This document shows positions 1 through 64,000 of a stretch of DNA of 64,000 nt, piece after piece; positions within the stretch are counted from its first letter, which is position 1, and the number at the start of each line of letters is the position of its first letter. The notes beneath the pieces were generated by a model. That model made no database searches and was not told the DNA's origin. It was given only the letters and a program-made list of their open reading frames with translations. The translations under genes were made by a program, and so were the position numbers. Source of the stretch: Evansella sp. LMS18 (GTDB lineage: Bacteria > Bacillota > Bacilli > Bacillales > Salisediminibacteriaceae); the NCBI RefSeq assembly GCF_024362785.1, contig NZ_CP093301.1, forward strand, positions 434,001 through 498,000, given 5' to 3'.

Positions 1-25
1 AAACATTCCCTGCCCTTTGGTAAGG

Positions 26-295
26 TTAATTGTAAACCTTATTAAATGCTTCTTCAATGTTTGGAAGAAGCGAATCCCAATCGGCTCCCATCTCTTTGTT
101 TACAGTCACAAAGTCCTGAAATCCGAAAATATTGTCCACTCCGTCAATTGACAGAAGTTCCTTTGCTAAAGGATGATCGGGCTCGTCCCCTTTTTTGAAA
201 GAAGTACTGCCGGAGCCTTCGAAAAGCACTTGATTTGCAGTAAATTTCATTGCATTTGGATTAGGTGTTGGTTCTCCTCTGACTTCGATAGCCAT
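26..295 (-). CDS. NifU N-terminal (Nfu-type) domain protein
   Basis: An 89-residue protein that is a single NifU/Nfu N-terminal domain. It shows the family motif EPTPNPNAMKF near the start and a GVDNIFGFQDFVTV strand-turn segment. It has no cysteines, so it is not itself an Fe-S scaffold of the CxxC type. Stand-alone copies are common in Bacillaceae and are loosely linked to Fe-S or virulence-factor-like functions, but the role is not established. The start is supported by GGAGG seven bases upstream of ATG. Confidence 0.85.
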   Translation of the reverse strand: MAIEVRGEPTPNPNAMKFTANQVLFEGSGSTSFKKGDEPDHPLAKELLSIDGVDNIFGFQDFVTVNKEMGADWDSLLPNIEEAFNKVYN

Positions 296-413
296 ACATA
301 CACCTCCTTTATGTATTTACGGCTATCATATCACGTAAAGAGTAATTTTCAAAAGAAATTACCGTGCAAAAGCGAGAAGACCTGAAGCACCCTCCTGTGA
401 ATGAATCGTCGTC

Positions 414-1034
414 TTATTCCATCGTATTCCCTTCAGCGGGGATCGGCTGCTCTTTTAGCATTCTTGCGAAATGAAGCAAATTATATGACATCATGCTAAC
501 CTGCTGTTTTGTAAAATCATTGTCCTCTCCACCCTCAATGTAGGAAGCTCCTGGTCCTGCTTCTCCTACCCAGTACGTATCAACGTTAGGTGGGATGGTG
601 AAGCCTAGCTGAGTCAAAGCATAAAGCACTGACCGTGATACTGCCTGTGCCCCGTCTTCATTACCAGTTACCACTACACCTCCAACTTTGTTATAGAAGA
701 TAGACTGGCCTTTGCTGTTTGTTTTGCCGCTTACTCCGTTAAGCCGTTCCAGCGCCTTCTTTATAATGCTGCTTTTTTCACCAAGCCAGATCGGCGTTGC
801 GATTACGAGAATGTCCGCTTCCATAATTTTATTATGGATCCCGAGCCATTCATCGTCTCCCTCATCTTCTTCCATGATTCCATAGTCAATATTATAGTCA
901 ACAAGACGAATGACTTCTGTTTCTGCCCCTTCTTTGCTGAAAACTTCGGCTGATTTCTTAATCAGAGCTTCCGTATTTGATTCCTGCGGGCTTTTTTTCA
1001 GAGTGCCGTTAAGGAATAGCGCTTTAACAGACAT
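414..1034 (-). CDS. NADPH-dependent FMN reductase / flavodoxin-fold oxidoreductase
   Basis: A cytoplasmic flavoprotein of 206 residues. The N-terminal FLNGTLKKSPQESNTEAL segment is the phosphate-binding loop of the flavodoxin-like NADPH-dependent FMN reductase family, and ATPIWLGEKSSIIKKALERL is the usual dimer/FMN helix region. The substrate is unknown. The start is placed at MSVKALF because GGAGG lies eight bases upstream of that ATG. An upstream in-frame ATG overlaps the ribosome site and is unlikely to be used. Confidence 0.85.
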   Translation of the reverse strand: MSVKALFLNGTLKKSPQESNTEALIKKSAEVFSKEGAETEVIRLVDYNIDYGIMEEDEGDDEWLGIHNKIMEADILVIATPIWLGEKSSIIKKALERLNGVSGKTNSKGQSIFYNKVGGVVVTGNEDGAQAVSRSVLYALTQLGFTIPPNVDTYWVGEAGPGASYIEGGEDNDFTKQQVSMMSYNLLHFARMLKEQPIPAEGNTME

Positions 1035-1123
1035 ATCAATTGCCTCCCTCAATGTTTATTTCATATTTCTCTTTCCTTATCAGACTGAAATAAAACATTA
1101 AAAGCCAGGAGTTGAAAAACAAT

Positions 1124-1350
1124 GCTTCAATTTCATAATTCAACAGTTCAACTTTAACGCCGTCAAAAATGGATTTTCAGCTCGCATTTTTCCCGCAAGA
1201 ACGAGCATCTTCTTCAAGGCAAATGCATCGAGTTGTCTCGACGGATATTCTACGGGGCTGAGCTGGCTGAGGAAGAGACAGTCGCCGTCTTACGCTGCAA
1301 TCGGAAAGGTAATGTTGCGTCCTTTTTTATTCAAAACCTATTTATGAACG
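1124..1350 (+). repeat. Dispersed inverted-repeat element, family 1, copy A (degenerate)
   Basis: The first of four related non-coding elements (others near 20.2, 29.9 and 44.3 kb). It carries the family core: GACGGC hairpin, a segment reading GGATTTTCAGCTCG, and the sub-terminal block GCCGTCTTACGCTGCAATC. Like copy B it has an extra internal block of roughly 80 bases with GAGTTGTCTCGAC. It lacks the other sub-terminal block (ACGCTACAGACGGACGCG) seen in B, C and D. It lies between two genes and has no reading frame of its own. Confidence 0.8.
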
Positions 1351-1425
1351 TCATTCCTTTATGTATTAATTAATCCTTTTTTACCCATGTATGCTGGCTT
1401 ACTGGTGACCGTTCGAAGACTGCAA

Positions 1426-1450
1426 CAAAAAACCCGGCTTTGCCGAGTTT
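1426..1450 (-). terminator. Intrinsic terminator after the 203-residue hypothetical gene
   Basis: On the minus strand the stem AAACTCGGC/GCCGGGTTT with a three-base loop runs into a T tract. It lies 26 bases past the stop codon of the gene at 1477-2088. Confidence 0.8.
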
Positions 1451-1476
1451 ATCCATTAAAGCAGCTTTCAACATGA

Positions 1477-2088
1477 CTACCTGTCATTTATATAGACCTG
1501 CAGTTTTTCTCTTTTTTCAGACAGAGAAGTAAGTTCCTTTTTAATTCGGGCAATTTCCAGACTATCCTTCGCTTTCAGGGCATCCACAAGCTCCATAAGT
1601 AAATAGTCGATTTGTGCCGTCATGATGTATAGTTTAACCTCCGGGTCGACACCTTCCATCGGACTGCTGTCTTTTTTAACCGTCCGGTATGACCCCATCT
1701 CAGCTTTTTCACCTCCTCCGATTTTCATAACCGATACTATTTTCCCGTTATCAAAACAGCTAACATAAATCCAGCCGCCAGTTGCCGTTTTCACAATTGC
1801 TCTGCCCTTAGTCTCTGTTATCAGCTCTTCAAGGATTATTGCTAAGTCCTCTATCCGGATGCTCAGTTCATTTAGCTGAATGACTGTTATTTTTTCACTT
1901 GGACGCTGAATTGGTATCAACACCTGGCCTTCCGGAGACTTAATTACCAATTCAACAGTATTTTTATCATGCCGCCAGGAAATGCGGAAATGTGCCTGCA
2001 GCAGTTTCTGGATAAAAGACTTAAGTGCCGGGCGGGGCAGCTCAATAAATACATCCTGGAAATCTGCCTGAAAGCAACTCTCGCTCAT
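1477..2088 (-). CDS. Hypothetical protein, possible C-terminal IDEAL-like helix
   Basis: I do not recognise this family. It has 203 residues, is soluble and has no signal peptide. The N-terminal two thirds look like mixed alpha/beta (IELPRPALKSFIQKLL, GRAIVKTATGGWIYVSCFDNGKIVSVMKIGGGEKAEMGSY is a run of beta strands). The last 45 residues form a charged helical hairpin (QIDYLLMELVDALKAKDSLEIARIKKELTSL). That hairpin resembles the short IDEAL domain of Bacillales proteins, a weak match by eye. The start is ATG at 2088 with AGGAG seven bases upstream; the GTG two codons earlier is too close to that site. Confidence 0.65.
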   Translation of the reverse strand: MSESCFQADFQDVFIELPRPALKSFIQKLLQAHFRISWRHDKNTVELVIKSPEGQVLIPIQRPSEKITVIQLNELSIRIEDLAIILEELITETKGRAIVKTATGGWIYVSCFDNGKIVSVMKIGGGEKAEMGSYRTVKKDSSPMEGVDPEVKLYIMTAQIDYLLMELVDALKAKDSLEIARIKKELTSLSEKREKLQVYINDR

Positions 2089-2444
2089 GACCACGCTCCT
2101 TTCGTGTTTCTTATAATTATCGTATGTGACATCAATAAAAAAAGAATGGTTTTTTATGCAGAAGAGCTATTAAATTCCTGACAGACGGCACCGGGATGCA
2201 GGGGAACTGCTAAGGGGGTTTTAAATAAGAGGGGTATAGAGGCAAGTTCATATTGAAATATTAACATACCGAAGGAAAAGTAAATTAACACCAGCCAGAG
2301 CCATCAACAGTCACATGTATTTTAAGATAAGCAGAATTTTGGGCACTTAATGTTCGCGTGCGAAATCATTCACCGATAATTTGAACTTGTCTTTTTAGCC
2401 AGGCTGGTTTATCTTAAATATAAATATCTGAAAGGGGATGTGCC
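2089..2444. other. Intergenic stretch, no gene seen
   Basis: About 356 bases between two divergently transcribed genes. It is AT-rich. I see no conserved RNA or repeat. It must hold the promoters of both neighbours, but none is convincing. Confidence 0.4.
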
Positions 2445-3362
2445 ATGACTCCTCACTTTTTGAAACCTCGTACCGAACCACGCGAACTAACCCTTCTTAA
2501 ACTTCTCCGTTCCCGATTTGTTCTATCTGAAGAAACCAACGACTATTATTTGAGCAAATTAAAAGGATATGAAGGCGAATGCTACCTGGACTCACTGCTC
2601 GCAACTTTAACGAGCAACTCCCTCATCCTCTGCGATCTCCTCTTTGAGCAAAACAACACCACTTTCCAGATTGACACCTTGCTGCTTGCGCAAAAAACTA
2701 TTTACCTTTTTGAAGTGAAAAACCTTGAAGGCGATTATTACATTAAAAATGGAGATTGGTTCAGAAAATCGACGGGCAAGGCAATAACCAATCCGGTTCA
2801 CCAACTGAAACGGTGTGAAACCCTTCTCCGTTCGCTCCTGCATTCACGTAATATCAAGATGGAAATTGAACCTTACCTAGTCTTCACCAATCCCCTTTTC
2901 ACCTTGTACCATGCCCCGCTTGAACTGTGTGCATATTTCCCGGGACAGTTAAATTCTTTGTTAAAAAAATTGAATCAGGCCCCTTCTGAATTGAATGGAA
3001 GCCATCAGCAGCTGGCGCAGTTCCTTTTAAGCAGGCATGTCGTTGATTCACCGTACGGGAGGCTCCCGGAATACCAGTATGATAATCTTCAAAAAGGTGT
3101 TACTTGCAGGAAGTGCATGTCACTGAATGTGACGGTGACCAGATATACCACGATATGTAACGCATGCAGTCATACGGAGCAAAACACATCAAGCATCCTC
3201 CACGCGGCAAGAGATCTGAAACTACTGTTTCCAGACAGGTTGCTAAACGTACATGCCTTAGATCATTGGTGCGATCACTTGTATCATAGAAAAGTAATTC
3301 AACAAGTATTGGGGACAAACTATAATTTAATCAAAAAGGGTAAGTACTCGTATTATTTATAA
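2445..3362 (+). CDS. NERD-domain (nuclease-related) protein with C-terminal zinc ribbon, copy 1
   Basis: A 305-residue protein with a nuclease-related domain at about residues 40-150. The PD-(D/E)xK-like pattern is visible: E45 in GYEGE, D77 in FQIDTLL, E90 and K92 in FEVKN, and Q120. A four-cysteine zinc ribbon follows (C221, C224, C238, C241), then a helical tail. No signal peptide or membrane helix is present. NERD proteins are presumed DNA-acting, but function is largely untested. The start has AAGGGG seven bases upstream of ATG. A 52-bp tandem array begins about 15 bases after the stop. A paralogue of the same architecture lies at 50242-51213, also beside arrays. Confidence 0.88.
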   Translation: MTPHFLKPRTEPRELTLLKLLRSRFVLSEETNDYYLSKLKGYEGECYLDSLLATLTSNSLILCDLLFEQNNTTFQIDTLLLAQKTIYLFEVKNLEGDYYIKNGDWFRKSTGKAITNPVHQLKRCETLLRSLLHSRNIKMEIEPYLVFTNPLFTLYHAPLELCAYFPGQLNSLLKKLNQAPSELNGSHQQLAQFLLSRHVVDSPYGRLPEYQYDNLQKGVTCRKCMSLNVTVTRYTTICNACSHTEQNTSSILHAARDLKLLFPDRLLNVHALDHWCDHLYHRKVIQQVLGTNYNLIKKGKYSYYL

Positions 3363-3376
3363 ATGGGGCGACTTTA

Positions 3377-4018
3377 CTCTTGCATTACTTTAGTTTCTGT
3401 TTCCTCTCTTTGAAGGGACGCAAGGTGCTCTTGCATTACTTGAGTTAATCATTTCCTCTCTTTGAAGGGATGCAAGACGCTCTTGCATTACTTGAGTTAA
3501 TCATTTCCTCTCTTTGAAGGGATGCAAGACGCCCTTGCATTACTTGAGTTCATCATTTCCTCTCTTTGAAGGGATGCAAGATGCTCTTGCACCACTTGAG
3601 TTCATCATTTCCTCTCTTTCAAGGGACGCAAGACGCTCTTGCACCACTTGAGTTCATCATTTCCTCTCTTTGAAGGGACGCAAGACGCTCTTGCACCACT
3701 TGAGTTCATCCTTTCCTCTCTTTGAAGGGATGCAAGACGCTCTTACACCACTTGAGTTCACCCTTTCCTCTCTTTGAAGGGATGCAAGACGCTCTTGCAC
3801 CACTTGAGTTCACCCTTTCCTCTCTTTGAAGGGATGCAAGGTGCTCTTGCACCACTTGAGTTCACCATTTCCTCTCTTTGAAGGGATGCAAGGCGCTCTT
3901 GCACCACTTGAGTTCATCATTTCCTCTCTTTGAAGGGATGCAAGGCGCTCTTGCACTACTTGAGTTCATCATTTCCTCTCTTTGAAGGGATGCAAGATGC
4001 TCTTGCACTACCTCCGTG
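3377..4018 (+). repeat. 52-bp direct tandem array downstream of NERD gene 1
   Basis: Thirteen occurrences of CTCTTGCA (or close variants) at 3377, 3428, 3480 and then every 52 bases to 4000. Each boundary forms a small perfect hairpin TGCAAG-ACGCT-CTTGCA. The unit interior (TTGAGTTCATCATTTCC then TCTCTTTGAAGGGA) is nearly invariant, with a few C/T or G/A changes. There are no unique spacers, so this is not a CRISPR array. Frames are closed in the sense direction. Confidence 0.97.
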
Positions 4019-4116
4019 CAACCTATTTATATACTCAGGGAGAGCTTGAACATACGGAGTCACGCCCATTGCCTGATCTGGACGTTGTGCAATATAGTTC
4101 CCTGAACAGGAAAGAA

Positions 4117-4142
4117 CCTCACATTGATAAAACAATGTGAGG
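4117..4142 (-). terminator. Terminator of the BsuPI lipoprotein gene
   Basis: The perfect ten-base stem CCTCACATTG/CAATGTGAGG with a six-base loop lies 44 bases past the stop codon and is followed on the minus strand by TTCTTT. Confidence 0.75.
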
Positions 4143-4185
4143 CTTTGAAGGTATTCGTCAGGGGGGATGCCCCGCTGATTAAAGT

Positions 4186-4746
4186 TTACTTTATACTGAC
4201 TGATTGGCTGAATGTTCCCTTTCCAACTTCATTTCCGTCAACTGCATATACGAGCAGGGTAGTTTCCACTGTCAGGCCTTCAGCCGAAGGAATTTGTTCT
4301 GACACCGCCTCATCCTGGAAAGTCAGTGTTTCCCCCGGACCCACCTCTTCAGTTATAAGCGCTTGTGTAAACATTTTGCCTTCTGCGTAGTGGTATATTC
4401 GATTACCAGATTCATCTTTGACCAGGACATCAAACTGCTGCCCTGAAGAAAAGTCAACTCGTTTCGTTTCTTCTGTATCGTTAGTAATCTCCATTGTAAC
4501 GAGCAAAGTGTCTCCTTCTTCCTGAACAACCGTATTAAAAGTTAAGCCCTCTGCTTCCACAGGTGCTTCCCCCTCTCCTGAATTTCCATCATTATTCACA
4601 GTTTCATTGTTATTATTATCATTTTCTTCACCTGCTGGTTCATTTTCCGAAGGCTGTGACCCAGTGTTCTCATCTCCTGTCCCACATGCCGCCCCGGCGA
4701 AAATAAATACCAGGCTCATTACCAGTAAAGCTCTGAAAGCTTTCAT
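4186..4746 (-). CDS. BsuPI-domain lipoprotein
   Basis: A 186-residue exported lipoprotein. The signal peptide (MKAFRALLVMSLVFIFAGAAC) ends in a lipobox-like GAAC. A 40-residue Asp/Glu/Asn-rich linker follows, then a beta-sandwich domain of the BsuPI (intracellular proteinase inhibitor) type: ITNDTEETKRVDFSSGQQFD, YHYAEGKMFTQAL and GPGETLTF are the recognisable strands. BsuPI itself inhibits a cytoplasmic serine protease. An exported version probably has another partner. The start follows GGGGAGG with seven bases spacing; a longer frame upstream has no ribosome site. Confidence 0.85.
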   Translation of the reverse strand: MKAFRALLVMSLVFIFAGAACGTGDENTGSQPSENEPAGEENDNNNNETVNNDGNSGEGEAPVEAEGLTFNTVVQEEGDTLLVTMEITNDTEETKRVDFSSGQQFDVLVKDESGNRIYHYAEGKMFTQALITEEVGPGETLTFQDEAVSEQIPSAEGLTVETTLLVYAVDGNEVGKGTFSQSVSIK

Positions 4747-4804
4747 CCAATTACCTCCCCGTCCTTTACAATGTAGACGGCAGCCTTTGCCATTTAGTTT
4801 CAGT

Positions 4805-5656
4805 CTATTGATCTTTCCTGAACATACCGAAAACCCCGGTTGTCTGTACAATGTTCGTAAATGCTGCAGGGTCGGCTTCATTTACAATCTGATGCAGCAG
4901 ATACAGCTCGTATCTCGTGATTACAATCATGAGGACTTCTTTGTCTTCTTTAGAATACCCCCCTTTAGCAGGTATCCTCGTAACACCTCTTGTAATATTT
5001 TTGTGAAGGGCTTCCTGGACTTCATCTCCTCTATTAGTGACTACCATCGCAGTCAGCTTCACATGGCGGGTATGGAGAGCATCAATAAGGCGTGAGCTCA
5101 CATAAAGAGTAAGTAATGTATAAAGGGCGATTTCCATTCCGAACATGGCCCCGGAAGTAAGAACGATCATGGCATTTAAAATAAAGAAATAAATCCCAAG
5201 CGGCCTGTCGCTTTTTCGGGCCAGCAACAGGACCAGGATGTCAACGCCTCCGGAAGACCCCCCGAATTTCAGCACGAGTCCGGCGCCCATACCTCCCAGC
5301 ACTCCTCCAAAAACAGAATTTAAAATAATATCCTCGGAAATATTTATAACAGGGAGAGCTTCAAGAAAAAAGGTCGTAAACGCAACATTTACAAAACTGT
5401 AAAATGTGAAGCTTTTTCCTACTTTCATCCAGCCGAGTATTGCTACAGGAATATTCAAGAGCAATAGCAACAGCCCTGGGGAAAGCATTGTAAGTTCTGA
5501 AAGAATCTGGGCGACACCTGTAAAGCCGCTTGCAAATACGTTAGCCGGAATAAGAAACAGATTAAGACTCAGAGCAAGCAGCAAGGCACTGCAGACTGCA
5601 ACCGCGAATTTTTTTCCTTCTTCTATTATATCTATGTTCTTCATATAGTTCTGCAT
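4805..5656 (-). CDS. YitT family membrane protein
   Basis: A 283-residue polytopic protein of the YitT/YpjC family. Five or six hydrophobic segments lie in residues 15-210, including the conserved FGGSSGGVDILVLL. A cytoplasmic DUF2179 domain lies at about 220-275 (KGGYSKEDKEVLMIVITRYELYLL). B. subtilis has several paralogues whose transport substrate is not known. It is upstream of the BsuPI lipoprotein gene on the same strand, 58 bases away, and could share a transcript with it. Confidence 0.9.
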   Translation of the reverse strand: MQNYMKNIDIIEEGKKFAVAVCSALLLALSLNLFLIPANVFASGFTGVAQILSELTMLSPGLLLLLLNIPVAILGWMKVGKSFTFYSFVNVAFTTFFLEALPVINISEDIILNSVFGGVLGGMGAGLVLKFGGSSGGVDILVLLLARKSDRPLGIYFFILNAMIVLTSGAMFGMEIALYTLLTLYVSSRLIDALHTRHVKLTAMVVTNRGDEVQEALHKNITRGVTRIPAKGGYSKEDKEVLMIVITRYELYLLHQIVNEADPAAFTNIVQTTGVFGMFRKDQ

Positions 5657-5862
5657 TTCTTAGTCTTTCTCCTCTCTGTATAAAAACTGCGATTGAATAG
5701 CATTATGTATTTCTCATAAAATAAGTATGTTTTCTTAAAATGGGTATTTATTATGAAAAATATTCTGCTGGCCTCAGACAACCAGCCTGAGATTTGGTAA
5801 ATTATATACCAACTAACAGGACGACATCGCAAATCTGCTGCCAAAAAGAAAACCATCATGGA

Positions 5863-6162
5863 TTATGATGGCTTTTCTTTCTCATCCTCGTTCCCCTGTT
5901 CCTTCTCATTGTAATATTTAACTGCGTAAGTCGATCCTTCGCCAACCATTTTATTATCAGAAATATCCTCCGGATCAGAGTATCCCATCTTTTCATCATA
6001 ATATCGTTCATAATCTTCTTTCGTATTGTTTGATAACTTCGATTTTACCCTATTAAGATTATGCATGATTTTTTCCCGGTTTTCTTCTTTTCCAAGAAAA
6101 TATGTTCCTGCTGCCACAGCTGTGGCTACGGCTGTTGATGTAAATAATTTCTTAGAGTTCAC
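5863..6162 (-). CDS. Small hypothetical protein with N-terminal hydrophobic segment
   Basis: A 99-residue protein. Residues 2-22 (KKLFTSTAVATAVAAGTYFLG) form one membrane anchor or signal-like helix, followed by a basic helix and an acidic, tyrosine-rich tail with DNKMVGEGSTYAVKYYNE. I recognise the layout as a conserved small Bacillaceae protein of unknown function. The start is GTG at 6162, with GGAGG seven bases upstream. The longer reading from an ATG six codons earlier overlaps the ribosome site. Confidence 0.7.
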   Translation of the reverse strand: MNSKKLFTSTAVATAVAAGTYFLGKEENREKIMHNLNRVKSKLSNNTKEDYERYYDEKMGYSDPEDISDNKMVGEGSTYAVKYYNEKEQGNEDEKEKPS

Positions 6163-6305
6163 CAGTATTCCTCCCTTCATCTTAAAGGTTTTTTATTTCC
6201 TTCCCTTATTCTTTGCTGCATAAACAGTATTGATTTTCCTGCGTTGTTCCTTGGTGTTTAAGTCTTTTTAACGGGAAAAGCCCACCCAGTATATTCAAAA
6301 ATAAA

Positions 6306-6324
6306 GAGGGGATCCTGTCCCCTC
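6306..6324 (-). terminator. Terminator of the lmo0937-like gene
   Basis: The stem GAGGGGA/TCCCCTC with a five-base loop is followed on the minus strand by TTTATTTTT. Confidence 0.75.
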
Positions 6325-6343
6325 CCGATGTTCGTCTGAATCG

Positions 6344-6487
6344 TTATGCTCGCCGGCCTGAAACAAGATTGAAGATAGCTACGATCAATGCGATCACGAG
6401 AAGAATATGAATTAGTCCTCCGCCAATCTCAAAACTAAACCCTAATAACCATAAGATTATAATTATCCCTACAACTGTCCAAAGCAT
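6344..6487 (-). CDS. lmo0937-family small membrane protein
   Basis: A 47-residue peptide starting MLWTVVGIIIILWLLGFSF, with two hydrophobic helices separated by EIGGGLIH and ending SGRRA. It matches the lmo0937 family of tiny membrane proteins in Firmicutes, of unknown and possibly stress-linked function. GGAGG lies six bases before the ATG, and a good terminator follows the gene. Confidence 0.85.
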   Translation of the reverse strand: MLWTVVGIIIILWLLGFSFEIGGGLIHILLVIALIVAIFNLVSGRRA

Positions 6488-6588
6488 TATTATTCCTCCT
6501 TGTAAAATTTAATTGTTTACTCTGGTGTATTTTTATGTTGACTTATCCTGTCGTTGGTGGTACTATTACCGTTTTGTAAAAATTAAAA

Positions 6589-6611
6589 ACCCCTTGTTTT
6601 AAACAAGGGGT
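6589..6611 (-). terminator. Terminator of the rhodanese gene
   Basis: The stem ACCCCTTGTTT/AAACAAGGGGT is followed on the minus strand by TTTTTAATTTTT. It sits 13 bases past the stop. Confidence 0.85.
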
Positions 6612-6623
6612 CTGAAAACGTAT

Positions 6624-7001
6624 CTACTTTTTCCATTCGGTCAGTTCTTTTTCACTTTTCAGGTGATGTTCTTTCCCTGCTGTAATGTCTCCATCCCAGG
6701 AAAGCATCCCTCCATTAAAATTTGTCACTCTCTCAATACCGTTAGCCTTAAGAAATAACGATACTTTCTGAGACCTGTTACCGCTTCTGCAGATAAAAAC
6801 ATATTCTTTATCTTCGCGGAAAGCCTCAACAAGTTCAGGAATCGTGTGCATAGGGACTAATGGAACTCCGGGAATATGGCCAGCTTCATACTCTTCCGGT
6901 TCCCTCACATCAAGAATGACTTTTTCATTATCTTCGTTTTCAAGTATTTCTTTCAGTTCCTCTGTCTCTACCTGGTTAACACCTTCGAGTTCATATGGCA
7001 T
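6624..7001 (-). CDS. Rhodanese-like sulfurtransferase
   Basis: A single-domain rhodanese of 125 residues. The active-site loop is CRSGNRS (about residues 71-77), with the catalytic cysteine present. DVREPEEYEAGHIPGVPLVPM is the conserved N-terminal rhodanese signature. It probably moves sulfane sulfur in the cytoplasm; the acceptor is unknown. The start has AGAGGTGAG about eight bases upstream. It has its own terminator and so is likely monocistronic. Confidence 0.92.
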   Translation of the reverse strand: MPYELEGVNQVETEELKEILENEDNEKVILDVREPEEYEAGHIPGVPLVPMHTIPELVEAFREDKEYVFICRSGNRSQKVSLFLKANGIERVTNFNGGMLSWDGDITAGKEHHLKSEKELTEWKK

Positions 7002-7084
7002 AATATTTTCTCACCTCTTACATGAAGATACTGTATTTTACACCTAATTTATTCACCATGTAAAATCTCCGGTCCATTAATCAA

Positions 7085-8197
7085 TTATTTTTTATCCCCA
7101 TTTAACTCGTCATCAATTTTCTCACGAAGCTTAAACAGGCGGTACATATGACTGACTACGACCTTTGTTACCGCATATGTCGGTATGGCAAGAATCAAAG
7201 CAAGCAGTCCGCCAAAACGTCCGGCTACGAGAAGGAGCAGTATTACTGTCAATGGGTGGAGATGCAGTTTTTTACCCATTACCTTCGGGGTAATCAGGTT
7301 GCTTTCAATCTGCTGTACGATAACAATTGCTAAAGCCACCCATAAAAATGTTATTGGCGAGTCTATTAGAGCAACAATAGCTGCCGGGATAGCGCCAATC
7401 CAAGGGCCTATAAACGGGATAACATTCGTAAACATAGCCACAAGCGCCAGTATTAATGAATATTCAAGTCCTATAATAAGAAAGGCAATATACATCAGAA
7501 CGCCTACACAAAAGCTTACGATAATCTGCCCCTGAATATAAGCACTCAGCGCCCCATCCATATCCTCTACAATTGATTTCCCCTCTTTTTTCTGTTTTTC
7601 CGGCAGAAAACGGAGTACCTGGTCCGGTGCCTTATGTCCGTCCTTCAGCAGGAAAAATAAAATGAACGGGATGACAACGGCTGTTATAAGAGCACTCGCT
7701 ACAGCTCCTATAAAGGAGGCGATATTGCCAGCAATAAATTCTGCTGCGTCTGCAATATTTTCTGTTATAAAGTCCCCTATTTCTTCAAGTGAGAAATTAT
7801 CCGTTTCCTGGAATTGTTCTACCCATGGATGATTCTGAGCCTGAACAAGCATTTGATTCAGTTCATTAATCAGCCCCGGCAGGTTGTCCACCAGGTTCAT
7901 CACCTGCTCCTGCAGCGTTGGTCCGACAAGGAACACCAGCCCGGTAATTATTCCGATAAGGGCGAGAAAAATAGTCAAAATAGCCAGGGGCTTAGGAAAC
8001 TTATGGTTATGTAAAAATGAAACTATTGGCCTCAACAGATAAAACAGCACTCCTGCGATCAGGAAGGGAATAAATAACGTCTGGAAAATAATCACTAAAG
8101 GCTGGAAAATGAATGGGACGAGTGTAGCAAGGTAAATGATAAGAAGTACAAATATGGTTGCAACGAGAAATCGGTAATATTTACGGGTAAAAAGCAT
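7085..8197 (-). CDS. AI-2E family transporter (YueF/PerM type)
   Basis: A membrane protein of about 370 residues with seven or eight helices. The family pattern is present: three N-terminal helices, an extracytoplasmic region with QEQVMNLVDNLPGLINELNQ, and a C-terminal helix bundle containing FTNVIPFIGPWIGAIPAAIVAL and LITPKVMGKKLHLHPLTVILLLL. Members export AI-2 or act in Na+/H+ or osmotic homeostasis; substrate cannot be told here. The start is taken as ATG 8197 (GGTG six bases upstream). GTG at 8206 is possible. Confidence 0.88.
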   Translation of the reverse strand: MLFTRKYYRFLVATIFVLLIIYLATLVPFIFQPLVIIFQTLFIPFLIAGVLFYLLRPIVSFLHNHKFPKPLAILTIFLALIGIITGLVFLVGPTLQEQVMNLVDNLPGLINELNQMLVQAQNHPWVEQFQETDNFSLEEIGDFITENIADAAEFIAGNIASFIGAVASALITAVVIPFILFFLLKDGHKAPDQVLRFLPEKQKKEGKSIVEDMDGALSAYIQGQIIVSFCVGVLMYIAFLIIGLEYSLILALVAMFTNVIPFIGPWIGAIPAAIVALIDSPITFLWVALAIVIVQQIESNLITPKVMGKKLHLHPLTVILLLLVAGRFGGLLALILAIPTYAVTKVVVSHMYRLFKLREKIDDELNGDKK

Positions 8198-8296
8198 GTT
8201 TTTCACCAGCCTTCATTAAAATAAGTTATATTATAGCACATACCCGCCTCCTTCCCCGGCATAACACTCTATGAAAAATATGTAGAACTATTAGTT

Positions 8297-8325
8297 TTGA
8301 CAATCTATTTTTTTTTTGCTTAAAT
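8297..8325 (+). promoter_or_regulatory. Candidate sigma-A promoter of the TAXI binding-protein gene
   Basis: TTGACA at 8297-8302, then 17 bases including a T run, then TTAAAT. The -35 is perfect and the -10 is poor. It is about 70 bases upstream of the start codon. Confidence 0.4.
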
Positions 8326-8394
8326 TAAATCAAGTACCTGCTTTTTTACAATTGTTGGTGCTATCTTAAATACTAGTAAACAGGGGGTAAAAGA

Positions 8395-9498
8395 ATGAAG
8401 AAAAAGGCTTATTCAATTTCTGCACTTGTTCTTACAGGAAGTCTGCTGCTAGCTGCCTGCGGCGATGGCAATGACGGCAATGACGGCAACAATGCAAATG
8501 TAGGAAACGACAACAACACAGTGGACAACGCAGACAACAACGATGCTGCTGATAACGGCAACGATGACAATGAAGCAAATGACGGTGCTGCTTCAGACGC
8601 AAACATAGGAAATCTTCAGCTCGGTACTGGTAGTACTGGAGGTACTTATTATCCGTTAGGCCAGGAAATGGCTAATGTAATTAACGCTAATGTTGAAGGA
8701 TACGATGGATTTGACCTGAGTGCTGTTTCAACAGGTGCTTCTGTTGAAAACCTCGCATCTATTTATCAGGGAGAACTTGAGCTTGGCATGACAGTTCATA
8801 TTCCTGCACGTGACGCACTTGACGGAACAGGCGATTTCGAAGAACTTGGCCTTTCCGTTGATAACTTTGGGTTTATGGGTCACATTTATCCGGAGGTTAT
8901 GCAGATTGTAGTACGTGCTGATGCAGGTATTGAGTCTGTAGCTGACCTTGAGGGTTCTAACATTGCTATCGGACCTCCAGGATCAGGTACACAGGCTGCT
9001 GCCCGTCTGATTCTTGAAGCATATGGACTCGAAGACGGAGACTATACTGCTTTTGAAGAAGGTTTCGGTGACGCTGCCGGACGTCTTCAGGACGGTAACC
9101 TTGATGCTTCATTCGGTCTTTTAGGTTTACCAGCTGGTAACATTGAAGAATTATCACTTCAGCGTGATATTGAACTTCTGACACTCTCTGAAGAAGCTCT
9201 TGACGAAATCGAAGCTAACAGCGGATACGAAAGAATGGAAATTCCAGCTGATTCTTATGACTTCATGGATGAGCCTGTGCAGGCAATCACTGCCTATGCG
9301 ATTCTCGTTGGCTCTACTGACACAATCGACGAAGACCTTGGATATGAAATCACAAGAGCTCTGTTCGAGAACAGTGGAGATATCTCCCACGCACAAGGCG
9401 CTCACTTAACAAAAGAGAACGCAATGAATGGTTCTGAAGGTCTTCCGCTGCATCCTGGTGCAGAAAGATACTTTGAAGAAGAAGGCCTTTTAGAATAA
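8395..9498 (+). CDS. TAXI-family TRAP transporter solute-binding lipoprotein
   Basis: The extracytoplasmic solute receptor of a TRAP transporter, 367 residues. The signal peptide ends in LLLAAC with Cys22 as lipidation site. A very acidic, Asn/Asp-rich linker covers residues 23-75. The TAXI signature TGSTGGTYYPLGQEMANVIN begins the binding domain. The acidic, low-complexity linker fits a halophilic or alkaliphilic cell surface. A terminator directly follows, so most transcripts may stop before the permease gene 350 bases downstream. The ligand (often glutamate or another carboxylate) is not deducible. Confidence 0.95.
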   Translation: MKKKAYSISALVLTGSLLLAACGDGNDGNDGNNANVGNDNNTVDNADNNDAADNGNDDNEANDGAASDANIGNLQLGTGSTGGTYYPLGQEMANVINANVEGYDGFDLSAVSTGASVENLASIYQGELELGMTVHIPARDALDGTGDFEELGLSVDNFGFMGHIYPEVMQIVVRADAGIESVADLEGSNIAIGPPGSGTQAAARLILEAYGLEDGDYTAFEEGFGDAAGRLQDGNLDASFGLLGLPAGNIEELSLQRDIELLTLSEEALDEIEANSGYERMEIPADSYDFMDEPVQAITAYAILVGSTDTIDEDLGYEITRALFENSGDISHAQGAHLTKENAMNGSEGLPLHPGAERYFEEEGLLE

Positions 9499-9521
9499 TT
9501 TAAGTGACCTTTCAGTTTTTG

Positions 9522-9554
9522 AGGCCGGACCTCCACGCAGCGTCCGGCCTTTTT
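9522..9554 (+). terminator. Terminator after the TAXI binding-protein gene
   Basis: The stem AGGCCGGAC/GTCCGGCCT is followed by TTTTTAT. It lies between the binding-protein and permease genes and would let the receptor be made in excess of the permease. Confidence 0.85.
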
Positions 9555-9770
9555 ATAAGAAAAATTTGGGATAAACGATACAGGACCAAGGAATTTCCTG
9601 TAATATTTTGAGAAAGGACAATACATACTAAAGTTATTATGTCTTTCCTTTCATTAACAGGAATATTACTTAATATGTGCAATCGCAGAGTGTATCGTTT
9701 AAAATAACCAGGTAACTTTTTATCCGCGTTTTAGTCGCAGGAATATTCCAGGCTAAGTAAAGGCGGAAGC

Positions 9771-9813
9771 TCGACGAAAACGCAGGACAGCAGCCTCCTA
9801 CTTTTTCGTCGAT
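9771..9813 (+). other. Hairpin in the leader of the TRAP permease gene
   Basis: The perfect nine-base stem CGACGAAAA/TTTTCGTCG has a loop of about 21 bases, 35 bases before the permease start codon. It could tune translation or mark a processing point in the receptor-permease transcript. Nothing else in the 290-base gap is recognisable. Confidence 0.5.
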
Positions 9814-9847
9814 TTATATTATCCAGTGATTTCAGGGTGGTGAACTT

Positions 9848-11812
9848 ATGAAAGAAAAAGAACCGGCAACCGGAGGAAACCCGGATGAACTTCTTGCCAA
9901 ATATGATAAAGAATCTGCATACAGGCAGAATCTCGGTAAGTGGGGCTGGGTTGTTGCATTTCTAGCAATCTCTCTTACAGTCTTTCACTTATGGAGAGCT
10001 CTTCCGACAAATGGGCCTCTCGTGTTTCTTCTTCAGGGGGCTGTACATTTAGGTACTGCCTTAGGCCTTATTTTCCTATTATATCCAGCGAGAAAAACAG
10101 GGATTAAAAAGAAAGGTGTTCCATGGTACGATGTCGTCCTTGCATTCATGTCAATGGGGTCTATTTATTATATCCTGTTCAGATATGAATGGATTACCGG
10201 CCCTGCGAGAATTCTTGGTTTTGAAACAATAGATATTGTTGTGGCAACAATCGGAATCATTTTGCTCCTGGAAGCAACCCGCCGCGCAGTAGGAATTCCG
10301 ATCGTAGTTATTGCCGGACTCGCGATTCTATATGGACTTTACGGTACAAACATACCATACTTTGGTCACGGAGGCTTTGACTGGTCAGGCTTAGCCAGAA
10401 GACTGTTCTATTCTTCCGATGCTATTTTCGGAACACCAATCCAGATTTCGTCCACATATATTTACTTATTCCTTTTCTTCGGAGTCATGCTGACTAAAAC
10501 AGGGGTCGGGCAGTATTTTAACGATCTTGCCTTCGGAGCGACAGGAAGATATACAGGAGGAACCGCGAAAGCAGCGGTTGTGGCCTCAGCAATGCAGGGG
10601 ACAGTAACTGGGAGCTCGGTGGCAAATACCGTAGCATCAGGTTCATTTACGATCCCAATGATGAAACGGGCACGCTTCAAACCTGAATTTGCCGCTGCTA
10701 CAGAAGCATCAGCATCTACAGGTGGACAGATCATGCCCCCGATTATGGGTGCTGCCGCGTTTATTATGGCAGAGTATGTATCCAGTGTTTCATACAGTGA
10801 CATTATTATCATCGGTATTATTCCTGCTTTACTTTACTTTGCCAGCGTATTTATCGGAACACATTTCGAAGCGAAAAAACAGGGAATTACCGGTTTGCCG
10901 AAAAGCCAGCTTCCGACTATGAAGGGACTGCTTAAGCGGATTGACCTGCTTCTTCCCCTCGTCACAATCGTATACATGCTTGTCAGCGGCTTTACACCTA
11001 CCACGGCAGCGCTGACTGGTATCGCGACAGCTTTTGTTATCTCTTTCTTCCGAAAAGATACAAGAATGACACCACGTGATATGATCAATGCGCTGGAACA
11101 GGGTGCAAGAGTTGCACTTCCTGTTATCGCTGCCTGTGCCTCCGCGGGGATTATCGTTGGTATCGTTGTATTTACAGGGCTCGGAGGCAAAATAGCCGGA
11201 GGACTCCTGAACCTTGCAGGGGATAATCTGTTCCTGCTTCTGTTCTTTACGATGATTGCTTGTATCCTGCTTGGAATGGGGCTTCCTACAACTGCAAACT
11301 ACGTTGTAACAGCTTCTATGGCAGCTCCTGCGTTAATTGCTTACGGGGTCCCGGAAGTAGCAGCACACTTCTTTGTATTCTATTTTGGAATTATCGCTGA
11401 CATTACGCCGCCTGTTTGTCTCGCAGCTTATGCAGGTGCCGGGATTGCAAGAGCAAACCCGATGAAAGCAGGTGTCACCGCCTTCAAGCTCGCGATCGCC
11501 GGTTTCATTATTCCTTACGTCTTTGTTTACAACCCTGTTCTCGTACTTCAGGGTGCGACAGCATTGACATTGATTCCGGTAATAATTACCGCGCTTATAG
11601 GTATGGCCGCAGTAAGTGCCGCAATGATGAATTATTTCGTATACAAGCCATACTGGTTTGAACGAATCCTTCTTCTGGCCGGCGGAATCATGCTCATTAT
11701 TCCGGAAAATCTTCCGGTCGAGCTAACTGGGCTTGCATTGCTGATCGCTATCGGTCTTTTCCAGCGTATGCGTAAAAAGCGTGATGAAAAGAACGACCCG
11801 CAAACAGCATAA
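9848..11812 (+). CDS. TRAP transporter permease, fused 4TM/12TM subunits
   Basis: A 654-residue integral membrane protein in which small (DctQ-like) and large (DctM-like) TRAP subunits are fused, as is usual for TAXI systems. Visible marks are GVMLTKTGVGQYFNDLAFG, TGGTAKAAVVASAMQGTVTGSSVANTVASGSFTIPMMK and STGGQIMPPIMGAAAFIMAEY, all typical of the large subunit. It uses a Na+ or H+ gradient to import the ligand delivered by the upstream lipoprotein. The start is ATG 9848 after GGTGG. Confidence 0.95.
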   Translation: MKEKEPATGGNPDELLAKYDKESAYRQNLGKWGWVVAFLAISLTVFHLWRALPTNGPLVFLLQGAVHLGTALGLIFLLYPARKTGIKKKGVPWYDVVLAFMSMGSIYYILFRYEWITGPARILGFETIDIVVATIGIILLLEATRRAVGIPIVVIAGLAILYGLYGTNIPYFGHGGFDWSGLARRLFYSSDAIFGTPIQISSTYIYLFLFFGVMLTKTGVGQYFNDLAFGATGRYTGGTAKAAVVASAMQGTVTGSSVANTVASGSFTIPMMKRARFKPEFAAATEASASTGGQIMPPIMGAAAFIMAEYVSSVSYSDIIIIGIIPALLYFASVFIGTHFEAKKQGITGLPKSQLPTMKGLLKRIDLLLPLVTIVYMLVSGFTPTTAALTGIATAFVISFFRKDTRMTPRDMINALEQGARVALPVIAACASAGIIVGIVVFTGLGGKIAGGLLNLAGDNLFLLLFFTMIACILLGMGLPTTANYVVTASMAAPALIAYGVPEVAAHFFVFYFGIIADITPPVCLAAYAGAGIARANPMKAGVTAFKLAIAGFIIPYVFVYNPVLVLQGATALTLIPVIITALIGMAAVSAAMMNYFVYKPYWFERILLLAGGIMLIIPENLPVELTGLALLIAIGLFQRMRKKRDEKNDPQTA

Positions 11813-11840
11813 ATCAAAAGCGTGAATTTCTTTAAAAAGA

Positions 11841-11879
11841 AAAACAGGACGGAAGCCTTATAGGTTTCTGTCCTGTTTT
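11841..11879 (+). terminator. Terminator after the TRAP permease gene
   Basis: AAAACAGGAC pairs with GTCCTGTTTT around a roughly 19-base loop, followed by ATTATA. It could act in both directions. Confidence 0.8.
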
Positions 11880-11982
11880 ATTATATGGATTATTAGGTTA
11901 ATGGCAACTTAAGGTTTTCTCTTCTCTTCCTCTGAACAAAAAGATTGCGATAGAACCCAGCCTCGTAAGAAAGCAAGTTCAC

Positions 11983-12837
11983 TCAGTCATAAAACACATC
12001 GAAAGTTTCCCACAGGTCTTCCAGTTCTTTCAGCCGTTTTTCAACCTTTTTGTGCTCTGAACGTGTCAATGCAGTGATTAAAGCACTGACTATACTCATA
12101 GGAGCCGAAAAGGAATCAATGAATGAATTGATCTCTGTTGAAGCAATAATCTTCATGTCCCCGTACGGGACAAGAGGACTCATTAAGTGATCCGTTATTA
12201 CCACTGTTTTTGCATTATGCTGTTTTACATACTTCAATACCTCAACTGTCCGCTTAGTGTATCGTGAAAATCCAAACCCTATAACAAGGTCTTCTTCCGT
12301 AATATCCAGAAGATGTTCTGATACTCCGTCAGCCTGGCGTATTAACTCTGTGTTCTGCAGCACAAGATCAAGATAAAATTCCAGGAATGCCCCAACGCTC
12401 GTGGCGCTGCGGTAGGCAATAATGTATATCCGCTTTGCTTCAATCATCTGCCTGACTACTTTTTCAAAAACTTCCGCATCCACCTGTCTCAAGGTAGTTC
12501 GCAAATTCTGTATGTCGTCGTTTAAAATCTCGGTGACAACATGTTCCGTTTTTTCATTTTCGTCAGTAGTACGCGCGAGTACCTCTGCTGATGTCATCTT
12601 TCTCTGCAAGGCTTCCTGCATATGCCTTTGTAAATCAGGATACCCTTTGTAATTCAGAAAAAAAGCAAAGCGGATTACCGTAGCTTCCCCTACCCCGACG
12701 TTTTTCGCCAGCCTGGAGGCGGTTAAAAATGGAGCCGTTTCATTGTTTTCTGTAAGATAGTTAGCAATCTTTTTATGGGATTTACTCATTTTATCCCTGT
12801 TTTCTATTATTCTTCTGTAAACATCACTTTCGAGCAA
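11983..12837 (-). CDS. MurR/RpiR family transcriptional regulator
   Basis: A 284-residue regulator with an N-terminal helix-turn-helix (residues 1-77; SRLAKNVGVGEATVIRFAFF) and a SIS sugar-phosphate-binding domain at about 120-250. The start is TTG at 12837 with GGGGGAGG four to five bases upstream; the next in-frame ATG lacks a ribosome site. It is 22 bases downstream of the class III aminotransferase on the same strand, so the two are probably cotranscribed. It may control this pair or the TRAP transporter facing it. The effector is unknown. Confidence 0.9.
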   Translation of the reverse strand: MLESDVYRRIIENRDKMSKSHKKIANYLTENNETAPFLTASRLAKNVGVGEATVIRFAFFLNYKGYPDLQRHMQEALQRKMTSAEVLARTTDENEKTEHVVTEILNDDIQNLRTTLRQVDAEVFEKVVRQMIEAKRIYIIAYRSATSVGAFLEFYLDLVLQNTELIRQADGVSEHLLDITEEDLVIGFGFSRYTKRTVEVLKYVKQHNAKTVVITDHLMSPLVPYGDMKIIASTEINSFIDSFSAPMSIVSALITALTRSEHKKVEKRLKELEDLWETFDVFYD

Positions 12838-12859
12838 TATACCTCCCCCTTTTAAACTT

Positions 12860-14251
12860 CTATCCCCCTAAACGTTCAGTTAAAACAGTTTCATAGGCCT
12901 TTAAGGTTGCTTCCAGTTCTCTATCCCCGTGTTCTGTAGATATGCTGTATCGATTAAGCGGTTTCGTGTAAATACCTTCGTTCAGGAGATGGAAGTCCAT
13001 TTCTTTCCGCAGTTCTAAGTTTGTTTTCTGAAGATCCCTGTAATTTCTGATCTTCTCCTCTCGGGTACATACTACACTAAAAATCGTTCCCAGGCCAACT
13101 GTTCTTAAAGGAACCCCAGCTTTTTTCCCTGCAGACTCTATTCCTTCCCTCAGTCTTTTTGTATGCTCGACTACAGATTCGAATTCCCTTTCGAGCAGAT
13201 TAATTGTAGCAAGCCCGGCAGCAAGAATTGTAGGGTGCCCGTTATACGTTCCGCTGTGGAACAGTACCTCTTTTGAAGCAGACTTCTTTCCATGCCCTGC
13301 ATCAAATACATCCCCGGATGGTTTAGGCCGGCTGATGTTTATAATATCCTTCCGTCCCCCCACTACACCGATCGGGAATCCTCCGCCAATGACTTTTCCA
13401 AGAGTAGTAATATCAGGTTTTACCTCGTATAACTCCTGCCCGCCTCCAAGCGCTGTCCGAAATCCTGTTTTTACTTCATCGTATATGAGGACAATATTTT
13501 TCTTCTCAGTAATTTCCCTTAGTTTTTTCATGAATTTCTTTTCTGCAGGAATAAAGCCTCCCTGTACCGGTTCAATTATTACGGCTGCAAGCTCTGATTC
13601 GTACTTTTCAATCAGTTTTTCTGTTGCTTTAATATTATTGAAAGGAAGTATAAGCGGCTTTTGTTCCCCAAATAAATCCAGGCCTGCCGATTCAGGGACC
13701 GCCTTCGGATTATCCTCCTCCCCAGCTTCTGATTCAGGTGGATTGATGCTGTACAGCACTTCGTTATAGCCACCGTGGTAATGCCCTTCAAATTTCGCAA
13801 TCCTTTTCCTGCCTGTAAATGCATTTGCAAGCCTGACTGCCAGAAGCGTTGCCTCTGTACCTGAATTAGTATATCTCAGCCTTTCCATAGAAGGATAATG
13901 AAACTGGAGCTTCTCAGCAAAGGCTGATTCCAGTGCATGGGGTGTGCCGAATAAAAATGTACCGTCCATCTCCATCTGATCTGCCACTGCCTTCTTTATT
14001 TCATGATGTCCGTGGCCGGAAGCAAGAGCTCCATATCCCATTAAATAGTCTATATACTTGTTCCCATCCACATCCTCCACAATCGCTCCCTTCCCTTTTT
14101 TCATTACAATCGGGTAGGGGTCAAAGTGTTTTATATTTGCAGTAACTCCACCTGGTAATAATTCCTCCGCTTTTCTCATTTCATCAAAGGATTTTTTTGT
14201 TTTGTTCCCGTATTGGATATACGGATGATGATCAACTTTCCTGATGGCCAT
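12860..14251 (-). CDS. Class III PLP aminotransferase, glutamate-1-semialdehyde aminomutase-like
   Basis: A 463-residue fold-type I PLP enzyme. LPGGVTANIKHFDPYPIVMKKGKGA and DGNKYIDYLMGYGALASGHGH are typical of the hemL-like group of class III aminotransferases. VLIYDEVKTGFR carries the cofactor-binding Asp, and TLGKVIGGGFPIGVVGG the Schiff-base lysine. It has about 30 extra residues over HemL and no haem genes nearby, so a catabolic or amino-acid-modifying role with the adjacent aminomutase is more likely than tetrapyrrole synthesis (inference). Confidence 0.9.
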   Translation of the reverse strand: MAIRKVDHHPYIQYGNKTKKSFDEMRKAEELLPGGVTANIKHFDPYPIVMKKGKGAIVEDVDGNKYIDYLMGYGALASGHGHHEIKKAVADQMEMDGTFLFGTPHALESAFAEKLQFHYPSMERLRYTNSGTEATLLAVRLANAFTGRKRIAKFEGHYHGGYNEVLYSINPPESEAGEEDNPKAVPESAGLDLFGEQKPLILPFNNIKATEKLIEKYESELAAVIIEPVQGGFIPAEKKFMKKLREITEKKNIVLIYDEVKTGFRTALGGGQELYEVKPDITTLGKVIGGGFPIGVVGGRKDIINISRPKPSGDVFDAGHGKKSASKEVLFHSGTYNGHPTILAAGLATINLLEREFESVVEHTKRLREGIESAGKKAGVPLRTVGLGTIFSVVCTREEKIRNYRDLQKTNLELRKEMDFHLLNEGIYTKPLNRYSISTEHGDRELEATLKAYETVLTERLGG

Positions 14252-14450
14252 TTTTACTTACATTCCCCTTTCCTTCATTCCTTCATATTTTTGAAGTATT
14301 TATTTCATTCTATGATACTGTTACCCAAATAGAAAGGGTAAAATGCATATTTTTCAGTAAAAAATCTAAATTCTTCTAATTTGAAAGAACCTGGAGCAAT
14401 TTGGAGGATTTCCTTCACTAATCTCCTTTAATAGATTATTTCTTCCGTTT

Positions 14451-14480
14451 TTGACCGAATTTAACTTTCATGGTTATAAT
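14451..14480 (+). promoter_or_regulatory. Sigma-A promoter of the KamA-family gene
   Basis: TTGACC, an 18-base spacer and a perfect TATAAT lie 45 bases upstream of the start codon. Confidence 0.7.
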
Positions 14481-14525
14481 GAAAAAAACAGAATATTTTT
14501 TAAATCGATTTAGGAGGGGATTTAT

Positions 14526-15683
14526 ATGGCACAGCCAAAGTACATCATGAACATCGACAAATTAACGCAGATACCTGAGGAAGAGCGGGAGAAACTAAAG
14601 CAGATTACAAACAAGTTTGTTTTCCGTGTAAACGACTATTACCTAAATTTAATTGATTGGAATAATCCGAACGATCCAATCCGTAAACTCGTTATACCTA
14701 ACGAGGGAGAACTTGAAGAATATGGCCGTTGGGATGCTTCCGATGAAGACACGAACTATGCAGCTCCAGGCTGTCAGCATAAGTATGCTACTACGGCTTT
14801 GCTGATTGTGTCTGAAGTTTGTGGCGCATACTGCCGATATTGCTTCCGAAAGCGTTTATTCCGAAATGATATTAAAGAAGCAATGGCTGATGTACAGCCA
14901 GGAATTGACTACATCAGAGAGCACCCTGAAATAAACAATGTGCTGCTTACTGGAGGAGATTCTCTTATCCTCGCCACAAAAAAATTACGGGGAATTATTG
15001 AGCAGCTAAGGGAGATCCCTCATGTAAAAATCATTCGCCTAGGCTCTAAAATGCCAGTGTTTAATCCAATGAGAATTTATGAGGATGAAGAACTTCTTAA
15101 GCTGATCAGTGAGTACTCTACTCCGGAACAGCGTATTTACGTCATGGCGCATATTAATCATCCGGTGGAAATCACAGAAGAGGCGAAAAAAGGCTTCGAT
15201 GCTCTGCATAAAGCTGGAGCAATCGTAGTAAACCAGACGCCGGTACTTAAAGGCATCAATGACGATCCTGAAGTGCTTGCAGAACTCCTGGATAAACTTT
15301 CCTGGGCAGGCGTTACGCCATACTACTTCTTCATTAACCGCCCTGTTGCCGGCAACAACGACTTCGTTCTTACACTTGAAGAAGCATATAACGCTGTAGA
15401 AGCTGCTAAAGCTAAAACGAGCGGACTCGGGAAACGGGTTCGCCTGTCCATGAGCCATACTTCCGGTAAGATTGAAATCCTTGCTATTGAAGATGGCAAA
15501 GCTTACCTGAAATATCACCAGTCAAGAGATAATGAGTACGGGAAGTTTATGGTGCTCGACTGCCCTGAAGATGCGGCATGGTTTGATGACCTTCCAGGGA
15601 ACGAACAATACTGGACAAAGCCTAAAAAGAAACTTGAATCATTTGTTGGAGCAAATGAAAAGATTTCCGGACAGCCAGTATAA
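14526..15683 (+). CDS. KamA-family radical SAM aminomutase, substrate probably not lysine
   Basis: A 385-residue radical SAM enzyme using SAM, a [4Fe-4S] cluster and PLP. The cluster motif CGAYCRYC gives C99, C103, C106. The PLP lysine is K315 in HTSGKIEI. In clostridial lysine 2,3-aminomutase two aspartates (D293, D330) hold the lysine side chain. By eye the matching positions here are R272 (in FFINRPVAG) and S308. Glutamate 2,3-aminomutase also replaces them with a basic and a polar residue (Lys, Asn), so a substrate with an acidic side chain is plausible. The ribosome site AGGAGGGG precedes ATG. The stop codon directly abuts a repeat element. Confidence 0.9.
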   Translation: MAQPKYIMNIDKLTQIPEEEREKLKQITNKFVFRVNDYYLNLIDWNNPNDPIRKLVIPNEGELEEYGRWDASDEDTNYAAPGCQHKYATTALLIVSEVCGAYCRYCFRKRLFRNDIKEAMADVQPGIDYIREHPEINNVLLTGGDSLILATKKLRGIIEQLREIPHVKIIRLGSKMPVFNPMRIYEDEELLKLISEYSTPEQRIYVMAHINHPVEITEEAKKGFDALHKAGAIVVNQTPVLKGINDDPEVLAELLDKLSWAGVTPYYFFINRPVAGNNDFVLTLEEAYNAVEAAKAKTSGLGKRVRLSMSHTSGKIEILAIEDGKAYLKYHQSRDNEYGKFMVLDCPEDAAWFDDLPGNEQYWTKPKKKLESFVGANEKISGQPV

Positions 15684-15838
15684 AGTGAACCTTCAATCAG
15701 TGGGGGGTTATTCATCCCCCACTGATTGTTAGTTGAACAAATCGGGATGTTAGCGTCCGTTATCTCACGCATAAAGAACATATTCGTTTCACCTCCTGTT
15801 TTGAGGCGGAAGTTTTACGGACGGTTACATCGGGATAA
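15684..15838 (+). repeat. Dispersed double-hairpin element, family 2, copy 1
   Basis: About 155 bases, starting GTGAACCTTCAATCAG one base after the KamA stop codon. The first hairpin pairs CAATCAGTGGGGG with CCCCCACTGATTG. The second pairs CGTCCGT with ACGGACG around a degenerate GGCGGAAG segment. ATCGGGATGTTA and TTACATCGGGAT frame the second hairpin. A second full copy lies at 42523-42679 and a half copy at 16843-16909. Confidence 0.9.
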
Positions 15839-15889
15839 AAGATTTATTGAAGTACAAAGCCGGGATTACCCCGGCAAATAAAAAAATGG

Positions 15890-15932
15890 AGAGGCATTCA
15901 ACCCAACAGGCTTGGGATGGTGCCTCTTTTTT
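15890..15932 (+). terminator. Terminator downstream of the KamA gene and repeat
   Basis: GAGAGGCA pairs with TGCCTCTTTTTTT around a roughly 25-base loop that itself pairs partly (CCCAACAGGCTTGGG). Confidence 0.8.
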
Positions 15933-16006
15933 TCAGAAAACCATTTCCACTAAACACCTGATTCTAGTAAGATGAAACTAAATGCTTTTAAAGAGAGTCG
16001 ATAATC

Positions 16007-16783
16007 ATGAAATTCTTCCTGCCTCTGTTCATCCTTATAAACTTGTTATTACTGATATCCTGCTCCGCCGGGGAGGAAATCCAGGGTAAAAATGCAGACT
16101 TTCCTACACATGAAATTGATCGTTTTCACAAACCGCCCCTGCATATCGAGCATATGGAGACTGAAATAAAAGACGGGAAAATAGAGCTTACTTTTTTGGC
16201 AGAAAACGAACATGGCCTTCCGTCAGCCGGCGAGGATTTCCACTATAGTTTTCCGGCATATATTTTTGATACGGAAGATATCCCTTATAAAATTACAGAT
16301 ATGGGAATCGTTCCAGCAGGCGGTGCTCCAAACGGAGAACGAGTTTTTGTGCACCTCCAGCTTAGCCCTGCCCCCAATGGGAAAAATACCACCCTTAATG
16401 TCCCATTAACTGTCTTCCCCGCTGTTTTTGAAGATGGTTATATATTCAGAATGGAGAAGAGCTCTCATGAAACTATTATTGTTGGAGAACTTGAAATGAA
16501 AAACATAACAGCGGATGAAACAACAATTTCCTTCCTTCTGATTGATCATCATCCGGAAAAAAACTCCCGTAACCTATCCTACAGCTATCGTATAGCCAAG
16601 GGTGATAATAGCGTGTATCCTGTACATACTTCCAGTAAACCGGACGGTAAAGGTACTTTCATTGAAGTAACATTTGCGAATCCTGTTTCTTTTCCAGCAG
16701 AGTTCATCATTGACAGAACATCTGCCTATATACCAGAAATGAGAACTTTATTTCATATTCCGCTGAGAGAGCCAACACCTTAA
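16007..16783 (+). CDS. Hypothetical lipoprotein
   Basis: A 258-residue exported protein. The signal peptide MKFFLPLFILINLLLLISC ends at a lipobox cysteine. The rest looks like two consecutive beta-rich domains of about 110 residues each (IELTFLAENEHG... and ISFLLIDHHPEKN...), possibly Ig-like. I do not recognise a family. It stands alone with its own terminator. Confidence 0.7.
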   Translation: MKFFLPLFILINLLLLISCSAGEEIQGKNADFPTHEIDRFHKPPLHIEHMETEIKDGKIELTFLAENEHGLPSAGEDFHYSFPAYIFDTEDIPYKITDMGIVPAGGAPNGERVFVHLQLSPAPNGKNTTLNVPLTVFPAVFEDGYIFRMEKSSHETIIVGELEMKNITADETTISFLLIDHHPEKNSRNLSYSYRIAKGDNSVYPVHTSSKPDGKGTFIEVTFANPVSFPAEFIIDRTSAYIPEMRTLFHIPLREPTP

Positions 16784-16793
16784 CATGAATGCA

Positions 16794-16827
16794 AAAAGCT
16801 GCTGAGACCAAGCTCTCAGCAGCTTTT
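16794..16827 (+). terminator. Terminator of the hypothetical lipoprotein gene
   Basis: A perfect 14-base stem AAAAGCTGCTGAGA/TCTCAGCAGCTTTT with a six-base loop, 10 bases past the stop. Confidence 0.9.
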
Positions 16828-16842
16828 ATTGTTTAATTTATA

Positions 16843-16909
16843 CCAATTGGTTCAACTAACAATCAGTGGGGGATGAAGAAAACCCCACTGATTGAAGGTT
16901 CACTTTATA
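16843..16909 (-). repeat. Half copy of family 2 element, copy 3
   Basis: On the minus strand it reads GTGAACCTTCAATCAGTGG, the first hairpin and GTTAGTTGAACCAATTGG, then stops. The second hairpin of the full element is absent. It lies between two converging genes and just past the stop of the coat-like gene. Confidence 0.88.
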
Positions 16910-16926
16910 CAAAAGAAGAAGAGATT

Positions 16927-17526
16927 TTAAAAATCATCATCATCCGCTGGCATATAACCATTGAACTGCATTGGGCCTTCCGTCATCCCTGGCCCAAAGC
17001 TTTGCTGCTGTGCAGGCATGCCTCCATAGTGGCTATGCTGGTGGGGCTGATGGCTGCCAGGCATAGCATGCTGACTTCCCTGCTGGCCTGCACTGTATCC
17101 TCCCGGAATTCCGTAATGCTGGTGCCCCGGGTATGGGAGTGCGCCACCAGGGCCGCCGCCATGCATCGGAAACGGAGCCTGATGCATCGGAACACCTCCA
17201 TGCATCATTTGCTGACCACCAGGCATCCCCCCATATCCATAAGGTACTCCTCCAGGCTGCTGATGCATTCCTGCTCCCCCATGCTGATGAGGTCCATGAT
17301 GATAGTCTGGCTGTTGTCCCGGCAGCATTCCAGGGTGCTGGTTCATTTGAGGCATATGATACTGCTGCATTTCATATTGCCCTGGTCCATGCCCCTGGCT
17401 GAAATGATGATTTGCCATCATCTCATGATGGCTGTGCCCCTGAGAGTGATGTCCCCCCGCTGTATGTTGCTGCCCGTGCCCGATAGTTCCTGCTTGTGTT
17501 TTGTTTGCACCACATTTACAAGTCAA
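16927..17526 (-). CDS. His/Gly/Gln-rich protein, coat-like
   Basis: About 199 residues of low complexity, very rich in His, Gly, Gln, Pro and Met with a short acidic end (ADDDDF). The N-terminus TCKCGANKT has a CxC motif that may bind metal. Composition resembles Bacillaceae spore-coat or metal-binding surface proteins; I see no named domain. The best ribosome site, AAAGGAGAG, is followed seven bases later by TTG at 17526, so translation probably starts there. An ATG six codons earlier (17544) overlaps that site. The opposite strand is also open for about 790 bases, which is a composition shadow. Confidence 0.65.
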   Translation of the reverse strand: MTCKCGANKTQAGTIGHGQQHTAGGHHSQGHSHHEMMANHHFSQGHGPGQYEMQQYHMPQMNQHPGMLPGQQPDYHHGPHQHGGAGMHQQPGGVPYGYGGMPGGQQMMHGGVPMHQAPFPMHGGGPGGALPYPGHQHYGIPGGYSAGQQGSQHAMPGSHQPHQHSHYGGMPAQQQSFGPGMTEGPMQFNGYMPADDDDF

Positions 17527-17844
17527 CTTATGCTCTCCTTTCATAACTGCTTTGATACTTACATAAAGCTTCTGAGTGTTCTGATCCTCAGGAAGGACCA
17601 GCAGGAGCTTTGCCGTAAAGAATTCAATGAAACAAAGAATGTATCCTGCAGATTAAGACATTGAACGTTAAAGCAAACAGCTTCTGCTCACTGATTCATA
17701 GTATGACCACAGAAGAAAAATGTGACTTTCTCCTGGTTCTTCTGCCGTTACAGTTACACCCCCAGGAATTGCGTCCACAGGGCCAAGAACAAACTCCTGT
17801 TTTATGCATAGGCTGGAATAAGGCTGCAAAAGGAGGACTGAAAG
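17527..17844. other. Intergenic stretch, no gene accepted
   Basis: About 318 bases between divergent genes. A minus-strand frame reads AIPGGVTVTAEEPGESHIF and looks coding-like, but it has no start with a ribosome site and overlaps the GNAT start region. It may be a decayed gene fragment. Confidence 0.3.
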
Positions 17845-18399
17845 ATGGGATACATGGAACCAACCAGTTTACTTATGAAAGGCGGCGGATCAGTTAATAT
17901 ACGCACTTCAAGGAGAGATGACGGGTTTAAAATGCACCAGCTTACTAAAAACGTGCTGCAGGAACAGAATAACGGATTGATTATGGTCCACTCTGATTTT
18001 CAAATGACTCCAGAGGACCAGGCGTTAAAAAATGAAAGCTTTCTACACTTCCCGCAAGCCCTTTCCATCCTGGCTGAACATAACAGCGACTGTATCGGTA
18101 TATTAACAATCGAGCCTGAAGCACTTTCTAAGACCATACACAGAGGAACTCTTGGGATTATTGTCGCCAAAAGCCACAGGGCAATGGGTGTAGGACGGGG
18201 AATGATGGAAGCTGCACTTAAATGGAATAAACGATACCATGTATTTGAAAAAATTGAGCTGGAAGTACTTGAAACGAACAAACATGCCATTTCCCTCTAT
18301 GAAAATCTTGGGTTTATGACAGAAGGCGTAACTACTAAAGCAGTCAAACATGGGCCCGGCAATTACGAACAATTAATAAAAATGGGTCTCTCTGTATAA
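17845..18399 (+). CDS. GNAT family N-acetyltransferase
   Basis: A 184-residue acetyl-CoA-dependent acyltransferase. The acetyl-CoA loop is AKSHRAMGVGRGMMEAAL, and the C-terminal ELEVLETNKHAISLYENLGF is a classic GNAT motif B. The substrate is unknown; the shape is close to RimI/YhhY-like enzymes. The start follows GGAGG with eight bases spacing. Confidence 0.92.
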   Translation: MGYMEPTSLLMKGGGSVNIRTSRRDDGFKMHQLTKNVLQEQNNGLIMVHSDFQMTPEDQALKNESFLHFPQALSILAEHNSDCIGILTIEPEALSKTIHRGTLGIIVAKSHRAMGVGRGMMEAALKWNKRYHVFEKIELEVLETNKHAISLYENLGFMTEGVTTKAVKHGPGNYEQLIKMGLSV

Positions 18400-18507
18400 T
18401 CCGCCCCCCCTCACTTCCCATGTATTCGCTCTCCATTTCATTTATACACCAGGGTAAATATGGTATGATAGCCTGGATAGTCCTTGAATGGAATGGAGGT
18501 TTTTTTA

Positions 18508-20247
18508 ATGAACATAGTCGTTGCTTCGCTAAATGCAAAGTATATTCATACATGTCTCGCGTTACGGCTTTTAAAAGCTTATTCCGCCCCTGATTACGAG
18601 GTGGATATAGCTGAATATACAATAAAAGATCCAGAACTTAACATAGTATCCGATTTACATAAAAGGTGTCCTGACGTTATCGGGTTCAGCTGTTATATAT
18701 GGAATATTGAAAAGACAATACAAGTTGTAAAAATAATAAAAAAGGTGCTCCCAAATACTAAAATTATCCTGGGAGGCCCTGAAGTATCCTACGATACTAA
18801 AGAATGGCTGGAACAGGTGCCTGAAGCAGATTTCATCGTTCGTGGCGAAGGAGAGGAAACATTTAAACAGCTCCTGGAAGAGATTGAAGGAGAACAGAAC
18901 TTCAGCCGGCTTTCCGGTATTGGATACAGAAATAACGGGGAAGTCGTTATTACCCCTTCAAGGCCAAACCTGGATATCCAGTCCATACCAAGCCCGTACA
19001 GGTTTGATGAAGACCGGGCAGACCTGAGCCGCCGGGTAGTTTATTTTGAAACGAGCAGAGGCTGCCCTTTCCAGTGCCAGTTCTGCCTTTCATCTATTGA
19101 GAACGGTGTCCGTTATTTTGATATAAATAAAGTAAAAGAAGATTTACTGTACCTGATAGACAATGGGGCTAAAATGATTAAGTTCATTGACAGGACTTTC
19201 AATATTAAACGGGATTACGCTCTCGAGATATTCCAGTTCCTCATAGACAATCATAATGGCTGTGAATTCCAGTTTGAAATCACAGCGGATATCATGCGCC
19301 CGGAAGTCCTTGAGTTTCTCAATGAGAATGCTCCCGGCGGTATTTTCCGGTTCGAAATCGGGGTCCAGTCCACCAATGATCCGACAAACGATATCGTTAA
19401 ACGGAGGCAGAATTTCAAAAAGCTTTCCAGGACAGTAATATTAATAAAAGAAGGGGGAAAAATTGATCAGCATCTCGATTTAATTGCCGGTCTTCCTGAA
19501 GAAGATTATGACAGGTTTAAAAAGACATTTAACGATGTTTTTGCACTGAGGCCGGAAGAACTGCAGCTCGGTTTTCTGAAGATGCTCAGAGGAACAGGCA
19601 TGAGAGCCATGGCGGAGAAATTCAACTATACATTTATGGATAACGCCCCTTATGAAATCTTATCTAATAATGTACTCAGTTTTGCAGAAATAACACGGAT
19701 TAAACGGGCGGAAGATATCCTTGAAAAATTCTGGAACGACCATCGTTTTGATAATACGGTAGAATATCTTATCAGGTACGAATTTGCCACTCCTTTTGAC
19801 TTTTTCCAGTCATTCGGTGACTTCTGGGATGAAAAAGGCTGGGGAAAAATCGGGCATCAATTTGAAGACCTATTCCACCGCCTTGATACATTTTTGCAAA
19901 ACTGGAAGCCAGAAAATCCTGCGATAATAAGAGATCTGATGAAAGTGGATTATCTGCTTCATTTCAAACAGAAGCCAAGGAAGAAATGGTGGGAACATGA
20001 AACCGGGACGAAAACAATGCAGGATCTTCTCAGTCAGACTATTGAAGAAGTCGTTCCAGGTGCGGATGGCCATAATCGAAAAAGTCTCATGAAAAATATT
20101 ATTGCGGAAGAACTTTCAATTGACGCTTCGGCCTGGATTGCCGACAGGGCGCTTATAAAAGGGGACTATTATTTCATCGTGCATTACCAGCCAGGACAGG
20201 AATCAATGAATTTCTATTCCCGAGAAAAAACCGAATTAGTTTATTGA
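18508..20247 (+). CDS. B12-binding domain radical SAM protein (DUF4080 type)
   Basis: A 579-residue enzyme. Residues 1-140 form a cobalamin-binding domain (VIGFSCYIWN, ILGGPEVSYD). The radical SAM core has CPFQCQFC near residue 188. A long C-terminal DUF4080 region follows. Members are predicted methyltransferases or rearrangement enzymes with no assigned substrate. The start is at MNIVVASLN after GGAGG plus eight bases; longer readings lack a site. The TGA stop lies inside the terminal inverted repeat of a family 1 element, which may have replaced the original 3' end. Confidence 0.92.
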   Translation: MNIVVASLNAKYIHTCLALRLLKAYSAPDYEVDIAEYTIKDPELNIVSDLHKRCPDVIGFSCYIWNIEKTIQVVKIIKKVLPNTKIILGGPEVSYDTKEWLEQVPEADFIVRGEGEETFKQLLEEIEGEQNFSRLSGIGYRNNGEVVITPSRPNLDIQSIPSPYRFDEDRADLSRRVVYFETSRGCPFQCQFCLSSIENGVRYFDINKVKEDLLYLIDNGAKMIKFIDRTFNIKRDYALEIFQFLIDNHNGCEFQFEITADIMRPEVLEFLNENAPGGIFRFEIGVQSTNDPTNDIVKRRQNFKKLSRTVILIKEGGKIDQHLDLIAGLPEEDYDRFKKTFNDVFALRPEELQLGFLKMLRGTGMRAMAEKFNYTFMDNAPYEILSNNVLSFAEITRIKRAEDILEKFWNDHRFDNTVEYLIRYEFATPFDFFQSFGDFWDEKGWGKIGHQFEDLFHRLDTFLQNWKPENPAIIRDLMKVDYLLHFKQKPRKKWWEHETGTKTMQDLLSQTIEEVVPGADGHNRKSLMKNIIAEELSIDASAWIADRALIKGDYYFIVHYQPGQESMNFYSREKTELVY

Positions 20248-20546
20248 ATGAATCAATTCCATATATAGTCTTTGCATAAAAAAGATGAACATTACTTTTC
20301 GATTGCAGCGTAAGACGGCGGTGACTGTCTCTTCCTCTGACAACTTAGCTCAGTAGATTTCCGTCGAGACAACTCGACGCATTTGCGGTGAAGAAGATGC
20401 TGGTTCTTGCGGGAAAGGCATGAGAAGCTGAAAATCCATTTATGGCGGTGTTCAGCCGTCAAAAATTAGTTGAAGCCGTGCCCGCAGAACGCGTCCGTCT
20501 GAAGCGTAAATCGAACAATAAAATAACATTTCAAGAAATTGATTAA
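20243..20546 (-). repeat. Dispersed inverted-repeat element, family 1, copy B (long form)
   Basis: About 300 bases. The terminal repeats begin ATTGAATGAATCAATT at the left, with the related GAAATTGATT at the right. Sub-terminal blocks are TCGATTGCAGCGTAAGACGG (20299) and CGTCCGTCTGAAGCGTAAAT (ending 20514). A roughly 80-base internal block with CCGTCGAGACAACTCGACG is shared only with copy A. The left end supplies the stop codon of the radical SAM gene. Confidence 0.88.
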
Positions 20547-20596
20547 AATTATTACTTCATTTATTTTAAGCAGACGCAGCTAAAGGGGGAAACCGG

Positions 20597-21514
20597 ATGC
20601 ATAAGTTCGCATTACTATTAATAATACTTGGAGCCGCTCTCTGGGGATCCATCGGGATATTCGTTCAGGCACTATATGACTTAGGTTTTACCCCTATTGA
20701 AGTTGTCACAATCCGGGTTACTGTCGCTTTTATCTTCCTGATGGTTTACGTGTTGATCAAAGACGCAAAAGCAATGAAAATCAAATGGAAGCACTTCCCG
20801 TTTTTTATAGGGACCGGGATATTCAGCATTGTCCTTTTTAACTGGGCTTACTTTACCGCCATCCAGGAAATGAACTTATCTGTCGCGGCTGTCCTTTTAT
20901 ATACAGGTCCTGTTTTTGTTACAATTCTTGCCAGGATATTCTTTAAGGAACTTCTGACAAAACAGAAAATAGCTGCTTTATTTACCACGTTTATTGGCTG
21001 TATTTTTGTAATCGGTTTATTTCCATTAAATACTGGCACGTTATCATTTTACGGAATTATGGTAGGTCTGATCTCCGGCTTTGGATACGCGCTGTACAGC
21101 ATATTTGGGAAAGCGGCGCTTTCTTCGTATTCATCTCTTACGACGACGACGTATACTTTTCTCGTTGCTTCGGCTGCACTCCTTCCTACAACCGGCCTAT
21201 TTACAAAAGGCCTGGAAGTATGGAATGCTGAAGTTCTCTGGTACAGCATTGGACTCGGGCTCCTTCCTACCGTAGTTGCTTACTTACTCTATACCACGGG
21301 ACTTCACTATGTGGAATCAAGTAAAGCTTCCATCGCTTCTACAATCGAACCGGTAGTTGCCGCCCTGATCGGTGTATTCATTTTCCATGATGTCCTCGGT
21401 GGCTGGCAGACGTTTGGCATGCTTCTTGTCATTTCAGCTGTTTTCCTGATTAACATAAAAGGAAAGCAGCCTGCTCCAATGAAACCATTGGAAAAAAGCG
21501 GTACGGGGGTATAA
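20597..21514 (+). CDS. EamA-family (DMT) transporter
   Basis: A 305-residue membrane protein with ten predicted helices in two EamA repeats. LGAALWGSIGIFVQALYDLGFTP opens the first repeat, and LLYTTGLHYVESSKASIASTIEPVVAALIGV is the diagnostic second-repeat motif. Such proteins export amino acids or related metabolites. The start has AAAGGGGG six to seven bases upstream. No terminator is seen; instead a word array follows. Confidence 0.92.
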   Translation: MHKFALLLIILGAALWGSIGIFVQALYDLGFTPIEVVTIRVTVAFIFLMVYVLIKDAKAMKIKWKHFPFFIGTGIFSIVLFNWAYFTAIQEMNLSVAAVLLYTGPVFVTILARIFFKELLTKQKIAALFTTFIGCIFVIGLFPLNTGTLSFYGIMVGLISGFGYALYSIFGKAALSSYSSLTTTTYTFLVASAALLPTTGLFTKGLEVWNAEVLWYSIGLGLLPTVVAYLLYTTGLHYVESSKASIASTIEPVVAALIGVFIFHDVLGGWQTFGMLLVISAVFLINIKGKQPAPMKPLEKSGTGV

Positions 21515-21600
21515 ATATTGTGGTTTGGTATGGAAGGTATTATGATTTGTTATCCTTCTGAAAAATCCCTCCGATGGTTATTTTTAGTAATATCAGTGAG

Positions 21601-22092
21601 TTATTCTGGACAAATCCTCGCTCTTTTACTGAGATTTGTCCTGCAAACCGTTTTTTCTGGACAAATTTGTCCCAACCTCGGTTAATTTGTCCAGATTACC
21701 AACGTTACTGGACAAATTTTGCTTTTTGGTTTCGAATTTGTCCAATAAAATTCCTTTAACAGGATTATTTGTTGATATTAGTAAGTTATTCCGGACAAAT
21801 CCTCGCTCTTTTACTGAGATTTATCCTGCTAACCGTTTTTTCTGGACAAATTTGTCCCCAACCTCGGTTAATTTGTCCAGATTACCTACGTTACTGGACA
21901 AATTTTGCTTTTTGGTTTCGAATTTGTCCAATAAAATTCCTTTAACAGGAATATTTGTTAATATTAGTAAATTATTCCGGACAAATCCTCGCTCTTTTAC
22001 TGAGATTTGTCCCGCAAACCGTTTTTTCTGGACAAATTTGTCCCAACCTCGATTAATTTGTCCAGAAAACCTGCCTTACTGGACATATTTTG
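21601..22092 (+). repeat. 185-bp tandem array built of GGACAAAT / ATTTGTCC words
   Basis: Two full units of about 185 bases (starting 21601 and 21786) and a partial third (21972). Within each unit the word GGACAAAT and its complement ATTTGTCC alternate at about 25-26-base spacing, and once fuse as the 14-base palindrome GGACAAATTTGTCC. Units differ by few substitutions, so the duplication is recent. One plus-strand frame is open through it but reads only repeats. Confidence 0.95.
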
Positions 22093-22138
22093 CTTTTCCA
22101 GTAAACTCCCCTATAGCTCTTTAGTTATCTGAAAAAAG

Positions 22139-22170
22139 AAACCGGAAGCCCCCAATGCGGCTTCCGGTTT
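22139..22170 (-). terminator. Terminator of the PAS-STAS gene
   Basis: AAACCGGAAGC and GCTTCCGGTTT form a strong stem just past the stop. T runs on both sides suggest it may work in either direction. Confidence 0.85.
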
Positions 22171-22172
22171 TC

Positions 22173-22997
22173 TTATTCAATATTGTTCTTTCTGTCCTTA
22201 TTTTTATCCTTAACCGCTGCTTTTTTCAGTTCCATTCCCTGTTGCTTCAGTATATGGAGTACTGCCTGGCGATAATGGGGAAAAGACTTTGATTCTACTT
22301 TCACGCCCCCGGCGATAAACGATTTTACAAGTTCCCTTGTAAACCCTACAAAATAAGTTTCCACTCCTGTAAGTGCCACTGTTTCATTAAAATTATGGAA
22401 CTGTGCGATCATAGAGTTATTTTCAATTGCCCTGATTCCTGACATATCAAAAATTAAATAGTCCGCTCCTCTTCTCACTACTTCATGAAGGACAGTTTCC
22501 TTTAAATGCTCCAATCTGCTCTCATCAAAATTACCGATAAGCGGTACGAAAAGTATATTATCCATAATGCTTGGAAGAACAGGGGTGGACAACTCTTCAA
22601 TTAAAGCCCGGTCCCTTTCTTTTCTTTTCTCTTCGGTGGTGACATCCCTCCAGAACAACAAATAACCATAGTGGTCCCCTTCTTTCGTTTCGAGATTGCT
22701 GATTACAATATCAGCAACATAACCATCAAAAATATTAATCGTCGCTCTGTATGGGAGATCATGCATTGTCATGACTCGCAGAAACCTTGTTTCCTTACCA
22801 TGCATCTTTGTCAGATCTATCCCGATTAATTCTTCAGGGTCAGATACTTTAATATGATGGGTGAATTTACTGATAAGCTTTTCTGCAGCTTCATTCATCC
22901 AGACCAACTTTAAATCTGTATCTGCTATAAACACGTTATCTGTAAAAGAGTTCAGCACTGCCGTTGTTTCATACTGGAGCTTTTCCCATTTTCGCAA
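22173..22997 (-). CDS. PAS-STAS protein, RsbR-like
   Basis: A 274-residue cytoplasmic protein. The N-terminal PAS domain (about 10-110; LNSFTDNVFIADTDLKLVWMNEAAEKLI, LLFWRDVTTEEKRK) is followed by a short linker helix and a STAS domain (about 135-250; ADYLIFDMSGIRAIEN). EELSTPVLPSIMDNILFVPLIG matches the RsbR-paralogue linker that carries a phosphorylatable Thr. A stressosome-type or other sigma-factor signalling role is likely. No RsbS/RsbT neighbours are present. The start is taken as TTG 22997 (AAAGGTGG seven bases upstream). Confidence 0.8.
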   Translation of the reverse strand: MRKWEKLQYETTAVLNSFTDNVFIADTDLKLVWMNEAAEKLISKFTHHIKVSDPEELIGIDLTKMHGKETRFLRVMTMHDLPYRATINIFDGYVADIVISNLETKEGDHYGYLLFWRDVTTEEKRKERDRALIEELSTPVLPSIMDNILFVPLIGNFDESRLEHLKETVLHEVVRRGADYLIFDMSGIRAIENNSMIAQFHNFNETVALTGVETYFVGFTRELVKSFIAGGVKVESKSFPHYRQAVLHILKQQGMELKKAAVKDKNKDRKNNIE

Positions 22998-23128
22998 AAG
23001 AGGAACCACCTTTCTGTATGTACTAGTTTAGTTCAATCCATTCAACACCTGCAGACGTGTGTAATCCTCATATTAATGTACATTGTACCAAAAGATGGAC
23101 GCTCCTAAAACAATCACACCTTTCTGTC

Positions 23129-23716
23129 TCAATGGCTGGAAAGGCTTTTTGCAGTTTCTCTCACCCTCCTGAGCATTTTTTCACGTTCCTCTTCTTTGCA
23201 TTGAATAACATCTCCAAAGTGGACTGTCTTTTCCAGGTCTATACCGCAGAAATTAAAGATACTTTTTTCTATCAGGTCTATAAAGTTGCCATACATTCCC
23301 GATTCGTGCATTTCTTCTTCAGGAGTGCCCGTGGTAAAAATAAGAACTGCCCTCTTTCCCGACAGTAATGGGATGGGTGACTCTCCTTTAAGCTTGTATG
23401 CAAAGCCATAAGAAAAAACACGGTCAATATATCCCTTGCCTGAAGCCGGAAAACCGCCCCACCAGAAAGGAAATATAAATGAGATAACATCTGCCTTCTC
23501 TATTTCTTCGTGTTCTTTTTTTATATCAGGCAAGTAATTTTCTTTTAAACTATAATCATACTCTTTTTGAGTTAAAAGAGGCTGAAAATTCTCTTCATAC
23601 AGATGCCTTACGGTTACAGTGTTTCCCAGTTCAAGGAGGCTATTTTTATATTCTTTTAACAGCGCTCCGTTAAAACTGTTTTTGTCAGGATGCATAAATA
23701 TGATCAGATGATTCAT
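23129..23716 (-). CDS. NAD(P)H quinone oxidoreductase, flavodoxin fold (KefF/MdaB type)
   Basis: A 195-residue flavoprotein. MNHLIIFMHPDKNSFNGALL carries the FMN/FAD phosphate loop, and SFIFPFWWGGFPASGKGYIDRVFSYGFAY is the conserved family centre. It probably reduces quinones or electrophiles by two electrons. The start follows GGAGG by seven bases. It lies 17 bases after the YtkA-like lipoprotein gene on the same strand, so the two are likely cotranscribed. Confidence 0.9.
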   Translation of the reverse strand: MNHLIIFMHPDKNSFNGALLKEYKNSLLELGNTVTVRHLYEENFQPLLTQKEYDYSLKENYLPDIKKEHEEIEKADVISFIFPFWWGGFPASGKGYIDRVFSYGFAYKLKGESPIPLLSGKRAVLIFTTGTPEEEMHESGMYGNFIDLIEKSIFNFCGIDLEKTVHFGDVIQCKEEEREKMLRRVRETAKSLSSH

Positions 23717-23733
23717 TCTTCCGCCTCCTTAAA

Positions 23734-24171
23734 TTAATCTCCGTTTTCTGCTTCATCTGCATTATACCCTTTAAGCAGTTCAGGTTCCATTTCACCTTCT
23801 CCAAAAATCTCAAACTGTTTTTCCACTTCGTTCTCCCCTTCTGAGATGGTGACAATTGCATACCATTCCCCTTCCATAGCAAGTGGAAGTTCAATCGCAA
23901 ACTTTCCAGGTTCCGTTTCTTTCATCTTACCTTCCATGGGATGGTGCATCCTCTCCATATTCATATAGAGATACACCGTCTCAGGAGAAACTGCTTCCCC
24001 ATCCTTATCCTGCAGAATAACCTCATAGGTAATAAACTCCTTCGTCGGATACGTTTCCCCTGCATTCTTCAGCTGAATATCCGTATTTCCCAGAGCGTTT
24101 GCGCTGCTGCATCCAGTTGCAGCAGCTGTAACCATAATTAAAATTGTCAATAAATAGACGATATTCTTCAT
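23734..24171 (-). CDS. YtkA-like domain lipoprotein
   Basis: A 145-residue exported lipoprotein. The signal peptide ends AAATGC with the lipobox cysteine at about residue 21. A single FixH/YtkA-like beta-sandwich follows, with YLYMNMERMHHPMEGKMKETEPGKF as the recognisable core. The His/Met-rich patch could hold copper, as proposed for relatives (inference). It is divergent from the redoxin-ccdA pair, and the tail is acidic. Confidence 0.82.
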   Translation of the reverse strand: MKNIVYLLTILIMVTAAATGCSSANALGNTDIQLKNAGETYPTKEFITYEVILQDKDGEAVSPETVYLYMNMERMHHPMEGKMKETEPGKFAIELPLAMEGEWYAIVTISEGENEVEKQFEIFGEGEMEPELLKGYNADEAENGD

Positions 24172-24283
24172 CTGTCTCCCCCACTTACTTCGTTATGATA
24201 ATAGTAGCTGTTTAATATGATTATAAGGGGTAAGGAGTATATTCATTATGAATAATTCCTGAACTTTTGAGGGGGGGAAAAAG

Positions 24284-24802
24284 ATGGCTAATAAAATCGG
24301 TATATTATTAATCATTTTCATTGCTGCAGGTATGGGATATACTGCTTATTCTTATTTTTTCACCGGCGACTCGGGGGATCTTACTACAGTGGAACGTATT
24401 GATGGCAATGAACCGATTCAGCTTGACGAATTCATCGGGCAGAAGAAAACCATCCTGCAGTTCGTAGCCGTTCCATGTGAATGCTGCAGCTATTCCATGC
24501 CATTTATCCAGGAGTTTGTCAGAAATCAGGATGAGATTGAAGTTATAACTATCGTATTTTACGGAAGAGAAAAAGAGATTCTCGATAAATTCACTAATGA
24601 GTACGAAGCAGAGCATTTATGGGGCACTGATCTGGACAGAAGCCTTGCAAACCATTACGGCGTTTCTGTTTCCCCAACTTATGTCTTTTTCGATGAGGAA
24701 GGAAACATACTTGGCACCCATCCATACATTATCGGAACAGGCGAGGAACTAGGGGAAAGATATAATGATGCTTACGACGAGTACCACGGCGAAGGGGCAT
24801 AA
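24284..24802 (+). CDS. Membrane-anchored thioredoxin-fold protein with CxCC motif
   Basis: A 172-residue protein with one N-terminal membrane helix (residues 5-26) and an extracytoplasmic redoxin fold: LQFVAVPCECCSYSMPFIQEF, then GVSVSPTYVFFDEEGNILG with the cis-proline. The active site is C65-E-C67-C68 rather than the usual CxxC, which is unusual. It ends two bases before the ccdA start, so CcdA probably supplies its electrons (inference from context). Confidence 0.8.
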   Translation: MANKIGILLIIFIAAGMGYTAYSYFFTGDSGDLTTVERIDGNEPIQLDEFIGQKKTILQFVAVPCECCSYSMPFIQEFVRNQDEIEVITIVFYGREKEILDKFTNEYEAEHLWGTDLDRSLANHYGVSVSPTYVFFDEEGNILGTHPYIIGTGEELGERYNDAYDEYHGEGA

Positions 24803-24804
24803 TC

Positions 24805-25497
24805 ATGGACATATTGTTCGCTTTCGCAGCTGGTGTCCTGTCTTTTACCTCGGCTTGCATATTGCCGTTAATTCCTAGTTATATAGCTGTTATAACCGGG
24901 TTGACAGTCACAGAGCTTAAAAGTACAGAGAAACTGGAACGTTTTAAAATTCTCCCAAGGTCAGCAGCGTTCGTAATCGGACTGATTATACCTTTGATAA
25001 TAATAGGAATGGGAGCAACCACCATCGGAGGATTTTTCACACCGGCTTTTTCGGATTTCCTTTCACAGCTTCTTGGTTTTATAGTTATCATTTTCGGTCT
25101 GCATCTCCTTGGGTTGCTGAATATTCGTTTCCTTCAGCGGGAGATACGTTTTAACAAGGTCTTTCAGAGAAAAGGGGGTTTATTCACAACCGGGTTAATG
25201 GGAATGGCCTTTGGCTTCGGGTGGACTCCATGCATCGGACCTATGCTCAGTTCAATTTTAATACTTGCTGCCGATTCTGAGACAGTGTGGCAAGGGGGTG
25301 GTTTGCTTCTTGTTTATGGCGCCGGTCTTGGTCTGCCTTTCATTCTCATTGGATTTGCAAGCGCTTCGAGCCTTAAGCTCCTACGCTTCCTGCAAAAACA
25401 TGTAAAAATACTTTCCACAATCAGCGGAATACTCCTGCTGCTCCTTGGTATTCTTCTCATAACCGGCAATATGGCGTATATCACTCCGGGAATATAG
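24805..25497 (+). CDS. ccdA: CcdA-type thiol-disulfide electron transporter
   Basis: A 230-residue membrane protein with six helices. It carries both redox cysteines in their usual settings: SACILPLIPSYIAVITGL in helix 1 and GWTPCIGPMLSSIL in helix 4. It passes electrons from cytoplasmic thioredoxin to extracytoplasmic thiol proteins. It is translationally linked to the CxCC redoxin gene and ends at a strong terminator. Confidence 0.9.
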   Translation: MDILFAFAAGVLSFTSACILPLIPSYIAVITGLTVTELKSTEKLERFKILPRSAAFVIGLIIPLIIIGMGATTIGGFFTPAFSDFLSQLLGFIVIIFGLHLLGLLNIRFLQREIRFNKVFQRKGGLFTTGLMGMAFGFGWTPCIGPMLSSILILAADSETVWQGGGLLLVYGAGLGLPFILIGFASASSLKLLRFLQKHVKILSTISGILLLLLGILLITGNMAYITPGI

Positions 25498-25626
25498 CAC
25501 TAAAAAAGAGGCTTTGTTAAGTAAGAATTGGGGAGTTCCGGAAGCGTGGAGAAAGTATAACAGATGAATGCGCTTATTGTTGGATCAAAAAGAACTACTT
25601 AGTTATATATCAGCCTATCTATAGTT

Positions 25627-25655
25627 AGGGTCGTATGAACACTTCATACGACCCT
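25627..25655 (+). terminator. Terminator of the redoxin-ccdA operon
   Basis: A perfect 13-base stem AGGGTCGTATGAA/TTCATACGACCCT with a three-base loop and a TTT tail. Confidence 0.88.
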
Positions 25656-25707
25656 TTTACCAGATCACAAAATTAATTTCGGTCTAAATATTGCTGATTT
25701 TTAACCT

Positions 25708-26583
25708 TCAGCTGCGCTTATAAAGGCCGGTTTTTACGAACAAGTACGGAGCTAGCCATATACCCCAGAGTCCCATTACTGCATAACGGACAGCGCTGAA
25801 AATATCTGCTTCTGGCAGCACCAGTTTCAAGCCAGCCTGCAAGGCAAAAAGACCGGCGGCTCCAATAATATACGCAGTAATTTTTCTGCCCCATGAAAAC
25901 GGAATTTTCATAGAGACATATTTTTTCTCCAGGAAATAACCAAGCCCGGCACCGAGCAGGAACCCTCCGTACGAATAACCTTCAGAATGTGGAAACAAAA
26001 GAATCATAATGACAGGTACGATTACAGCGAGAGTGATTTTCCAAATATCGCCCAAGCCGCTTAGACCTTTTTCAACAAAGTGATAAACTGTGATAACAAT
26101 GACGGCTATGGCGATGCCCACTATGATATCAAGAGGCCAGTGCACTCCGGTGTACAGCCGCGCTAAAGAAATTAACAAAACAAGCAAACCAAGGGCGAGC
26201 CACACATTTCGTCTGTTTACTTTGTATGCGATGAACCCCCATAACGTCGCAGAGCCTTGGGCATGCCCGCTTGGAAAACTGTCATGAGGATAGTGGGACC
26301 CTACTTCCGCAGAGTCGATAAATAAAGAATTGACTCCTTCAACGTTAATCGGCCGTGTTACTGCCGTAAGTACTTTTATAAATGAATTAATATATACCGA
26401 AATAATAAAAACATATAAAAGCCTGATACCGAATCCTTTAGAAATACACCAGAAAACAAAAGGAAGAATAATAAAATAAAATTCCTCGTTTCCTAAAAAA
26501 GTGAGAAACCATGCAAAATAATCAAGTACGGGATTTTGCAGGTTAGTAAAACTTCTTAAAATCTCGACCTCCAGCTCCCTCAA
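25708..26583 (-). CDS. PAP2-family phosphatase
   Basis: A polytopic phosphatase of about 291 residues with all three PAP2 signatures: KVLTAVTRP, PSGHA and RLYTGVHWPLD. It probably dephosphorylates a lipid pyrophosphate or phosphatidate in the membrane. An extra helical domain of about 100 residues follows the catalytic part. The longest frame begins at 26649, but the best ribosome site (GGGGAG, seven bases) points to TTG at 26583, giving MRELEVEILRSFTNLQNP. That agrees with where the fold normally begins. Confidence 0.88.
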   Translation of the reverse strand: MRELEVEILRSFTNLQNPVLDYFAWFLTFLGNEEFYFIILPFVFWCISKGFGIRLLYVFIISVYINSFIKVLTAVTRPINVEGVNSLFIDSAEVGSHYPHDSFPSGHAQGSATLWGFIAYKVNRRNVWLALGLLVLLISLARLYTGVHWPLDIIVGIAIAVIVITVYHFVEKGLSGLGDIWKITLAVIVPVIMILLFPHSEGYSYGGFLLGAGLGYFLEKKYVSMKIPFSWGRKITAYIIGAAGLFALQAGLKLVLPEADIFSAVRYAVMGLWGIWLAPYLFVKTGLYKRS

Positions 26584-26811
26584 ATCCTTTTCTCCCCTTC
26601 CATATTTTTCTCTCTTTTCCATGATACTTATTTTTTGAAAAGCTTGCATTACTTCTTTTGTTTTATCGGTAAAATTTTTAGTTTTCTTTTCTCAGTTTAC
26701 TAAAAAGTGAGGAATTTTTGACAGATGGCTGTATGGGCTCTGCCCTGTCCTTTGATGTTGTATAATATTAAAGTCAGTTGAAATTTATTAACATGAAAGT
26801 GAGGAGGCAAT

Positions 26812-27270
26812 ATGCAAAAACTTTTCGTATGCCTTGCTGCCTTTAGTATGTTTCTTCTGCTGGCTGCCGGGTGCAGTACGGAAGAAGCAGCTGAAACAGC
26901 GGCTGATGAATATAATTTTCCCGAGTATGTAATGGAGGCAGCTCACCCGGGTGCTGTAGATGCCTATAAATATGCAGTGGAAAACGGGGAATATCTGGAA
27001 TACATCCCATGCTACTGTAATTGCTATGTAGAACCGTTCAACCACCAAAACGTGAAAGACTGCTTTATAAATAATGAGAATTTGGACAGCGAAACACTCG
27101 TATACGATCCTCATGGTGCCGGCTGAGGAATCTGTATAGATATTGCACTGGATGTGCAAGACATGAAAGAGGACGGTAAGCCTTTAACTGAGATCAGGGA
27201 ATATATTGATGAAACTTATTCCATTTATGCGGATCCAACCGATACACCTTACCCGCCTGAAGATATGTAA
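26812..27270 (+). CDS. PCYCGC-motif lipoprotein with in-frame TGA, candidate selenoprotein
   Basis: A 152-residue exported lipoprotein if TGA at 27124-27126 is read through. The lipobox cysteine is C21. The family motif appears as PCYCNC (66-71), followed by VKDCFI. Codon 105 is TGA in HGAG-U-GICIDIALD. From memory, relatives have Cys here (KCGVCLEIA). The frame after TGA stays open for 48 codons and keeps family features (EIREYIDETY, a Pro-rich end). A hairpin fitting bacterial SECIS rules starts 16 bases past the TGA. If TGA is a stop, the product is 104 residues and lacks the second metal/thiol site. GGAGG lies four bases before ATG. Confidence 0.75.
27127..27159 (+). promoter_or_regulatory. 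Candidate bacterial SECIS element
   Basis: Directly after TGA: 16 bases, then the perfect six-base stem TTGCAC/GTGCAA (27143-27148, 27154-27159) closing the loop TGGAT. The loop starts 22 bases past the TGA and has G as its second base. Published bacterial SECIS rules ask for a G in the first two loop bases and a loop 16-37 bases from the TGA. TGT and ACA could add a lower stem across an internal loop. Confidence 0.6.
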
Positions 27271-27443
27271 TAATAACTGCAACATTTAACAATGCCACTT
27301 TTTTGAACAAAAAAAAGAAAAATATATCTTGTATACCACTTTAAAAATCTCCTCCTGTTTGTTATTATAATAACAAGTTTTCGGAACATTCTTTCTTTTC
27401 ATAAGTGACTAAGGGCTTCAGAACAAAAGGAGGAGATTGTTGC

Positions 27444-27734
27444 ATGGTATTAACTGCCGAAGAAGTAGAAGCAAGTTTGTATGACTCAGAAGGCTGGGAC
27501 GCGGAAGACGGAAAATGGATAAAAAAGGAGTACGAATTCAGGAGCTTCAGAAAAGCCATCAGCTTTGTGAATGAAATTGCAAAACTTGCCCAGGACCGGC
27601 AGCATCATCCCAAAATTTCAATCGACCGCAGAAGAGTTCAGATTAAGCTCAGTACCATGGATAAACAAGGATTAACTCAAAAAGACTTTGAATCTGCTTA
27701 CGCTTATGACCGTACATATGAGAAATATATTTAA
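27444..27734 (+). CDS. Pterin-4a-carbinolamine dehydratase
   Basis: A 96-residue single-domain protein of the PCD/DCoH family. WIKKEYEFRSFRKAISFVNEIAKLAQDRQHHPKISI contains the catalytic HHP histidines. It dehydrates 4a-hydroxytetrahydropterin; in bacteria without phenylalanine hydroxylase it may serve molybdopterin or folate chemistry. The start is ATG 27444, about nine bases after AGGAGGAG; an upstream extension in the same frame has no ribosome site. Confidence 0.92.
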   Translation: MVLTAEEVEASLYDSEGWDAEDGKWIKKEYEFRSFRKAISFVNEIAKLAQDRQHHPKISIDRRRVQIKLSTMDKQGLTQKDFESAYAYDRTYEKYI

Positions 27735-27898
27735 AACGGTCGCATAACAAATGCCTGATGAAGCAGCCTCTGACCGAGGCTGCTTTTCCTGTTATTTTCA
27801 TAACCTCAAAAATATGTTAGAATTGTCTTTCAAATAACTGGCCGTTCATGGACTGCCAGCAGGACAGTTACTTGACATAATTTAATATGGAGGACTTT

Positions 27899-28402
27899 AT
27901 GCATCTGCTTTATTTTATATTCGGAACCATCTTTTCGCTTATATCTGTTTATCATATTTTTTCACATAGAAAAAGAGTCAGAGCCAACGACGAAATACTG
28001 TACACACTGAAGGATCCAGGAAAATTATCGTCCAGGTCTGTTTATTATGCTCTGACTATCCCCTTTTCCTATATTATTCTTTTTCTTGTAATTTTCATGT
28101 ACCTCGCCATATTCACCAGCTTTTATACAGCAACACTTCTCTTTTTTATAATCTGTTCCTTCGGCATTTATGTATTGTTGACGATTGACAGAACATTTGA
28201 GCTGCGGACTAATTCCCTGCTGTTCGCTGGTTACCATGCACCGTGGAGCAGAATTCGCTGCCTTACCTGGGGTAAAAGAGGAAAAAAACGAACAAAGCTC
28301 ATCATGGAGCTTGATAAAGGCACGAAAATTAAGACTTCCATTGCTAATGAGGAAACAGAAGACCTGGAAAAAATCCTTTCAGACTACACAAAAATTAAAT
28401 AA
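27899..28402 (+). CDS. Hypothetical membrane protein with PH-like C-terminal domain
   Basis: A 167-residue protein with three hydrophobic segments (residues 1-18, 48-70, 75-97) and a cytoplasmic beta-rich end (TFELRTNSLLFAGYHAPWSRIRCLTWGKRGKKRTKLIMEL). That end resembles small membrane-tethered PH-like/DUF5673-type domains; the match is weak. ATG 27899 has GGAGG five bases upstream; the ATG four codons earlier overlaps that site. Confidence 0.7.
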   Translation: MHLLYFIFGTIFSLISVYHIFSHRKRVRANDEILYTLKDPGKLSSRSVYYALTIPFSYIILFLVIFMYLAIFTSFYTATLLFFIICSFGIYVLLTIDRTFELRTNSLLFAGYHAPWSRIRCLTWGKRGKKRTKLIMELDKGTKIKTSIANEETEDLEKILSDYTKIK

Positions 28403-28420
28403 AAGGTATGTCATGCATAC

Positions 28421-28457
28421 GCGTCTTATTCCTCTTCAGGAATGAGGCGCTTTTTTT
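28421..28457 (+). terminator. Terminator of the preceding membrane-protein gene
   Basis: GCGTCTTATTCCT pairs with AGGAATGAGGCGC (one wobble), followed by seven Ts. Confidence 0.85.
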
Positions 28458-28636
28458 GCTTCGAATCGCTCTCATCCCGCTGTTAACCACTGAGGAAAAT
28501 AGGATACTTTTCCAGAGTGTCAGTACCAGGAGCAACCTTTGACAGCCATCCCCTCAAACCCACAAAAAAATTTAAATTCCATCCCCTCCTTTTCCATCAC
28601 TTTTGTGTACATAGAAAGTGAAAGGAGGTGATAAGA

Positions 28637-28849
28637 ATGGGAGACCTCACATCTACCCGGCTGTCTGTAGTGTATATTGCGGATTACACAACTGACGGCG
28701 ACCCTGTTTTTAAAGTAAGGCAGTTCAGAAACATTCTTCCTCAGGCTTCAAATGAAAATTTGTTTAACGCAGCTGTAGCAATTTCTTCTTTACAGCAGCA
28801 CGAGCTCCACAGAGTGGAGCGAAACAACAGTTACGAACTCGCTGAATAG
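28637..28849 (+). CDS. DUF1659 family small protein
   Basis: A 70-residue protein of the Bacillaceae DUF1659 family: TRLSVVYIADYTTDGDPVFKVRQFRNILPQAS then LFNAAVAISSLQQHELHRVERNNSYEL. Function is unknown. The start is ATG 28637, six bases after AAAGGAGGTG. It forms a conserved trio with the two genes that follow. Confidence 0.9.
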   Translation: MGDLTSTRLSVVYIADYTTDGDPVFKVRQFRNILPQASNENLFNAAVAISSLQQHELHRVERNNSYELAE

Positions 28850-28886
28850 AAACTGGTGACTTTTATAAGAAAGGAGGTGCCCTTAA

Positions 28887-29108
28887 ATGGCAAAAAAACT
28901 TGAACTTCTTTTCCTTAACCAGGGTGGAAAAAGTGTAATACTTTCTGTTGATGATCCTGCTGAGCCTGTGAACGAACAGGCTGTTGAAACAGCAATGGAT
29001 GAAATTATCAGCAACAATGTCTTCACATCCCGGGAAGGAGCCTTTGTAAAAAAGCGTGGTGCCAGATTAGTTGAACGCACAGTTCAAAACTTTGAGTTTG
29101 AAGATTAA
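28887..29108 (+). CDS. DUF2922 family small protein
   Basis: A 73-residue protein matching DUF2922: KKLELLFLNQGGKSVILSVDDPAEPVNEQAVETAMDEII...GARLVERTVQ. Function unknown. Almost always found beside DUF1659, as here, 37 bases downstream. AAAGGAGGTG precedes the ATG. Confidence 0.9.
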   Translation: MAKKLELLFLNQGGKSVILSVDDPAEPVNEQAVETAMDEIISNNVFTSREGAFVKKRGARLVERTVQNFEFED

Positions 29109-29115
29109 CCGGAAG

Positions 29116-29145
29116 AACACGGAGAGAAACGTTTCTCTCCGTGTT
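29116..29145 (+). terminator. Terminator after the DUF1659-DUF2922 pair
   Basis: A perfect 15-base inverted repeat AACACGGAGAGAAAC/GTTTCTCTCCGTGTT without spacer, followed by TTATT. It is placed before the YvrJ gene. Confidence 0.88.
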
Positions 29146-29206
29146 TTATTAAATATCCGGAACAAAAAAGCACAGGAAATTAATATAGAAAGGAGAGATT
29201 CAGCCA

Positions 29207-29431
29207 ATGGAATTATGGCCAGCCCTTATAGGAGAATATGGTTTTCCTGTCGCTGTAACTTTTTATTTGCTCTACAGAATTGAAAAGAAACTCGATCAGT
29301 TAAACCATTCTGTTCTTTACCTGGCAAAACTTTATCAGCGTGATGCTGGTTTTCATACAGCTGATCCTGCCCCTGTCCCCGAGTGGCCCGTCCATCCTGG
29401 GGGCAAGCAGAAAGTGAACATGGAAAAATAA
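29207..29431 (+). CDS. YvrJ family small protein
   Basis: A 74-residue protein. The N-terminal half is one membrane helix with ELWPALIGEYGFPVAVTFYLLYRIEKKLDQLN, the YvrJ family signature. The C-terminal tail is Pro-rich. Function unknown; usually next to DUF1659/DUF2922 genes. The start follows AGGAGAG by about nine bases. Confidence 0.88.
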   Translation: MELWPALIGEYGFPVAVTFYLLYRIEKKLDQLNHSVLYLAKLYQRDAGFHTADPAPVPEWPVHPGGKQKVNMEK

Positions 29432-29629
29432 AATTGAGAGCAGCATAGTTTCAGCAGAAACCGCATAGATATTAAAAAAGCCTTCACTGGACTAGCTCTT
29501 CTTTGTATAAGAAGAACTTATGCAGAAACTGGCCGGAGAAGATATAACCAGCCTGGTCAACTCCGGCCGGTAACTTTGGCAAGAGCCCCAAGTGGAAGGA
29601 GTAAAATGGACAAGCCTGAGGAGGAAAAT

Positions 29630-29869
29630 ATGAAAACCCTGTCTCTCACATCACCACTTATTAAAAATTATCCATCTGTACATAGCAAGAAAATGGACAT
29701 AAACAGTACAGCCGATGAAAACACTCCAGAGAAAACAGAACTTGAAGTTCATGAAACGGTGAACCTTCTGGAAAAGTTATTAAATCGTTTTTTACCCTTT
29801 TTCTTCCTGTCATCAGCTATGTATCTTTTCTATATATGTATTCAGTTTTTATATTTCTTCTTTTTTTAA
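29630..29869 (+). CDS. Small hypothetical protein with C-terminal membrane anchor
   Basis: A 79-residue product starting MKTLSLTSPLIK, five bases after GGAGG. A second start eight codons upstream (29606, AAGGAG four bases away) is also possible. The last 30 residues are strongly hydrophobic and aromatic (FLPFFFLSSAMYLFYICIQFLYFFFF), giving a tail anchor. No family is recognised. A terminator follows the gene at once. Confidence 0.6.
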   Translation: MKTLSLTSPLIKNYPSVHSKKMDINSTADENTPEKTELEVHETVNLLEKLLNRFLPFFFLSSAMYLFYICIQFLYFFFF

Positions 29870-29881
29870 CAATAAAATAAG

Positions 29882-29916
29882 CAAAGCAGCCAGGAGTGCT
29901 CCCCCTGACTGCTTTG
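29882..29916 (+). terminator. Terminator of the tail-anchored small gene
   Basis: CAAAGCAGCCAGG pairs with CCTGACTGCTTTG (one mismatch), followed by TTTATTTC. Confidence 0.8.
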
Positions 29917-29935
29917 TTTATTTCATTTAAAGCTT

Positions 29936-30181
29936 AATTGAATGAATATCATATATGGATTTTGCATAAAAAATTTTTCGATTGCAGCGTAAGACGGCGA
30001 CTCTGGCGGGAAAAGCATGAGAAGCTGAAAATCCATTTTTGACGGCGTGCAGCCGTAAAAAATTAGTTGAAGCCGTGCTAGCAGAACGCGTCCGTCTGTA
30101 GCGTAAATCGAACAACAAAATAAACTTTTAAGATAATGTTCGTATTAATGATGAAAATCTTAAATTTTGAAATTGATTCAG
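29936..30181 (-). repeat. Dispersed inverted-repeat element, family 1, copy C (short form)
   Basis: About 246 bases, between terminal repeats reading ATTGAATGAATATCATA (left) and GAAATTGATTCAG (right). The sub-terminal blocks at 29978 and ending 30111 are near-identical to copies B and D. The roughly 80-base internal block of A and B is missing. The right end lies about ten bases from the stop codon of the next, minus-strand gene. Confidence 0.9.
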
Positions 30182-30190
30182 TTTATAAAT

Positions 30191-30847
30191 TTATTTATGA
30201 TTATATTGTATAGAAGCTAACTTCCAGCTTTCTTCTTCTTCAAAGGTAAGCTGAACCTCTGTTATGAGATGGACGTCATTTTCCTCTGCCGAATAAAATG
30301 TGTATAAAGCGACGAACTTATTATCGTCCTGATTATATTCAAAGACCGACTGCCTTGAATAATTCACTGAATTCAGCTTTAAGTAATGGAAGGTTTGCAG
30401 CCTGCCGTCTTCTTCCTCAATCTCCAGTGTACTATTTGCAGAAACAGGTGTAATATTATCGGCAGTAAGTTCATTTAGTAAATCATGATCGTCTGTATGC
30501 ATTGCATGAAAAATATCTTTCGCCAGTTCATCAATAGTAACTTTAAGTTTCATTTCATCTATTCGGTAGTTTTCCTGATCTATCACCTTCTGTTTATAAG
30601 TAAGTAAATCGTCTTTCAATGTCCTGTTTTCTTCCTCCAGTTCTGCAATACGCTCGCTCAGTCGGTCATTTTCCTTTCTTTCCTCGGAAACCTCATCCAC
30701 CAGGCGTTCATTTGTTAAGATTAGTGTATCCAGGTCGCTGTTTCCGCTGGCGTTTATCGTGTTAGTATCAGCTGGCGTTTCATCACTTGTACAAGCGCTT
30801 ATAATCAGCAGGCAGACGATGATAAAAGCCCCTAACCCTTTTTTCAT
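30191..30847 (-). CDS. Hypothetical coiled-coil lipoprotein
   Basis: A 218-residue exported lipoprotein. The signal peptide KKGLGAFIIVCLLIISAC ends in a lipobox. Residues about 40-100 are a regular coiled coil (NERLVDEVSEERKENDRLSERI and EELEEENRTLKDDL-type heptads). A C-terminal alpha/beta domain of about 105 residues resembles the NTF2/SnoaL-like cone (DLLNELTADNITPVS, FVALYTFYSAEENDVHLITEVQLTFEEEESWKL). Function unknown. Start: AAAGGAG, eight bases, ATG. Confidence 0.75.
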   Translation of the reverse strand: MKKGLGAFIIVCLLIISACTSDETPADTNTINASGNSDLDTLILTNERLVDEVSEERKENDRLSERIAELEEENRTLKDDLLTYKQKVIDQENYRIDEMKLKVTIDELAKDIFHAMHTDDHDLLNELTADNITPVSANSTLEIEEEDGRLQTFHYLKLNSVNYSRQSVFEYNQDDNKFVALYTFYSAEENDVHLITEVQLTFEEEESWKLASIQYNHK

Positions 30848-31180
30848 AGGACTGACTCCTTTAACCTTTTTTGCCATTAAGGCATGCTTAAAAATCGCTC
30901 TCTTAAATTACCCGTATTCTATTATACATAATTTCTTTTGGAAAAGAACCCTGCTTTATATGAAAGAAATCATAGGTAAAACTACCTGCCGGGCATATCC
31001 GCATATTTTATTTGGGGCTTTGTCTACTTTGGGCCTTCCTTTTGTCTCCCTAAATGGAGGTATGAAAAGCCTGTTCTAAGATATTTAAATTGAGTTTTAT
31101 TTTATCATTCCCTGACAGTATTTGAAAAGAGTGTTAAATTGACCTTATCTGTTACCCATTGTCGAATGAAATTAAAAAAA
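30848..31180. other. Intergenic stretch, nothing recognised
   Basis: About 330 bases upstream of the coiled-coil lipoprotein gene and downstream of the next minus-strand gene. I see no gene, repeat or conserved RNA. Confidence 0.4.
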
Positions 31181-31202
31181 GCCGGCTCCCTGGGAACCGG
31201 CA
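31181..31202 (-). terminator. Terminator of the CCxHKGK-family gene 1
   Basis: GCCGGTTCCC/GGGAGCCGGC with a two-base loop and TTTTTTTAAT on the minus strand. Confidence 0.85.
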
Positions 31203-31232
31203 ATAATCGCAAGCATTCACCCTTCTCCTGTT

Positions 31233-31490
31233 TTACCACCAGAAGAATGCGGCACCTAATGCAAATCCTCCAATGGCAGCTAACGCTACCGGGAACCATA
31301 ATCCTCCCCAGCCCCAGCCCCAGCCGAAGCCAAATCCTCCTGCTCCGGACCGGACTGGTTCAAGCCACACGTTCTGATGGTCAACATGCATTATCCTGCC
31401 TGTATAAACCTTTCCTGAACGGTCATGAATTGTAACCACTTTCCCTTTGTGTTTACAGCACAGGTCATAATATTGAGTGACATTTCCCAT
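31233..31490 (-). CDS. Small CCxHKGK-family protein, copy 1
   Basis: An 85-residue protein. The N-terminal half, YYDLCCKHKGKVVTIHDRSG then VYTGRIMHVDHQNVWLEPV, looks like a small beta-barrel (Sm- or SH3-like by pattern, inference). A Gly/Trp/Phe-rich segment (GFGFGWGWGWGG) leads to a C-terminal hydrophobic helix (VALAAIGGFALGAAFFWW). A paralogue with the same ends lies at 40897-41259. These resemble uncharacterised Bacillaceae proteins often expressed in spores. Start: AGGAGG, eight bases, ATG. Confidence 0.75.
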   Translation of the reverse strand: MGNVTQYYDLCCKHKGKVVTIHDRSGKVYTGRIMHVDHQNVWLEPVRSGAGGFGFGWGWGWGGLWFPVALAAIGGFALGAAFFWW

Positions 31491-31609
31491 AGACAGCACC
31501 TCCTTTTTATCCCTTACACTCCTATTGTATTTCTTAGTCAAAAGAAGGATTGGACAACTGTCACGACCTTGCAGTCATTTTGCATATATTGATTCCAAGG
31601 AGGTTTGCT

Positions 31610-32323
31610 ATGAGTAAATATACGGAAATGCTTGCTGCATACGGAGTGACTAACGCCCATCCCGGGGGAGGAGATTTTACCGACCAACTGCTCAAACGGT
31701 TATCTGTAAACGAAGGTATGGAGGTTGTGGAAATAGGCTGTGGTATAGGAGATACAGCAAAAAAACTTGCCTGCAGCAATAAGGCTAAAGTAACGGCCAT
31801 TGACATGAACCGAAAAATGATCGAAAAAGCCAGGAAAAGACATGCAGGTGTTCAAGGGATAACATGGATAGAAGGCTGCTTTATGGAGCTGAATTTCCCG
31901 GACAAACAGTTTGACCTAATTATTGGAGAATCTGTTCTCTCCTTCATGGATTTGGAAAACTGCTTAGAAAAATTCTCCGGATTGCTCAAGCCTGGGGGAA
32001 AAGTATGTATGCTGGAACCAGTTTATTCAGGCGGTCTTCCAGAAGAAATACTGCAGGAATACAAAAGTTTTTATGGATTTAAGTCACTTTTAAGTGAAAA
32101 TGAATGGAAGAAGCTGTTTTCCAAATATCAGTTCACGAGCAAAGATATTTTATACGGTGAAGATATTACAGGGGAACCTGAAGAGGAGGGTACTATTCCG
32201 GAATTTGTGCTCGACATGCAGCTTCAGCAAGAACACATTGAAACACTGGAGAAACATATGGAGCTGACAAATAAATATCTTGCGTATTTTGATTATGCCT
32301 ATTTTATCTTTGAGAAAGGTTAA
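31610..32323 (+). CDS. Class I SAM-dependent methyltransferase
   Basis: A 237-residue methyltransferase. Motif I is VVEIGCGIGDTAKKL, motif II TAIDMNRKMIEKA, and motif IV DKQFDLIIGESVLSFMD, with the usual post-motif LLKPGGKVCMLEPVY. The acceptor is unknown; the shape is of the UbiE/COQ5-like small-molecule group. The start follows AAGGAGG by six bases; the longer frame upstream has no ribosome site. Confidence 0.92.
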   Translation: MSKYTEMLAAYGVTNAHPGGGDFTDQLLKRLSVNEGMEVVEIGCGIGDTAKKLACSNKAKVTAIDMNRKMIEKARKRHAGVQGITWIEGCFMELNFPDKQFDLIIGESVLSFMDLENCLEKFSGLLKPGGKVCMLEPVYSGGLPEEILQEYKSFYGFKSLLSENEWKKLFSKYQFTSKDILYGEDITGEPEEEGTIPEFVLDMQLQQEHIETLEKHMELTNKYLAYFDYAYFIFEKG

Positions 32324-32336
32324 AGAGGAGGAATAA

Positions 32337-32374
32337 CAGCAGCCAGGGGAAACGGAACACTCTCCTGGCCGCTG
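32337..32374. terminator. Shared terminator between converging genes
   Basis: CAGCAGCCAGGGGA pairs with TCTCCTGGCCGCTG with two mismatches. It sits between the methyltransferase and the isoaspartyl dipeptidase gene. Confidence 0.7.
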
Positions 32375-32382
32375 TTTAATGC

Positions 32383-33552
32383 TTATTCAAATGTACCTTT
32401 TATAATTATTTCCTTTTCCTTCATCATCCATTTACCTAAAGCTATGACCCCGCTAATAGAGTAATCTGTTCTGTCAAGCAGCGCAAAATCTGCGTCCTTT
32501 CCGGCTTCTATCCTTCCTTTTTCGGTTAGCTTCAGCATATCAGCAGGGTTCGCAGTTACTGTTCTGAGTGCATTTTCTAAAGTTACCCCTTCTGTTAGAA
32601 ACGCATTCCTGACTGCCTGGAAAAGACTTGTTACTCTGCCAACTTCCATCCCTGTCAGCTCTCCGCGGGAATTAAACTTCGGAAGGCTTCCCTGCCCGTC
32701 AGAAGTAAAACTGATCCGGGAAATATCCACTCCGCTATCCAGAAGCTTCTTCAGGCATCTGCTGCTGCTTAGTTCATTGTTTTCTCCGTGAACGCTGCTA
32801 GTCGTTAAATCAATATAGCCCCCTCTTTTGGCATACTCGATTCCTGCCTTAAGAAGTTCGCTGTTCCGGTTAATATGAGTCGGAATAAACTGACTGATGG
32901 GAATGTCTGTTTTTTCCACTAGTTCCTCAAGAAGTTCCAGCCTCTGTATGCTGTCTCCTACATGGACAACCACAGCCCCGCCTTTGCCGGCAAGTAACCC
33001 TCCTATTCTTGACTCACTTGACAGGCGGGCCAGTTCCTGCATGGCAGGCTGGGAGGAGCGGTGGTCTGAGATGGCGATTTCCCCTGTTCCGATTACTTCC
33101 TGGATCAGTATAATATCTGTCTCCACAGAGCCGGTAACTGTTTTTACCGGAACGTGATAGTTACCGCTAAGGCAATAACAGGTGACCCCTTCTTCAGTAA
33201 GCCCTTTAGCTTTTGCAATTAAATTAGTCATCGTCCGCGTAGAGCCGTCTGTCCCAATAACTCCTACGACGGTAGTTATTCCGCCTTTAACACAATCTGA
33301 AAGCATCAGTTCCGGGGTGCGCGTTTTAAAACTTCCCTCTCCTCCCCCTCCTGTAATATGTACGTGGCCATCAATCAGTCCTGGAATTATTATTTTTCCC
33401 GCTGCGTCATATACCTCAATATGATTATTAAAAGAGTCCGGCAAATCAATGTTATCCTCAATCGCAGCAATTTTTCCTCCGGCTGTAAGAATATCCTTTT
33501 GCCCTTGGTAATCCGGGGCGTAAACCTCTCCGTTTTTCAGCAGTGTAATCAT
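32383..33552 (-). CDS. iadA: Isoaspartyl (beta-aspartyl) dipeptidase
   Basis: A 389-residue amidohydrolase-superfamily metalloenzyme that cleaves isoaspartyl dipeptides from damaged proteins. DGHVHITGGGGEG carries the HxH metal ligands and the IadA-specific Gly run. DHRSSQPAMQELARLS and SFTSDGQGSLPKFNSRGELTG are further IadA blocks; the Asp in SFTSDGQGS is the expected catalytic residue. Length matches E. coli IadA. The start is ATG 33552 after GAGGGAG; the longer upstream frame is spurious. Confidence 0.93.
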   Translation of the reverse strand: MITLLKNGEVYAPDYQGQKDILTAGGKIAAIEDNIDLPDSFNNHIEVYDAAGKIIIPGLIDGHVHITGGGGEGSFKTRTPELMLSDCVKGGITTVVGVIGTDGSTRTMTNLIAKAKGLTEEGVTCYCLSGNYHVPVKTVTGSVETDIILIQEVIGTGEIAISDHRSSQPAMQELARLSSESRIGGLLAGKGGAVVVHVGDSIQRLELLEELVEKTDIPISQFIPTHINRNSELLKAGIEYAKRGGYIDLTTSSVHGENNELSSSRCLKKLLDSGVDISRISFTSDGQGSLPKFNSRGELTGMEVGRVTSLFQAVRNAFLTEGVTLENALRTVTANPADMLKLTEKGRIEAGKDADFALLDRTDYSISGVIALGKWMMKEKEIIIKGTFE

Positions 33553-33698
33553 ACTAATTGCTCCCTCACAAAAATTTCTGAACATTTGAATCAAGATTAA
33601 TATAACATACAAAAGATGCTGGGACATTTGCCAGTCTGTCAAAACACATAAAGAAAAACTGCGTTGCTGAAATTTTCTGCTTTCTTTTAATACAAAAA

Positions 33699-33733
33699 AG
33701 GTTCCAATTATCAACTAATGATAATGGAACCTT
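33699..33733 (-). terminator. Terminator of the 94-residue membrane-protein gene
   Basis: AAGGTTCCA and TGGAACCTT with inner TTATCA/TGATAA pairing, then TTTTTT on the minus strand. Confidence 0.85.
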
Positions 33734-33769
33734 CTTACGCTATATGATGCTGTTTTGTACCGGCTTCGT

Positions 33770-34054
33770 TCAAGTGCCCGGGAAGCTGGCCATATAAAGA
33801 AAGATTGCAAAACCCAGGGAAACAGCTCCCAGTATTGCCAGTGCAAAAGAGGCATTCGCCGGTCTTCGGTTGTATAATCTAATAATGCCCAGGTACAAAA
33901 TAAGCATGATTGCCATAAACACAATTCCGTCAATTAAGGGACTGAATAGAATTGGCTGCTGTGTCGTCTCACGGTAAATCTGAAAATTACTTACCATAGC
34001 AATAATCCAGCCTGTAAATATACCAATTCCTATGTATAATAACAGCTTTTTCAT
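33770..34054 (-). CDS. Small hypothetical membrane protein
   Basis: A 94-residue protein with three hydrophobic helices (residues 3-22, 42-62, 70-90). A polar segment RETTQQPILFS lies outside or in a loop. I do not recognise the family. GGAGG lies eight to nine bases before the ATG, and a strong terminator follows. Confidence 0.75.
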   Translation of the reverse strand: MKKLLLYIGIGIFTGWIIAMVSNFQIYRETTQQPILFSPLIDGIVFMAIMLILYLGIIRLYNRRPANASFALAILGAVSLGFAIFLYMASFPGT

Positions 34055-34417
34055 TTCCGCTCACCTCCAAGCTTAATATGCAGCTTCTACATAGAATATA
34101 CCCATTTACCACATTATTTATTATATGAATTTCCTGTTTACTATTTTATAAACAGTTTGGTTGTTATTTTACCAAACATTACTTGTTTTCGAAAATTATA
34201 TGCAAACTAAACCATACTGTTTTTTTGTAAAACAGGCAGTAATTAAAGAATTGGGCAAATGAGGATCCCGTTCCGCATCGCCTGGAAGCGCAGAGCTTGC
34301 GGCTTGAGGTTCTTATACCCCGCTAAAAACTATGGAAATTAACGAATTGGCGGAATCAGGATCAGCATCGCAAATCCAGCAAACAGACACCTCCACAGCA
34401 TTCGCTTTAATTAACAG
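34055..34417. other. Intergenic stretch, no gene seen
   Basis: About 360 bases. Two loosely similar segments (near 34240 and 34335; AATTGGGCAAATGAGGATC and AATTGGCGGAATCAGGATC) are the only structure. No RNA or gene recognised. Confidence 0.4.
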
Positions 34418-34451
34418 CAAAACGCCTGGAATAGAAAAACCAGGCGTTTTT
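34418..34451 (-). terminator. Terminator of the bdbC-thioredoxin operon
   Basis: AAAACGCCTGG/CCAGGCGTTTT with a ten-base loop. T runs flank both sides. Confidence 0.75.
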
Positions 34452-34534
34452 GGTTGCTAAATATAATTACTTTTTTCACCCCCACGGTACAGGGACAATT
34501 CCAGTTACCGTTGCTGTTTTATTACATATCTTCC

Positions 34535-34996
34535 TTAATTATTTCCAAGAAAGCTTTTATAGGCCTCTTTTTCTCTCAGTCCGGAGACCCGGGCAATTTC
34601 ACGTCCAGTTTCAAAATGAACCAATGTCGGTGTTCCGTCTATTTTGTATTCTTCCCAGCCTTGTTCAAACTCAAGGAGGTTGAACATTTTCACTTCTGTG
34701 CCAAGTTCTTCAGCAACTGACACAATTTGAGGAGTTGCCAGATTACAGTACTCACAGGTAGGGCTGTAGAAATAAACCATTATATCCTCTTCCAGTTTAA
34801 GCGCAGAATAGAGTTCTTCGGGGAGAATTATATTCTGGTAATTCGGGTCGTCCAGTTGCTTAATCGTTTCGGGATGCAGCGTACTCTTTCCAAAAGGATT
34901 CCCTTCCGACTGCTGCTTATTCTGTGCGGATGTTATCAATGCTAACGCAGAAAAAATAACTACAATAACAACAGCGATAATCATTAATTTTTTCAT
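34535..34996 (-). CDS. Membrane-anchored thioredoxin-like protein (BdbA/DsbA partner type)
   Basis: A 153-residue protein with an N-terminal anchor (KKLMIIAVVIVVIFSALALI) and an extracytoplasmic thioredoxin fold. The active site is FYSPTCEYCNLATP (CEYC), and IDGTPTLVHFETGREIARVSG carries the cis-proline. Its ribosome site lies at the 3' end of the DsbB-like gene, so the pair is translationally linked. The two probably form an oxidative disulfide system. Start ATG 34996 is eight bases after GAGGAG. Confidence 0.88.
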   Translation of the reverse strand: MKKLMIIAVVIVVIFSALALITSAQNKQQSEGNPFGKSTLHPETIKQLDDPNYQNIILPEELYSALKLEEDIMVYFYSPTCEYCNLATPQIVSVAEELGTEVKMFNLLEFEQGWEEYKIDGTPTLVHFETGREIARVSGLREKEAYKSFLGNN

Positions 34997-35001
34997 AACA
35001 G

Positions 35002-35421
35002 TCACTCCTCAGAAACTTTCATGATATAAATCAACAGTCCGGAAATCAGTAAAAACGCGGTCATCGACATAAAAGGTATCGTTATAAAACCAAGATAGTT
35101 AACATATTCGTAATTACATGGGACCGTCCCGCACGCTGCTGCCTGGTTACTAAGTGCAGGTATTTTCTCCAGCATATAATGATAGATCGCAAACCCGCTA
35201 CCTGCCAGGCTGAGTGGCAGTGTATATACAGCCTGTCCAGCATCTTTTCTAACGGCGGCAATCGCCAGAATAATCACAAGAGGATACATGAATATCCGCT
35301 GATACCAGCAAAGAGAACATGGTATGAAGTTCTGTATTTCGGAAAAGTATAAAGAACCAGCTGTTGCGGTTAACGCGATAGCCCATGCACCAAATAAGGC
35401 ATTCTCAATCTTTTTGTTCAA
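35002..35421 (-). CDS. bdbC: DsbB/BdbC-like disulfide oxidoreductase
   Basis: A 139-residue, four-helix membrane protein that reoxidises thioredoxin-like partners with quinone. The first pair is IPCSLCWYQRIFMYP, the second AACGTVPCNYEYV. Length and motifs match BdbC. The start is TTG 35421, seven bases after GAGGG. Its TGA overlaps the ribosome site region of the downstream thioredoxin-like gene. Confidence 0.93.
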   Translation of the reverse strand: MNKKIENALFGAWAIALTATAGSLYFSEIQNFIPCSLCWYQRIFMYPLVIILAIAAVRKDAGQAVYTLPLSLAGSGFAIYHYMLEKIPALSNQAAACGTVPCNYEYVNYLGFITIPFMSMTAFLLISGLLIYIMKVSEE

Positions 35422-35540
35422 GCGCTTCCCTCTCTTTCCTCACCCTGCCTACTTATCATATAACGAACTGACGGAATCGAAAATAGGAATTTTTACTTTT
35501 CTTTATTTTCAATAAATTAAAAGGTGACTGTAATAAAAAA

Positions 35541-35576
35541 GGCTCGACAGCAGATAATATATATCTCTGTCGAGCC
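35541..35576 (-). terminator. Terminator of the PAS-GGDEF-EAL gene
   Basis: GGCTCGACAG/CTGTCGAGCC with a 16-base AT-rich loop, then TTTTTTATT on the minus strand. Confidence 0.88.
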
Positions 35577-35584
35577 TCTTCATT

Positions 35585-37408
35585 TCAGCTGCCCGTAAGG
35601 ATTTCAGCCGGTGGTATTATCTTTATGTATTGAGTTAATTCGGAAGGAGCGAGAGGCTTACTGTATAGAAAACCCTGCATTTCATTGCAGTTTCTCGCAT
35701 TTAAAAAGGTCAGCATATCCGATGTTTCCACTCCTTCAGCAATAACACGCAGGTTCATATTATGGGCCAGTTGTATAATCGATGTAACGATTGCCTGGTC
35801 TTTACTGTTATTTATAATATCTTTAATAAATGTGCGGTCAATTTTCAGGGAATCTACAGGAAAACGCTGTAAATAGCTTAGGGAAGAATATCCTGTGCCG
35901 AAATCGTCGATTGAAATACGAATGCCGATATTTTTGAGCTTCACAAGTGTACGAAGGCTTTCTTCTCTGTTACGAAGTAAATGGTTTTCTGTAATTTCTA
36001 AGTCCAGCTTACAAGGCTCCAGACCACTGTCCTGAAGAACCTCATTAACTTTTTCTACAAACCCTCGCTTTTGAAACTGCAGCGGGGATATATTGATTCC
36101 GATGCGTAACGAGTATCCCTCATCACTCCATTTTTTTGCCTGTCTGCATGCTTCCTCCAGTACCCAGTCCCCAATCGGATTGATCAACCCGGTTTCTTCC
36201 GCCAGTGGAATAAATATATCAGGGGAAACAGATCCCAGTTCCTTATCTTCCCATCTTATTAATGCCTCTGCACCGATTACTGCCATATTCTTCAGATCAA
36301 TCTGAGGCTGGTACTTCAATTGAAATGCCTTATTCTCCACTGCTGCCCGCAGCTTTCGTTCCATAATTAATTTTTCCTTTTGCTTTGTACGGATAGAAGG
36401 CCTGAACCATTGCATGTTTGCCTGACCTGCTTCTTTTGCATGTTGCATCGCGTCTTCCGCATGATTTATGACAGCTTCCTGTGTATTTCCCTGGTCAGGA
36501 TATACGGTGATGCCAATACTGGCGGATAACATCAGCTCGTCACCATCAGCTGTGAAAGGGCTGTTAAACAACTGAAGGATTTCCTTAGCGACCATTTCCA
36601 CTTCTGAAGCTGATTCAGGCTCTTTCATGAGGACAGAGAATTCATTAGCTCCGTACCTGTATATTTGTATACCTTTATGATTCAGGCCCACAAGAGCGTT
36701 TGCAATATTCCTGGTCAGTTTATCCCCTGTATGCTGGCCAAGGATTTCACAATAATAACCGAGACGGTCAAGATCAATTAATAAAACAGCAAAAGAATTC
36801 TGGAGACCCTTTTCACCTTCCATAAATCCGGCAACATCCTGTTCAAACTTGACCCGGTTTGGCAGCCCGGTTAAATTATCAGTGCTGGCCAGCTGTTTAA
36901 TCGCTTTCTCTGCCTGAGTCAGTCTTGTAATATCCTGGTGGAGTATGAGCGAAAACTTAGTTATCCCTTCTTCTGTTTTAATCAGCGGCAAAATACTCAT
37001 CTTCATAATAAAGGGGTTGCCATCTCTGGAAACAGGCATAGTTTCTGTCTCATAACCCGTTCCGGATAAAAACACTTCTTTCAGCTTCTCCCTGTCACCC
37101 CCGGTCATTAACCGATCTCGAAGTTCTGTATAATACTTTCCTTCAAGTTCTTCTTTCCTGTATTTCAGTATGTCGCAAAACGATTCACTAACATATACCA
37201 TACCGCCCTTTTCATCTGCAATTACTACATAAGCTGTTTTTTCAAGGGCGTTTATTAAATTTCCTAACAAGCCAGGGAGACCAGCTTTTGTTTCTTCCGT
37301 ATGTAAGTCATTCCATGAGTGGAATAAATTTATCAGACCATCGTTTGAATCGTTTATTCTATAGCCTTTCTGGCCAGCCAGCATAAAAGCTTTATGTTCT
37401 TTTTCCAT
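35585..37408 (-). CDS. PAS-GGDEF-EAL protein, probable c-di-GMP phosphodiesterase
   Basis: A 607-residue protein without membrane helices. PAS domain at about 50-165 (AYVVIADEKGGMVYVSESFCDILKY). GGDEF domain at about 175-335, whose active-site loop reads RYGANEFSVLM: GGDEF is changed to GANEF, so cyclase activity is doubtful. EAL domain at about 350-600, intact: GAEALIRW, INISPLQFQ, LEITEN, IDDFGTGYSSLSYL, KIDRTF, IAEGVET. The likely net activity is c-di-GMP hydrolysis, with the degenerate GGDEF binding GTP as a regulator (inference from family). AGGAGGGGG lies four to five bases before ATG. Confidence 0.92.
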   Translation of the reverse strand: MEKEHKAFMLAGQKGYRINDSNDGLINLFHSWNDLHTEETKAGLPGLLGNLINALEKTAYVVIADEKGGMVYVSESFCDILKYRKEELEGKYYTELRDRLMTGGDREKLKEVFLSGTGYETETMPVSRDGNPFIMKMSILPLIKTEEGITKFSLILHQDITRLTQAEKAIKQLASTDNLTGLPNRVKFEQDVAGFMEGEKGLQNSFAVLLIDLDRLGYYCEILGQHTGDKLTRNIANALVGLNHKGIQIYRYGANEFSVLMKEPESASEVEMVAKEILQLFNSPFTADGDELMLSASIGITVYPDQGNTQEAVINHAEDAMQHAKEAGQANMQWFRPSIRTKQKEKLIMERKLRAAVENKAFQLKYQPQIDLKNMAVIGAEALIRWEDKELGSVSPDIFIPLAEETGLINPIGDWVLEEACRQAKKWSDEGYSLRIGINISPLQFQKRGFVEKVNEVLQDSGLEPCKLDLEITENHLLRNREESLRTLVKLKNIGIRISIDDFGTGYSSLSYLQRFPVDSLKIDRTFIKDIINNSKDQAIVTSIIQLAHNMNLRVIAEGVETSDMLTFLNARNCNEMQGFLYSKPLAPSELTQYIKIIPPAEILTGS

Positions 37409-37560
37409 AATCCCCCTCCTACTTTCTCCTCTTTTCTCATAGCTGCTCCAGGAGAGCTCTTATCCAGGTTTACCGGATCACAGGCTCTGAAGTCATGATA
37501 TATGCTTATATTTCTGCCAGTACTTCTGCCTGCTTCTTAACAGTTAGACCTTTAACCATA

Positions 37561-37588
37561 AAAAAAGCCGGCCTGAATAAATGGCCGG
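37561..37588 (-). terminator. Terminator-like hairpin in the leader of the GGDEF-EAL gene
   Basis: CCGGCC/GGCCGG with a nine-base loop, followed on the minus strand by CTTTTTTT. It lies about 155 bases upstream of the GGDEF-EAL start, on the same strand. Upstream of it ACATATC and GATATGT pair. This could be a transcription attenuator or the end of a small RNA. A 46-codon frame (MRGTHIFIWALGYVG..., ending 37506) also crosses it without a good ribosome site; I prefer the terminator. Confidence 0.6.
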
Positions 37589-37836
37589 TTGCACTAATTG
37601 CTCCTACATATCCAAGTGCCCAGATGAAGATATGTGTTCCTCGCATCCCTATTGATAGTATTATTCGCTGATATATCAATTTTAGACTTATCCCATAGAA
37701 ATTTTCAATATTTTTGCACAACTTTGTATAAAATTCCTAGTTTTAATTATTTTTACCCTTTTCACGGTAATCAGCTACCAATAATAATGGCCATTCTCTT
37801 GCTGAATATGATTAACGCCCCACCATGATTTCGAAG

Positions 37837-37861
37837 GTTTCTTTTTATGAAATATGGGTAT
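37837..37861 (+). promoter_or_regulatory. Candidate sigma-B promoter of the KTSC gene
   Basis: GTTTCT, 13 bases, GGGTAT, about 90 bases before the KTSC start. It is close to the sigma-B consensus (GTTTAA, 13-15, GGGTAT). Confidence 0.5.
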
Positions 37862-37952
37862 TCTAACATATAACAAGAAATGGTGAACTGTCATCGCAAA
37901 TACCACAGCAATTATTTTTCCTCACAGTCTTTTGGAAGGGGAGGATACAGTT

Positions 37953-38171
37953 ATGGAAATGACTGAACTAAACGACGGAAATATAAAATCCATCGGATAT
38001 GATGAAATGACACGGGAACTGCATGTGAGGTTTGAAAACGGCGATTATCTGATCTACTACGAAGTATTCAAAATTGACTATGTCGGAATCTTTACAAGTG
38101 ACAATATGAGTAAGTACTTTGAAGAAAGAATTCAGACACGCTATCCTTTTAAAACTATAAATAATGCATAA
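37953..38171 (+). CDS. KTSC-domain small protein
   Basis: A 72-residue protein consisting of one KTSC domain: IKSIGYDEMTRELHVRFENGDYLIYYEV then YFEERIQTRYPFKTI. KTSC domains occur alone or fused to lysyl-tRNA synthetases and are thought to bind nucleic acid, without proof. The start is ATG 37953 (GGAGG, eight bases). Confidence 0.88.
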   Translation: MEMTELNDGNIKSIGYDEMTRELHVRFENGDYLIYYEVFKIDYVGIFTSDNMSKYFEERIQTRYPFKTINNA

Positions 38172-38326
38172 AAGCTGGCCAGGGGGCCTTTCAGTTATCC
38201 CCTGGTTTTAATTTATGTTCTGACTGAATCAATACAAAATCTGCCTGGAACAACCTAATAAGTGACAGGAAGTTGCTAATTAGCTACAATAATTGAAGAT
38301 ACTACTTAAATTTGAGGAGGATATTC

Positions 38327-39445
38327 ATGAAAATCGGTGTGCCAAGAGAAATAAAGAATAATGAAAATCGTGTTGCATTAACTCCTGCAGGTGTTCTTAC
38401 ACTTCATCAGGCCGGCCATGAGATTTTTGTAGAAAAAGACGCTGGAATTGGAAGCGGTTTCACTGACCAGGATTACAAAGACGCAGGTGCCGTTATATTG
38501 GACGAAGCACGGGAAACTTGGGAAACTGCCGAGATGGTAATGAAGGTAAAAGAACCTTTGCCTTCAGAATATGGTTATTTCAGGGAAAACCTGATTTTAT
38601 TTACATACCTTCACCTTGCAGCAGTGCCGGAGCTTGCAGAGGCACTAACCGAGAAAAAAGTTACTGCTGTTGCTTATGAGACTGTTGAAGTAAACCGGAC
38701 TTTGCCTCTGTTAACTCCCATGAGTGAAGTAGCCGGCCGGATGGCATCCCAGATTGGCGCTCAATTTTTAGAAAAGCCTAAAGGGGGAAGCGGTATTCTG
38801 CTCTCAGGTGTGCCTGGGGTAAAAAGAGGAAAAGTAACGATTATAGGAGGCGGAGTTGTAGGAACAAACGCCGCTAAAATTGCCATGGGGCTTGGTGCTG
38901 ACGTGACAATCATTGATCTGAGCCACGAACGACTCCGGCAGCTGGACGATATTTTCGGCACGGAAATCAATACGCTGATGAGCAACCCGCTGAATATTGC
39001 CAATGCAGTCAGAGAATCAGATCTCGTTATCGGAGCCGTCCTTATTCCTGGAGCTAAAGCACCAAAACTCGTTACTGAGGAAATGATAAAAGATATGATG
39101 CCTGGTTCAGTAATCGTTGATGTAGCAATCGACCAGGGCGGTATTTTTGAAACGGTGGACCGTATTACCACACATGATGATCCAACTTACACGAAACATG
39201 GTGTGGTACATTATGCAGTAGCTAATATGCCTGGCGCAGTACCACGGACTTCTACGATTGCCTTAACCAACGTAACGGTGCCTTACGCTCTTCAGATCGC
39301 GAACAAAGGACTGAGCACAGCTCTCAGAGAAAACCCGGGACTTGTGAAAGGCGTCAATACAGCTTCAGGCCATGTAACTTATGAGGCAGTGGCAAGGGAC
39401 CTTGGATATGAATATAAAACAGTGGAAGAATCCCTTTTGAAATAA
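38327..39445 (+). CDS. ald: Alanine dehydrogenase
   Basis: A 372-residue NAD-dependent enzyme converting L-alanine to pyruvate and ammonium. [23 protein letters not shown] is the diagnostic N-terminus, with substrate-binding Arg15 and Lys at [40 protein letters not shown] is the NAD fold. VDVAIDQGG and [16 protein letters not shown] carry catalytic Asp and flanking residues. It supports alanine use, sporulation or germination in Bacillus. Start: GAGGAGG, six bases, ATG. Confidence 0.97.
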
Positions 39446-39454
39446 AAAAGACGT

Positions 39455-39492
39455 AAAACCCGGCAAGTGATGTCCTCATCCTTGACCGGGTT
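39455..39492 (+). terminator. Terminator of ald
   Basis: AAACCCGG-CAAG pairs with CTTG-ACCGGGTTT, then CTTTC. Confidence 0.85.
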
Positions 39493-39696
39493 TCTTTCGC
39501 TCTTACAGATCAGGAAACTGCTGTTGTTTCCACCAGCCGGCTCAGCTTTTTGTTAATTGTTCCAGCTCTCCAAAACCTCTCCCTGCACCATAAAACATTT
39601 CTAATGTATATGTAAGAAAAAAATAATTTGATAAAATGAGTCCGAGTAAAGCAGATAAGGCGATTGATTTATAATTATGGTAAGGAGTGATAAAAT

Positions 39697-39721
39697 AGCT
39701 GCCAGGAAAATCCCGGCAGCT
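39697..39721 (-). terminator. Terminator of the YjcZ-like gene cluster
   Basis: AGCTGCC/GGCAGCT with an 11-base loop; ATTTTATC follows on the minus strand. Confidence 0.75.
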
Positions 39722-39739
39722 GTTTTATCCTACTTCACC

Positions 39740-39895
39740 TTAGTAAGCCCAAGCTGCTCCGATGATTACAAGCAGGATGAACAGGACTAGAATTAACGCG
39801 AATCCTGCGCCGAATCCATATCCGCCATGAGCTACAGGAGCTGCCATCGGTGCAGGGCAGCAAGGGTCAACATAACCGTATCCATAGTGACTCAT
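39740..39895 (-). CDS. YjcZ-family sporulation micro-protein, long type, copy 1
   Basis: A 51-residue protein: a Tyr/Gly/Cys-containing head ([14 protein letters not shown]) and a C-terminal helix [24 protein letters not shown], the YjcZ family signature. YjcZ proteins are small membrane peptides tied to sporulation. GGAGG precedes the ATG. It is the last of four related micro-genes in a row. Confidence 0.9.
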
Positions 39896-39969
39896 TACAA
39901 TTTCTCCTCCTTCAGAAGTTATAGTTTTAGTTTAAAACTCTTCATACTTCCAGCTATCGCCGGTGAGGT

Positions 39970-40083
39970 TTAGTAGTAGCCGCCTGGTCTTACAACTGCT
40001 GCTCCGATAATTACAAGCAGGATAAATACTACAAGGATAAACGCAAATCCTGCTCCTGCTCCTCTGTGTGCATGTGCACCCAT
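39970..40083 (-). CDS. YjcZ-family micro-protein, short type, copy 1
   Basis: A 37-residue peptide starting MGAHAHRGAGAGFAF, then [16 protein letters not shown] and a RPGGYY end. It is the same membrane helix as the longer paralogues with a trimmed head. GGAGG lies eight to nine bases before ATG. Confidence 0.88.
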   Translation of the reverse strand: MGAHAHRGAGAGFAFILVVFILLVIIGAAVVRPGGYY

Positions 40084-40325
40084 TGACTTCCCCTCCTGTT
40101 TTTTGTGATATTTGTGCGATTTCCATCGCATTAATACTTTATGGTCTGATACTTCCTACTGTCTAAACGAAATCACTAAACTGTATAAAAATAGGCTCGG
40201 GCGGGGTTACCGTAATAACTTATACTACTCTTCCCTTCTCCGAATCTGATTTTAAGAGTTTAACGGACTGATTTTTTCTGGAAGCTCAGGCTGACGATAT
40301 AATCCGGCAGCCTGTTATGAGCTTA

Positions 40326-40487
40326 TTAGTAAGCCAGAGCTGCTCCGATGATTACAAGCAGGATAAACAGTACGAGAATTAACGCGAAACCTGCGCCAAA
40401 ACCATACCCTCCATGTCCATATCCTGCTACAGGAGCCGCAGCAGGCGGGCAGCATCCATAATATCCTGGTTCACCATAGTATCCCAT
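40326..40487 (-). CDS. YjcZ-family sporulation micro-protein, long type, copy 2
   Basis: A 53-residue protein, MGYYGEPGYYGCCPPAAAP then [24 protein letters not shown]. The helix is nearly identical to that of the copy at 39740. Two TAA codons stand in tandem. GGAGG precedes the ATG. Confidence 0.9.
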   Translation of the reverse strand: MGYYGEPGYYGCCPPAAAPVAGYGHGGYGFGAGFALILVLFILLVIIGAALAY

Positions 40488-40573
40488 TATTTATTCCTCC
40501 CTTTAATATATTGTTTAATTAACATTTTACCGGATTTCTTTTCATCCACTTTCACTGGACAACGGGAATTAAC

Positions 40574-40687
40574 TTAGTACCAATACCCTCCCGGCCTGAC
40601 CACAGCAGCACCGATTATTACAAGCAAAATGAAAATCACGATAATAAACGCAAATCCTCCTGCATATCCTCCTGCCGGTGCACCCAT
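40574..40687 (-). CDS. YjcZ-family micro-protein, short type, copy 2
   Basis: A 37-residue peptide, MGAPAGGYAGGFAF, then [16 protein letters not shown] and RPGGYWY. Together with 40326 it mirrors the 39740/39970 pair, so the locus arose by duplication of a long-short pair. Confidence 0.88.
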   Translation of the reverse strand: MGAPAGGYAGGFAFIIVIFILLVIIGAAVVRPGGYWY

Positions 40688-40896
40688 TCAGCTTCCCTCC
40701 CTATTACTGTTTCTCTCGCGAATACCGCTTCGCAATACTAAGATATGTGCGGAGTGATTACTTTGTATAGACGAATGCCGTCATAAACTCAATGTTTGCC
40801 AAAACCAATTTTTTTATAAAACTAGCACATTTGTACAATCAACTTAGACGTTTGCTAATAAAATGGTAAAAGATTCCCCTGAAAGGAGGGAAGATA

Positions 40897-41259
40897 GTGG
40901 ACTATTATCAACTTTGCTGCCAGCATAAAGGAAAACTGGCTCAAATTACTGAAAAATCAGGAAGAGTGCATGTGGGAAAAATCGCTGACGTAGATCAGAA
41001 GTATGTGTATATTGAGCCAGCTGCCCGGAGGCGCGGTTTTGGGTACGGGTACCCGCCTCACGGATATGGCCACCATAGCTACGGCCATTACAGCTACGGC
41101 AAGCACGGGTACGGGCACCACGGATATGGAGGACCATACGGCCACAGACCAGGATTTGGTGGAGGGTACGGTCCTGGATTCGCAGGTAACCCTCACTGGG
41201 TCCCGGTAGCTTTAGCGGGAGTAGGAGGTTTTGCCCTGGGTTCCGCCTTCTTCTGGTAA
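40897..41259 (+). CDS. CCxHKGK-family protein, copy 2, with Gly/His/Tyr repeats
   Basis: A 120-residue paralogue of the protein at 31233-31490. YYQLCCQHKGKLAQITEKSG and VHVGKIADVDQKYVYIEPA match its N-terminal half; VALAGVGGFALGSAFFW matches its end. Between them is a 55-residue GYGHH/SYGH-type repeat region that would bind metal or form a coat-like matrix (inference). The start is GTG 40897, seven bases after GGAGG. It stands divergent from the YjcZ cluster. Confidence 0.8.
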   Translation: MDYYQLCCQHKGKLAQITEKSGRVHVGKIADVDQKYVYIEPAARRRGFGYGYPPHGYGHHSYGHYSYGKHGYGHHGYGGPYGHRPGFGGGYGPGFAGNPHWVPVALAGVGGFALGSAFFW

Positions 41260-41289
41260 AAATATAATAGTGATGAAATGAATATTTAA

Positions 41290-41331
41290 ATTGCCCTTGC
41301 CTTTGCCGGACTTGATTTTGGCAAGGGCAAT
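41290..41331 (+). terminator. Terminator of CCxHKGK-family gene 2
   Basis: ATTGCCCTTGCC/GGCAAGGGCAAT with an 18-base loop, then TATC. Confidence 0.8.
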
Positions 41332-41390
41332 TATCTATTGTCCAGCACATATGCCTTTTGACCTTAAAGTCTTATATAGTGTAAAAAAAC

Positions 41391-41410
41391 GCTGCCTTTA
41401 AAAAGGCAGC
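41391..41410 (-). terminator. Terminator of the YppG-like gene
   Basis: GCTGCCTTT/AAAGGCAGC, followed by GTTTTTTTACAC on the minus strand. Confidence 0.85.
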
Positions 41411-41476
41411 AGAGCTTCAGTTTTACATTTTCCTGATTGATTTCATTTCAACATGTTTTAATCCGCGGCAGCCTGG

Positions 41477-41839
41477 TTATTTTTTCAGTAAAGCGAGTAA
41501 AGGAGATATTTGCTTTACCATTGGGCTGACTTTTCCGGCTATTCCGTATGCTTGCTGCACACCATTTCCTATTTTTACATAATCCCAAGTCCCGTCTTCC
41601 TTCATAAAATGAGAAAGCACTCCTTTTTTGGACTGATGGGCCTGTGGCTGCTGGTAAGGAGTTTGGTGTGAATACTGGCCATGAGCATACCCCTGATAGG
41701 TTGCCGGATGTTGTCCTGCCTGCTGATGCTGCTGAAATATTTGCGGTGCCCCCTGTCCTGGTGGTCTGCCGGAGCCAAACATCATGTTAGTGAATGGATC
41801 TGAGCGGGAGCCGTCCCTGTCTCTGCCTCCCCGATGCAT
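41477..41839 (-). CDS. YppG-like coat protein
   Basis: A 120-residue protein. The first 75 residues are Gln/Gly/His/Pro-rich. The C-terminal KKGVLSHFMKEDGTWDYVKIGNGVQQAYGIAGKVSPMVKQISPLL is the conserved YppG block. YppG is a spore-associated protein in B. subtilis. AAAGGAGGG precedes the ATG by five to six bases. Confidence 0.85.
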   Translation of the reverse strand: MHRGGRDRDGSRSDPFTNMMFGSGRPPGQGAPQIFQQHQQAGQHPATYQGYAHGQYSHQTPYQQPQAHQSKKGVLSHFMKEDGTWDYVKIGNGVQQAYGIAGKVSPMVKQISPLLALLKK

Positions 41840-42014
41840 AAGAACCCTCCTTTATTACGTTACTTTTTTTCTTAATTATTATATGTGTATGGCCGGCCAT
41901 TCGTTTGTGCTCGGGCGATACTGCAATAAAATAGCCGCCAGTAATCCGGCGGCATAAGTTGAGGGGGCTCAGAAAGCTTAGGGTAATACCTGCAGACGAG
42001 AGAACTTGCTTTCT

Positions 42015-42407
42015 TTACTCGATTGAGATAAATTTCCTGTTTGCTTTATTTTTGGCTACTTTAACAGTCAGAACTTTATCTTCGCTGAAAGAAGCGGAAA
42101 TATCAGATTCTGTAAAAGGAAAATAGACCGGGATAAAACGTTCAACTTTACCTGTGTGATGAGACTGAACAGGTACCTCATCCCCTTCGCCTTCCTTAGT
42201 TTCCACCGGTTTTTCCGCTGTAATGACCACTCCGTTCCGTACAGCTTCGATAGTAATATGCTCTTTCTCAAAGCCTTCGAGCTTACCTTCCATTAACAGC
42301 TCATTTTCAGTATCCTGAACATCGAAATGGACAGGCTGTTGCTGGGGTCCTGAGAAGAACGGAAATCCGAACAACCCAAAAGGATGGTCTGATCTTCTGT
42401 TAACCAT
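42015..42407 (-). CDS. Hsp20/alpha-crystallin family protein
   Basis: A 130-residue small heat-shock-type protein. An alpha-crystallin domain spans about 25-125: VHFDVQDTENELLMEGKLEGFEKEHITIEAVRNGVVITAE and a C-terminal DKVLTVKVAKNK strand pair. There is no IxI tail motif, so large oligomers may not form. It resembles the CotM/CotP group of coat-associated sHSPs, consistent with the spore-type neighbours. AGGAGAG precedes ATG. Confidence 0.85.
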   Translation of the reverse strand: MVNRRSDHPFGLFGFPFFSGPQQQPVHFDVQDTENELLMEGKLEGFEKEHITIEAVRNGVVITAEKPVETKEGEGDEVPVQSHHTGKVERFIPVYFPFTESDISASFSEDKVLTVKVAKNKANRKFISIE

Positions 42408-42522
42408 TGCTTATCTCTCCTAACTTAATAAGATTTCATAGGTTCACGTCACGGTTGACATAAACAGTGTATGTATCCCGCTCACCTTTTGATTAGACGA
42501 ACGTGGAGTTTCCCCGGAATAA

Positions 42523-42679
42523 TAAAGTGAACCTTCAATCAGTGGGGGGCTATTTCATCCCCCACTGATTGTTAGTTGAACCAATCGGGATGTTAGCGTC
42601 CGTTATCTCCCGCCTGAATATCTTCGCTTCCACTCATGTTTAGAGGCGGGAGTTTTACGGACGGTTACATCGGGATAAA
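42523..42679 (+). repeat. Dispersed double-hairpin element, family 2, copy 2
   Basis: About 157 bases, close to the copy at 15684. The first hairpin CAATCAGTGGGGG/CCCCCACTGATTG is identical. The second is better preserved: CGTCCGT...CTCCCGCC pairs with GGCGGGAG...ACGGACG. The framing repeats ATCGGGATGTTA/TTACATCGGGAT are intact. Confidence 0.92.
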
Positions 42680-42835
42680 TACGGCCGCTTAAAATGTCTG
42701 CGGCCGCATTTACGATGTTTATTCAATTTTCAACAGCTAAACAAAGCCTTTCCCCTCAGGAAGTCTCACCAGATAAAAAACAACTGTTTGCATTATCATC
42801 ATCATCAATCCTTTCTTCATTTTATTTTGGTGCCG

Positions 42836-42988
42836 TTACATCATTCGATTCATATATTCAGCTTGCTTTGCACGGATTGCCTCGCGGTGCATGTTGGATG
42901 CCTCATGCCTGCGCGCCCGTTCAATTTCTGCTCCGTTGTATTTTCTGCGGGTGATTGTCACAGTCAGAGAAAACAAATTAAACATCAT
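42836..42988 (-). CDS. YrzI-family micro-protein, copy 1
   Basis: A 50-residue peptide, MMFNLFSLTVTITRRKYNG then a charged amphipathic helix ending QAEYMNRMM. The F-x-L-x-x-T-I-T-x-x-R N-terminus is the YrzI family pattern. Function unknown. GGAGG lies eight bases before the first ATG. It is the most downstream of four tandem paralogues. Confidence 0.8.
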   Translation of the reverse strand: MMFNLFSLTVTITRRKYNGAEIERARRHEASNMHREAIRAKQAEYMNRMM

Positions 42989-43011
42989 ACTTATCACCTC
43001 CTGTATAACCG

Positions 43012-43164
43012 TTACATCATTCGATTTAAATATTCAGCCTGCCTTGTACGAACTGCCTCCCTGTGTTTTACAGATTCCTGGTACAGGCGAGCCTGCTCAA
43101 CATCTTTACCATCGGATTTTCTTCTGGTCACTGTAATCGTGAGCATAAACAGATTAAACACCAT
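43012..43164 (-). CDS. YrzI-family micro-protein, copy 2
   Basis: A 50-residue peptide, MVFNLFMLTITVTRRKSDGK, then ...YQESVKHREAVRTRQAEYLNRMM. GGAGG-8-ATG. The spacing to its neighbours (23-24 bases) suggests one transcript. Confidence 0.8.
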   Translation of the reverse strand: MVFNLFMLTITVTRRKSDGKDVEQARLYQESVKHREAVRTRQAEYLNRMM

Positions 43165-43186
43165 AATTTTCACCTCCTATAAGTGA

Positions 43187-43339
43187 TTACATTAAACGAT
43201 TCAGATAATTGGCCTGCCTTGCACGAACTGCCTCCCTGTGTTTTACAGATTCCTGATACAGATGAGCACGCTCAACTTCTTTTTGATCGGTTTTTCTGCG
43301 GGTCACTGTTATTGTAAGAAAAAATAAATTAAAAGCCAT
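43187..43339 (-). CDS. YrzI-family micro-protein, copy 3
   Basis: A 50-residue peptide, MAFNLFFLTITVTRRKTDQK, then YQESVKHREAVRARQANYLNRLM. It is closest to copy 2. GGAGG-8-ATG. Confidence 0.8.
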   Translation of the reverse strand: MAFNLFFLTITVTRRKTDQKEVERAHLYQESVKHREAVRARQANYLNRLM

Positions 43340-43362
43340 GGTATTCACCTCCTTAACAGACA

Positions 43363-43518
43363 TTACATAAGACGATTCAGATACTCGGCTTGCTTCGCGC
43401 GGACAGCTTCACTGTGTTTTACAGATTCCTGATACTCATAAGCCCTTTCAATATCTTTACCATCGTATTTTCTTCGTGCTACTGTTATCGTCAGAAAAAA
43501 CAAATTAAACAACATCAT
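43363..43518 (-). CDS. YrzI-family micro-protein, copy 4
   Basis: A 51-residue peptide, MMLFNLFFLTITVARRKYDGK, then YQESVKHSEAVRAKQAEYLNRLM. It is the first gene of the tandem set and has GGGGG-8-ATG. Confidence 0.8.
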   Translation of the reverse strand: MMLFNLFFLTITVARRKYDGKDIERAYEYQESVKHSEAVRAKQAEYLNRLM

Positions 43519-43747
43519 TCAGATCACCCCCTTACATTAACAATATAAGAATCCTGAATGTTTTACTTCGTTTTATAGTTGCAAATTCATCTACAACCTT
43601 AGTTGTATTTGTTGCTCTTCATAAAGATAACGTTTCAAAAAAGCAAAGTGTTGGAGAAAAATATAAAATTTAAAATCCTCCAAGTTGGCGAAATTACACT
43701 CGCCTGAACTTGGCTCCATCCTAAGTACAATTTTCAGGCACAAAAAA

Positions 43748-43770
43748 GCACAGGTGGACGCACCTGTGCT
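43748..43770 (-). terminator. Terminator upstream of the YrzI set
   Basis: AGCACAGGTG/CACCTGTGCT with a three-base loop, then TTTTTTG on the minus strand. It would end a transcript coming from the micro-ORF at 43895-43984. Confidence 0.85.
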
Positions 43771-43894
43771 GATAGTATCCATATTCCCGGAGGACGAAAC
43801 GTTTGTTCGGTACTTCCCGGAAAAAAGCATAAAAAAACACAGGTCTGTTCTTTAACCTGCGCATACCAAATTGGATATAAAGGCTTCTCTGCAA

Positions 43895-43984
43895 TTAATG
43901 CCGGAATACCTTAACGGAGGCTAAAGCAATTAGATTATTAAATTTAGAGTTTGATTTTAATTGAATTAAGTTGAGCATCATCAT
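43895..43984 (-). CDS. Putative 29-residue micro-protein
   Basis: AAAGGAGG followed ten bases later by three tandem ATG codons and 27 further codons (MMMLNLIQLKSNSKFNNLIALASVK...). A terminator lies 125 bases downstream. No family recognised. The strong ribosome site and the terminator argue for a real transcript. Confidence 0.4.
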   Translation of the reverse strand: MMMLNLIQLKSNSKFNNLIALASVKVFRH

Positions 43985-44308
43985 TTTATAAAAGCCTCCT
44001 TTCCATAATTTTCATTTCACATCTTCCACCACGTATTCTACTCCTATTGTTTGCATTTGTAAAGACACAATTTAGAATTTTTTAAACTTTTTTTATCGTT
44101 TCCTTTTACCATACAATTATATGCTGGTCACTTTGTATGATTCCTTATACTCCCCAAATAAAAAAAAATCCGCTAAACCCACCGATAACTTTAATGGACG
44201 AGGTCTTAAATAAGCTCTGTTAAAGGCTTTTGCTGATTTTGAACATATTATTTATAAGTCCAATAAAAAAACTGCCCTTTCTTTTGTGAAAGAGCAGCGG
44301 TTTTAATA
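43985..44308. other. Intergenic stretch, no gene seen
   Basis: AT-rich. Contains one weak hairpin near 44270-44300 (CCCTTTC/GAAAGAG). No gene or RNA recognised. Confidence 0.4.
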
Positions 44309-44566
44309 ATTGAATCAATTTCATAATTCAGGATTTGCATCCTTAATGCAAACATTATCTTAAAATGTTACTTTTGTTGTTCGATTTACGCTACAGACGG
44401 ACGCGTTCTGCGGGCACGGCTTCAACTAATTTTTGACGGCTGAAAGTCGTCAAAAATGGATTTTCAGCTCGCGCTTTTCCCGCCAGAGTCGCCGTCTTAC
44501 GCTGCAATCGAAAAGTAATGTTCTTCTTTTTTTATGCAAAGTCTATATATGAAATTTATACAATTG
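44309..44566 (+). repeat. Dispersed inverted-repeat element, family 1, copy D (short form)
   Basis: About 258 bases, opposite in orientation to B and C. The left terminal repeat is ATTGAATCAATTTCATAATT. Sub-terminal blocks are TCGATTTACGCTACAGACGG (44381) and CCGTCTTACGCTGCAATCGA (ending 44511). The central hairpin is TTGACGGC...GTCGTCAA. The right end is five bases from the YisL stop codon. Confidence 0.9.
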
Positions 44567-44570
44567 TTTT

Positions 44571-44918
44571 TTATATTGCTGTCCAGCCGAGGAATAAGAC
44601 TATAACAAGGGCGATTCCAAATTGGGCCCAGTAAGCGATTTTTGCAGTCCCTGCGAGGGTCCCTTTTGCGCTTCTCGTCGAGATCATTTCCATAGAATAT
44701 ATCAGCCAGATAGCGAGAAGTCCTTTAATCACAGCAACCCAGTAGAACTGATAAGTAACCAGCAGGGTTCCTCCAGTAACAATGACTAAGATATAAAATA
44801 ACCGCAGTGTCATCTGTGTAATTTTAGCTGGTTTTGCTTTTCCGGATTTCACAAAGAAAAGTGTAAGGAAAAATACAATCAGCATGAGAAGCCAGACAAG
44901 ATTATGAGCATGTACCAC
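44571..44918 (-). CDS. yisL: YisL family (DUF1516) membrane protein
   Basis: A 115-residue protein with four helices. HAHNLVWLLMLIVFFLTLFF, KITQMTLRLFYILVIVTGGTLL and GLLAIWLIYSMEMISTR match B. subtilis YisL in order and length. Function unknown. The start is GTG 44918, eight bases after GGAGG. Confidence 0.88.
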   Translation of the reverse strand: MVHAHNLVWLLMLIVFFLTLFFVKSGKAKPAKITQMTLRLFYILVIVTGGTLLVTYQFYWVAVIKGLLAIWLIYSMEMISTRSAKGTLAGTAKIAYWAQFGIALVIVLFLGWTAI

Positions 44919-45072
44919 AACATTTTCCTCCTTTAATATACAAGCAATGCTTCAACTCTATGTAGTATACAAAAAATCCCCTCTCCAAGTAAACTAAAAT
45001 GCCTTTATAGCTCATCCTTCTCCCTAAATCAGCAATTTAAAACATTTTGTTTTCCCGCTAAAATAAATAAAA

Positions 45073-45094
45073 CCCCGGTAAATAATAACCAGGG
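45073..45094 (-). terminator. Terminator of the pst-phoU operon
   Basis: CCCTGG/CCGGGG (one wobble) around an AT-rich loop, followed on the minus strand by TTTTATTTATT. Confidence 0.7.
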
Positions 45095-45105
45095 CACTGA
45101 AAATG

Positions 45106-45765
45106 TTAATTAAGATCAAACTTTTTTCCGTTCACTTCATAAATAATCCATTCTGCAATATTTGTGCTGTAGTCTGCGATCCGTTCTATATAACGTGAGA
45201 TAAATGCAAGCTGGGTGATATTCTCGATCATGCCAGGCTCCAGTACAGCTGTTTTAAATAGAGACTGAACAAATTCCCCGTACGCTTTATCAATCTCATC
45301 GTCAATCGCAGCGATTTTCTGGGCCTCCAGTACATCTCCTTTACGGTAAGCTGATAATACAGCTTTTAACATTTCATTTGTTCTTGCGCCCATCTTCTGA
45401 ATTTCCTGTTCAAAACCCTGGCCGCTAAGTAATTCATTGATTCTTAACGCCGCCTTCGCTATATCGACAGACAAATCCCCAATCCGTTCCAGGTCGCTGG
45501 AAATTTTCAGGCTGACGATGACTTTCCTGAGGTCAGAAGCAACCGGCTGCTGTTTTGTAATTAACAGCGTGGCATTTTCATTAATCGTTAACTCTTTGTT
45601 ATTGATCAGCCTGTCATTCGTGATGATAACATTAAGTTTCTCACTATCGTTGCTGGAAACGGCTTTCAGTGTTTCCGACAAGGCCTCCTCTGCCATACTG
45701 CCTAAATTAAGGACGTCTTCTTTCAATGACGAAAGACTTGTGGAGAATTGCTCTCTTATTACCAT
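45106..45765 (-). CDS. phoU: Phosphate transport regulator PhoU
   Basis: A 219-residue all-helical protein made of two three-helix PhoU repeats. ISSDLERIGDLSVDIAKAAL and ISRYIERIADYSTNIAEWIIY are the two metal-binding E-R-x-x-D motifs. It connects the Pst transporter with Pho signalling and phosphate homeostasis. It is the last gene of the operon, 14 bases after pstB. Not all Bacillus species have phoU in this operon. Confidence 0.95.
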   Translation of the reverse strand: MVIREQFSTSLSSLKEDVLNLGSMAEEALSETLKAVSSNDSEKLNVIITNDRLINNKELTINENATLLITKQQPVASDLRKVIVSLKISSDLERIGDLSVDIAKAALRINELLSGQGFEQEIQKMGARTNEMLKAVLSAYRKGDVLEAQKIAAIDDEIDKAYGEFVQSLFKTAVLEPGMIENITQLAFISRYIERIADYSTNIAEWIIYEVNGKKFDLN

Positions 45766-45779
45766 AGTTGCTTCCCCCT

Positions 45780-46619
45780 TTATCCAAACCTGCCTGAAAT
45801 ATAATCTTCTGTCCGCTTATCGTCCGGAGTTGAAAAAATGTGGTCTGTATTTCCGTATTCAATGACTTCCCCGTGCAAAAAGAATGCTGTGCTGCTGGAA
45901 ATCCTAGCTGCCTGCTGCATGTTATGGGTAACGATGACAATACTGTATTCCTTTTTTAAATTCTGGACGAGTTCTTCAACCTTCAATGTGGAGACTGGGT
46001 CCAGCGCAGAAGTTGGTTCATCCATCAGAATGACGTCCGGCTCTATTGCAAGGCACCTGGCAATGCAGAGACGCTGCTGCTGCCCTCCTGAAAGGCCGTA
46101 AGCATTTTCATGGAGACGGTCTTTCACTTCATCCCAGATGGCTGCCCCTCTCAGGCTGTTTTCCACAATTTCCTGCAAAAGCTTTTTATTTCGGATACCA
46201 TGGATTTTCGGGCCGTAAGCCACATTTTCAAAGATTGACTTTGGAAACGGGTTAGGTTTCTGAAAGACCATACCCACCCTTGTCCGGAGTTCTTCCACTT
46301 TGAAGTCTTTGTCAAGGATATTCCGGTCTCTGTACAATATTTCCCCTGAGATTTTTACATTGGGTACGAGTTCTACCATTCTGTTCAATGTTTTCAGGTA
46401 CGTGGATTTTCCGCAGCCTGAAGGGCCAATGATAGCTGTAACTTCATTTTCACGGATTGGCAGATTAATATTTTTTAAAGCATGGTCTTTTCCATACCAG
46501 AGATTTAAGCTCTTGGTTTCATAGACGCGTTTGCCAGACTCTATTTCAACAATATTTGTAGTCTGTCCTCCGGGATATACTGCTTTTTTCCTGTTATCTG
46601 GGACTGTTACTGCTGACAT
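45780..46619 (-). CDS. pstB: Phosphate ABC transporter ATP-binding protein PstB
   Basis: A 279-residue ABC ATPase. Walker [10 protein letters not shown], signature [16 protein letters not shown], Walker [14 protein letters not shown], switch [23 protein letters not shown] and [18 protein letters not shown] are PstB-specific. It powers phosphate import through PstC-PstA. The ribosome site GGGAGG lies nine bases before ATG; pstA is 18 bases upstream. Confidence 0.97.
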
Positions 46620-46637
46620 TTTGCTTCGCCTCCCTAT

Positions 46638-47522
46638 TTAATATCGTTTTTGGAACTTGTTTCTCAAAATAATTGCCACCGAATTCATTAAAAATAAGAT
46701 GACCAGTAAAACGAGTATGGTGGCAGCTGCCAGGTTCGCATACTCATCAACAAGAACAGAATCTAATGTCCAGTAATAGATTTGCATTGGCAATGCGGTG
46801 AAGTTATCAAAAATACTGCCTGGAATCGGGATTAAAAGTGCCGGTATACCTAAAGCCACTAAAGGAGCAGTTTCCCCAATCGCACGGGAAAGAGCGAGAA
46901 TGGTCCCTGTTAAAATGCCAGGAAGAGCTGCGGGAAGAACGATATTTTTGATTGTCTGCCACTTTGTCGCCCCCATCCCAAAGGAAGCTTCCCGCAAAAA
47001 TCCAGGTACAGATCTGATTGCTTCCTGTGCAGCCACGACAACAATCGGGAGCACGAGGAGAGACATGGTTAACCCTCCGGCAATTACACTCGTTCCGAAG
47101 CCGAATACTCTCACAAACACCGTCAGTCCAAGGAGGCCAAAAACAATGGATGGAACTCCGGCAAGATTATTTATATTCGTCTGGATAAAAGAGTGGAGAC
47201 GCCCTCTCTTCGCGTATTCCTCTAAATACACTGCCGTGCCTACCCCCAATATCATTGTTACCGGCCCGACAATCAGCATAAGCCAGAGAGTACCGGTAAT
47301 GGCCCCTTTTATTCCTGCATTTTCAGGGATGGTGGATAATCTGTTTGTCAAAAAATCAAAGTTCAGCCAGCCAATCGTATCCACAAACACTCTGTACAGC
47401 AGAACAGCTAATACTATCAGCCCAAAGAGTGTCGCCGCCAAAAACAAATACTTAATGAGCTTGTTAATCAGAATCCGGGTGGTCATTCTTTTGTTTACTG
47501 TATCCAGGTCAATATACTTCAT
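46638..47522 (-). CDS. pstA: Phosphate ABC transporter permease PstA
   Basis: A 294-residue permease with six helices. EAIRSVPGFLREASFGMGATKWQTI is the EAA loop that docks PstB. TIPENAGIKGAITGTLWLMLIVGP is typical of PstA. The start MKYIDLDT lies four bases after the pstC stop; its ribosome site GGGAGG overlaps the pstC end. Translational coupling is likely. Confidence 0.96.
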   Translation of the reverse strand: MKYIDLDTVNKRMTTRILINKLIKYLFLAATLFGLIVLAVLLYRVFVDTIGWLNFDFLTNRLSTIPENAGIKGAITGTLWLMLIVGPVTMILGVGTAVYLEEYAKRGRLHSFIQTNINNLAGVPSIVFGLLGLTVFVRVFGFGTSVIAGGLTMSLLVLPIVVVAAQEAIRSVPGFLREASFGMGATKWQTIKNIVLPAALPGILTGTILALSRAIGETAPLVALGIPALLIPIPGSIFDNFTALPMQIYYWTLDSVLVDEYANLAAATILVLLVILFLMNSVAIILRNKFQKRY

Positions 47523-47526
47523 TTTT

Positions 47527-48477
47527 TTAATAAACCTCCCTGTATCTGCGGGAAATGTATCTTGCAAGCAGATTCATCAGCAGTGTGAAGATAAATAATG
47601 TGAAGGCTACCGCATACAGGCTGTAGTAAGCGGTTGTTCCGCTTGCAGCGTCACCGCTCGTTACTTCAACGATATATGCTGTCATCGTCTGCATCGACTG
47701 TGTAAGGTCGAAGGTCAAGTTTTTAGAACTTCCGCTGGCTATCGTGACAATCATCGTTTCCCCGATCGCACGTGAAATCCCCAGGACGAATGAGGCGACA
47801 ATTCCGGAAATTGCAGCTGGAATAACTACACGCAAAGTAACTTCCAGTTTTGTTGAACCAAGGGCAAGAGCGCCTTCTCTCATTACGTTGGGGACAGAAT
47901 TCATCGCATCTTCCGAGAGGGATGCAACCATTGGGATAATCATTATGCCCATTACAATTCCCGGGCTCAATGCGTTGGTTGCCTGCAGACCGGGTATCAG
48001 TTCTCTTAATACAGGAGTTACAAAAGTAAAAGCAAAAAATCCATAGACAATTGTAGGTATTCCAGCAAGAACTTCCAATACTGGTTTTAACATTTTCCTC
48101 GTGTTATCAGACGCGTACTCACTTAAAAATACTGCGGTTGCTAATCCTACAGGAACAGCTACTGCCATTGCCACGAGTGAGATCATAATTGTTCCTGTCA
48201 GCAGTGGCAGAATACTGAATTTTGGTTCGACAGGACTTAAAGGTTTCAGTTCCGTGGTGGCAAAAAATTCAATGAATGATACTTCTCTGAAAAACAACAC
48301 AGTCTCATAGACTAATGTGGAGATGATGCCTACCGTAGTAAGAACAGATACAGATGCAAGCAGAAACAATAAGGACGGAATTACTTTTTCCGTTATTCTC
48401 CTGATACCTGCCTTACTCTTCTTCTGTTCAATCATTGCTTTTACGCTGATTGCTTTTTCACTGATTGCTTTTTCCAT
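47527..48477 (-). CDS. pstC: Phosphate ABC transporter permease PstC
   Basis: A 316-residue permease with six helices. The EAA loop is EDAMNSVPNVMREGALALGSTKLEV. FFATTELKPLSPVEPKFSILPLLTGTIMISLVA is a PstC N-terminal mark. It pairs with PstA in the membrane. The start follows GGGAGG by ten bases. Confidence 0.96.
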   Translation of the reverse strand: MEKAISEKAISVKAMIEQKKSKAGIRRITEKVIPSLLFLLASVSVLTTVGIISTLVYETVLFFREVSFIEFFATTELKPLSPVEPKFSILPLLTGTIMISLVAMAVAVPVGLATAVFLSEYASDNTRKMLKPVLEVLAGIPTIVYGFFAFTFVTPVLRELIPGLQATNALSPGIVMGIMIIPMVASLSEDAMNSVPNVMREGALALGSTKLEVTLRVVIPAAISGIVASFVLGISRAIGETMIVTIASGSSKNLTFDLTQSMQTMTAYIVEVTSGDAASGTTAYYSLYAVAFTLFIFTLLMNLLARYISRRYREVY

Positions 48478-48546
48478 GGCAAGTTATCCTCCCAGACGAA
48501 AAATAAGGGGAGAAGCAAGCATTCCGCTTCTCCCGGTTAATTCTGA

Positions 48547-49584
48547 TTAATTTATAGATTGGATAAACTCCAGGCTTTCCTGCAGCTCCTCTTCCGGTAG
48601 CGGAGCAAAGCCTGTATCTCCGGCGAAGTCATTAGCAACCTGGAATATATATTCAGCAAATGCTTTCACCTGAGGCTTTTCTTTTGCTGCGTCGATGCTA
48701 AGGTTTGTAAACACTGGACGGGTGAACGGCCCATATTCTCCATCTTCAGCAATTGTGTCCAGAGAAGGGGCGACCGGTCCGTTTCCAAAGTCAACTTCCA
48801 CGGCTTTAATCTTGTCATCGTTGTTTGCATAGTAGCCATAACCGAAGAATGCGATCGCATTTTCGTCTTCCGCAACTAAGTTTACGAGAGTGGAATACTC
48901 CTGCTGCAGGTTAATCGTCTCGACTAAGTCCTGCTCTTCGATAATTTCCTTAACGAAAAATTCATTAGTTCCATGGTTTTCATTCGGCCCGTAAAAATTA
49001 ATTTCTTCTTCTGGCCATTCAGGACGAATATCAGACCAGAGCACCACATCATCATCTTTGTAATTTCCAGTCACAAACATTGTACTGATTTCCTCTTCTG
49101 TCATCTCTTCAGCCCAGTCGTTCTCCGGGTTGATAACCATCGTTAACCCATCAAGAGCAACTTTAAATTCCTTTGACTCGATTCCGTTCGCTTCCAGTTC
49201 GGCGACTTCTTCTTCTTTTATTTCACGGGAAGCATTCGCAAAGTCCGTCTCCCCTGCTACATATTTTTGCATGCCGGCACTTGTCCCTGCACGTGCCACT
49301 TCAACACTTACATTTTCCTGTTCGTTCACCATAAATTCTTCAGCAATTCGGGACATTAATGGATAAACTGTACCGGATCCATCAATAACTACCGAGCCTG
49401 AAAGCTCCTCAGCGTTCCCATCGTTTCCACTGTTACTGTTATTTTCGCTGCTGTTGTTGTTTCCTCCGTTTGTCGTATCGCTCCCGCTTTGCTCAGTTCC
49501 TTCAGCTCCCCCTGAACTACAAGCTGCAGTAGCAATCACCATAGCTGTCAACATAGAAAATAAGGCTGTCTTTTTAATCATCAT
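48547..49584 (-). CDS. pstS: Phosphate-binding lipoprotein PstS
   Basis: A 345-residue binding protein. The signal peptide ends ATAAC with the lipobox Cys. An Asn/Ser/Gly/Glu-rich linker follows. VVIDGSGTVYPLMSRIAEEF and ARAGTSAGMQKYVAGETDFANASREI contain the phosphate-coordinating residues of the PstS fold. It captures phosphate outside the membrane and hands it to PstCA. The start is ATG 49584, nine bases after AAGGAGG. Expression is almost surely under PhoP (see next entry). Confidence 0.96.
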   Translation of the reverse strand: MMIKKTALFSMLTAMVIATAACSSGGAEGTEQSGSDTTNGGNNNSSENNSNSGNDGNAEELSGSVVIDGSGTVYPLMSRIAEEFMVNEQENVSVEVARAGTSAGMQKYVAGETDFANASREIKEEEVAELEANGIESKEFKVALDGLTMVINPENDWAEEMTEEEISTMFVTGNYKDDDVVLWSDIRPEWPEEEINFYGPNENHGTNEFFVKEIIEEQDLVETINLQQEYSTLVNLVAEDENAIAFFGYGYYANNDDKIKAVEVDFGNGPVAPSLDTIAEDGEYGPFTRPVFTNLSIDAAKEKPQVKAFAEYIFQVANDFAGDTGFAPLPEEELQESLEFIQSIN

Positions 49585-49660
49585 TAATAAGTTCCTCCTT
49601 AAAATCAGCTTCAAAGTTTGATAGAGTTTGTTGTTTATTGTCTCTCTATCTCTAATTCTG

Positions 49661-49725
49661 ATTATACGAAGCTAATGTTAAGGACAAATAAATCTGGTGT
49701 AAATCAATTGTGAAGGTTATGTAAA
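49661..49725 (-). promoter_or_regulatory. PhoP-controlled promoter of pstSCAB-phoU
   Basis: Five hexamers on the minus strand at exact 11-base steps: TTTACA (49725), TTCACA (49714), TTTACA (49703), TTTATT (49692), TTAACA (49681). The PhoP box consensus is TT(A/T/C)ACA in tandem with about 11-base period. TATAAT follows at 49666-49661 as the -10. The start codon is 77 bases further on. Confidence 0.88.
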
Positions 49726-49783
49726 GGCTGAGTTTACAATTGGCTTTGTGGTGAAGCAGGAGTTTTCTGCTGTCTCCACGGTT

Positions 49784-50019
49784 TAGAGAAGTGGCGTGTC
49801 GGTTTCGGGAATGGGAGACCTATTTTCGAGAATTGGACTTGCGTTTTCGAGAATAAGGTCCTGCTTCGAGAATTGGATGACTCATTTCGAGAATGAAACA
49901 CTCCTTTTCGAGAATAGGCCTTGCGTTTTCGAGAATAAGGTCCTGCTTCGAGAATTGGATGACTCATTTCGAGAATGAAACACTCCTTTTCGAGAATAGG
50001 ACTTGCGTTTTTGAGAATG
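49784..50019 (+). repeat. CGAGAAT word array with 21/19-base spacing, upstream of NERD gene 2
   Basis: The word TTCGAGAAT starts (at C) at 49827, 49848, 49867, 49888, 49909, 49930, 49949, 49970, 49991, with degenerate copies at 49806 and 50012. Steps are 21, 19, 21, 21 repeating, giving an 82-bp higher-order unit present about 2.5 times. It lies between the PhoP box of pstS and the NERD gene. The frames it opens are spurious. Confidence 0.95.
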
Positions 50020-50241
50020 AGAATTCGCTTCTTATACAGGCGGGTTACGAAAAACTAATTAATAAAAGGATTTGCTTAATTGATAGCTGCGCTCCGAAGC
50101 TGCTCAAGCAATCCAGCAAAGCAGTTAAGCAATTATTCTTTAAATTTCGAGGGAATAAATTGAACTAATAGAAGGGAAATATCTTTCAATGAAGAATTAA
50201 ATAGAGTGGATTAATAGAATTTTTTTAAAGGAGGCACTTAT

Positions 50242-51213
50242 GTGATCAAAAAACAACGCAAACCATCTATCAAATTACGGCAGCTTGAAGCTCTGTTCCG
50301 GCGGTTAAACACAAGCCATCACAGGAGGAAAGATGTGGAAGACGATTTATTTAAAGCAAGGGCCGGCTATAAGGGCGAACAGCAGCTGGACTATGACCTC
50401 ACTTTCCTCAGAGATCATGAATTCCTCATACTCAGCGATCTTCGGCTGCCCCACCAAGGTAAACATTTTCAGCTTGATTCCCTGCTCATCTCCCCATACT
50501 TTTTTCTTCATATTGACGCAAAGCACTTATCAGGAAAAATTGAAATCGACCACACTTTAGGTCAGATGAAACGGGTTAGACCGAACAATGAGGAAGATGT
50601 GTACAGTGACCCAACCCTCCAGATAAAACGCCACGAACTGCAGCTTCGTGAATGGTTGCAAGTGAACAAACAACCTCTTCTTCCCTTTGAATCCCTCGTT
50701 GTTTTTACCCACCCTAACGCCTACTTAACAATATTAAATGGACACCCCTACAGGCGACGCATCATAAAAAATGGTTTATTAATAGAAAAAATTACTGGTT
50801 TACAGCAAAAATACCGTCGCCCCGTTTTTTCTCATAAAGATCTTCAAAAGATTTGCCGCCAGCTCATTAAGCAGCATACTCCCTCCTGGGAAAACCTTCT
50901 CCAGAAATATAGTATTTCTCCTGACGATATACGGACTGGTGTTTTCTGCCCGAAGTGCGGGTGGAGGCCGATGGAAAGGATCCATGGTAACTGGAGGTGT
51001 ATTAATCAATCTTGTAAATATGAAGATCGAAATTGTCACCTGGCAGCTCTTGATGACTTTGCACTTATTTTTGGCCCCATGATTTCCAACGCACAGTTGA
51101 GAAACTTCCTCCATTTATCCTCTTTCGCTACAGCTTACCGTATACTTTCCAATATGAAACTACTTTATAAAGGAGAACAACGATACAGGGTATACTATCT
51201 TCCTTTAGATTAA
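50242..51213 (+). CDS. NERD-domain (nuclease-related) protein with C-terminal zinc ribbon, copy 2
   Basis: A 323-residue paralogue of the protein at 2445-3362. NERD domain at about 40-160 with E46 (GYKGE), D79 (FQLDSLL), D92-x-K94 (HIDAKHL, where copy 1 has E-x-K) and Q127. Zinc ribbon C236, C239, C253, C258 (CPKCGW...CINQSCKY), then a helical tail that also matches copy 1 in layout. No signal or membrane segment. The start is GTG 50242, seven bases after GGAGG. Word arrays lie on both sides (ending 223 bases before, starting 25 bases after). Confidence 0.88.
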   Translation: MIKKQRKPSIKLRQLEALFRRLNTSHHRRKDVEDDLFKARAGYKGEQQLDYDLTFLRDHEFLILSDLRLPHQGKHFQLDSLLISPYFFLHIDAKHLSGKIEIDHTLGQMKRVRPNNEEDVYSDPTLQIKRHELQLREWLQVNKQPLLPFESLVVFTHPNAYLTILNGHPYRRRIIKNGLLIEKITGLQQKYRRPVFSHKDLQKICRQLIKQHTPSWENLLQKYSISPDDIRTGVFCPKCGWRPMERIHGNWRCINQSCKYEDRNCHLAALDDFALIFGPMISNAQLRNFLHLSSFATAYRILSNMKLLYKGEQRYRVYYLPLD

Positions 51214-51237
51214 ATATTCGATAATTGTATTCTCGTT

Positions 51238-51676
51238 CGTTGATTGACCTCGCTTTTTCGTTGATTAATCTCCATGTTTCGTTGATTGAACACTCGATTT
51301 CGTTGATTAAATTCCCGTTCGTTGATTAACCCCGCTTTTTCGTTGATTAATCTCCATGTTTCGTTGATTGAACACTCGATTTCGTTGATTGTATTCCCGT
51401 TCGTTGATTAACCCCGCTTTTTCGTTGATTAATCTCCATATTTCGTTGATTGTATTCCCGTTCGTTGATTGACCCCACTTTTTCGTTGATTAATCTCCAT
51501 ATTTCGTTGATTAAATTCCCGTTCGTTGATTGACCCCGCTTTTTCGTTGATTAATCTCCATGTTTCGTTGATTGAACACTCGATTTCGTTGATTGTATTC
51601 CCGTTCGTTGATTGACCCCGCTTTTTCGTTGATTAATCTCCATGTTTCGTTGATTGAACACTCGATTTCGTTGATT
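51238..51676 (+). repeat. CGTTGATT word array with 21/19-base spacing, downstream of NERD gene 2
   Basis: Twenty-two copies of CGTTGATT from 51238 to 51669. Every step is 21 bases except 19-base steps that follow the inter-word TTCCCGTT (at 51301, 51383, 51444, 51505, 51587). The inter-word fillers come from a small set (CCCCGCTTTT, AATCTCCATGTT, GAACACTCGATT, ATTCCCGTT). No filler is unique, so it is not CRISPR. Confidence 0.97.
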
Positions 51677-51684
51677 AACCAAAC

Positions 51685-51715
51685 AAGCCTTCCCGAAATA
51701 CATTCGGAAAGGCTT
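51685..51715 (-). terminator. Terminator of yhfI
   Basis: AAGCCTTTCCGAA/TTCGGGAAGGCTT with a five-base core loop, then GTTTGG on the minus strand; it may serve the array side as well. Confidence 0.75.
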
Positions 51716-51730
51716 GCCTGCAACAAAAAG

Positions 51731-52474
51731 TTATTTTATTTCAATCTCCAGACCTTCATAAGCCAGCGTAACCTCGCCGGAAAAATGCTTTTCCGCTTCT
51801 GTCACTAAATCCTTATGCTCCCCAAAATGAGGCAGATGGCTTAACAAAAGCTTTTCAACCTCTCCAGCTTCTGCCAGCCGGCCAGCCTCACTGCTTGTCA
51901 TATGTCCGTATTTCTGTGCTTCCTGTCCGTCATAGAAACTTGCTTCCCCGATTAAAAGCTCGCTCCCTTTCATAAAAGGGACCAAATTTTTATTATATGT
52001 TGTATCTCCTGTATAAACGAACGACTTCCCGCTTACCGAAGACTCAACTTTAATCGCATAGCATGGCGCAGGATGTGACGTTTCCTGAAAGGTAAAAGTA
52101 AATGGGCCGATTTTCAGTACTCCTTCAGGGTCATATTCTTCTGCGATAGCGTACGGTTCTTTACCGAGACGCTGAAAGCCTTCCGGGTCCCGTGTATGCC
52201 CGTAAATTTTTAACGGCCTGGTTGAGCGCTCCAGATTCATATCAACAACGCGGCTGTACTGCAGCACCCCTACGTCTGCCACATGATCATGATGGTAATG
52301 GGTAAGTATTAAGGCATCGAGGTCGGCAGTTTCAATATATTTCTGCAGTTTCGAGACCGCACCGCTTCCGCAGTCAAGTAGTATTTTCGTATCTTCCTCT
52401 TTCAGCAAATAAGCAGATGTTGCCCCGTCTGGTCCAGGGTAACCTCCCCAGTAGCCTATAACAGTAATCTTCAT
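51731..52474 (-). CDS. yhfI: MBL-fold metallohydrolase (YhfI type)
   Basis: A 247-residue metallo-beta-lactamase-fold enzyme. LILTHYHHDHVADVG is the HxHxDH zinc motif; YTGDTTYNKNL and LLSHLP supply the remaining ligands. MKITVIGYWGGYPGPDGATSAYLL matches YhfI. Substrate unknown; relatives are RNase Z-like phosphodiesterases. The frame starts at ATG 52474 after AAAGGA. Confidence 0.9.
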   Translation of the reverse strand: MKITVIGYWGGYPGPDGATSAYLLKEEDTKILLDCGSGAVSKLQKYIETADLDALILTHYHHDHVADVGVLQYSRVVDMNLERSTRPLKIYGHTRDPEGFQRLGKEPYAIAEEYDPEGVLKIGPFTFTFQETSHPAPCYAIKVESSVSGKSFVYTGDTTYNKNLVPFMKGSELLIGEASFYDGQEAQKYGHMTSSEAGRLAEAGEVEKLLLSHLPHFGEHKDLVTEAEKHFSGEVTLAYEGLEIEIK

Positions 52475-52617
52475 CGAACATCGTCCTTTCTCGTGAATAT
52501 GAGACGTTCCTTAGTATGAAGGTAACACGCCCAACATATAAGCGAAAGCCAGAGACACTAAAGAAAACTTGGCAAGCCAAGCCTTAAAAGAGGCGAAGGA
52601 TTGCCTTAGTTGCACTT

Positions 52618-52688
52618 ATACTATAACCCTAAAATTTTGTCAGCGTCGAGACGGCTACGTTGCGAAAATTTTATACTTTCTTATAGTA
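52618..52688. other. Interrupted palindrome between yhfI and rpmA
   Basis: ACTATAA...AAAATTTT at the left is mirrored by AAAATTTT...TTATAGT at the right, around a GTCGAGACGG core. It lies just outside the rpmA terminator. It may hold the yhfI promoter or be a decayed repeat. Confidence 0.4.
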
Positions 52689-52693
52689 CAAAA

Positions 52694-52725
52694 AAACCCG
52701 CAATGACCTGGGTCATTACGGGTTT
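52694..52725 (-). terminator. Terminator of the rplU-prp-rpmA operon
   Basis: AAACCCGTAATGACC pairs with GGTCATTGCGGGTTT, followed by TTTTGTAC on the minus strand. Confidence 0.9.
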
Positions 52726-52734
52726 CTTATCACC

Positions 52735-53028
52735 TTAAGCTTCCTGAGCTTCAGGGTAGACGCTCACACGCTTGCGGTCACGTCCAACACGTTCGAATTT
52801 AACAACACCGTCCACTTTCGCGAACAATGTGTCATCTCCGCCTTTACCTACGTTCACTCCAGGGTAGATACGAGTTCCACGCTGACGTACAAGGATAGAT
52901 CCGCCTGTTACCATTTGTCCGTCTCCGCGCTTAGTACCAAGACGCTTCGCAATGGAGTCACGACCGTTCTTTGTACTACCTACACCCTTCTTTTGAGCGA
53001 AAAACTGAATGTCTAATTTTAAAAACAT
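52735..53028 (-). CDS. rpmA: 50S ribosomal protein L27
   Basis: A 97-residue L27. The N-terminal extension [19 protein letters not shown] is the Firmicutes type that Prp cleaves after FFA to expose the mature end reaching the peptidyl-transferase centre. [28 protein letters not shown] is the L27 core. Start ATG 53028 is eight bases after GGAGG; a longer reading from GTG is unlikely. Confidence 0.98.
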
Positions 53029-53046
53029 GGTCTTCACCTCCTGGAT

Positions 53047-53376
53047 TTATGTTTTAATTTGAATAAACTGTCCGTATTGTTCTTCCAGCGTTTTCAGCGA
53101 GTAGAACATACCTTCCAGTAATAGTTGAACTTTCTCGTAAGTGTCCGTATCGAGTTTTTTCGGAACACGACAGCGGAGAAAGCCTCCTTCACCTTCCATT
53201 TCTACATCAAGCTCCACACCGCATATCGCCGCGATGGCGTTCACTGTACCAAATGATACGGTAGAAGCGCCGGCGCATACGAGATCTTTGCCACTTTCAG
53301 CAAAATCAGCATGTCCGCTCATCGTAAATGTATGGATGGTTCCGTCCTGATTCCTGTCAAAAACAACGTTAATCAT
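53047..53376 (-). CDS. prp: Ribosomal-processing cysteine protease Prp
   Basis: A 109-residue protease (YsxB) that trims the N-terminus of L27. The catalytic His is in MSGHADFAESG and the Cys in DLVCAGAS, about 12 residues later, as in known Prp. It lies between rplU and rpmA as in other Firmicutes. Confidence 0.96.
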   Translation of the reverse strand: MINVVFDRNQDGTIHTFTMSGHADFAESGKDLVCAGASTVSFGTVNAIAAICGVELDVEMEGEGGFLRCRVPKKLDTDTYEKVQLLLEGMFYSLKTLEEQYGQFIQIKT

Positions 53377-53384
53377 AAGACACC

Positions 53385-53693
53385 TTACGCGTTGATTTTT
53401 TCGATTGTTACTTTAGTGTAAGGCTGACGATGTCCTTGCTTACGACGATAGTTTTTCTTAGCTTTGTATTTAAACACAGTCAGTTTCTTTCCACGACCCT
53501 GTTTTTCAACTTTAGCTGAAACTGTCGCACCTTCTACGAATGGAGCTCCAACTTTTGTTTCGTCTCCACCTACAAGGATTACGTTTTCGAATGTAACAGT
53601 GTCTCCTTCAGCTGCATCAAGCTTCTCGATGAAAACCTCTTGGCCTTCTGTTACTTTTACTTGTTTTCCACCTGTTTCAATAATTGCGTACAC
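53385..53693 (-). CDS. rplU: 50S ribosomal protein L21
   Basis: A 102-residue L21. [18 protein letters not shown] is the conserved start and [24 protein letters not shown] the RNA-binding end. First gene of the operon with prp and rpmA. Confidence 0.98.
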
Positions 53694-53800
53694 GACGGCA
53701 CCTCCTTCTAGTACTCAGACTCGCCATTACAGGTGCAGAAATCATAAGAAATCCGCTTAAAAACCTGATCTGCGCGGTTGTAGTTCTTTGGGTGCTTCCA
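53694..53800 (-). promoter_or_regulatory. Probable L21 leader RNA
   Basis: The roughly 100-base leader before rplU is where Bacillales carry the autoregulatory L21 leader. It is rich in short pairing segments and ends in AGAAGGAGGTG. I assign it from position and general appearance; I could not fold it against the model. Confidence 0.5.
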
Positions 53801-53881
53801 AACAACTAACAAAAGAAATCATACCATATTTTGAAGATCTGTGTCAATAACTCCTTTTTAACCACTTAAAAACTTGATTAA

Positions 53882-55381
53882 TCACTTTCTTTCAAGCCAG
53901 ACATTTTTAATTTTTTCCCTGCTCCCCAGCATCCTGATAATATAATAAGGAAATTTTCCCTGCAGTTCCGTACTGGACAGCAGAAATAATTTTTTCCCTG
54001 ATGTGCCTTCCAGTTTATTAAGCCTTGAATCATTGCCATTATCCAGCATCTCTTTCAGCAGCCCAGGGGAAGCTTCCACTAAAACAGCTTCATCCTCCGT
54101 ATTTTTCAGCTCCAGGATTCCTCTTTCCAGTTCTGCTGCTCCGCTTTTCACTGTACGTAATCTGCCAGTGCCGCCGCATACTTCGCACGGTTCTGTCAGC
54201 AGTTCCTCCAGAGGTTTTCTCACTTTTTTCCTGGTCATTTCCACCAGTCCGAAATGTGTGAATCCTGCTATATTTGTAAGTCCGGGGTCGGAAGCTGTGC
54301 CTTTTTTCAAAGCTTTAAGCACAATCTCCCTGTCTTCCTCCTGCTTCATATCGATGAAATCAATTATAATAATCCCGCCAATGTCTCTTAACCTCAACTG
54401 CTCTGCCACCGCATGTGCTGCATCAGTATTGGTCTTTAATACCGTTTCCCGAAGGCTGCCTTTCCCGGTATACTTGCCGGTGTTTACATCAATGACTGTC
54501 ATAGCCTCCGTACTTTCGACAATTAAAAATCCTCCGTTTTTCAGCCATACATGCTTTTTCAAGGATTTGTCCAGCTGCTGGCCCATTCCATAAGCGTCAA
54601 ATAAATCCTCTTTTCCCTGGTACAGCTGCAGACGCTCACTGGCATCGTCGCCACTCCACTTCAGGAGGCTTTGGTACGCCTGATAATCATCGGTAATTAC
54701 TTCGGTTTTTCCATCGCTGAACAGATCCCGGTGTACACGATAAATAAGGGAAGACTGATCGAAAAGAAGATAAGGCGGAGAGACGTCTTTTTTGTTTTGC
54801 ATCATCTCTTCGTGCTGGTCTCTTAACCTGCCCAATTCCTCGAGCACAACCCCTTCTTCTGCTGATTCGGCGACTGTCCGGATAATCATACCTTCCTGAT
54901 CTTCAAGAGCTGTTTTTCCGAAAGACCGCCACTTTTCCCTTACCTCACCGGACTTCATTTTTTTCGACACCGCTACGTAATTTGCATGAGGCATATACAC
55001 AATATATTTTCCAGGAAGTGAAATATTTTCTGTCAGCCGGACTCCTTTGTTTCCTGTCTCCTCCTTTGTAACCTGGACAACGATACTCTGCCCTTTTGTA
55101 AGGAGAGAACTGACAGAAGGAGCTTTCCGCTGATCTTCATCCTCCCTGTACGGGAGATAGCCAATCAGTTCATTCCTGTATAAAAACCCGTTTCGCGTTG
55201 CTCCAATATTTACAAAAGCAGCTTCCATACCAGGAACAATGTCTTCCACTTTCCCAAGAATGATATTTCCTGACCGTGTCAGCTCGTTTTCCTGTTCAAA
55301 CAGCCACTGGACTATATTGCCATCCTCTGTTACCGCTCCCCGCTTTTCACCTGTTTTCATGCTCAATATCACTTTTCTCAA
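53882..55381 (-). CDS. rng: Ribonuclease E/G family protein
   Basis: About 499 residues. S1-type RNA-binding domain near 35-125 (LGKVEDIVPGMEAAFVNIGATRNGFLY). The DNase I-like catalytic part has VIDVNTGKYTGKGSLRETVLKTNTDAA and GGIIIIDFIDM with the two Mg-binding aspartates. The zinc link is CEVCGGTGR. It would process rRNA and mRNA 5' ends. B. subtilis lacks this family, but some alkaliphilic Bacillaceae have it. The ribosome site GGAG points to TTG 55381; ATG at 55405 is the alternative. Confidence 0.93.
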   Translation of the reverse strand: MRKVILSMKTGEKRGAVTEDGNIVQWLFEQENELTRSGNIILGKVEDIVPGMEAAFVNIGATRNGFLYRNELIGYLPYREDEDQRKAPSVSSLLTKGQSIVVQVTKEETGNKGVRLTENISLPGKYIVYMPHANYVAVSKKMKSGEVREKWRSFGKTALEDQEGMIIRTVAESAEEGVVLEELGRLRDQHEEMMQNKKDVSPPYLLFDQSSLIYRVHRDLFSDGKTEVITDDYQAYQSLLKWSGDDASERLQLYQGKEDLFDAYGMGQQLDKSLKKHVWLKNGGFLIVESTEAMTVIDVNTGKYTGKGSLRETVLKTNTDAAHAVAEQLRLRDIGGIIIIDFIDMKQEEDREIVLKALKKGTASDPGLTNIAGFTHFGLVEMTRKKVRKPLEELLTEPCEVCGGTGRLRTVKSGAAELERGILELKNTEDEAVLVEASPGLLKEMLDNGNDSRLNKLEGTSGKKLFLLSSTELQGKFPYYIIRMLGSREKIKNVWLERK

Positions 55382-55508
55382 TACATTTTGCTCCAATCCG
55401 TACATTAGTTGCGACTATTATATATGTAAAGACGTAAAACTGACAAGCCCTGGCCGTACACTGTAACTTTGAATCGCCCTCATTTCACCTGCTAAAAAAA
55501 ACAAAAAA

Positions 55509-55530
55509 GCCTGCCTGTATATTCAGGCAG
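55509..55530 (-). terminator. Terminator of the spoIVFAB operon
   Basis: CTGCCTG/CAGGCAG with a six-base loop, followed by GCTTTTTTG on the minus strand. Confidence 0.85.
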
Positions 55531-55549
55531 TCATCACAGCCAATATTTT

Positions 55550-56383
55550 TTAAAAAATTTTCATCAGAGGAAGCAGCCGTTTTTTTTCATCGAAGAACGC
55601 ATTCAGTATCTCTCGCTCCTCTATCACGCCATAGTTACTGCCTAAAGTGAAATAATGATACCTCTCCCGGTTCACCTTTTTGATTGCCTCAGTAACTGTC
55701 GTTGCTGGAGAGACTTTCACTTGCATTTCCCCCTTGAACCCAGCTTTTCTTTTCCTTTCCAGGAGGAAACGGAGAAAAAGAAAATGCCGTTGTTTCCACT
55801 CCAGGTAGTGATGGACCCATAAGAATAACACCACGATAATTAAGTTTAAATGAAAAGGCAGGATTAATAGAGAAATTATTGTGATTGCCGACAACAGAAT
55901 CGCGGAAAAATAAAAACTAAACCGGACAGCCTGATGAAAGGGCAGGAGCCAGGAAAGGAAGGCAAAAATCAGTTTTCCCCCGTCCAATGGGAGGACTGGC
56001 AGGAGATTAAACAGAAGAATCGTTAAATTATGGAAGAGAAAAACCTGATGGTCTCCTTCACTCCACAGGGGTGTAGCGAGAAGAAGATAGCTTGCCCCGA
56101 TTAGCCATAAATGCTGAAGGGGGCCACTTATCGTCACGATGATCTCTTCCTTCACAGGCCGGTTTCCGTACTCTTCCGTCTCAGCCATTCCCCCAAATGG
56201 AAGGAGCATAATTTTCCTGATCCGCCAGCCAAAACGGTAGGCCGCATAACTATGGCCAAGTTCGTGTACGAACACGATGAGAAAAAGCATAATGATTTCT
56301 TTAAAGTAGCCCGTCAGCCCGCCTATGCCAAGAATGCCCCATAAAACCGGATGTATATGGACTTTCTTCAGGAGACTAATCAA
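55550..56383 (-). CDS. spoIVFB: Pro-sigma-K processing intramembrane protease SpoIVFB
   Basis: A 277-residue site-2-type metalloprotease that cleaves pro-sigma-K in the mother cell. HELGH at residues 40-44 and the Asp in PVLPLDGGKLIF form the zinc site within the membrane helices. A CBS-type domain fills residues about 215-277. It overlaps spoIVFA by eight bases, so the two are coupled. Length is close to the B. subtilis protein. Confidence 0.95.
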   Translation of the reverse strand: MISLLKKVHIHPVLWGILGIGGLTGYFKEIIMLFLIVFVHELGHSYAAYRFGWRIRKIMLLPFGGMAETEEYGNRPVKEEIIVTISGPLQHLWLIGASYLLLATPLWSEGDHQVFLFHNLTILLFNLLPVLPLDGGKLIFAFLSWLLPFHQAVRFSFYFSAILLSAITIISLLILPFHLNLIIVVLFLWVHHYLEWKQRHFLFLRFLLERKRKAGFKGEMQVKVSPATTVTEAIKKVNRERYHYFTLGSNYGVIEEREILNAFFDEKKRLLPLMKIF

Positions 56384-57212
56384 AATTGATCACTTCGTTA
56401 GGATCTATAAATGTATCTCCTTCCTTTAATGCAAAATAGTAGACACCGAGGTCTTCTTCTTCCTGATGGGGAGAAACTTCACCGAGAAAATCCCCGCTGT
56501 CAACATGGTCGTATAACTTAACCGGTATGTTTTCCAGCCTTCCATACCAGGACTCTCCCCCGTCATAATGACGGATCACTATGACATTTCCCCATTCATT
56601 TGCTTCATCTTCCCCAATGAACCTTACTACGCCGCTTCGGACCGCTTCTACCTTTTCCCCTTTATTTGTCTCTACATAGATCCCCCGCCCATTTTGTTCA
56701 AAAGACTCTCTTATAGTTCCTGAAGCAGGCAGCGCGTAGATATCAGAAGGGTCTCTTTCCTGTTCAAAATCACCTGGCGCCACTACTTCCATCTGTGGCG
56801 GCAGCAGTGCAACGGGACGTCCAAAGGCTTCTTCATACCAGCCTGCTACTGTACTGAATTGAAAATCCTCGCTAAATGATGTCTGCACATAATTCCGCAT
56901 ACCTTCCAGGGAAGAGCTTTGTGACTGAAATAAAATGCCTATGGCAAAAAACAGGCATATACTTGCCAAGATCTGCATGATGAACCGGTCTTTCCGGAAA
57001 AATGGTTCGTTTTTTTTCTGGCTGCTGACATCTTTATACTTGCCATCAAAAGTATAAAGGGTGTCTTCCCTTTCCTCCTCATGTTTCCAGCTGTACGGCA
57101 ATACTGGTCCCCCGGAGGATCTTTCCCTGGCAATCTGCCTGTGAGGCACCGGCCTTCTTTTTCTCCGCTTAGCCTCCATCCTCCGTTTTAATTTATCCAC
57201 CCGATTATTCAT
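56376..57212 (-). CDS. spoIVFA: Stage IV sporulation protein SpoIVFA
   Basis: A 278-residue protein that holds and inhibits SpoIVFB in the outer forespore membrane. A basic cytoplasmic head (KLKRRMEAKRRKRRPVPHRQ) precedes one membrane helix (FIMQILASICLFFAIGILF), then a degenerate LytM/M23-like domain (VRFIGEDEANEWGNVIVIRHYDG) without the full zinc ligands. The start is taken as ATG 57212 (GAGGA upstream), not the longer frame. Confidence 0.92.
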   Translation of the reverse strand: MNNRVDKLKRRMEAKRRKRRPVPHRQIARERSSGGPVLPYSWKHEEEREDTLYTFDGKYKDVSSQKKNEPFFRKDRFIMQILASICLFFAIGILFQSQSSSLEGMRNYVQTSFSEDFQFSTVAGWYEEAFGRPVALLPPQMEVVAPGDFEQERDPSDIYALPASGTIRESFEQNGRGIYVETNKGEKVEAVRSGVVRFIGEDEANEWGNVIVIRHYDGGESWYGRLENIPVKLYDHVDSGDFLGEVSPHQEEEDLGVYYFALKEGDTFIDPNEVINFD

Positions 57213-57335
57213 AGCTTCCTCACCCACTTCGTTTCTTTGTACAATGTATGACTTGTCCTCAGCAGATATGCCAGTTTGTCCCTGTAAAAGCGCTCTGAGT
57301 CTGTGTATAATCTGCAGCTCTCCCAATAACAGAAA

Positions 57336-57363
57336 AAACGGCATCCATCTTCGGATACCGTTT
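57336..57363 (-). terminator. Terminator of doxX
   Basis: AAACGGTATCC pairs with GGATGCCGTTT around a six-base loop, then TTTCTG on the minus strand. Confidence 0.85.
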
Positions 57364-57378
57364 CAATCATTTTTATTT

Positions 57379-57891
57379 TTATGCTGCCTGCCCCTGAGGA
57401 CCTTCTGTATCGATTACTTTCTTGCGGGTAAATACAGTTTTCAGGTAAGGAATCACCCAGCGGTCGCCGCCGATTCTTCCTGCGTTATAACCAGCTGCAA
57501 GAATGAAGATTGTCAGGACAACCATCCAAGGATTGGAAGAAATCGTACCTGCGAACATGAACGCGAAGTTCATCACAATTCCAAAGAATGCTGCCGCAGT
57601 TGTTAAAATTCCAAGCATTAATCCAAGGCCTACAAGCACCTCGCCCCAAGCTACAAGGAAGCTGAACATTTCAGCGTTTGGCAGAGCGAATGACTCAATA
57701 AATGCGTGATAAGTTGGATACTGTTCCATAACCATTTCATTATTAACTACACCTGTAAGATAGCCTGATGCGTCGAATCCACCTGTAACTTTGCCCCATC
57801 CTGCTGACAGCCAGCTCCAGCCAAGGTACACACGAAGAATTGTCAAAATACCCGCCGCAATTTTGTTATTCCTGATAAAGTCCATAAACAT
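57379..57891 (-). CDS. DoxX family membrane protein
   Basis: A 170-residue protein with four helices. RVYLGWSWLSAGWGKVTGGFDASGYL and WGEVLVGLGLMLGILTTAAAFFGIVMNF are DoxX signatures. DoxX proteins are tied to respiratory or redox-stress functions such as thiosulfate:quinone oxidoreductase subunits. This one is a single gene set between minD and spoIVFA, which are adjacent in B. subtilis. A candidate Fnr-type site lies upstream. Confidence 0.9.
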   Translation of the reverse strand: MFMDFIRNNKIAAGILTILRVYLGWSWLSAGWGKVTGGFDASGYLTGVVNNEMVMEQYPTYHAFIESFALPNAEMFSFLVAWGEVLVGLGLMLGILTTAAAFFGIVMNFAFMFAGTISSNPWMVVLTIFILAAGYNAGRIGGDRWVIPYLKTVFTRKKVIDTEGPQGQAA

Positions 57892-57976
57892 GTTAATTCC
57901 CCCTATATTAGTTTAGAATAATTGCCCTGGCATTTATGATGCCGTTGTATAAAGCTTGTTGTTGTTTAATTGGTTT

Positions 57977-57993
57977 GTTAAGTGATCACTAAC
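57977..57993. promoter_or_regulatory. Palindrome in the doxX leader
   Basis: GTTAAGTGATCACTAAC is an almost perfect palindrome centred on TGATCA, just downstream of the presumed doxX transcription start. A repressor operator is possible. Confidence 0.45.
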
Positions 57994-58008
57994 GTTTTCT
58001 ACACTTTT

Positions 58009-58043
58009 ATTATATAGCGGATTTACCTGTGAAAACATTCACA
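58009..58043 (-). promoter_or_regulatory. Candidate Fnr/Crp-type site and -10 of doxX
   Basis: TGTGA-N6-TCACA at 58028-58043 exactly matches the Crp/Fnr family consensus. On the minus strand a perfect TATAAT follows at 58014-58009, about 118 bases before the doxX start. The site would overlap the -35 region, where activators of this family bind. Confidence 0.55.
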
Positions 58044-58148
58044 TGTGTGACCGTTCTGTTGCAGACTGGTGACTAAAGTGTGACATAAAGCACAATTAAC
58101 CAGTGACGAGAATCACAGCCTCTAAAACTTCATTGTGCAAAGAAAAGA

Positions 58149-58176
58149 CCTCCGTTTTCCAAGTGGAGAACGAAGG
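58149..58176 (-). terminator. Second terminator-like hairpin between minD and doxX
   Basis: CCTTCGTTCTCCA pairs with TGGAAAACGGAGG (mismatches), then TCTTTTC on the minus strand. It backs up the stronger minD terminator and would insulate doxX. Confidence 0.6.
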
Positions 58177-58299
58177 TTCAGAAAATAATTAATCAGGGGG
58201 TAGTGTATTTTATTCCCTCGACACTAAAAGTGTTAAAATATTGACAGGGGAATCCCTGCAGAACGTCTGCCGCACTATAAGTTTTTCCATCCACCAAAA

Positions 58300-58331
58300 A
58301 ACCGCTTGTCCAGTTTTAAGGACAAACGGCT
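58300..58331 (-). terminator. Terminator of the mreBCD-minCD operon
   Basis: AGCCGTTTGTCC pairs with GGACAAGCGGTT around an eight-base loop, then TTTTGG on the minus strand. Confidence 0.88.
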
Positions 58332-58336
58332 TTTCA

Positions 58337-59137
58337 TTACCCTCTTATACCGAGGAATTTTTTCATTCGTGTAAAAACACCTTTATCATTTTCCAGAGAC
58401 ATGAGCGGAACCGATTCGCCGCATATTCTCCGGGCAATATTCCTGTACGCAATTGCTGCTTTCACTTTAGGGTTCATTGCTACTGGTTCACCGGAATTAG
58501 AAGCTTTAATTACTTCATCTTCATCAACAACGATTCCCAGAAGCTCAATAGAAAGGATAGAAACAACTTCTTCCACATCAAGGGAATCTCCGCTTTTACT
58601 CATATGGGGCCTGATGCGGTTGATCACTAGTTTAGCGGGATCAATTTGTTCTTCCTTTTCCAGGAGCCCGATAATCCTGTCGGCATCACGGACAGAAGAG
58701 ATTTCCGGTGTAGTAACTACGATCGCTTTATCTGCTCCGGAAACTGCATTTTTAAAACCCTGTTCAATACCTGCCGGACAGTCGATCAGTATATAATCGT
58801 AATCTTTTTTCAGTTCGTCTATCAGATCTTTCATCTGCTCAGGTTTGATTGCTGACTTATCCTTCGTCTGGGCTGCAGGAAGAAGGTTCAGACATTCAAA
58901 GCGTTTATCAGTTACAAGAGCCTGATGAAGCCGGCATCGCCCCTCCACTACATCTACCAGGTCGTAAATGATCCTGTTTTCGAGCCCCATAACCACATCC
59001 AGGTTACGGAGTCCTATATCGGTGTCTACTAGACAGACTCTCTTACCTGATAATGCCAAAGCAGTTCCTACGTTCGCAGTAGTGGTAGTTTTACCAACAC
59101 CGCCCTTACCTGATGTTACAACAATCGCTTCTCCCAC
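58337..59137 (-). CDS. minD: Septum site-determining protein MinD
   Basis: A 266-residue P-loop ATPase of the ParA/MinD group. The deviant Walker A is TSGKGGVGKTTTTANVG with the signature lysine. The C-terminal FTRMKKFLGIRG is the amphipathic membrane-targeting helix. It recruits MinC to the membrane to block polar division. It is the last gene of the mre-min operon. Confidence 0.98.
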   Translation of the reverse strand: MGEAIVVTSGKGGVGKTTTTANVGTALALSGKRVCLVDTDIGLRNLDVVMGLENRIIYDLVDVVEGRCRLHQALVTDKRFECLNLLPAAQTKDKSAIKPEQMKDLIDELKKDYDYILIDCPAGIEQGFKNAVSGADKAIVVTTPEISSVRDADRIIGLLEKEEQIDPAKLVINRIRPHMSKSGDSLDVEEVVSILSIELLGIVVDEDEVIKASNSGEPVAMNPKVKAAIAYRNIARRICGESVPLMSLENDKGVFTRMKKFLGIRG

Positions 59138-59320
59138 GTCATTCTCCCCTTTCTCCTAAACCTGTAAAACTATGTAAACCATACTTAAGGAACAAAGAGA
59201 TACTTTATAATCTGTAAAAATCATGTGCCTTTTTTATTCAGGACAGGTAACTTAATTTTAACACACCATGAATTCTCTATGCGAAAAGAAATTTAAAGGG
59301 AAGATGGAAACCTGGATTTA

Positions 59321-60007
59321 TTATATCATGCTGGCAATCTCCGGACGTATATTCTGGAGATGCTGCACTTTGTCAATAACCATTTCTCCGCCTTCGTCCA
59401 CAAAAGCGCATTCCATTATAAGCTCTTTATCACTTTCCTCCTCAGGAGGCCTGCGGATTACATCGGCTATCCTGAGCTGGGATGGCAGCATGGAAGACCC
59501 GCAAATAACGGACTGTCTGTTACCTTCACAGCCTGCATGGGCAATTCCGCGCATTTTTCCAATTACAAAAATATTGCCGGAAGCTTTAATTGTGCCTCCA
59601 GGATTAACATCCCCGATTAAAAGAAGGTCTCCTGTCACCTCAATAACCTGGCCTGACCGGACAATTCGAAGCAGGCGGTTAACCTCCTGGCTCCGAATCG
59701 CCTTCTCAGCTTCTTCTTTAGACATGACCTCTGATTCCACAGTCACTTCCACACCATTAATATGGTTTGATAAGGCTTCTTTCAGGGCATCAAGCTGCTG
59801 AGGGTCCAGATACCTTTTTCCTGAAACGAGCTTTATGCGGACCTGCCCTTCTTCACTGTCACTCGAAGGAGGACGATCGGAGAGCTTATCATTTAATTCA
59901 GTTAACAGTGAGTCGAAGGAACACTGGTCGTTCAGAATAAAGGTCAGACCGTCCTTTGTTCCTTTTATAAGCACATTTTGTTTTCTAAGCTGTTTCTGAA
60001 CCATCTG
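59321..60007 (-). CDS. minC: Septum formation inhibitor MinC
   Basis: A 228-residue protein. The N-terminal domain (VLIKGTKDGLTFILNDQCSFDSLLTELNDKL) inhibits FtsZ. The C-terminal beta-helix (QVIEVTGDLLLIGDVNPGGTIKASGNIFVIGKMRGIAHAGCEG) binds MinD. The start is taken at ATG 60007 (AAGGA four bases upstream); this matches the usual length. A 183-base gap separates it from minD. Confidence 0.96.
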   Translation of the reverse strand, partial: QMVQKQLRKQNVLIKGTKDGLTFILNDQCSFDSLLTELNDKLSDRPPSSDSEEGQVRIKLVSGKRYLDPQQLDALKEALSNHINGVEVTVESEVMSKEEAEKAIRSQEVNRLLRIVRSGQVIEVTGDLLLIGDVNPGGTIKASGNIFVIGKMRGIAHAGCEGNRQSVICGSSMLPSQLRIADVIRRPPEEESDKELIMECAFVDEGGEMVIDKVQHLQNIRPEIASMI

Positions 60008-60102
60008 TTCCTTACACCTCACTTCAGCTGTTTCTATGGTCAAGCTACGTTATTTTTCAATTGTTTTCCCCTTCATGACGCTCGCCTGCAAAACTGTATA
60101 AG

Positions 60103-60630
60103 TTAGAACAAGCCATCATCTTCATTCCTCTTTATAAATTCGAACCACTTTCTCAGCGGATAGGCAGCGGCCGCCAGTACGAAGAAATTCATTGCGAGAC
60201 TTGGCAGAAAACGGCTGTACAGAAATTCATGATGGGGAATAGCAGTCATACCCAGCAGGAGCATCATACCGTACAGGAAATACTCCAGCAGGATTACCGC
60301 TGTTATCGTTAAAAAAACAGCTGCTGGAAGATTCCTTTGAAAAAAAGGAATCGAAATTGATAAAAGATATGCAAGCAGTCCCATGGCAAACGTATATATC
60401 CCCAGAAGCGAGGAATAAATAACGTCAAACATGACTCCAAAAATCACACCGTACAGCGTTCCTGTACCCCTGCCCCGGAAGATTCCGGCAAAGATAATCA
60501 GCATGAATGACCATCTTGGGATAAACAGGAGGTCAGAACCGAACTGATCAGGAGCAAAAATCTGAAATACTGTTCCTTCTATTATAAACAAAACAAAGAG
60601 TACAAGAAATAAAGAATATTTCCTCATCAT
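60103..60630 (-). CDS. mreD: Rod shape-determining protein MreD
   Basis: A 175-residue membrane protein with five helices. LLFIPRWSFMLIIFAGIFRGRGTGTLYGVIFGVMFDVIYSSLLGIYTFAMGLLAY is the MreD core. It belongs to the elongasome with MreC and RodA. Its start overlaps the mreC stop by four bases (ATGA). Confidence 0.95.
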   Translation of the reverse strand: MMRKYSLFLVLFVLFIIEGTVFQIFAPDQFGSDLLFIPRWSFMLIIFAGIFRGRGTGTLYGVIFGVMFDVIYSSLLGIYTFAMGLLAYLLSISIPFFQRNLPAAVFLTITAVILLEYFLYGMMLLLGMTAIPHHEFLYSRFLPSLAMNFFVLAAAAYPLRKWFEFIKRNEDDGLF

Positions 60631-61514
60631 TGCCCGCCCTCGACTTCAGGGTCAATCTCAGACTCCAGGGAGCTTGCTCCCCGCTCTATTACTAGAACAG
60701 AATCAAGCTGCCTGAAATCAGCAGCAGGCTCGATATAAGCAGTCTGGCTCAGACCAAATTCGTCCGGCTCAAAATAAACGATTTCTCCAATAGGGAGACC
60801 CCGTGGGAAAATTCCGCCCAGTCCGGAAGTAACGACCATCTGCCCTTCTTCCAGCTCGGCATCTATATCAATCTTTGTAAACTGAAGATAGCCGGATTCC
60901 TCATGGATTCCTTCTATAAAACCATATGTTGGTTCATCATTATCCGCAAAAGCGGAAATACGGTTTGTATGATCCTGGTCACTCAGCAGCTGTATCGTGG
61001 AGCTGAACTGGGAAACCTGATGCACCTTCCCGATTAATCCAGTTGAAGTCATCACAGCCATGTTTTCTTCAATACCGTCCTGACCACCTTTATTAATCCC
61101 GATGTATTCATTCCACCGGTCAGGAGAGCGATGAATGACAAGTGCAGAGCGGACAGTATAATCATACAGATTCTCGCTCATATCAAGGGAATCTTTCAGT
61201 TCTTCGTTAACTCTCCGTAACTCAGTAAGTTCCACCTGAAGAGCGGCATATTCATCGAGATGGGACTTTAAAACCTGGTTTTCCTCATAGATGTTGCGCA
61301 TATCATTTACACTCTCAAAGAAACCCGCTGCAAAATGAGCGGGTCTTGAGAATCCGGACTGAACCCATCCGATACTGTCTGTCAGAAACTGTTCAGGCCA
61401 GGATAATGAACGCCTTTCACTCATGGAATAGCCGATGAGGCCTACCAGGATGATAATGCATACGAGTAAAACAATCAGTCGCTTGTTGGAAAAAAATGAA
61501 GGCATTTGCGACAC
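60627..61514 (-). CDS. mreC: Rod shape-determining protein MreC
   Basis: A 295-residue protein with one N-terminal membrane helix, a periplasmic-side coiled coil (residues about 70-110) and two beta-barrel lobes (VIHRSPDRWNEYIGINKGGQDGIEENMAVMTSTGLIGKV). It links MreB filaments to wall synthases. The Glu-rich tail fits the acidic extracellular proteins of this organism. It starts three bases after mreB. Confidence 0.96.
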   Translation of the reverse strand: MSQMPSFFSNKRLIVLLVCIIILVGLIGYSMSERRSLSWPEQFLTDSIGWVQSGFSRPAHFAAGFFESVNDMRNIYEENQVLKSHLDEYAALQVELTELRRVNEELKDSLDMSENLYDYTVRSALVIHRSPDRWNEYIGINKGGQDGIEENMAVMTSTGLIGKVHQVSQFSSTIQLLSDQDHTNRISAFADNDEPTYGFIEGIHEESGYLQFTKIDIDAELEEGQMVVTSGLGGIFPRGLPIGEIVYFEPDEFGLSQTAYIEPAADFRQLDSVLVIERGASSLESEIDPEVEGGQ

Positions 61515-61517
61515 CTG

Positions 61518-62558
61518 CTATCCTTTTCTGTTTGATCTTACCGTAATACCAGCTTTTGAACGAAAGAGATGGAGATTTTCCAACGCTCTTCCTGTACCTA
61601 TAGCCACACAGTCAAGTGGGTTTTCAGATACAAGTACAGGCATATTTGTTTCTTCAGCTAAAACTCTGTCGAGGTTACGCAATAAAGCGCCCCCTCCGGT
61701 GAGGACAATTCCCCGGTCCATAATATCTGCCGCAAGTTCCGGAGGTGACTGTTCCAAAGTATCTTTAACAGACTGAACGATCATAGCCACTGTGTCTTCC
61801 AGAGCTCCCGCTATTTCATCTGCGTTGATAGTGATTGTTTTTGGAAGGCCGCTCACAAGGTCACGTCCACGGATTTCCATCTCCTCATTTGTATCCGGCT
61901 TGCCTGCAGAACCTATTTCAAATTTAATGGATTCGGCAGTTCTTTCACCGATCATTAAGTTATAGTTTTTCTTAACATATTGTACGATGGCATCGTCCAT
62001 TTCATCCCCTGCAACACGGACAGACTGGCTCGTTACAATTCCGCCCAGTGAAATAATCGCCACTTCTGTCGTTCCGCCTCCGATATCAACAACCATGCTT
62101 CCAGTTGGCTCCCAGACTGGCAGGTCCGCTCCAATCGCTGCGGCAAATGGTTCTTCAATGGTGTACGCTTCCTTCGCTCCAGCCTGTTTCGTAGCATCCT
62201 CAACAGCTCTTTTTTCAACAGCTGTAATGCCGGATGGCACACAAACCATGACGTTAGGCTTTCTTGTGAAAATAGACCGGTTCCTTAATGCCTGGCGGAT
62301 AAAGTACTTCATCATTGTCGCGGTAGTATCAAAGTCAGCGATAACTCCGTCTTTCATCGGACGAATCGCTACGATATTTCCAGGAGTACGCCCAATCATG
62401 TTTTTAGCATCATTACCTACAGCTTCTATTGAACCGGAGTCCGAACGAATCGCAACAACGGACGGCTCCCGTAAAATAACACCTTTACCTTTAACATAAA
62501 CAAGTGTATTAGCAGTACCTAAGTCAATTCCTAAATCTTTTGAAAAACCACCGAACAT
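61518..62558 (-). CDS. mreB: Rod shape-determining protein MreB
   Basis: A 346-residue actin homologue. Phosphate 1 [19 protein letters not shown], phosphate 2 [19 protein letters not shown] and adenosine motif [15 protein letters not shown] are all intact. It guides lateral wall synthesis. In B. subtilis radC precedes mreB; here a non-coding gap and then katG do. Confidence 0.98.
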
Positions 62559-62977
62559 CTATGTAATCTCCCTTCATCGTTAACAAAACTCATATCGTTA
62601 ATTATACTCAATATCTTTCGGAATGAGTAGCATTTTTCATTCAGCAAAATTAAAAACTTTTAAGCAGTCCTGTTTCCTGTAATATGGCTTTCCGCTGAGA
62701 ACTGTTCTAAGCCAGCAGAACCTTCTGACAGGAAAAATAAGCTGATTTTTATATCCTATAATAATAATTGAAATTTGTATATTAATTTTTGTTTCCGTTC
62801 ACTCAATAGTAGTCATTTTCCCTAAGTCATGAGCCTGAATAAAAGGGCTCTTGTCGAAAATTGCCTCATATTATCCTATCATAATGGTCTGATCTTGTAT
62901 ATCATAAGGAAGTCTCTGTAGTTACATACGGTTGTTATTATATTAATTGTGATGCTGACACAGCTAATCCAACAAAA
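62559..62977. other. Intergenic stretch upstream of mreB
   Basis: About 420 AT-rich bases holding the mreB promoter region. I found no gene, repeat or recognisable RNA. Confidence 0.4.
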
Positions 62978-63012
62978 AAAGCTTCACAAGACGTGAAATC
63001 TTGTGAAGCTTT
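62978..63012 (-). terminator. Terminator of katG
   Basis: AAAGCTTCACAAGA/TCTTGTGAAGCTTT with a seven-base loop, then TTTTGTTGG on the minus strand. Confidence 0.9.
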
Positions 63013-63029
63013 AAACATTTCATATAAAC

Positions 63030-64000
<971 letters not shown>

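What the first reader, a model, noticed from the sequence alone, without database searches (positions are those of the whole stretch)
26812..27270. Candidate new selenoprotein: PCYCGC lipoprotein with in-frame TGA at a conserved cysteine
Seen: an open frame of 104 codons, TGA at 27124-27126, then 47 more sense codons and TAA in the same frame. The translated tail continues the family pattern (GICIDIALD, EIREYIDETY). TGA falls where, from memory, PCYCGC relatives have Cys next to a GxC motif. A stem-loop TTGCAC-TGGAT-GTGCAA sits 16 bases past TGA, with loop G at position 2 and loop start 22 bases away, inside published bacterial SECIS limits. Sec would give a U-G-I-C redox or metal site. I am not aware of Sec described in this family.
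Basis: partly seen in the sequence, partly recalled or inferred. Interest (0 to 1): 0.92.

Follow-up and report, generated by a model that had tools for sequence, protein, structure and literature searches.

The report
Bacillus-type selenoprotein in the PCYCGC family
This gene very probably reads a stop codon as the rare amino acid selenocysteine, in a small surface lipoprotein that may handle thiol electrons outside the cell; the protein family was already on the published selenoprotein list, so the case is a well-supported new branch rather than a new kind.

Summary
The frame 26812-27270 has one TGA (27124-27126), and its PF13798 match (100 bits) runs through it. The same genome holds tRNA-Sec, selA, selB and selD within about 6 kb. 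Of 53 low-scoring family proteins read (window included), 41 carry exactly one TGA, all at this column, and 12 have Cys there. Against Evansella clarkii the 42 codons after the TGA differ at seven, all synonymous. A SECIS hairpin sits at one place in 41 of 41 TGA genes and covaries. Of 32 order-level genomes with a TGA form, 31 have selB.

That Sec is new to this family is not supported: a 2026 review lists PF13798 (OS_HP4, CYCXC) as a selenoprotein family with motif UxxC, which is this U-G-I-C. New here are the Bacillales branches with two hairpin sequences, and a functional lead: ResA-like and CcdA neighbours, thioredoxin fusions, and a C-terminal hairpin resembling CcmH. I read it as an extracytoplasmic thiol/selenol oxidoreductase; that part is inference.

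The parts
26801..26807 (+). GAGGAGG, likely ribosome-binding site, 4 nt before the ATG
   Evidence: read directly
26812..27270 (+). PCYCGC-family selenolipoprotein gene, 152 residues with Sec at 105
26872..26874 (+). lipobox-type Cys21 (LLAAGC)
   Evidence: Cys in 52 of 53 subgroup rows and 29 of 29 classical rows
27007..27024 (+). PCYCNC motif (Cys67, Cys69, Cys71)
   Evidence: Cys in 48, 50 and 48 of 53 subgroup rows
27061..27063 (+). Cys84 (DCF)
   Evidence: Cys in 50 of 53 subgroup rows and 29 of 29 classical rows
27124..27126 (+). UGA read as selenocysteine (U105)
27133..27135 (+). Cys108, the partner of the UxxC motif
   Evidence: Cys in 53 of 53 subgroup rows and 29 of 29 classical rows
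27143..27159 (+). SECIS-type hairpin TTGCAC-TGGAT-GTGCAA
24284..24802 (+). ResA-like thioredoxin-fold protein (PCECC); candidate electron donor
   Evidence: Redoxin 37.2 bits; found in 10 of the 16 loci of the window's clade
24805..25497 (+). CcdA/DsbD-type membrane protein; candidate electron carrier
   Evidence: DsbD_TM 59.3 bits; found in the same 10 of 16 loci of the clade and in 4 loci outside it
23734..24171 (-). YtkA-like lipoprotein, recurrent neighbour
   Evidence: YtkA 26.7 bits against 25.9; 8 of 16 loci of the clade

Best explanation
The gene encodes a probable membrane-anchored, outward-facing lipoprotein of the PCYCGC family in which the ribosome reads UGA 27124-27126 as selenocysteine. 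The hairpin 27143-27159 recruits SelB with Sec-tRNA-Sec made by the SelA and SelD of the same genome (decoding route: established knowledge; components found here). The product carries a U-G-I-C pair at the start of a predicted helix plus a C-Y-C-N-C cluster and Cys84. Inferred, not shown: it is a thiol/selenol oxidoreductase on the outer face of the membrane, kept reduced by CcdA through the ResA-like protein encoded nearby, and acts on a thiol- or metal-bearing substrate, much as CcmH does in cytochrome c maturation. I put Sec insertion at about 0.95, a thiol-redox role at about 0.6, and the CcmH-like reading in particular at about 0.35. The confidence given is for the selenoprotein part.
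For: Machinery, each over its cut-off: tRNA-Sec 62.2 bits against 47 (ARAGORN SeC), selB 363 against 242, selA 542 against 268, selD 409 against 125 with its own TGA in a GUGCK motif, all within 4864.3-4870.3 kb. Position: 41 of 53 subgroup proteins read (window included) carry exactly one TGA at the column where the other 12, and 29 of 29 readable classical proteins (30 fetched), have Cys. Coding after the TGA: 7 synonymous and 0 nonsynonymous codon differences in the first 42 of 47 codons against L095; over all 47 only the last residue differs. Hairpin: the best model-fitting one has its loop 21-22 nt from the TGA in 41 of 41 TGA genes, and in 2 of 12 Cys genes, both with 4-bp stems; 90 of 90 cells paired and two compensated pairs in the window's clade. 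Co-occurrence: selB in 31 of 32 TGA genomes against 71 of 181 other PF13798 genomes. Redox role: ResA-like and CcdA neighbours in 10 of 16 loci of the clade, and directly upstream in one locus (L080) of the other Sec clade; thioredoxin domains fused to PCYCGC in L091 and L093; profile match to CcmH, 91.5% probability against at most 4.0% in 60 column shuffles and at most 1.6% for 16 other families.
Against: No protein, 75Se or reporter data. The hairpin alone is not unusually stable. Nine of the 12 Cys forms are in genomes with selB, so Sec is not required where the machinery exists. Two genomes with TGA forms show no selB over the cut-off: G232 (480 contigs, 96% complete) and G005 (170 contigs, 76% complete). 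The CcmH match covers only the C-terminal helical hairpin (34-36 columns), not the CxxC of CcmH; the Foldseek hit to CcmH is weak (E 1.6); Pfam lists no CcmH row at E up to 10 for 8 members, though HMMER's filters drop most rows above 0.1. CcdA was found near only 1 of the 25 genes of the other Sec clade; an ABC-transporter ATPase is near 13 and a heavy-metal-ATPase-like gene near 7 of them (names from my reading), which would also fit a metal-handling role.
Confidence: 0.93

Rival explanations
1. The TGA is a sequencing error or a recent nonsense mutation, and the gene is a pseudogene.
For: A single in-frame stop looks like this; what looks like a real pseudogene of the family exists (G386, TAG and TAA inside).
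Against: The same TGA in 41 of 53 sequences held; no nonsynonymous change in 42 codons after it against L095; compensated hairpin.
Confidence: 0.01
2. UGA is a genuine stop and the 104-residue form is the functional product, with occasional read-through.
For: The Cys-rich PCYCNC lies upstream of the TGA; not excluded by experiment.
Against: Conserved tail, with Cys in Cys-form relatives; the (U/C)xxC pair is kept in 53 of 53 rows while PCYCGC cysteines are lost in 5 Cys forms.
Confidence: 0.03
3. It is a selenoprotein, but a metal-binding or metal-handling lipoprotein rather than a thiol oxidoreductase; Sec is a ligand.
For: Cys-rich with a conserved His; in the other Sec clade neighbours look like Znu-type ABC transporters, Zur-type regulators and heavy-metal ATPases (names from my reading of the sequences, not scanned).
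Against: The ResA-like/CcdA neighbours and thioredoxin fusions; the transport neighbours differ between families (they look like zinc, heavy-metal and tungstate types).
Confidence: 0.3

Closest known systems
OS_HP4 / CYCXC (seleno)protein family (NCBIfam NF041379; filed under PF13798 in PMC13188914)
   Same: CYCxC motif followed by a UxxC pair; the model's alignment runs across the Sec column (window residues 48-136)
   Different: Window protein scores 67.4 bits, under the curated 90; six relatives scored 57-76. The founder is listed as coming from the Olavius algarvensis symbiont paper; this is a Bacillales branch with its own hairpin sequences. The founder's sequence was not fetched
Classical PCYCGC lipoproteins of Bacillales (PF13798), e.g. 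AOT13_14730 of Parageobacillus (PMC13068155, one passage)
   Same: Lipobox, PCYCGC, further conserved Cys, CxxC pair at the same column
   Different: Cys, not Sec, in 29 of 29 readable of 30 fetched
CcmH/CycL/NrfF of cytochrome c maturation
   Same: C-terminal helical hairpin with a G-x-x-x-x-EI-x-x-x-I-x-x-x-Y pattern; CcdA- and ResA/CcmG-like genes nearby
   Different: No CxxC alignment, no Pfam CcmH row, lipoprotein anchor, extra CYCxC cluster, Sec

Membership tests
Bacterial selenoprotein | In-frame UGA at a column where homologues have Cys | tested here: met
   41 TGA and 12 Cys of 53; 29 of 29 readable classical rows Cys
Bacterial selenoprotein | bSECIS: 3-9 nt loop, 4-16 bp stem, G in first two loop positions, 16-37 nt from UGA (PMC13188914, passages) | tested here: met
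   6 bp, 5-nt loop, G at position 2, 22 nt; covariation
Bacterial selenoprotein | selA, selB, selD, tRNA-Sec in the genome | tested here: met
Bacterial selenoprotein | Selenium in the protein | not testable with these tools
   no wet data
PF13798 PCYCGC | Score over gathering cut-off | tested here: met
   100.2 against 25 bits
NF041379 OS_HP4_CYCXC equivalog | Score over curated cut-off | tested here: not met
   67.4 against 90 bits
CcmH (PF03918; accession recalled) | Pfam match | tested here: not met
   no CcmH row at E up to 10 in 8 members
CcmH (PF03918; accession recalled) | Shared three-helix fold | tested here: inconclusive
   Foldseek E 1.6, TM 0.32/0.55; profile hairpin match 89.7-91.5%

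The most novel reading that the evidence does not exclude
Selenocysteine was gained (or kept) in at least two separate branches of PCYCGC lipoproteins in Bacillales, each with its own SECIS sequence in the same place, and the proteins are CcmH-like seleno-thiol reductants outside the membrane fed by CcdA and ResA-like partners: a function for a family listed so far as hypothetical.
Probability: 0.3. Interest if true: 0.6.

Novelty: new member of a known kind. Interest (0 to 1): 0.4.

Why it matters
Standard stop-codon annotation would cut this protein at its presumed active-site residue (inference), and the curated NCBIfam selenoprotein model falls short of its cut-off for all seven of these sequences that I scanned, Sec and Cys forms alike. 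The Sec/Cys split, including a Cys form in the same genus (Evansella caseinilytica), gives natural pairs for asking what Sec buys. The CcdA/ResA and thioredoxin links make the function of an unnamed family directly testable.

Tried and rejected
Sequencing error and pseudogene: rejected by conservation and codon pattern. Sec new to the family: rejected by the review table. Solved relatives by sequence: none convincing. Foldseek: nothing at E up to 0.001. Hairpin stability by z-score: not significant. Promoter and terminator scan near the gene: within shuffle expectation. A strict rule 'Cys only without selB' fails: 9 of 12 Cys forms have selB.

Papers: NF041379 in none; Evansella with selenoprotein in none; PCYCGC in two, neither on selenium by title and, for one, the passage read. 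Searches (20 of 228 listed; 2; 10 of 58; 10 of 22) showed no title on Sec in Bacillales PCYCGC; passages of PMC12013277 and PMC5029168 did not name the family. So I found no held paper on it, but the lists were capped, supplements were not searched and most subscription papers are not held.

Limits: the classical count leaves out L024, which my script did not parse (29 of 30); the frames were recognised by their CYCGC, CFCGC or DCF/DHG motifs, so the PCYCGC cysteine counts in those rows are biased, while the Sec column was not used. One search had mis-parsed 14 of 30 and is replaced. The tree is a quick one with 27 of 58 inner branches open; it holds 8 of the 29 classical rows and only the last 115 residues of L091-L093. 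The CcmH comparison left out 8 rows (L083-L085, L087, L088, L091-L093) and trimmed both profiles. The covariation count covers the 15 TGA rows of the window's clade, not the other 26. Neighbourhoods are cut by contig ends in several loci. Neighbour names outside the window rest on my reading unless a Pfam call is cited.

Full report
What is there. Pfam PF13798 matches across the TGA (100.2 bits, cut-off 25). NCBIfam NF041379, 'CYCXC family (seleno)protein', matches at 67.4 bits, below its cut-off of 90.

Machinery. The window lies in a 4.90-Mb single-contig genome. It holds tRNA-Sec (62.2 bits, cut-off 47; ARAGORN SeC, anticodon tca), selB, selA and selD, each over its cut-off and all within about 6 kb. 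SelD carries one in-frame TGA within its match, in a GUGCK motif, so a second selenoprotein is likely. It is grouped in the window's genus, so the window is probably from an Evansella (inference).

Relatives. Of nine genus genomes six have the family; six of seven matches have one TGA and one has none. Of 35 family genomes ten have it; ten of eleven matches have one TGA, and 29 of 35 pass the selB cut-off. Of 397 order genomes, an even sample that includes the window's own, 213 have PF13798 and 179 have selB at E up to 1e-80. Scores fall in two classes. Stop status was seen for all 213 through the listing, a repeat on 58 low or multiple matchers and one on 16 whose rows had been cut (none of 16 has a stop). 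Thirty-two genomes carry a TGA form: 31 have selB, against 71 of 181 other PF13798 genomes (Fisher 2e-10; genomes are related, so this p-value is too kind). The exception, G232, is 96% complete in 480 contigs. Outside that sample six more genomes of the family carry TGA forms; five pass the selB cut-off and G005, a 76%-complete genome with two TGA copies, does not.

The Sec column. I fetched and read 53 low-class proteins, window included. Forty-one have exactly one TGA and 12 none. In one alignment all 53 fall at the same column, as does Cys in 29 of 29 readable classical proteins out of 30 fetched. The second residue of UxxC is Cys in all 82. By contrast PCYCGC cysteines are altered in five Cys forms, which keep the CxxC. 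E. caseinilytica (G002, L098/L110) has Cys although it has selB. Nine of the 12 Cys forms have selB, so loss of the machinery does not explain most Cys forms.

Selection. Between the window and L095 the first 42 codons after the TGA differ at seven codons, all synonymous; the 38 codons before it differ at seven synonymous and five nonsynonymous. Over all 47 tail residues only the last differs, Met against Leu. Eight more distant rows differ from the window at 10 to 18 synonymous and 8 to 14 nonsynonymous codons in that stretch, with third positions changing most. The tail behaves as coding sequence.

SECIS. Forty of the 41 TGA genes fall into two hairpin types at one place: TTGCAC-TGGAT-GTGCAA and variants in the window's clade, and AGCC-CGTGA-GGCT and variants in the other; L074 has a third stem sequence. 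A model-based search put the best hairpin's loop 21 or 22 nt past the TGA in 41 of 41, and in 2 of 12 Cys genes, both with 4-bp stems (only the best hairpin of each gene was reported). In the window's clade (15 TGA rows) 90 of 90 cells pair, and two of six pairs show compensated changes in six cells. None of 500 shuffles reached the covariation score, the paired fraction or the six cells; 24 of 500 reached two doubly changed pairs; the number of further pair types was no higher than in shuffles (500 of 500); sliding the partner broke pairing. Against: synonymous resampling reaches the observed hairpin in 24 of 2000 for the window and in 2 to 76 of 2000 for the seven other TGA genes tested (L055, L060, L074, L094, L095, L099, L103). 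For the two Cys genes tested it is 68 (L098) and 283 (L090) of 2000. The single fold has z -1.21.

Tree. On 61 rows (41 Sec, 12 Cys, 8 of 29 classical), with the Sec residue masked, the Sec label needs four changes, of which well-supported branches force two. The window's clade (15 Sec, one Cys) is supported at 100. The two large Sec clades are not next to each other on this quick tree, but 27 of 58 inner branches are open, so two separate gains are not shown.

Function. AlphaFold2 on eight sequences gives pLDDT 85.6; residue 105 stands just before helix 106-120. Foldseek finds nothing significant; the top row is the CcmH N-terminal domain (E 1.6). Following that lead, PCYCGC profiles against 11 CcmH/NrfF sequences (one from E. 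coli K-12 and 10 of 158 matching plasmid records) give 91.5% and 89.7% probability over the C-terminal helical hairpin. Controls: reversed profile 0.2%, 60 column shuffles at most 4.0%, 16 other families at most 1.6%. The CxxC of CcmH is not in the aligned part, and Pfam shows no CcmH row. In the window a ResA-like gene and a CcdA-type gene lie upstream, with a PAP2 gene on the other strand between them and the selenoprotein gene. The pair recurs in 10 of 16 loci of the clade, window included. In three of them, and in L080 of the other Sec clade, ccdA ends within 170 nt upstream on the same strand; L080 also has a WCKPC thioredoxin-like protein before it. L080 is, however, the only one of 25 genes of that clade with CcdA in the stretch fetched. 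In the two f6 proteins that I scanned a thioredoxin domain is fused to PCYCGC, with a Germane (spore germination) match between, under its cut-off in one. ResA and CcdA as an extracytoplasmic electron route, and CcmH as a client of such a route, are recalled knowledge. Together these favour a thiol/selenol oxidoreductase; the substrate is unknown.

What is known. PMC13188914 (passages) lists this Pfam family as OS_HP4 with UxxC. The only UxxC in this protein is U105-G-I-C108, and none can lie within CYCxC, so the published Sec position and this one agree by motif; the founder sequence was not fetched. I therefore file it as a new member of a known selenoprotein family. It is not an NF041379 equivalog by score, and not shown to be a CcmH.

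Noticed in passing
L104 6631-7701 (G000 selD): SelD of the same genome has an in-frame TGA in a GUGCK motif: probably a second selenoprotein, close to selA, selB and tRNA-Sec.
   Followed up: partly
L091, L092, L093: Proteins of 374-399 residues with PCYCGC at the C-terminus; in the two scanned (L091, L093) a thioredoxin domain precedes it with a Germane match between.
   Followed up: partly
L083-L085, L087, L088: Cys forms that lost PCYCGC cysteines but keep the CxxC.
   Followed up: no
L062, L096/L099, L073/L074: Three genomes (G291, G005, G183) carry two TGA copies each; G183 has one of the common type and one divergent (L074).
   Followed up: no
window 21588-22097: Tandem array, period 186 bases, 2.8 copies, 93% matches, with an open frame that is probably spurious.
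   Followed up: no
window 27405-27734: Pterin-4a-carbinolamine dehydratase gene just downstream (PF01329, 92.8 bits), also in five other loci of the clade.
   Followed up: no
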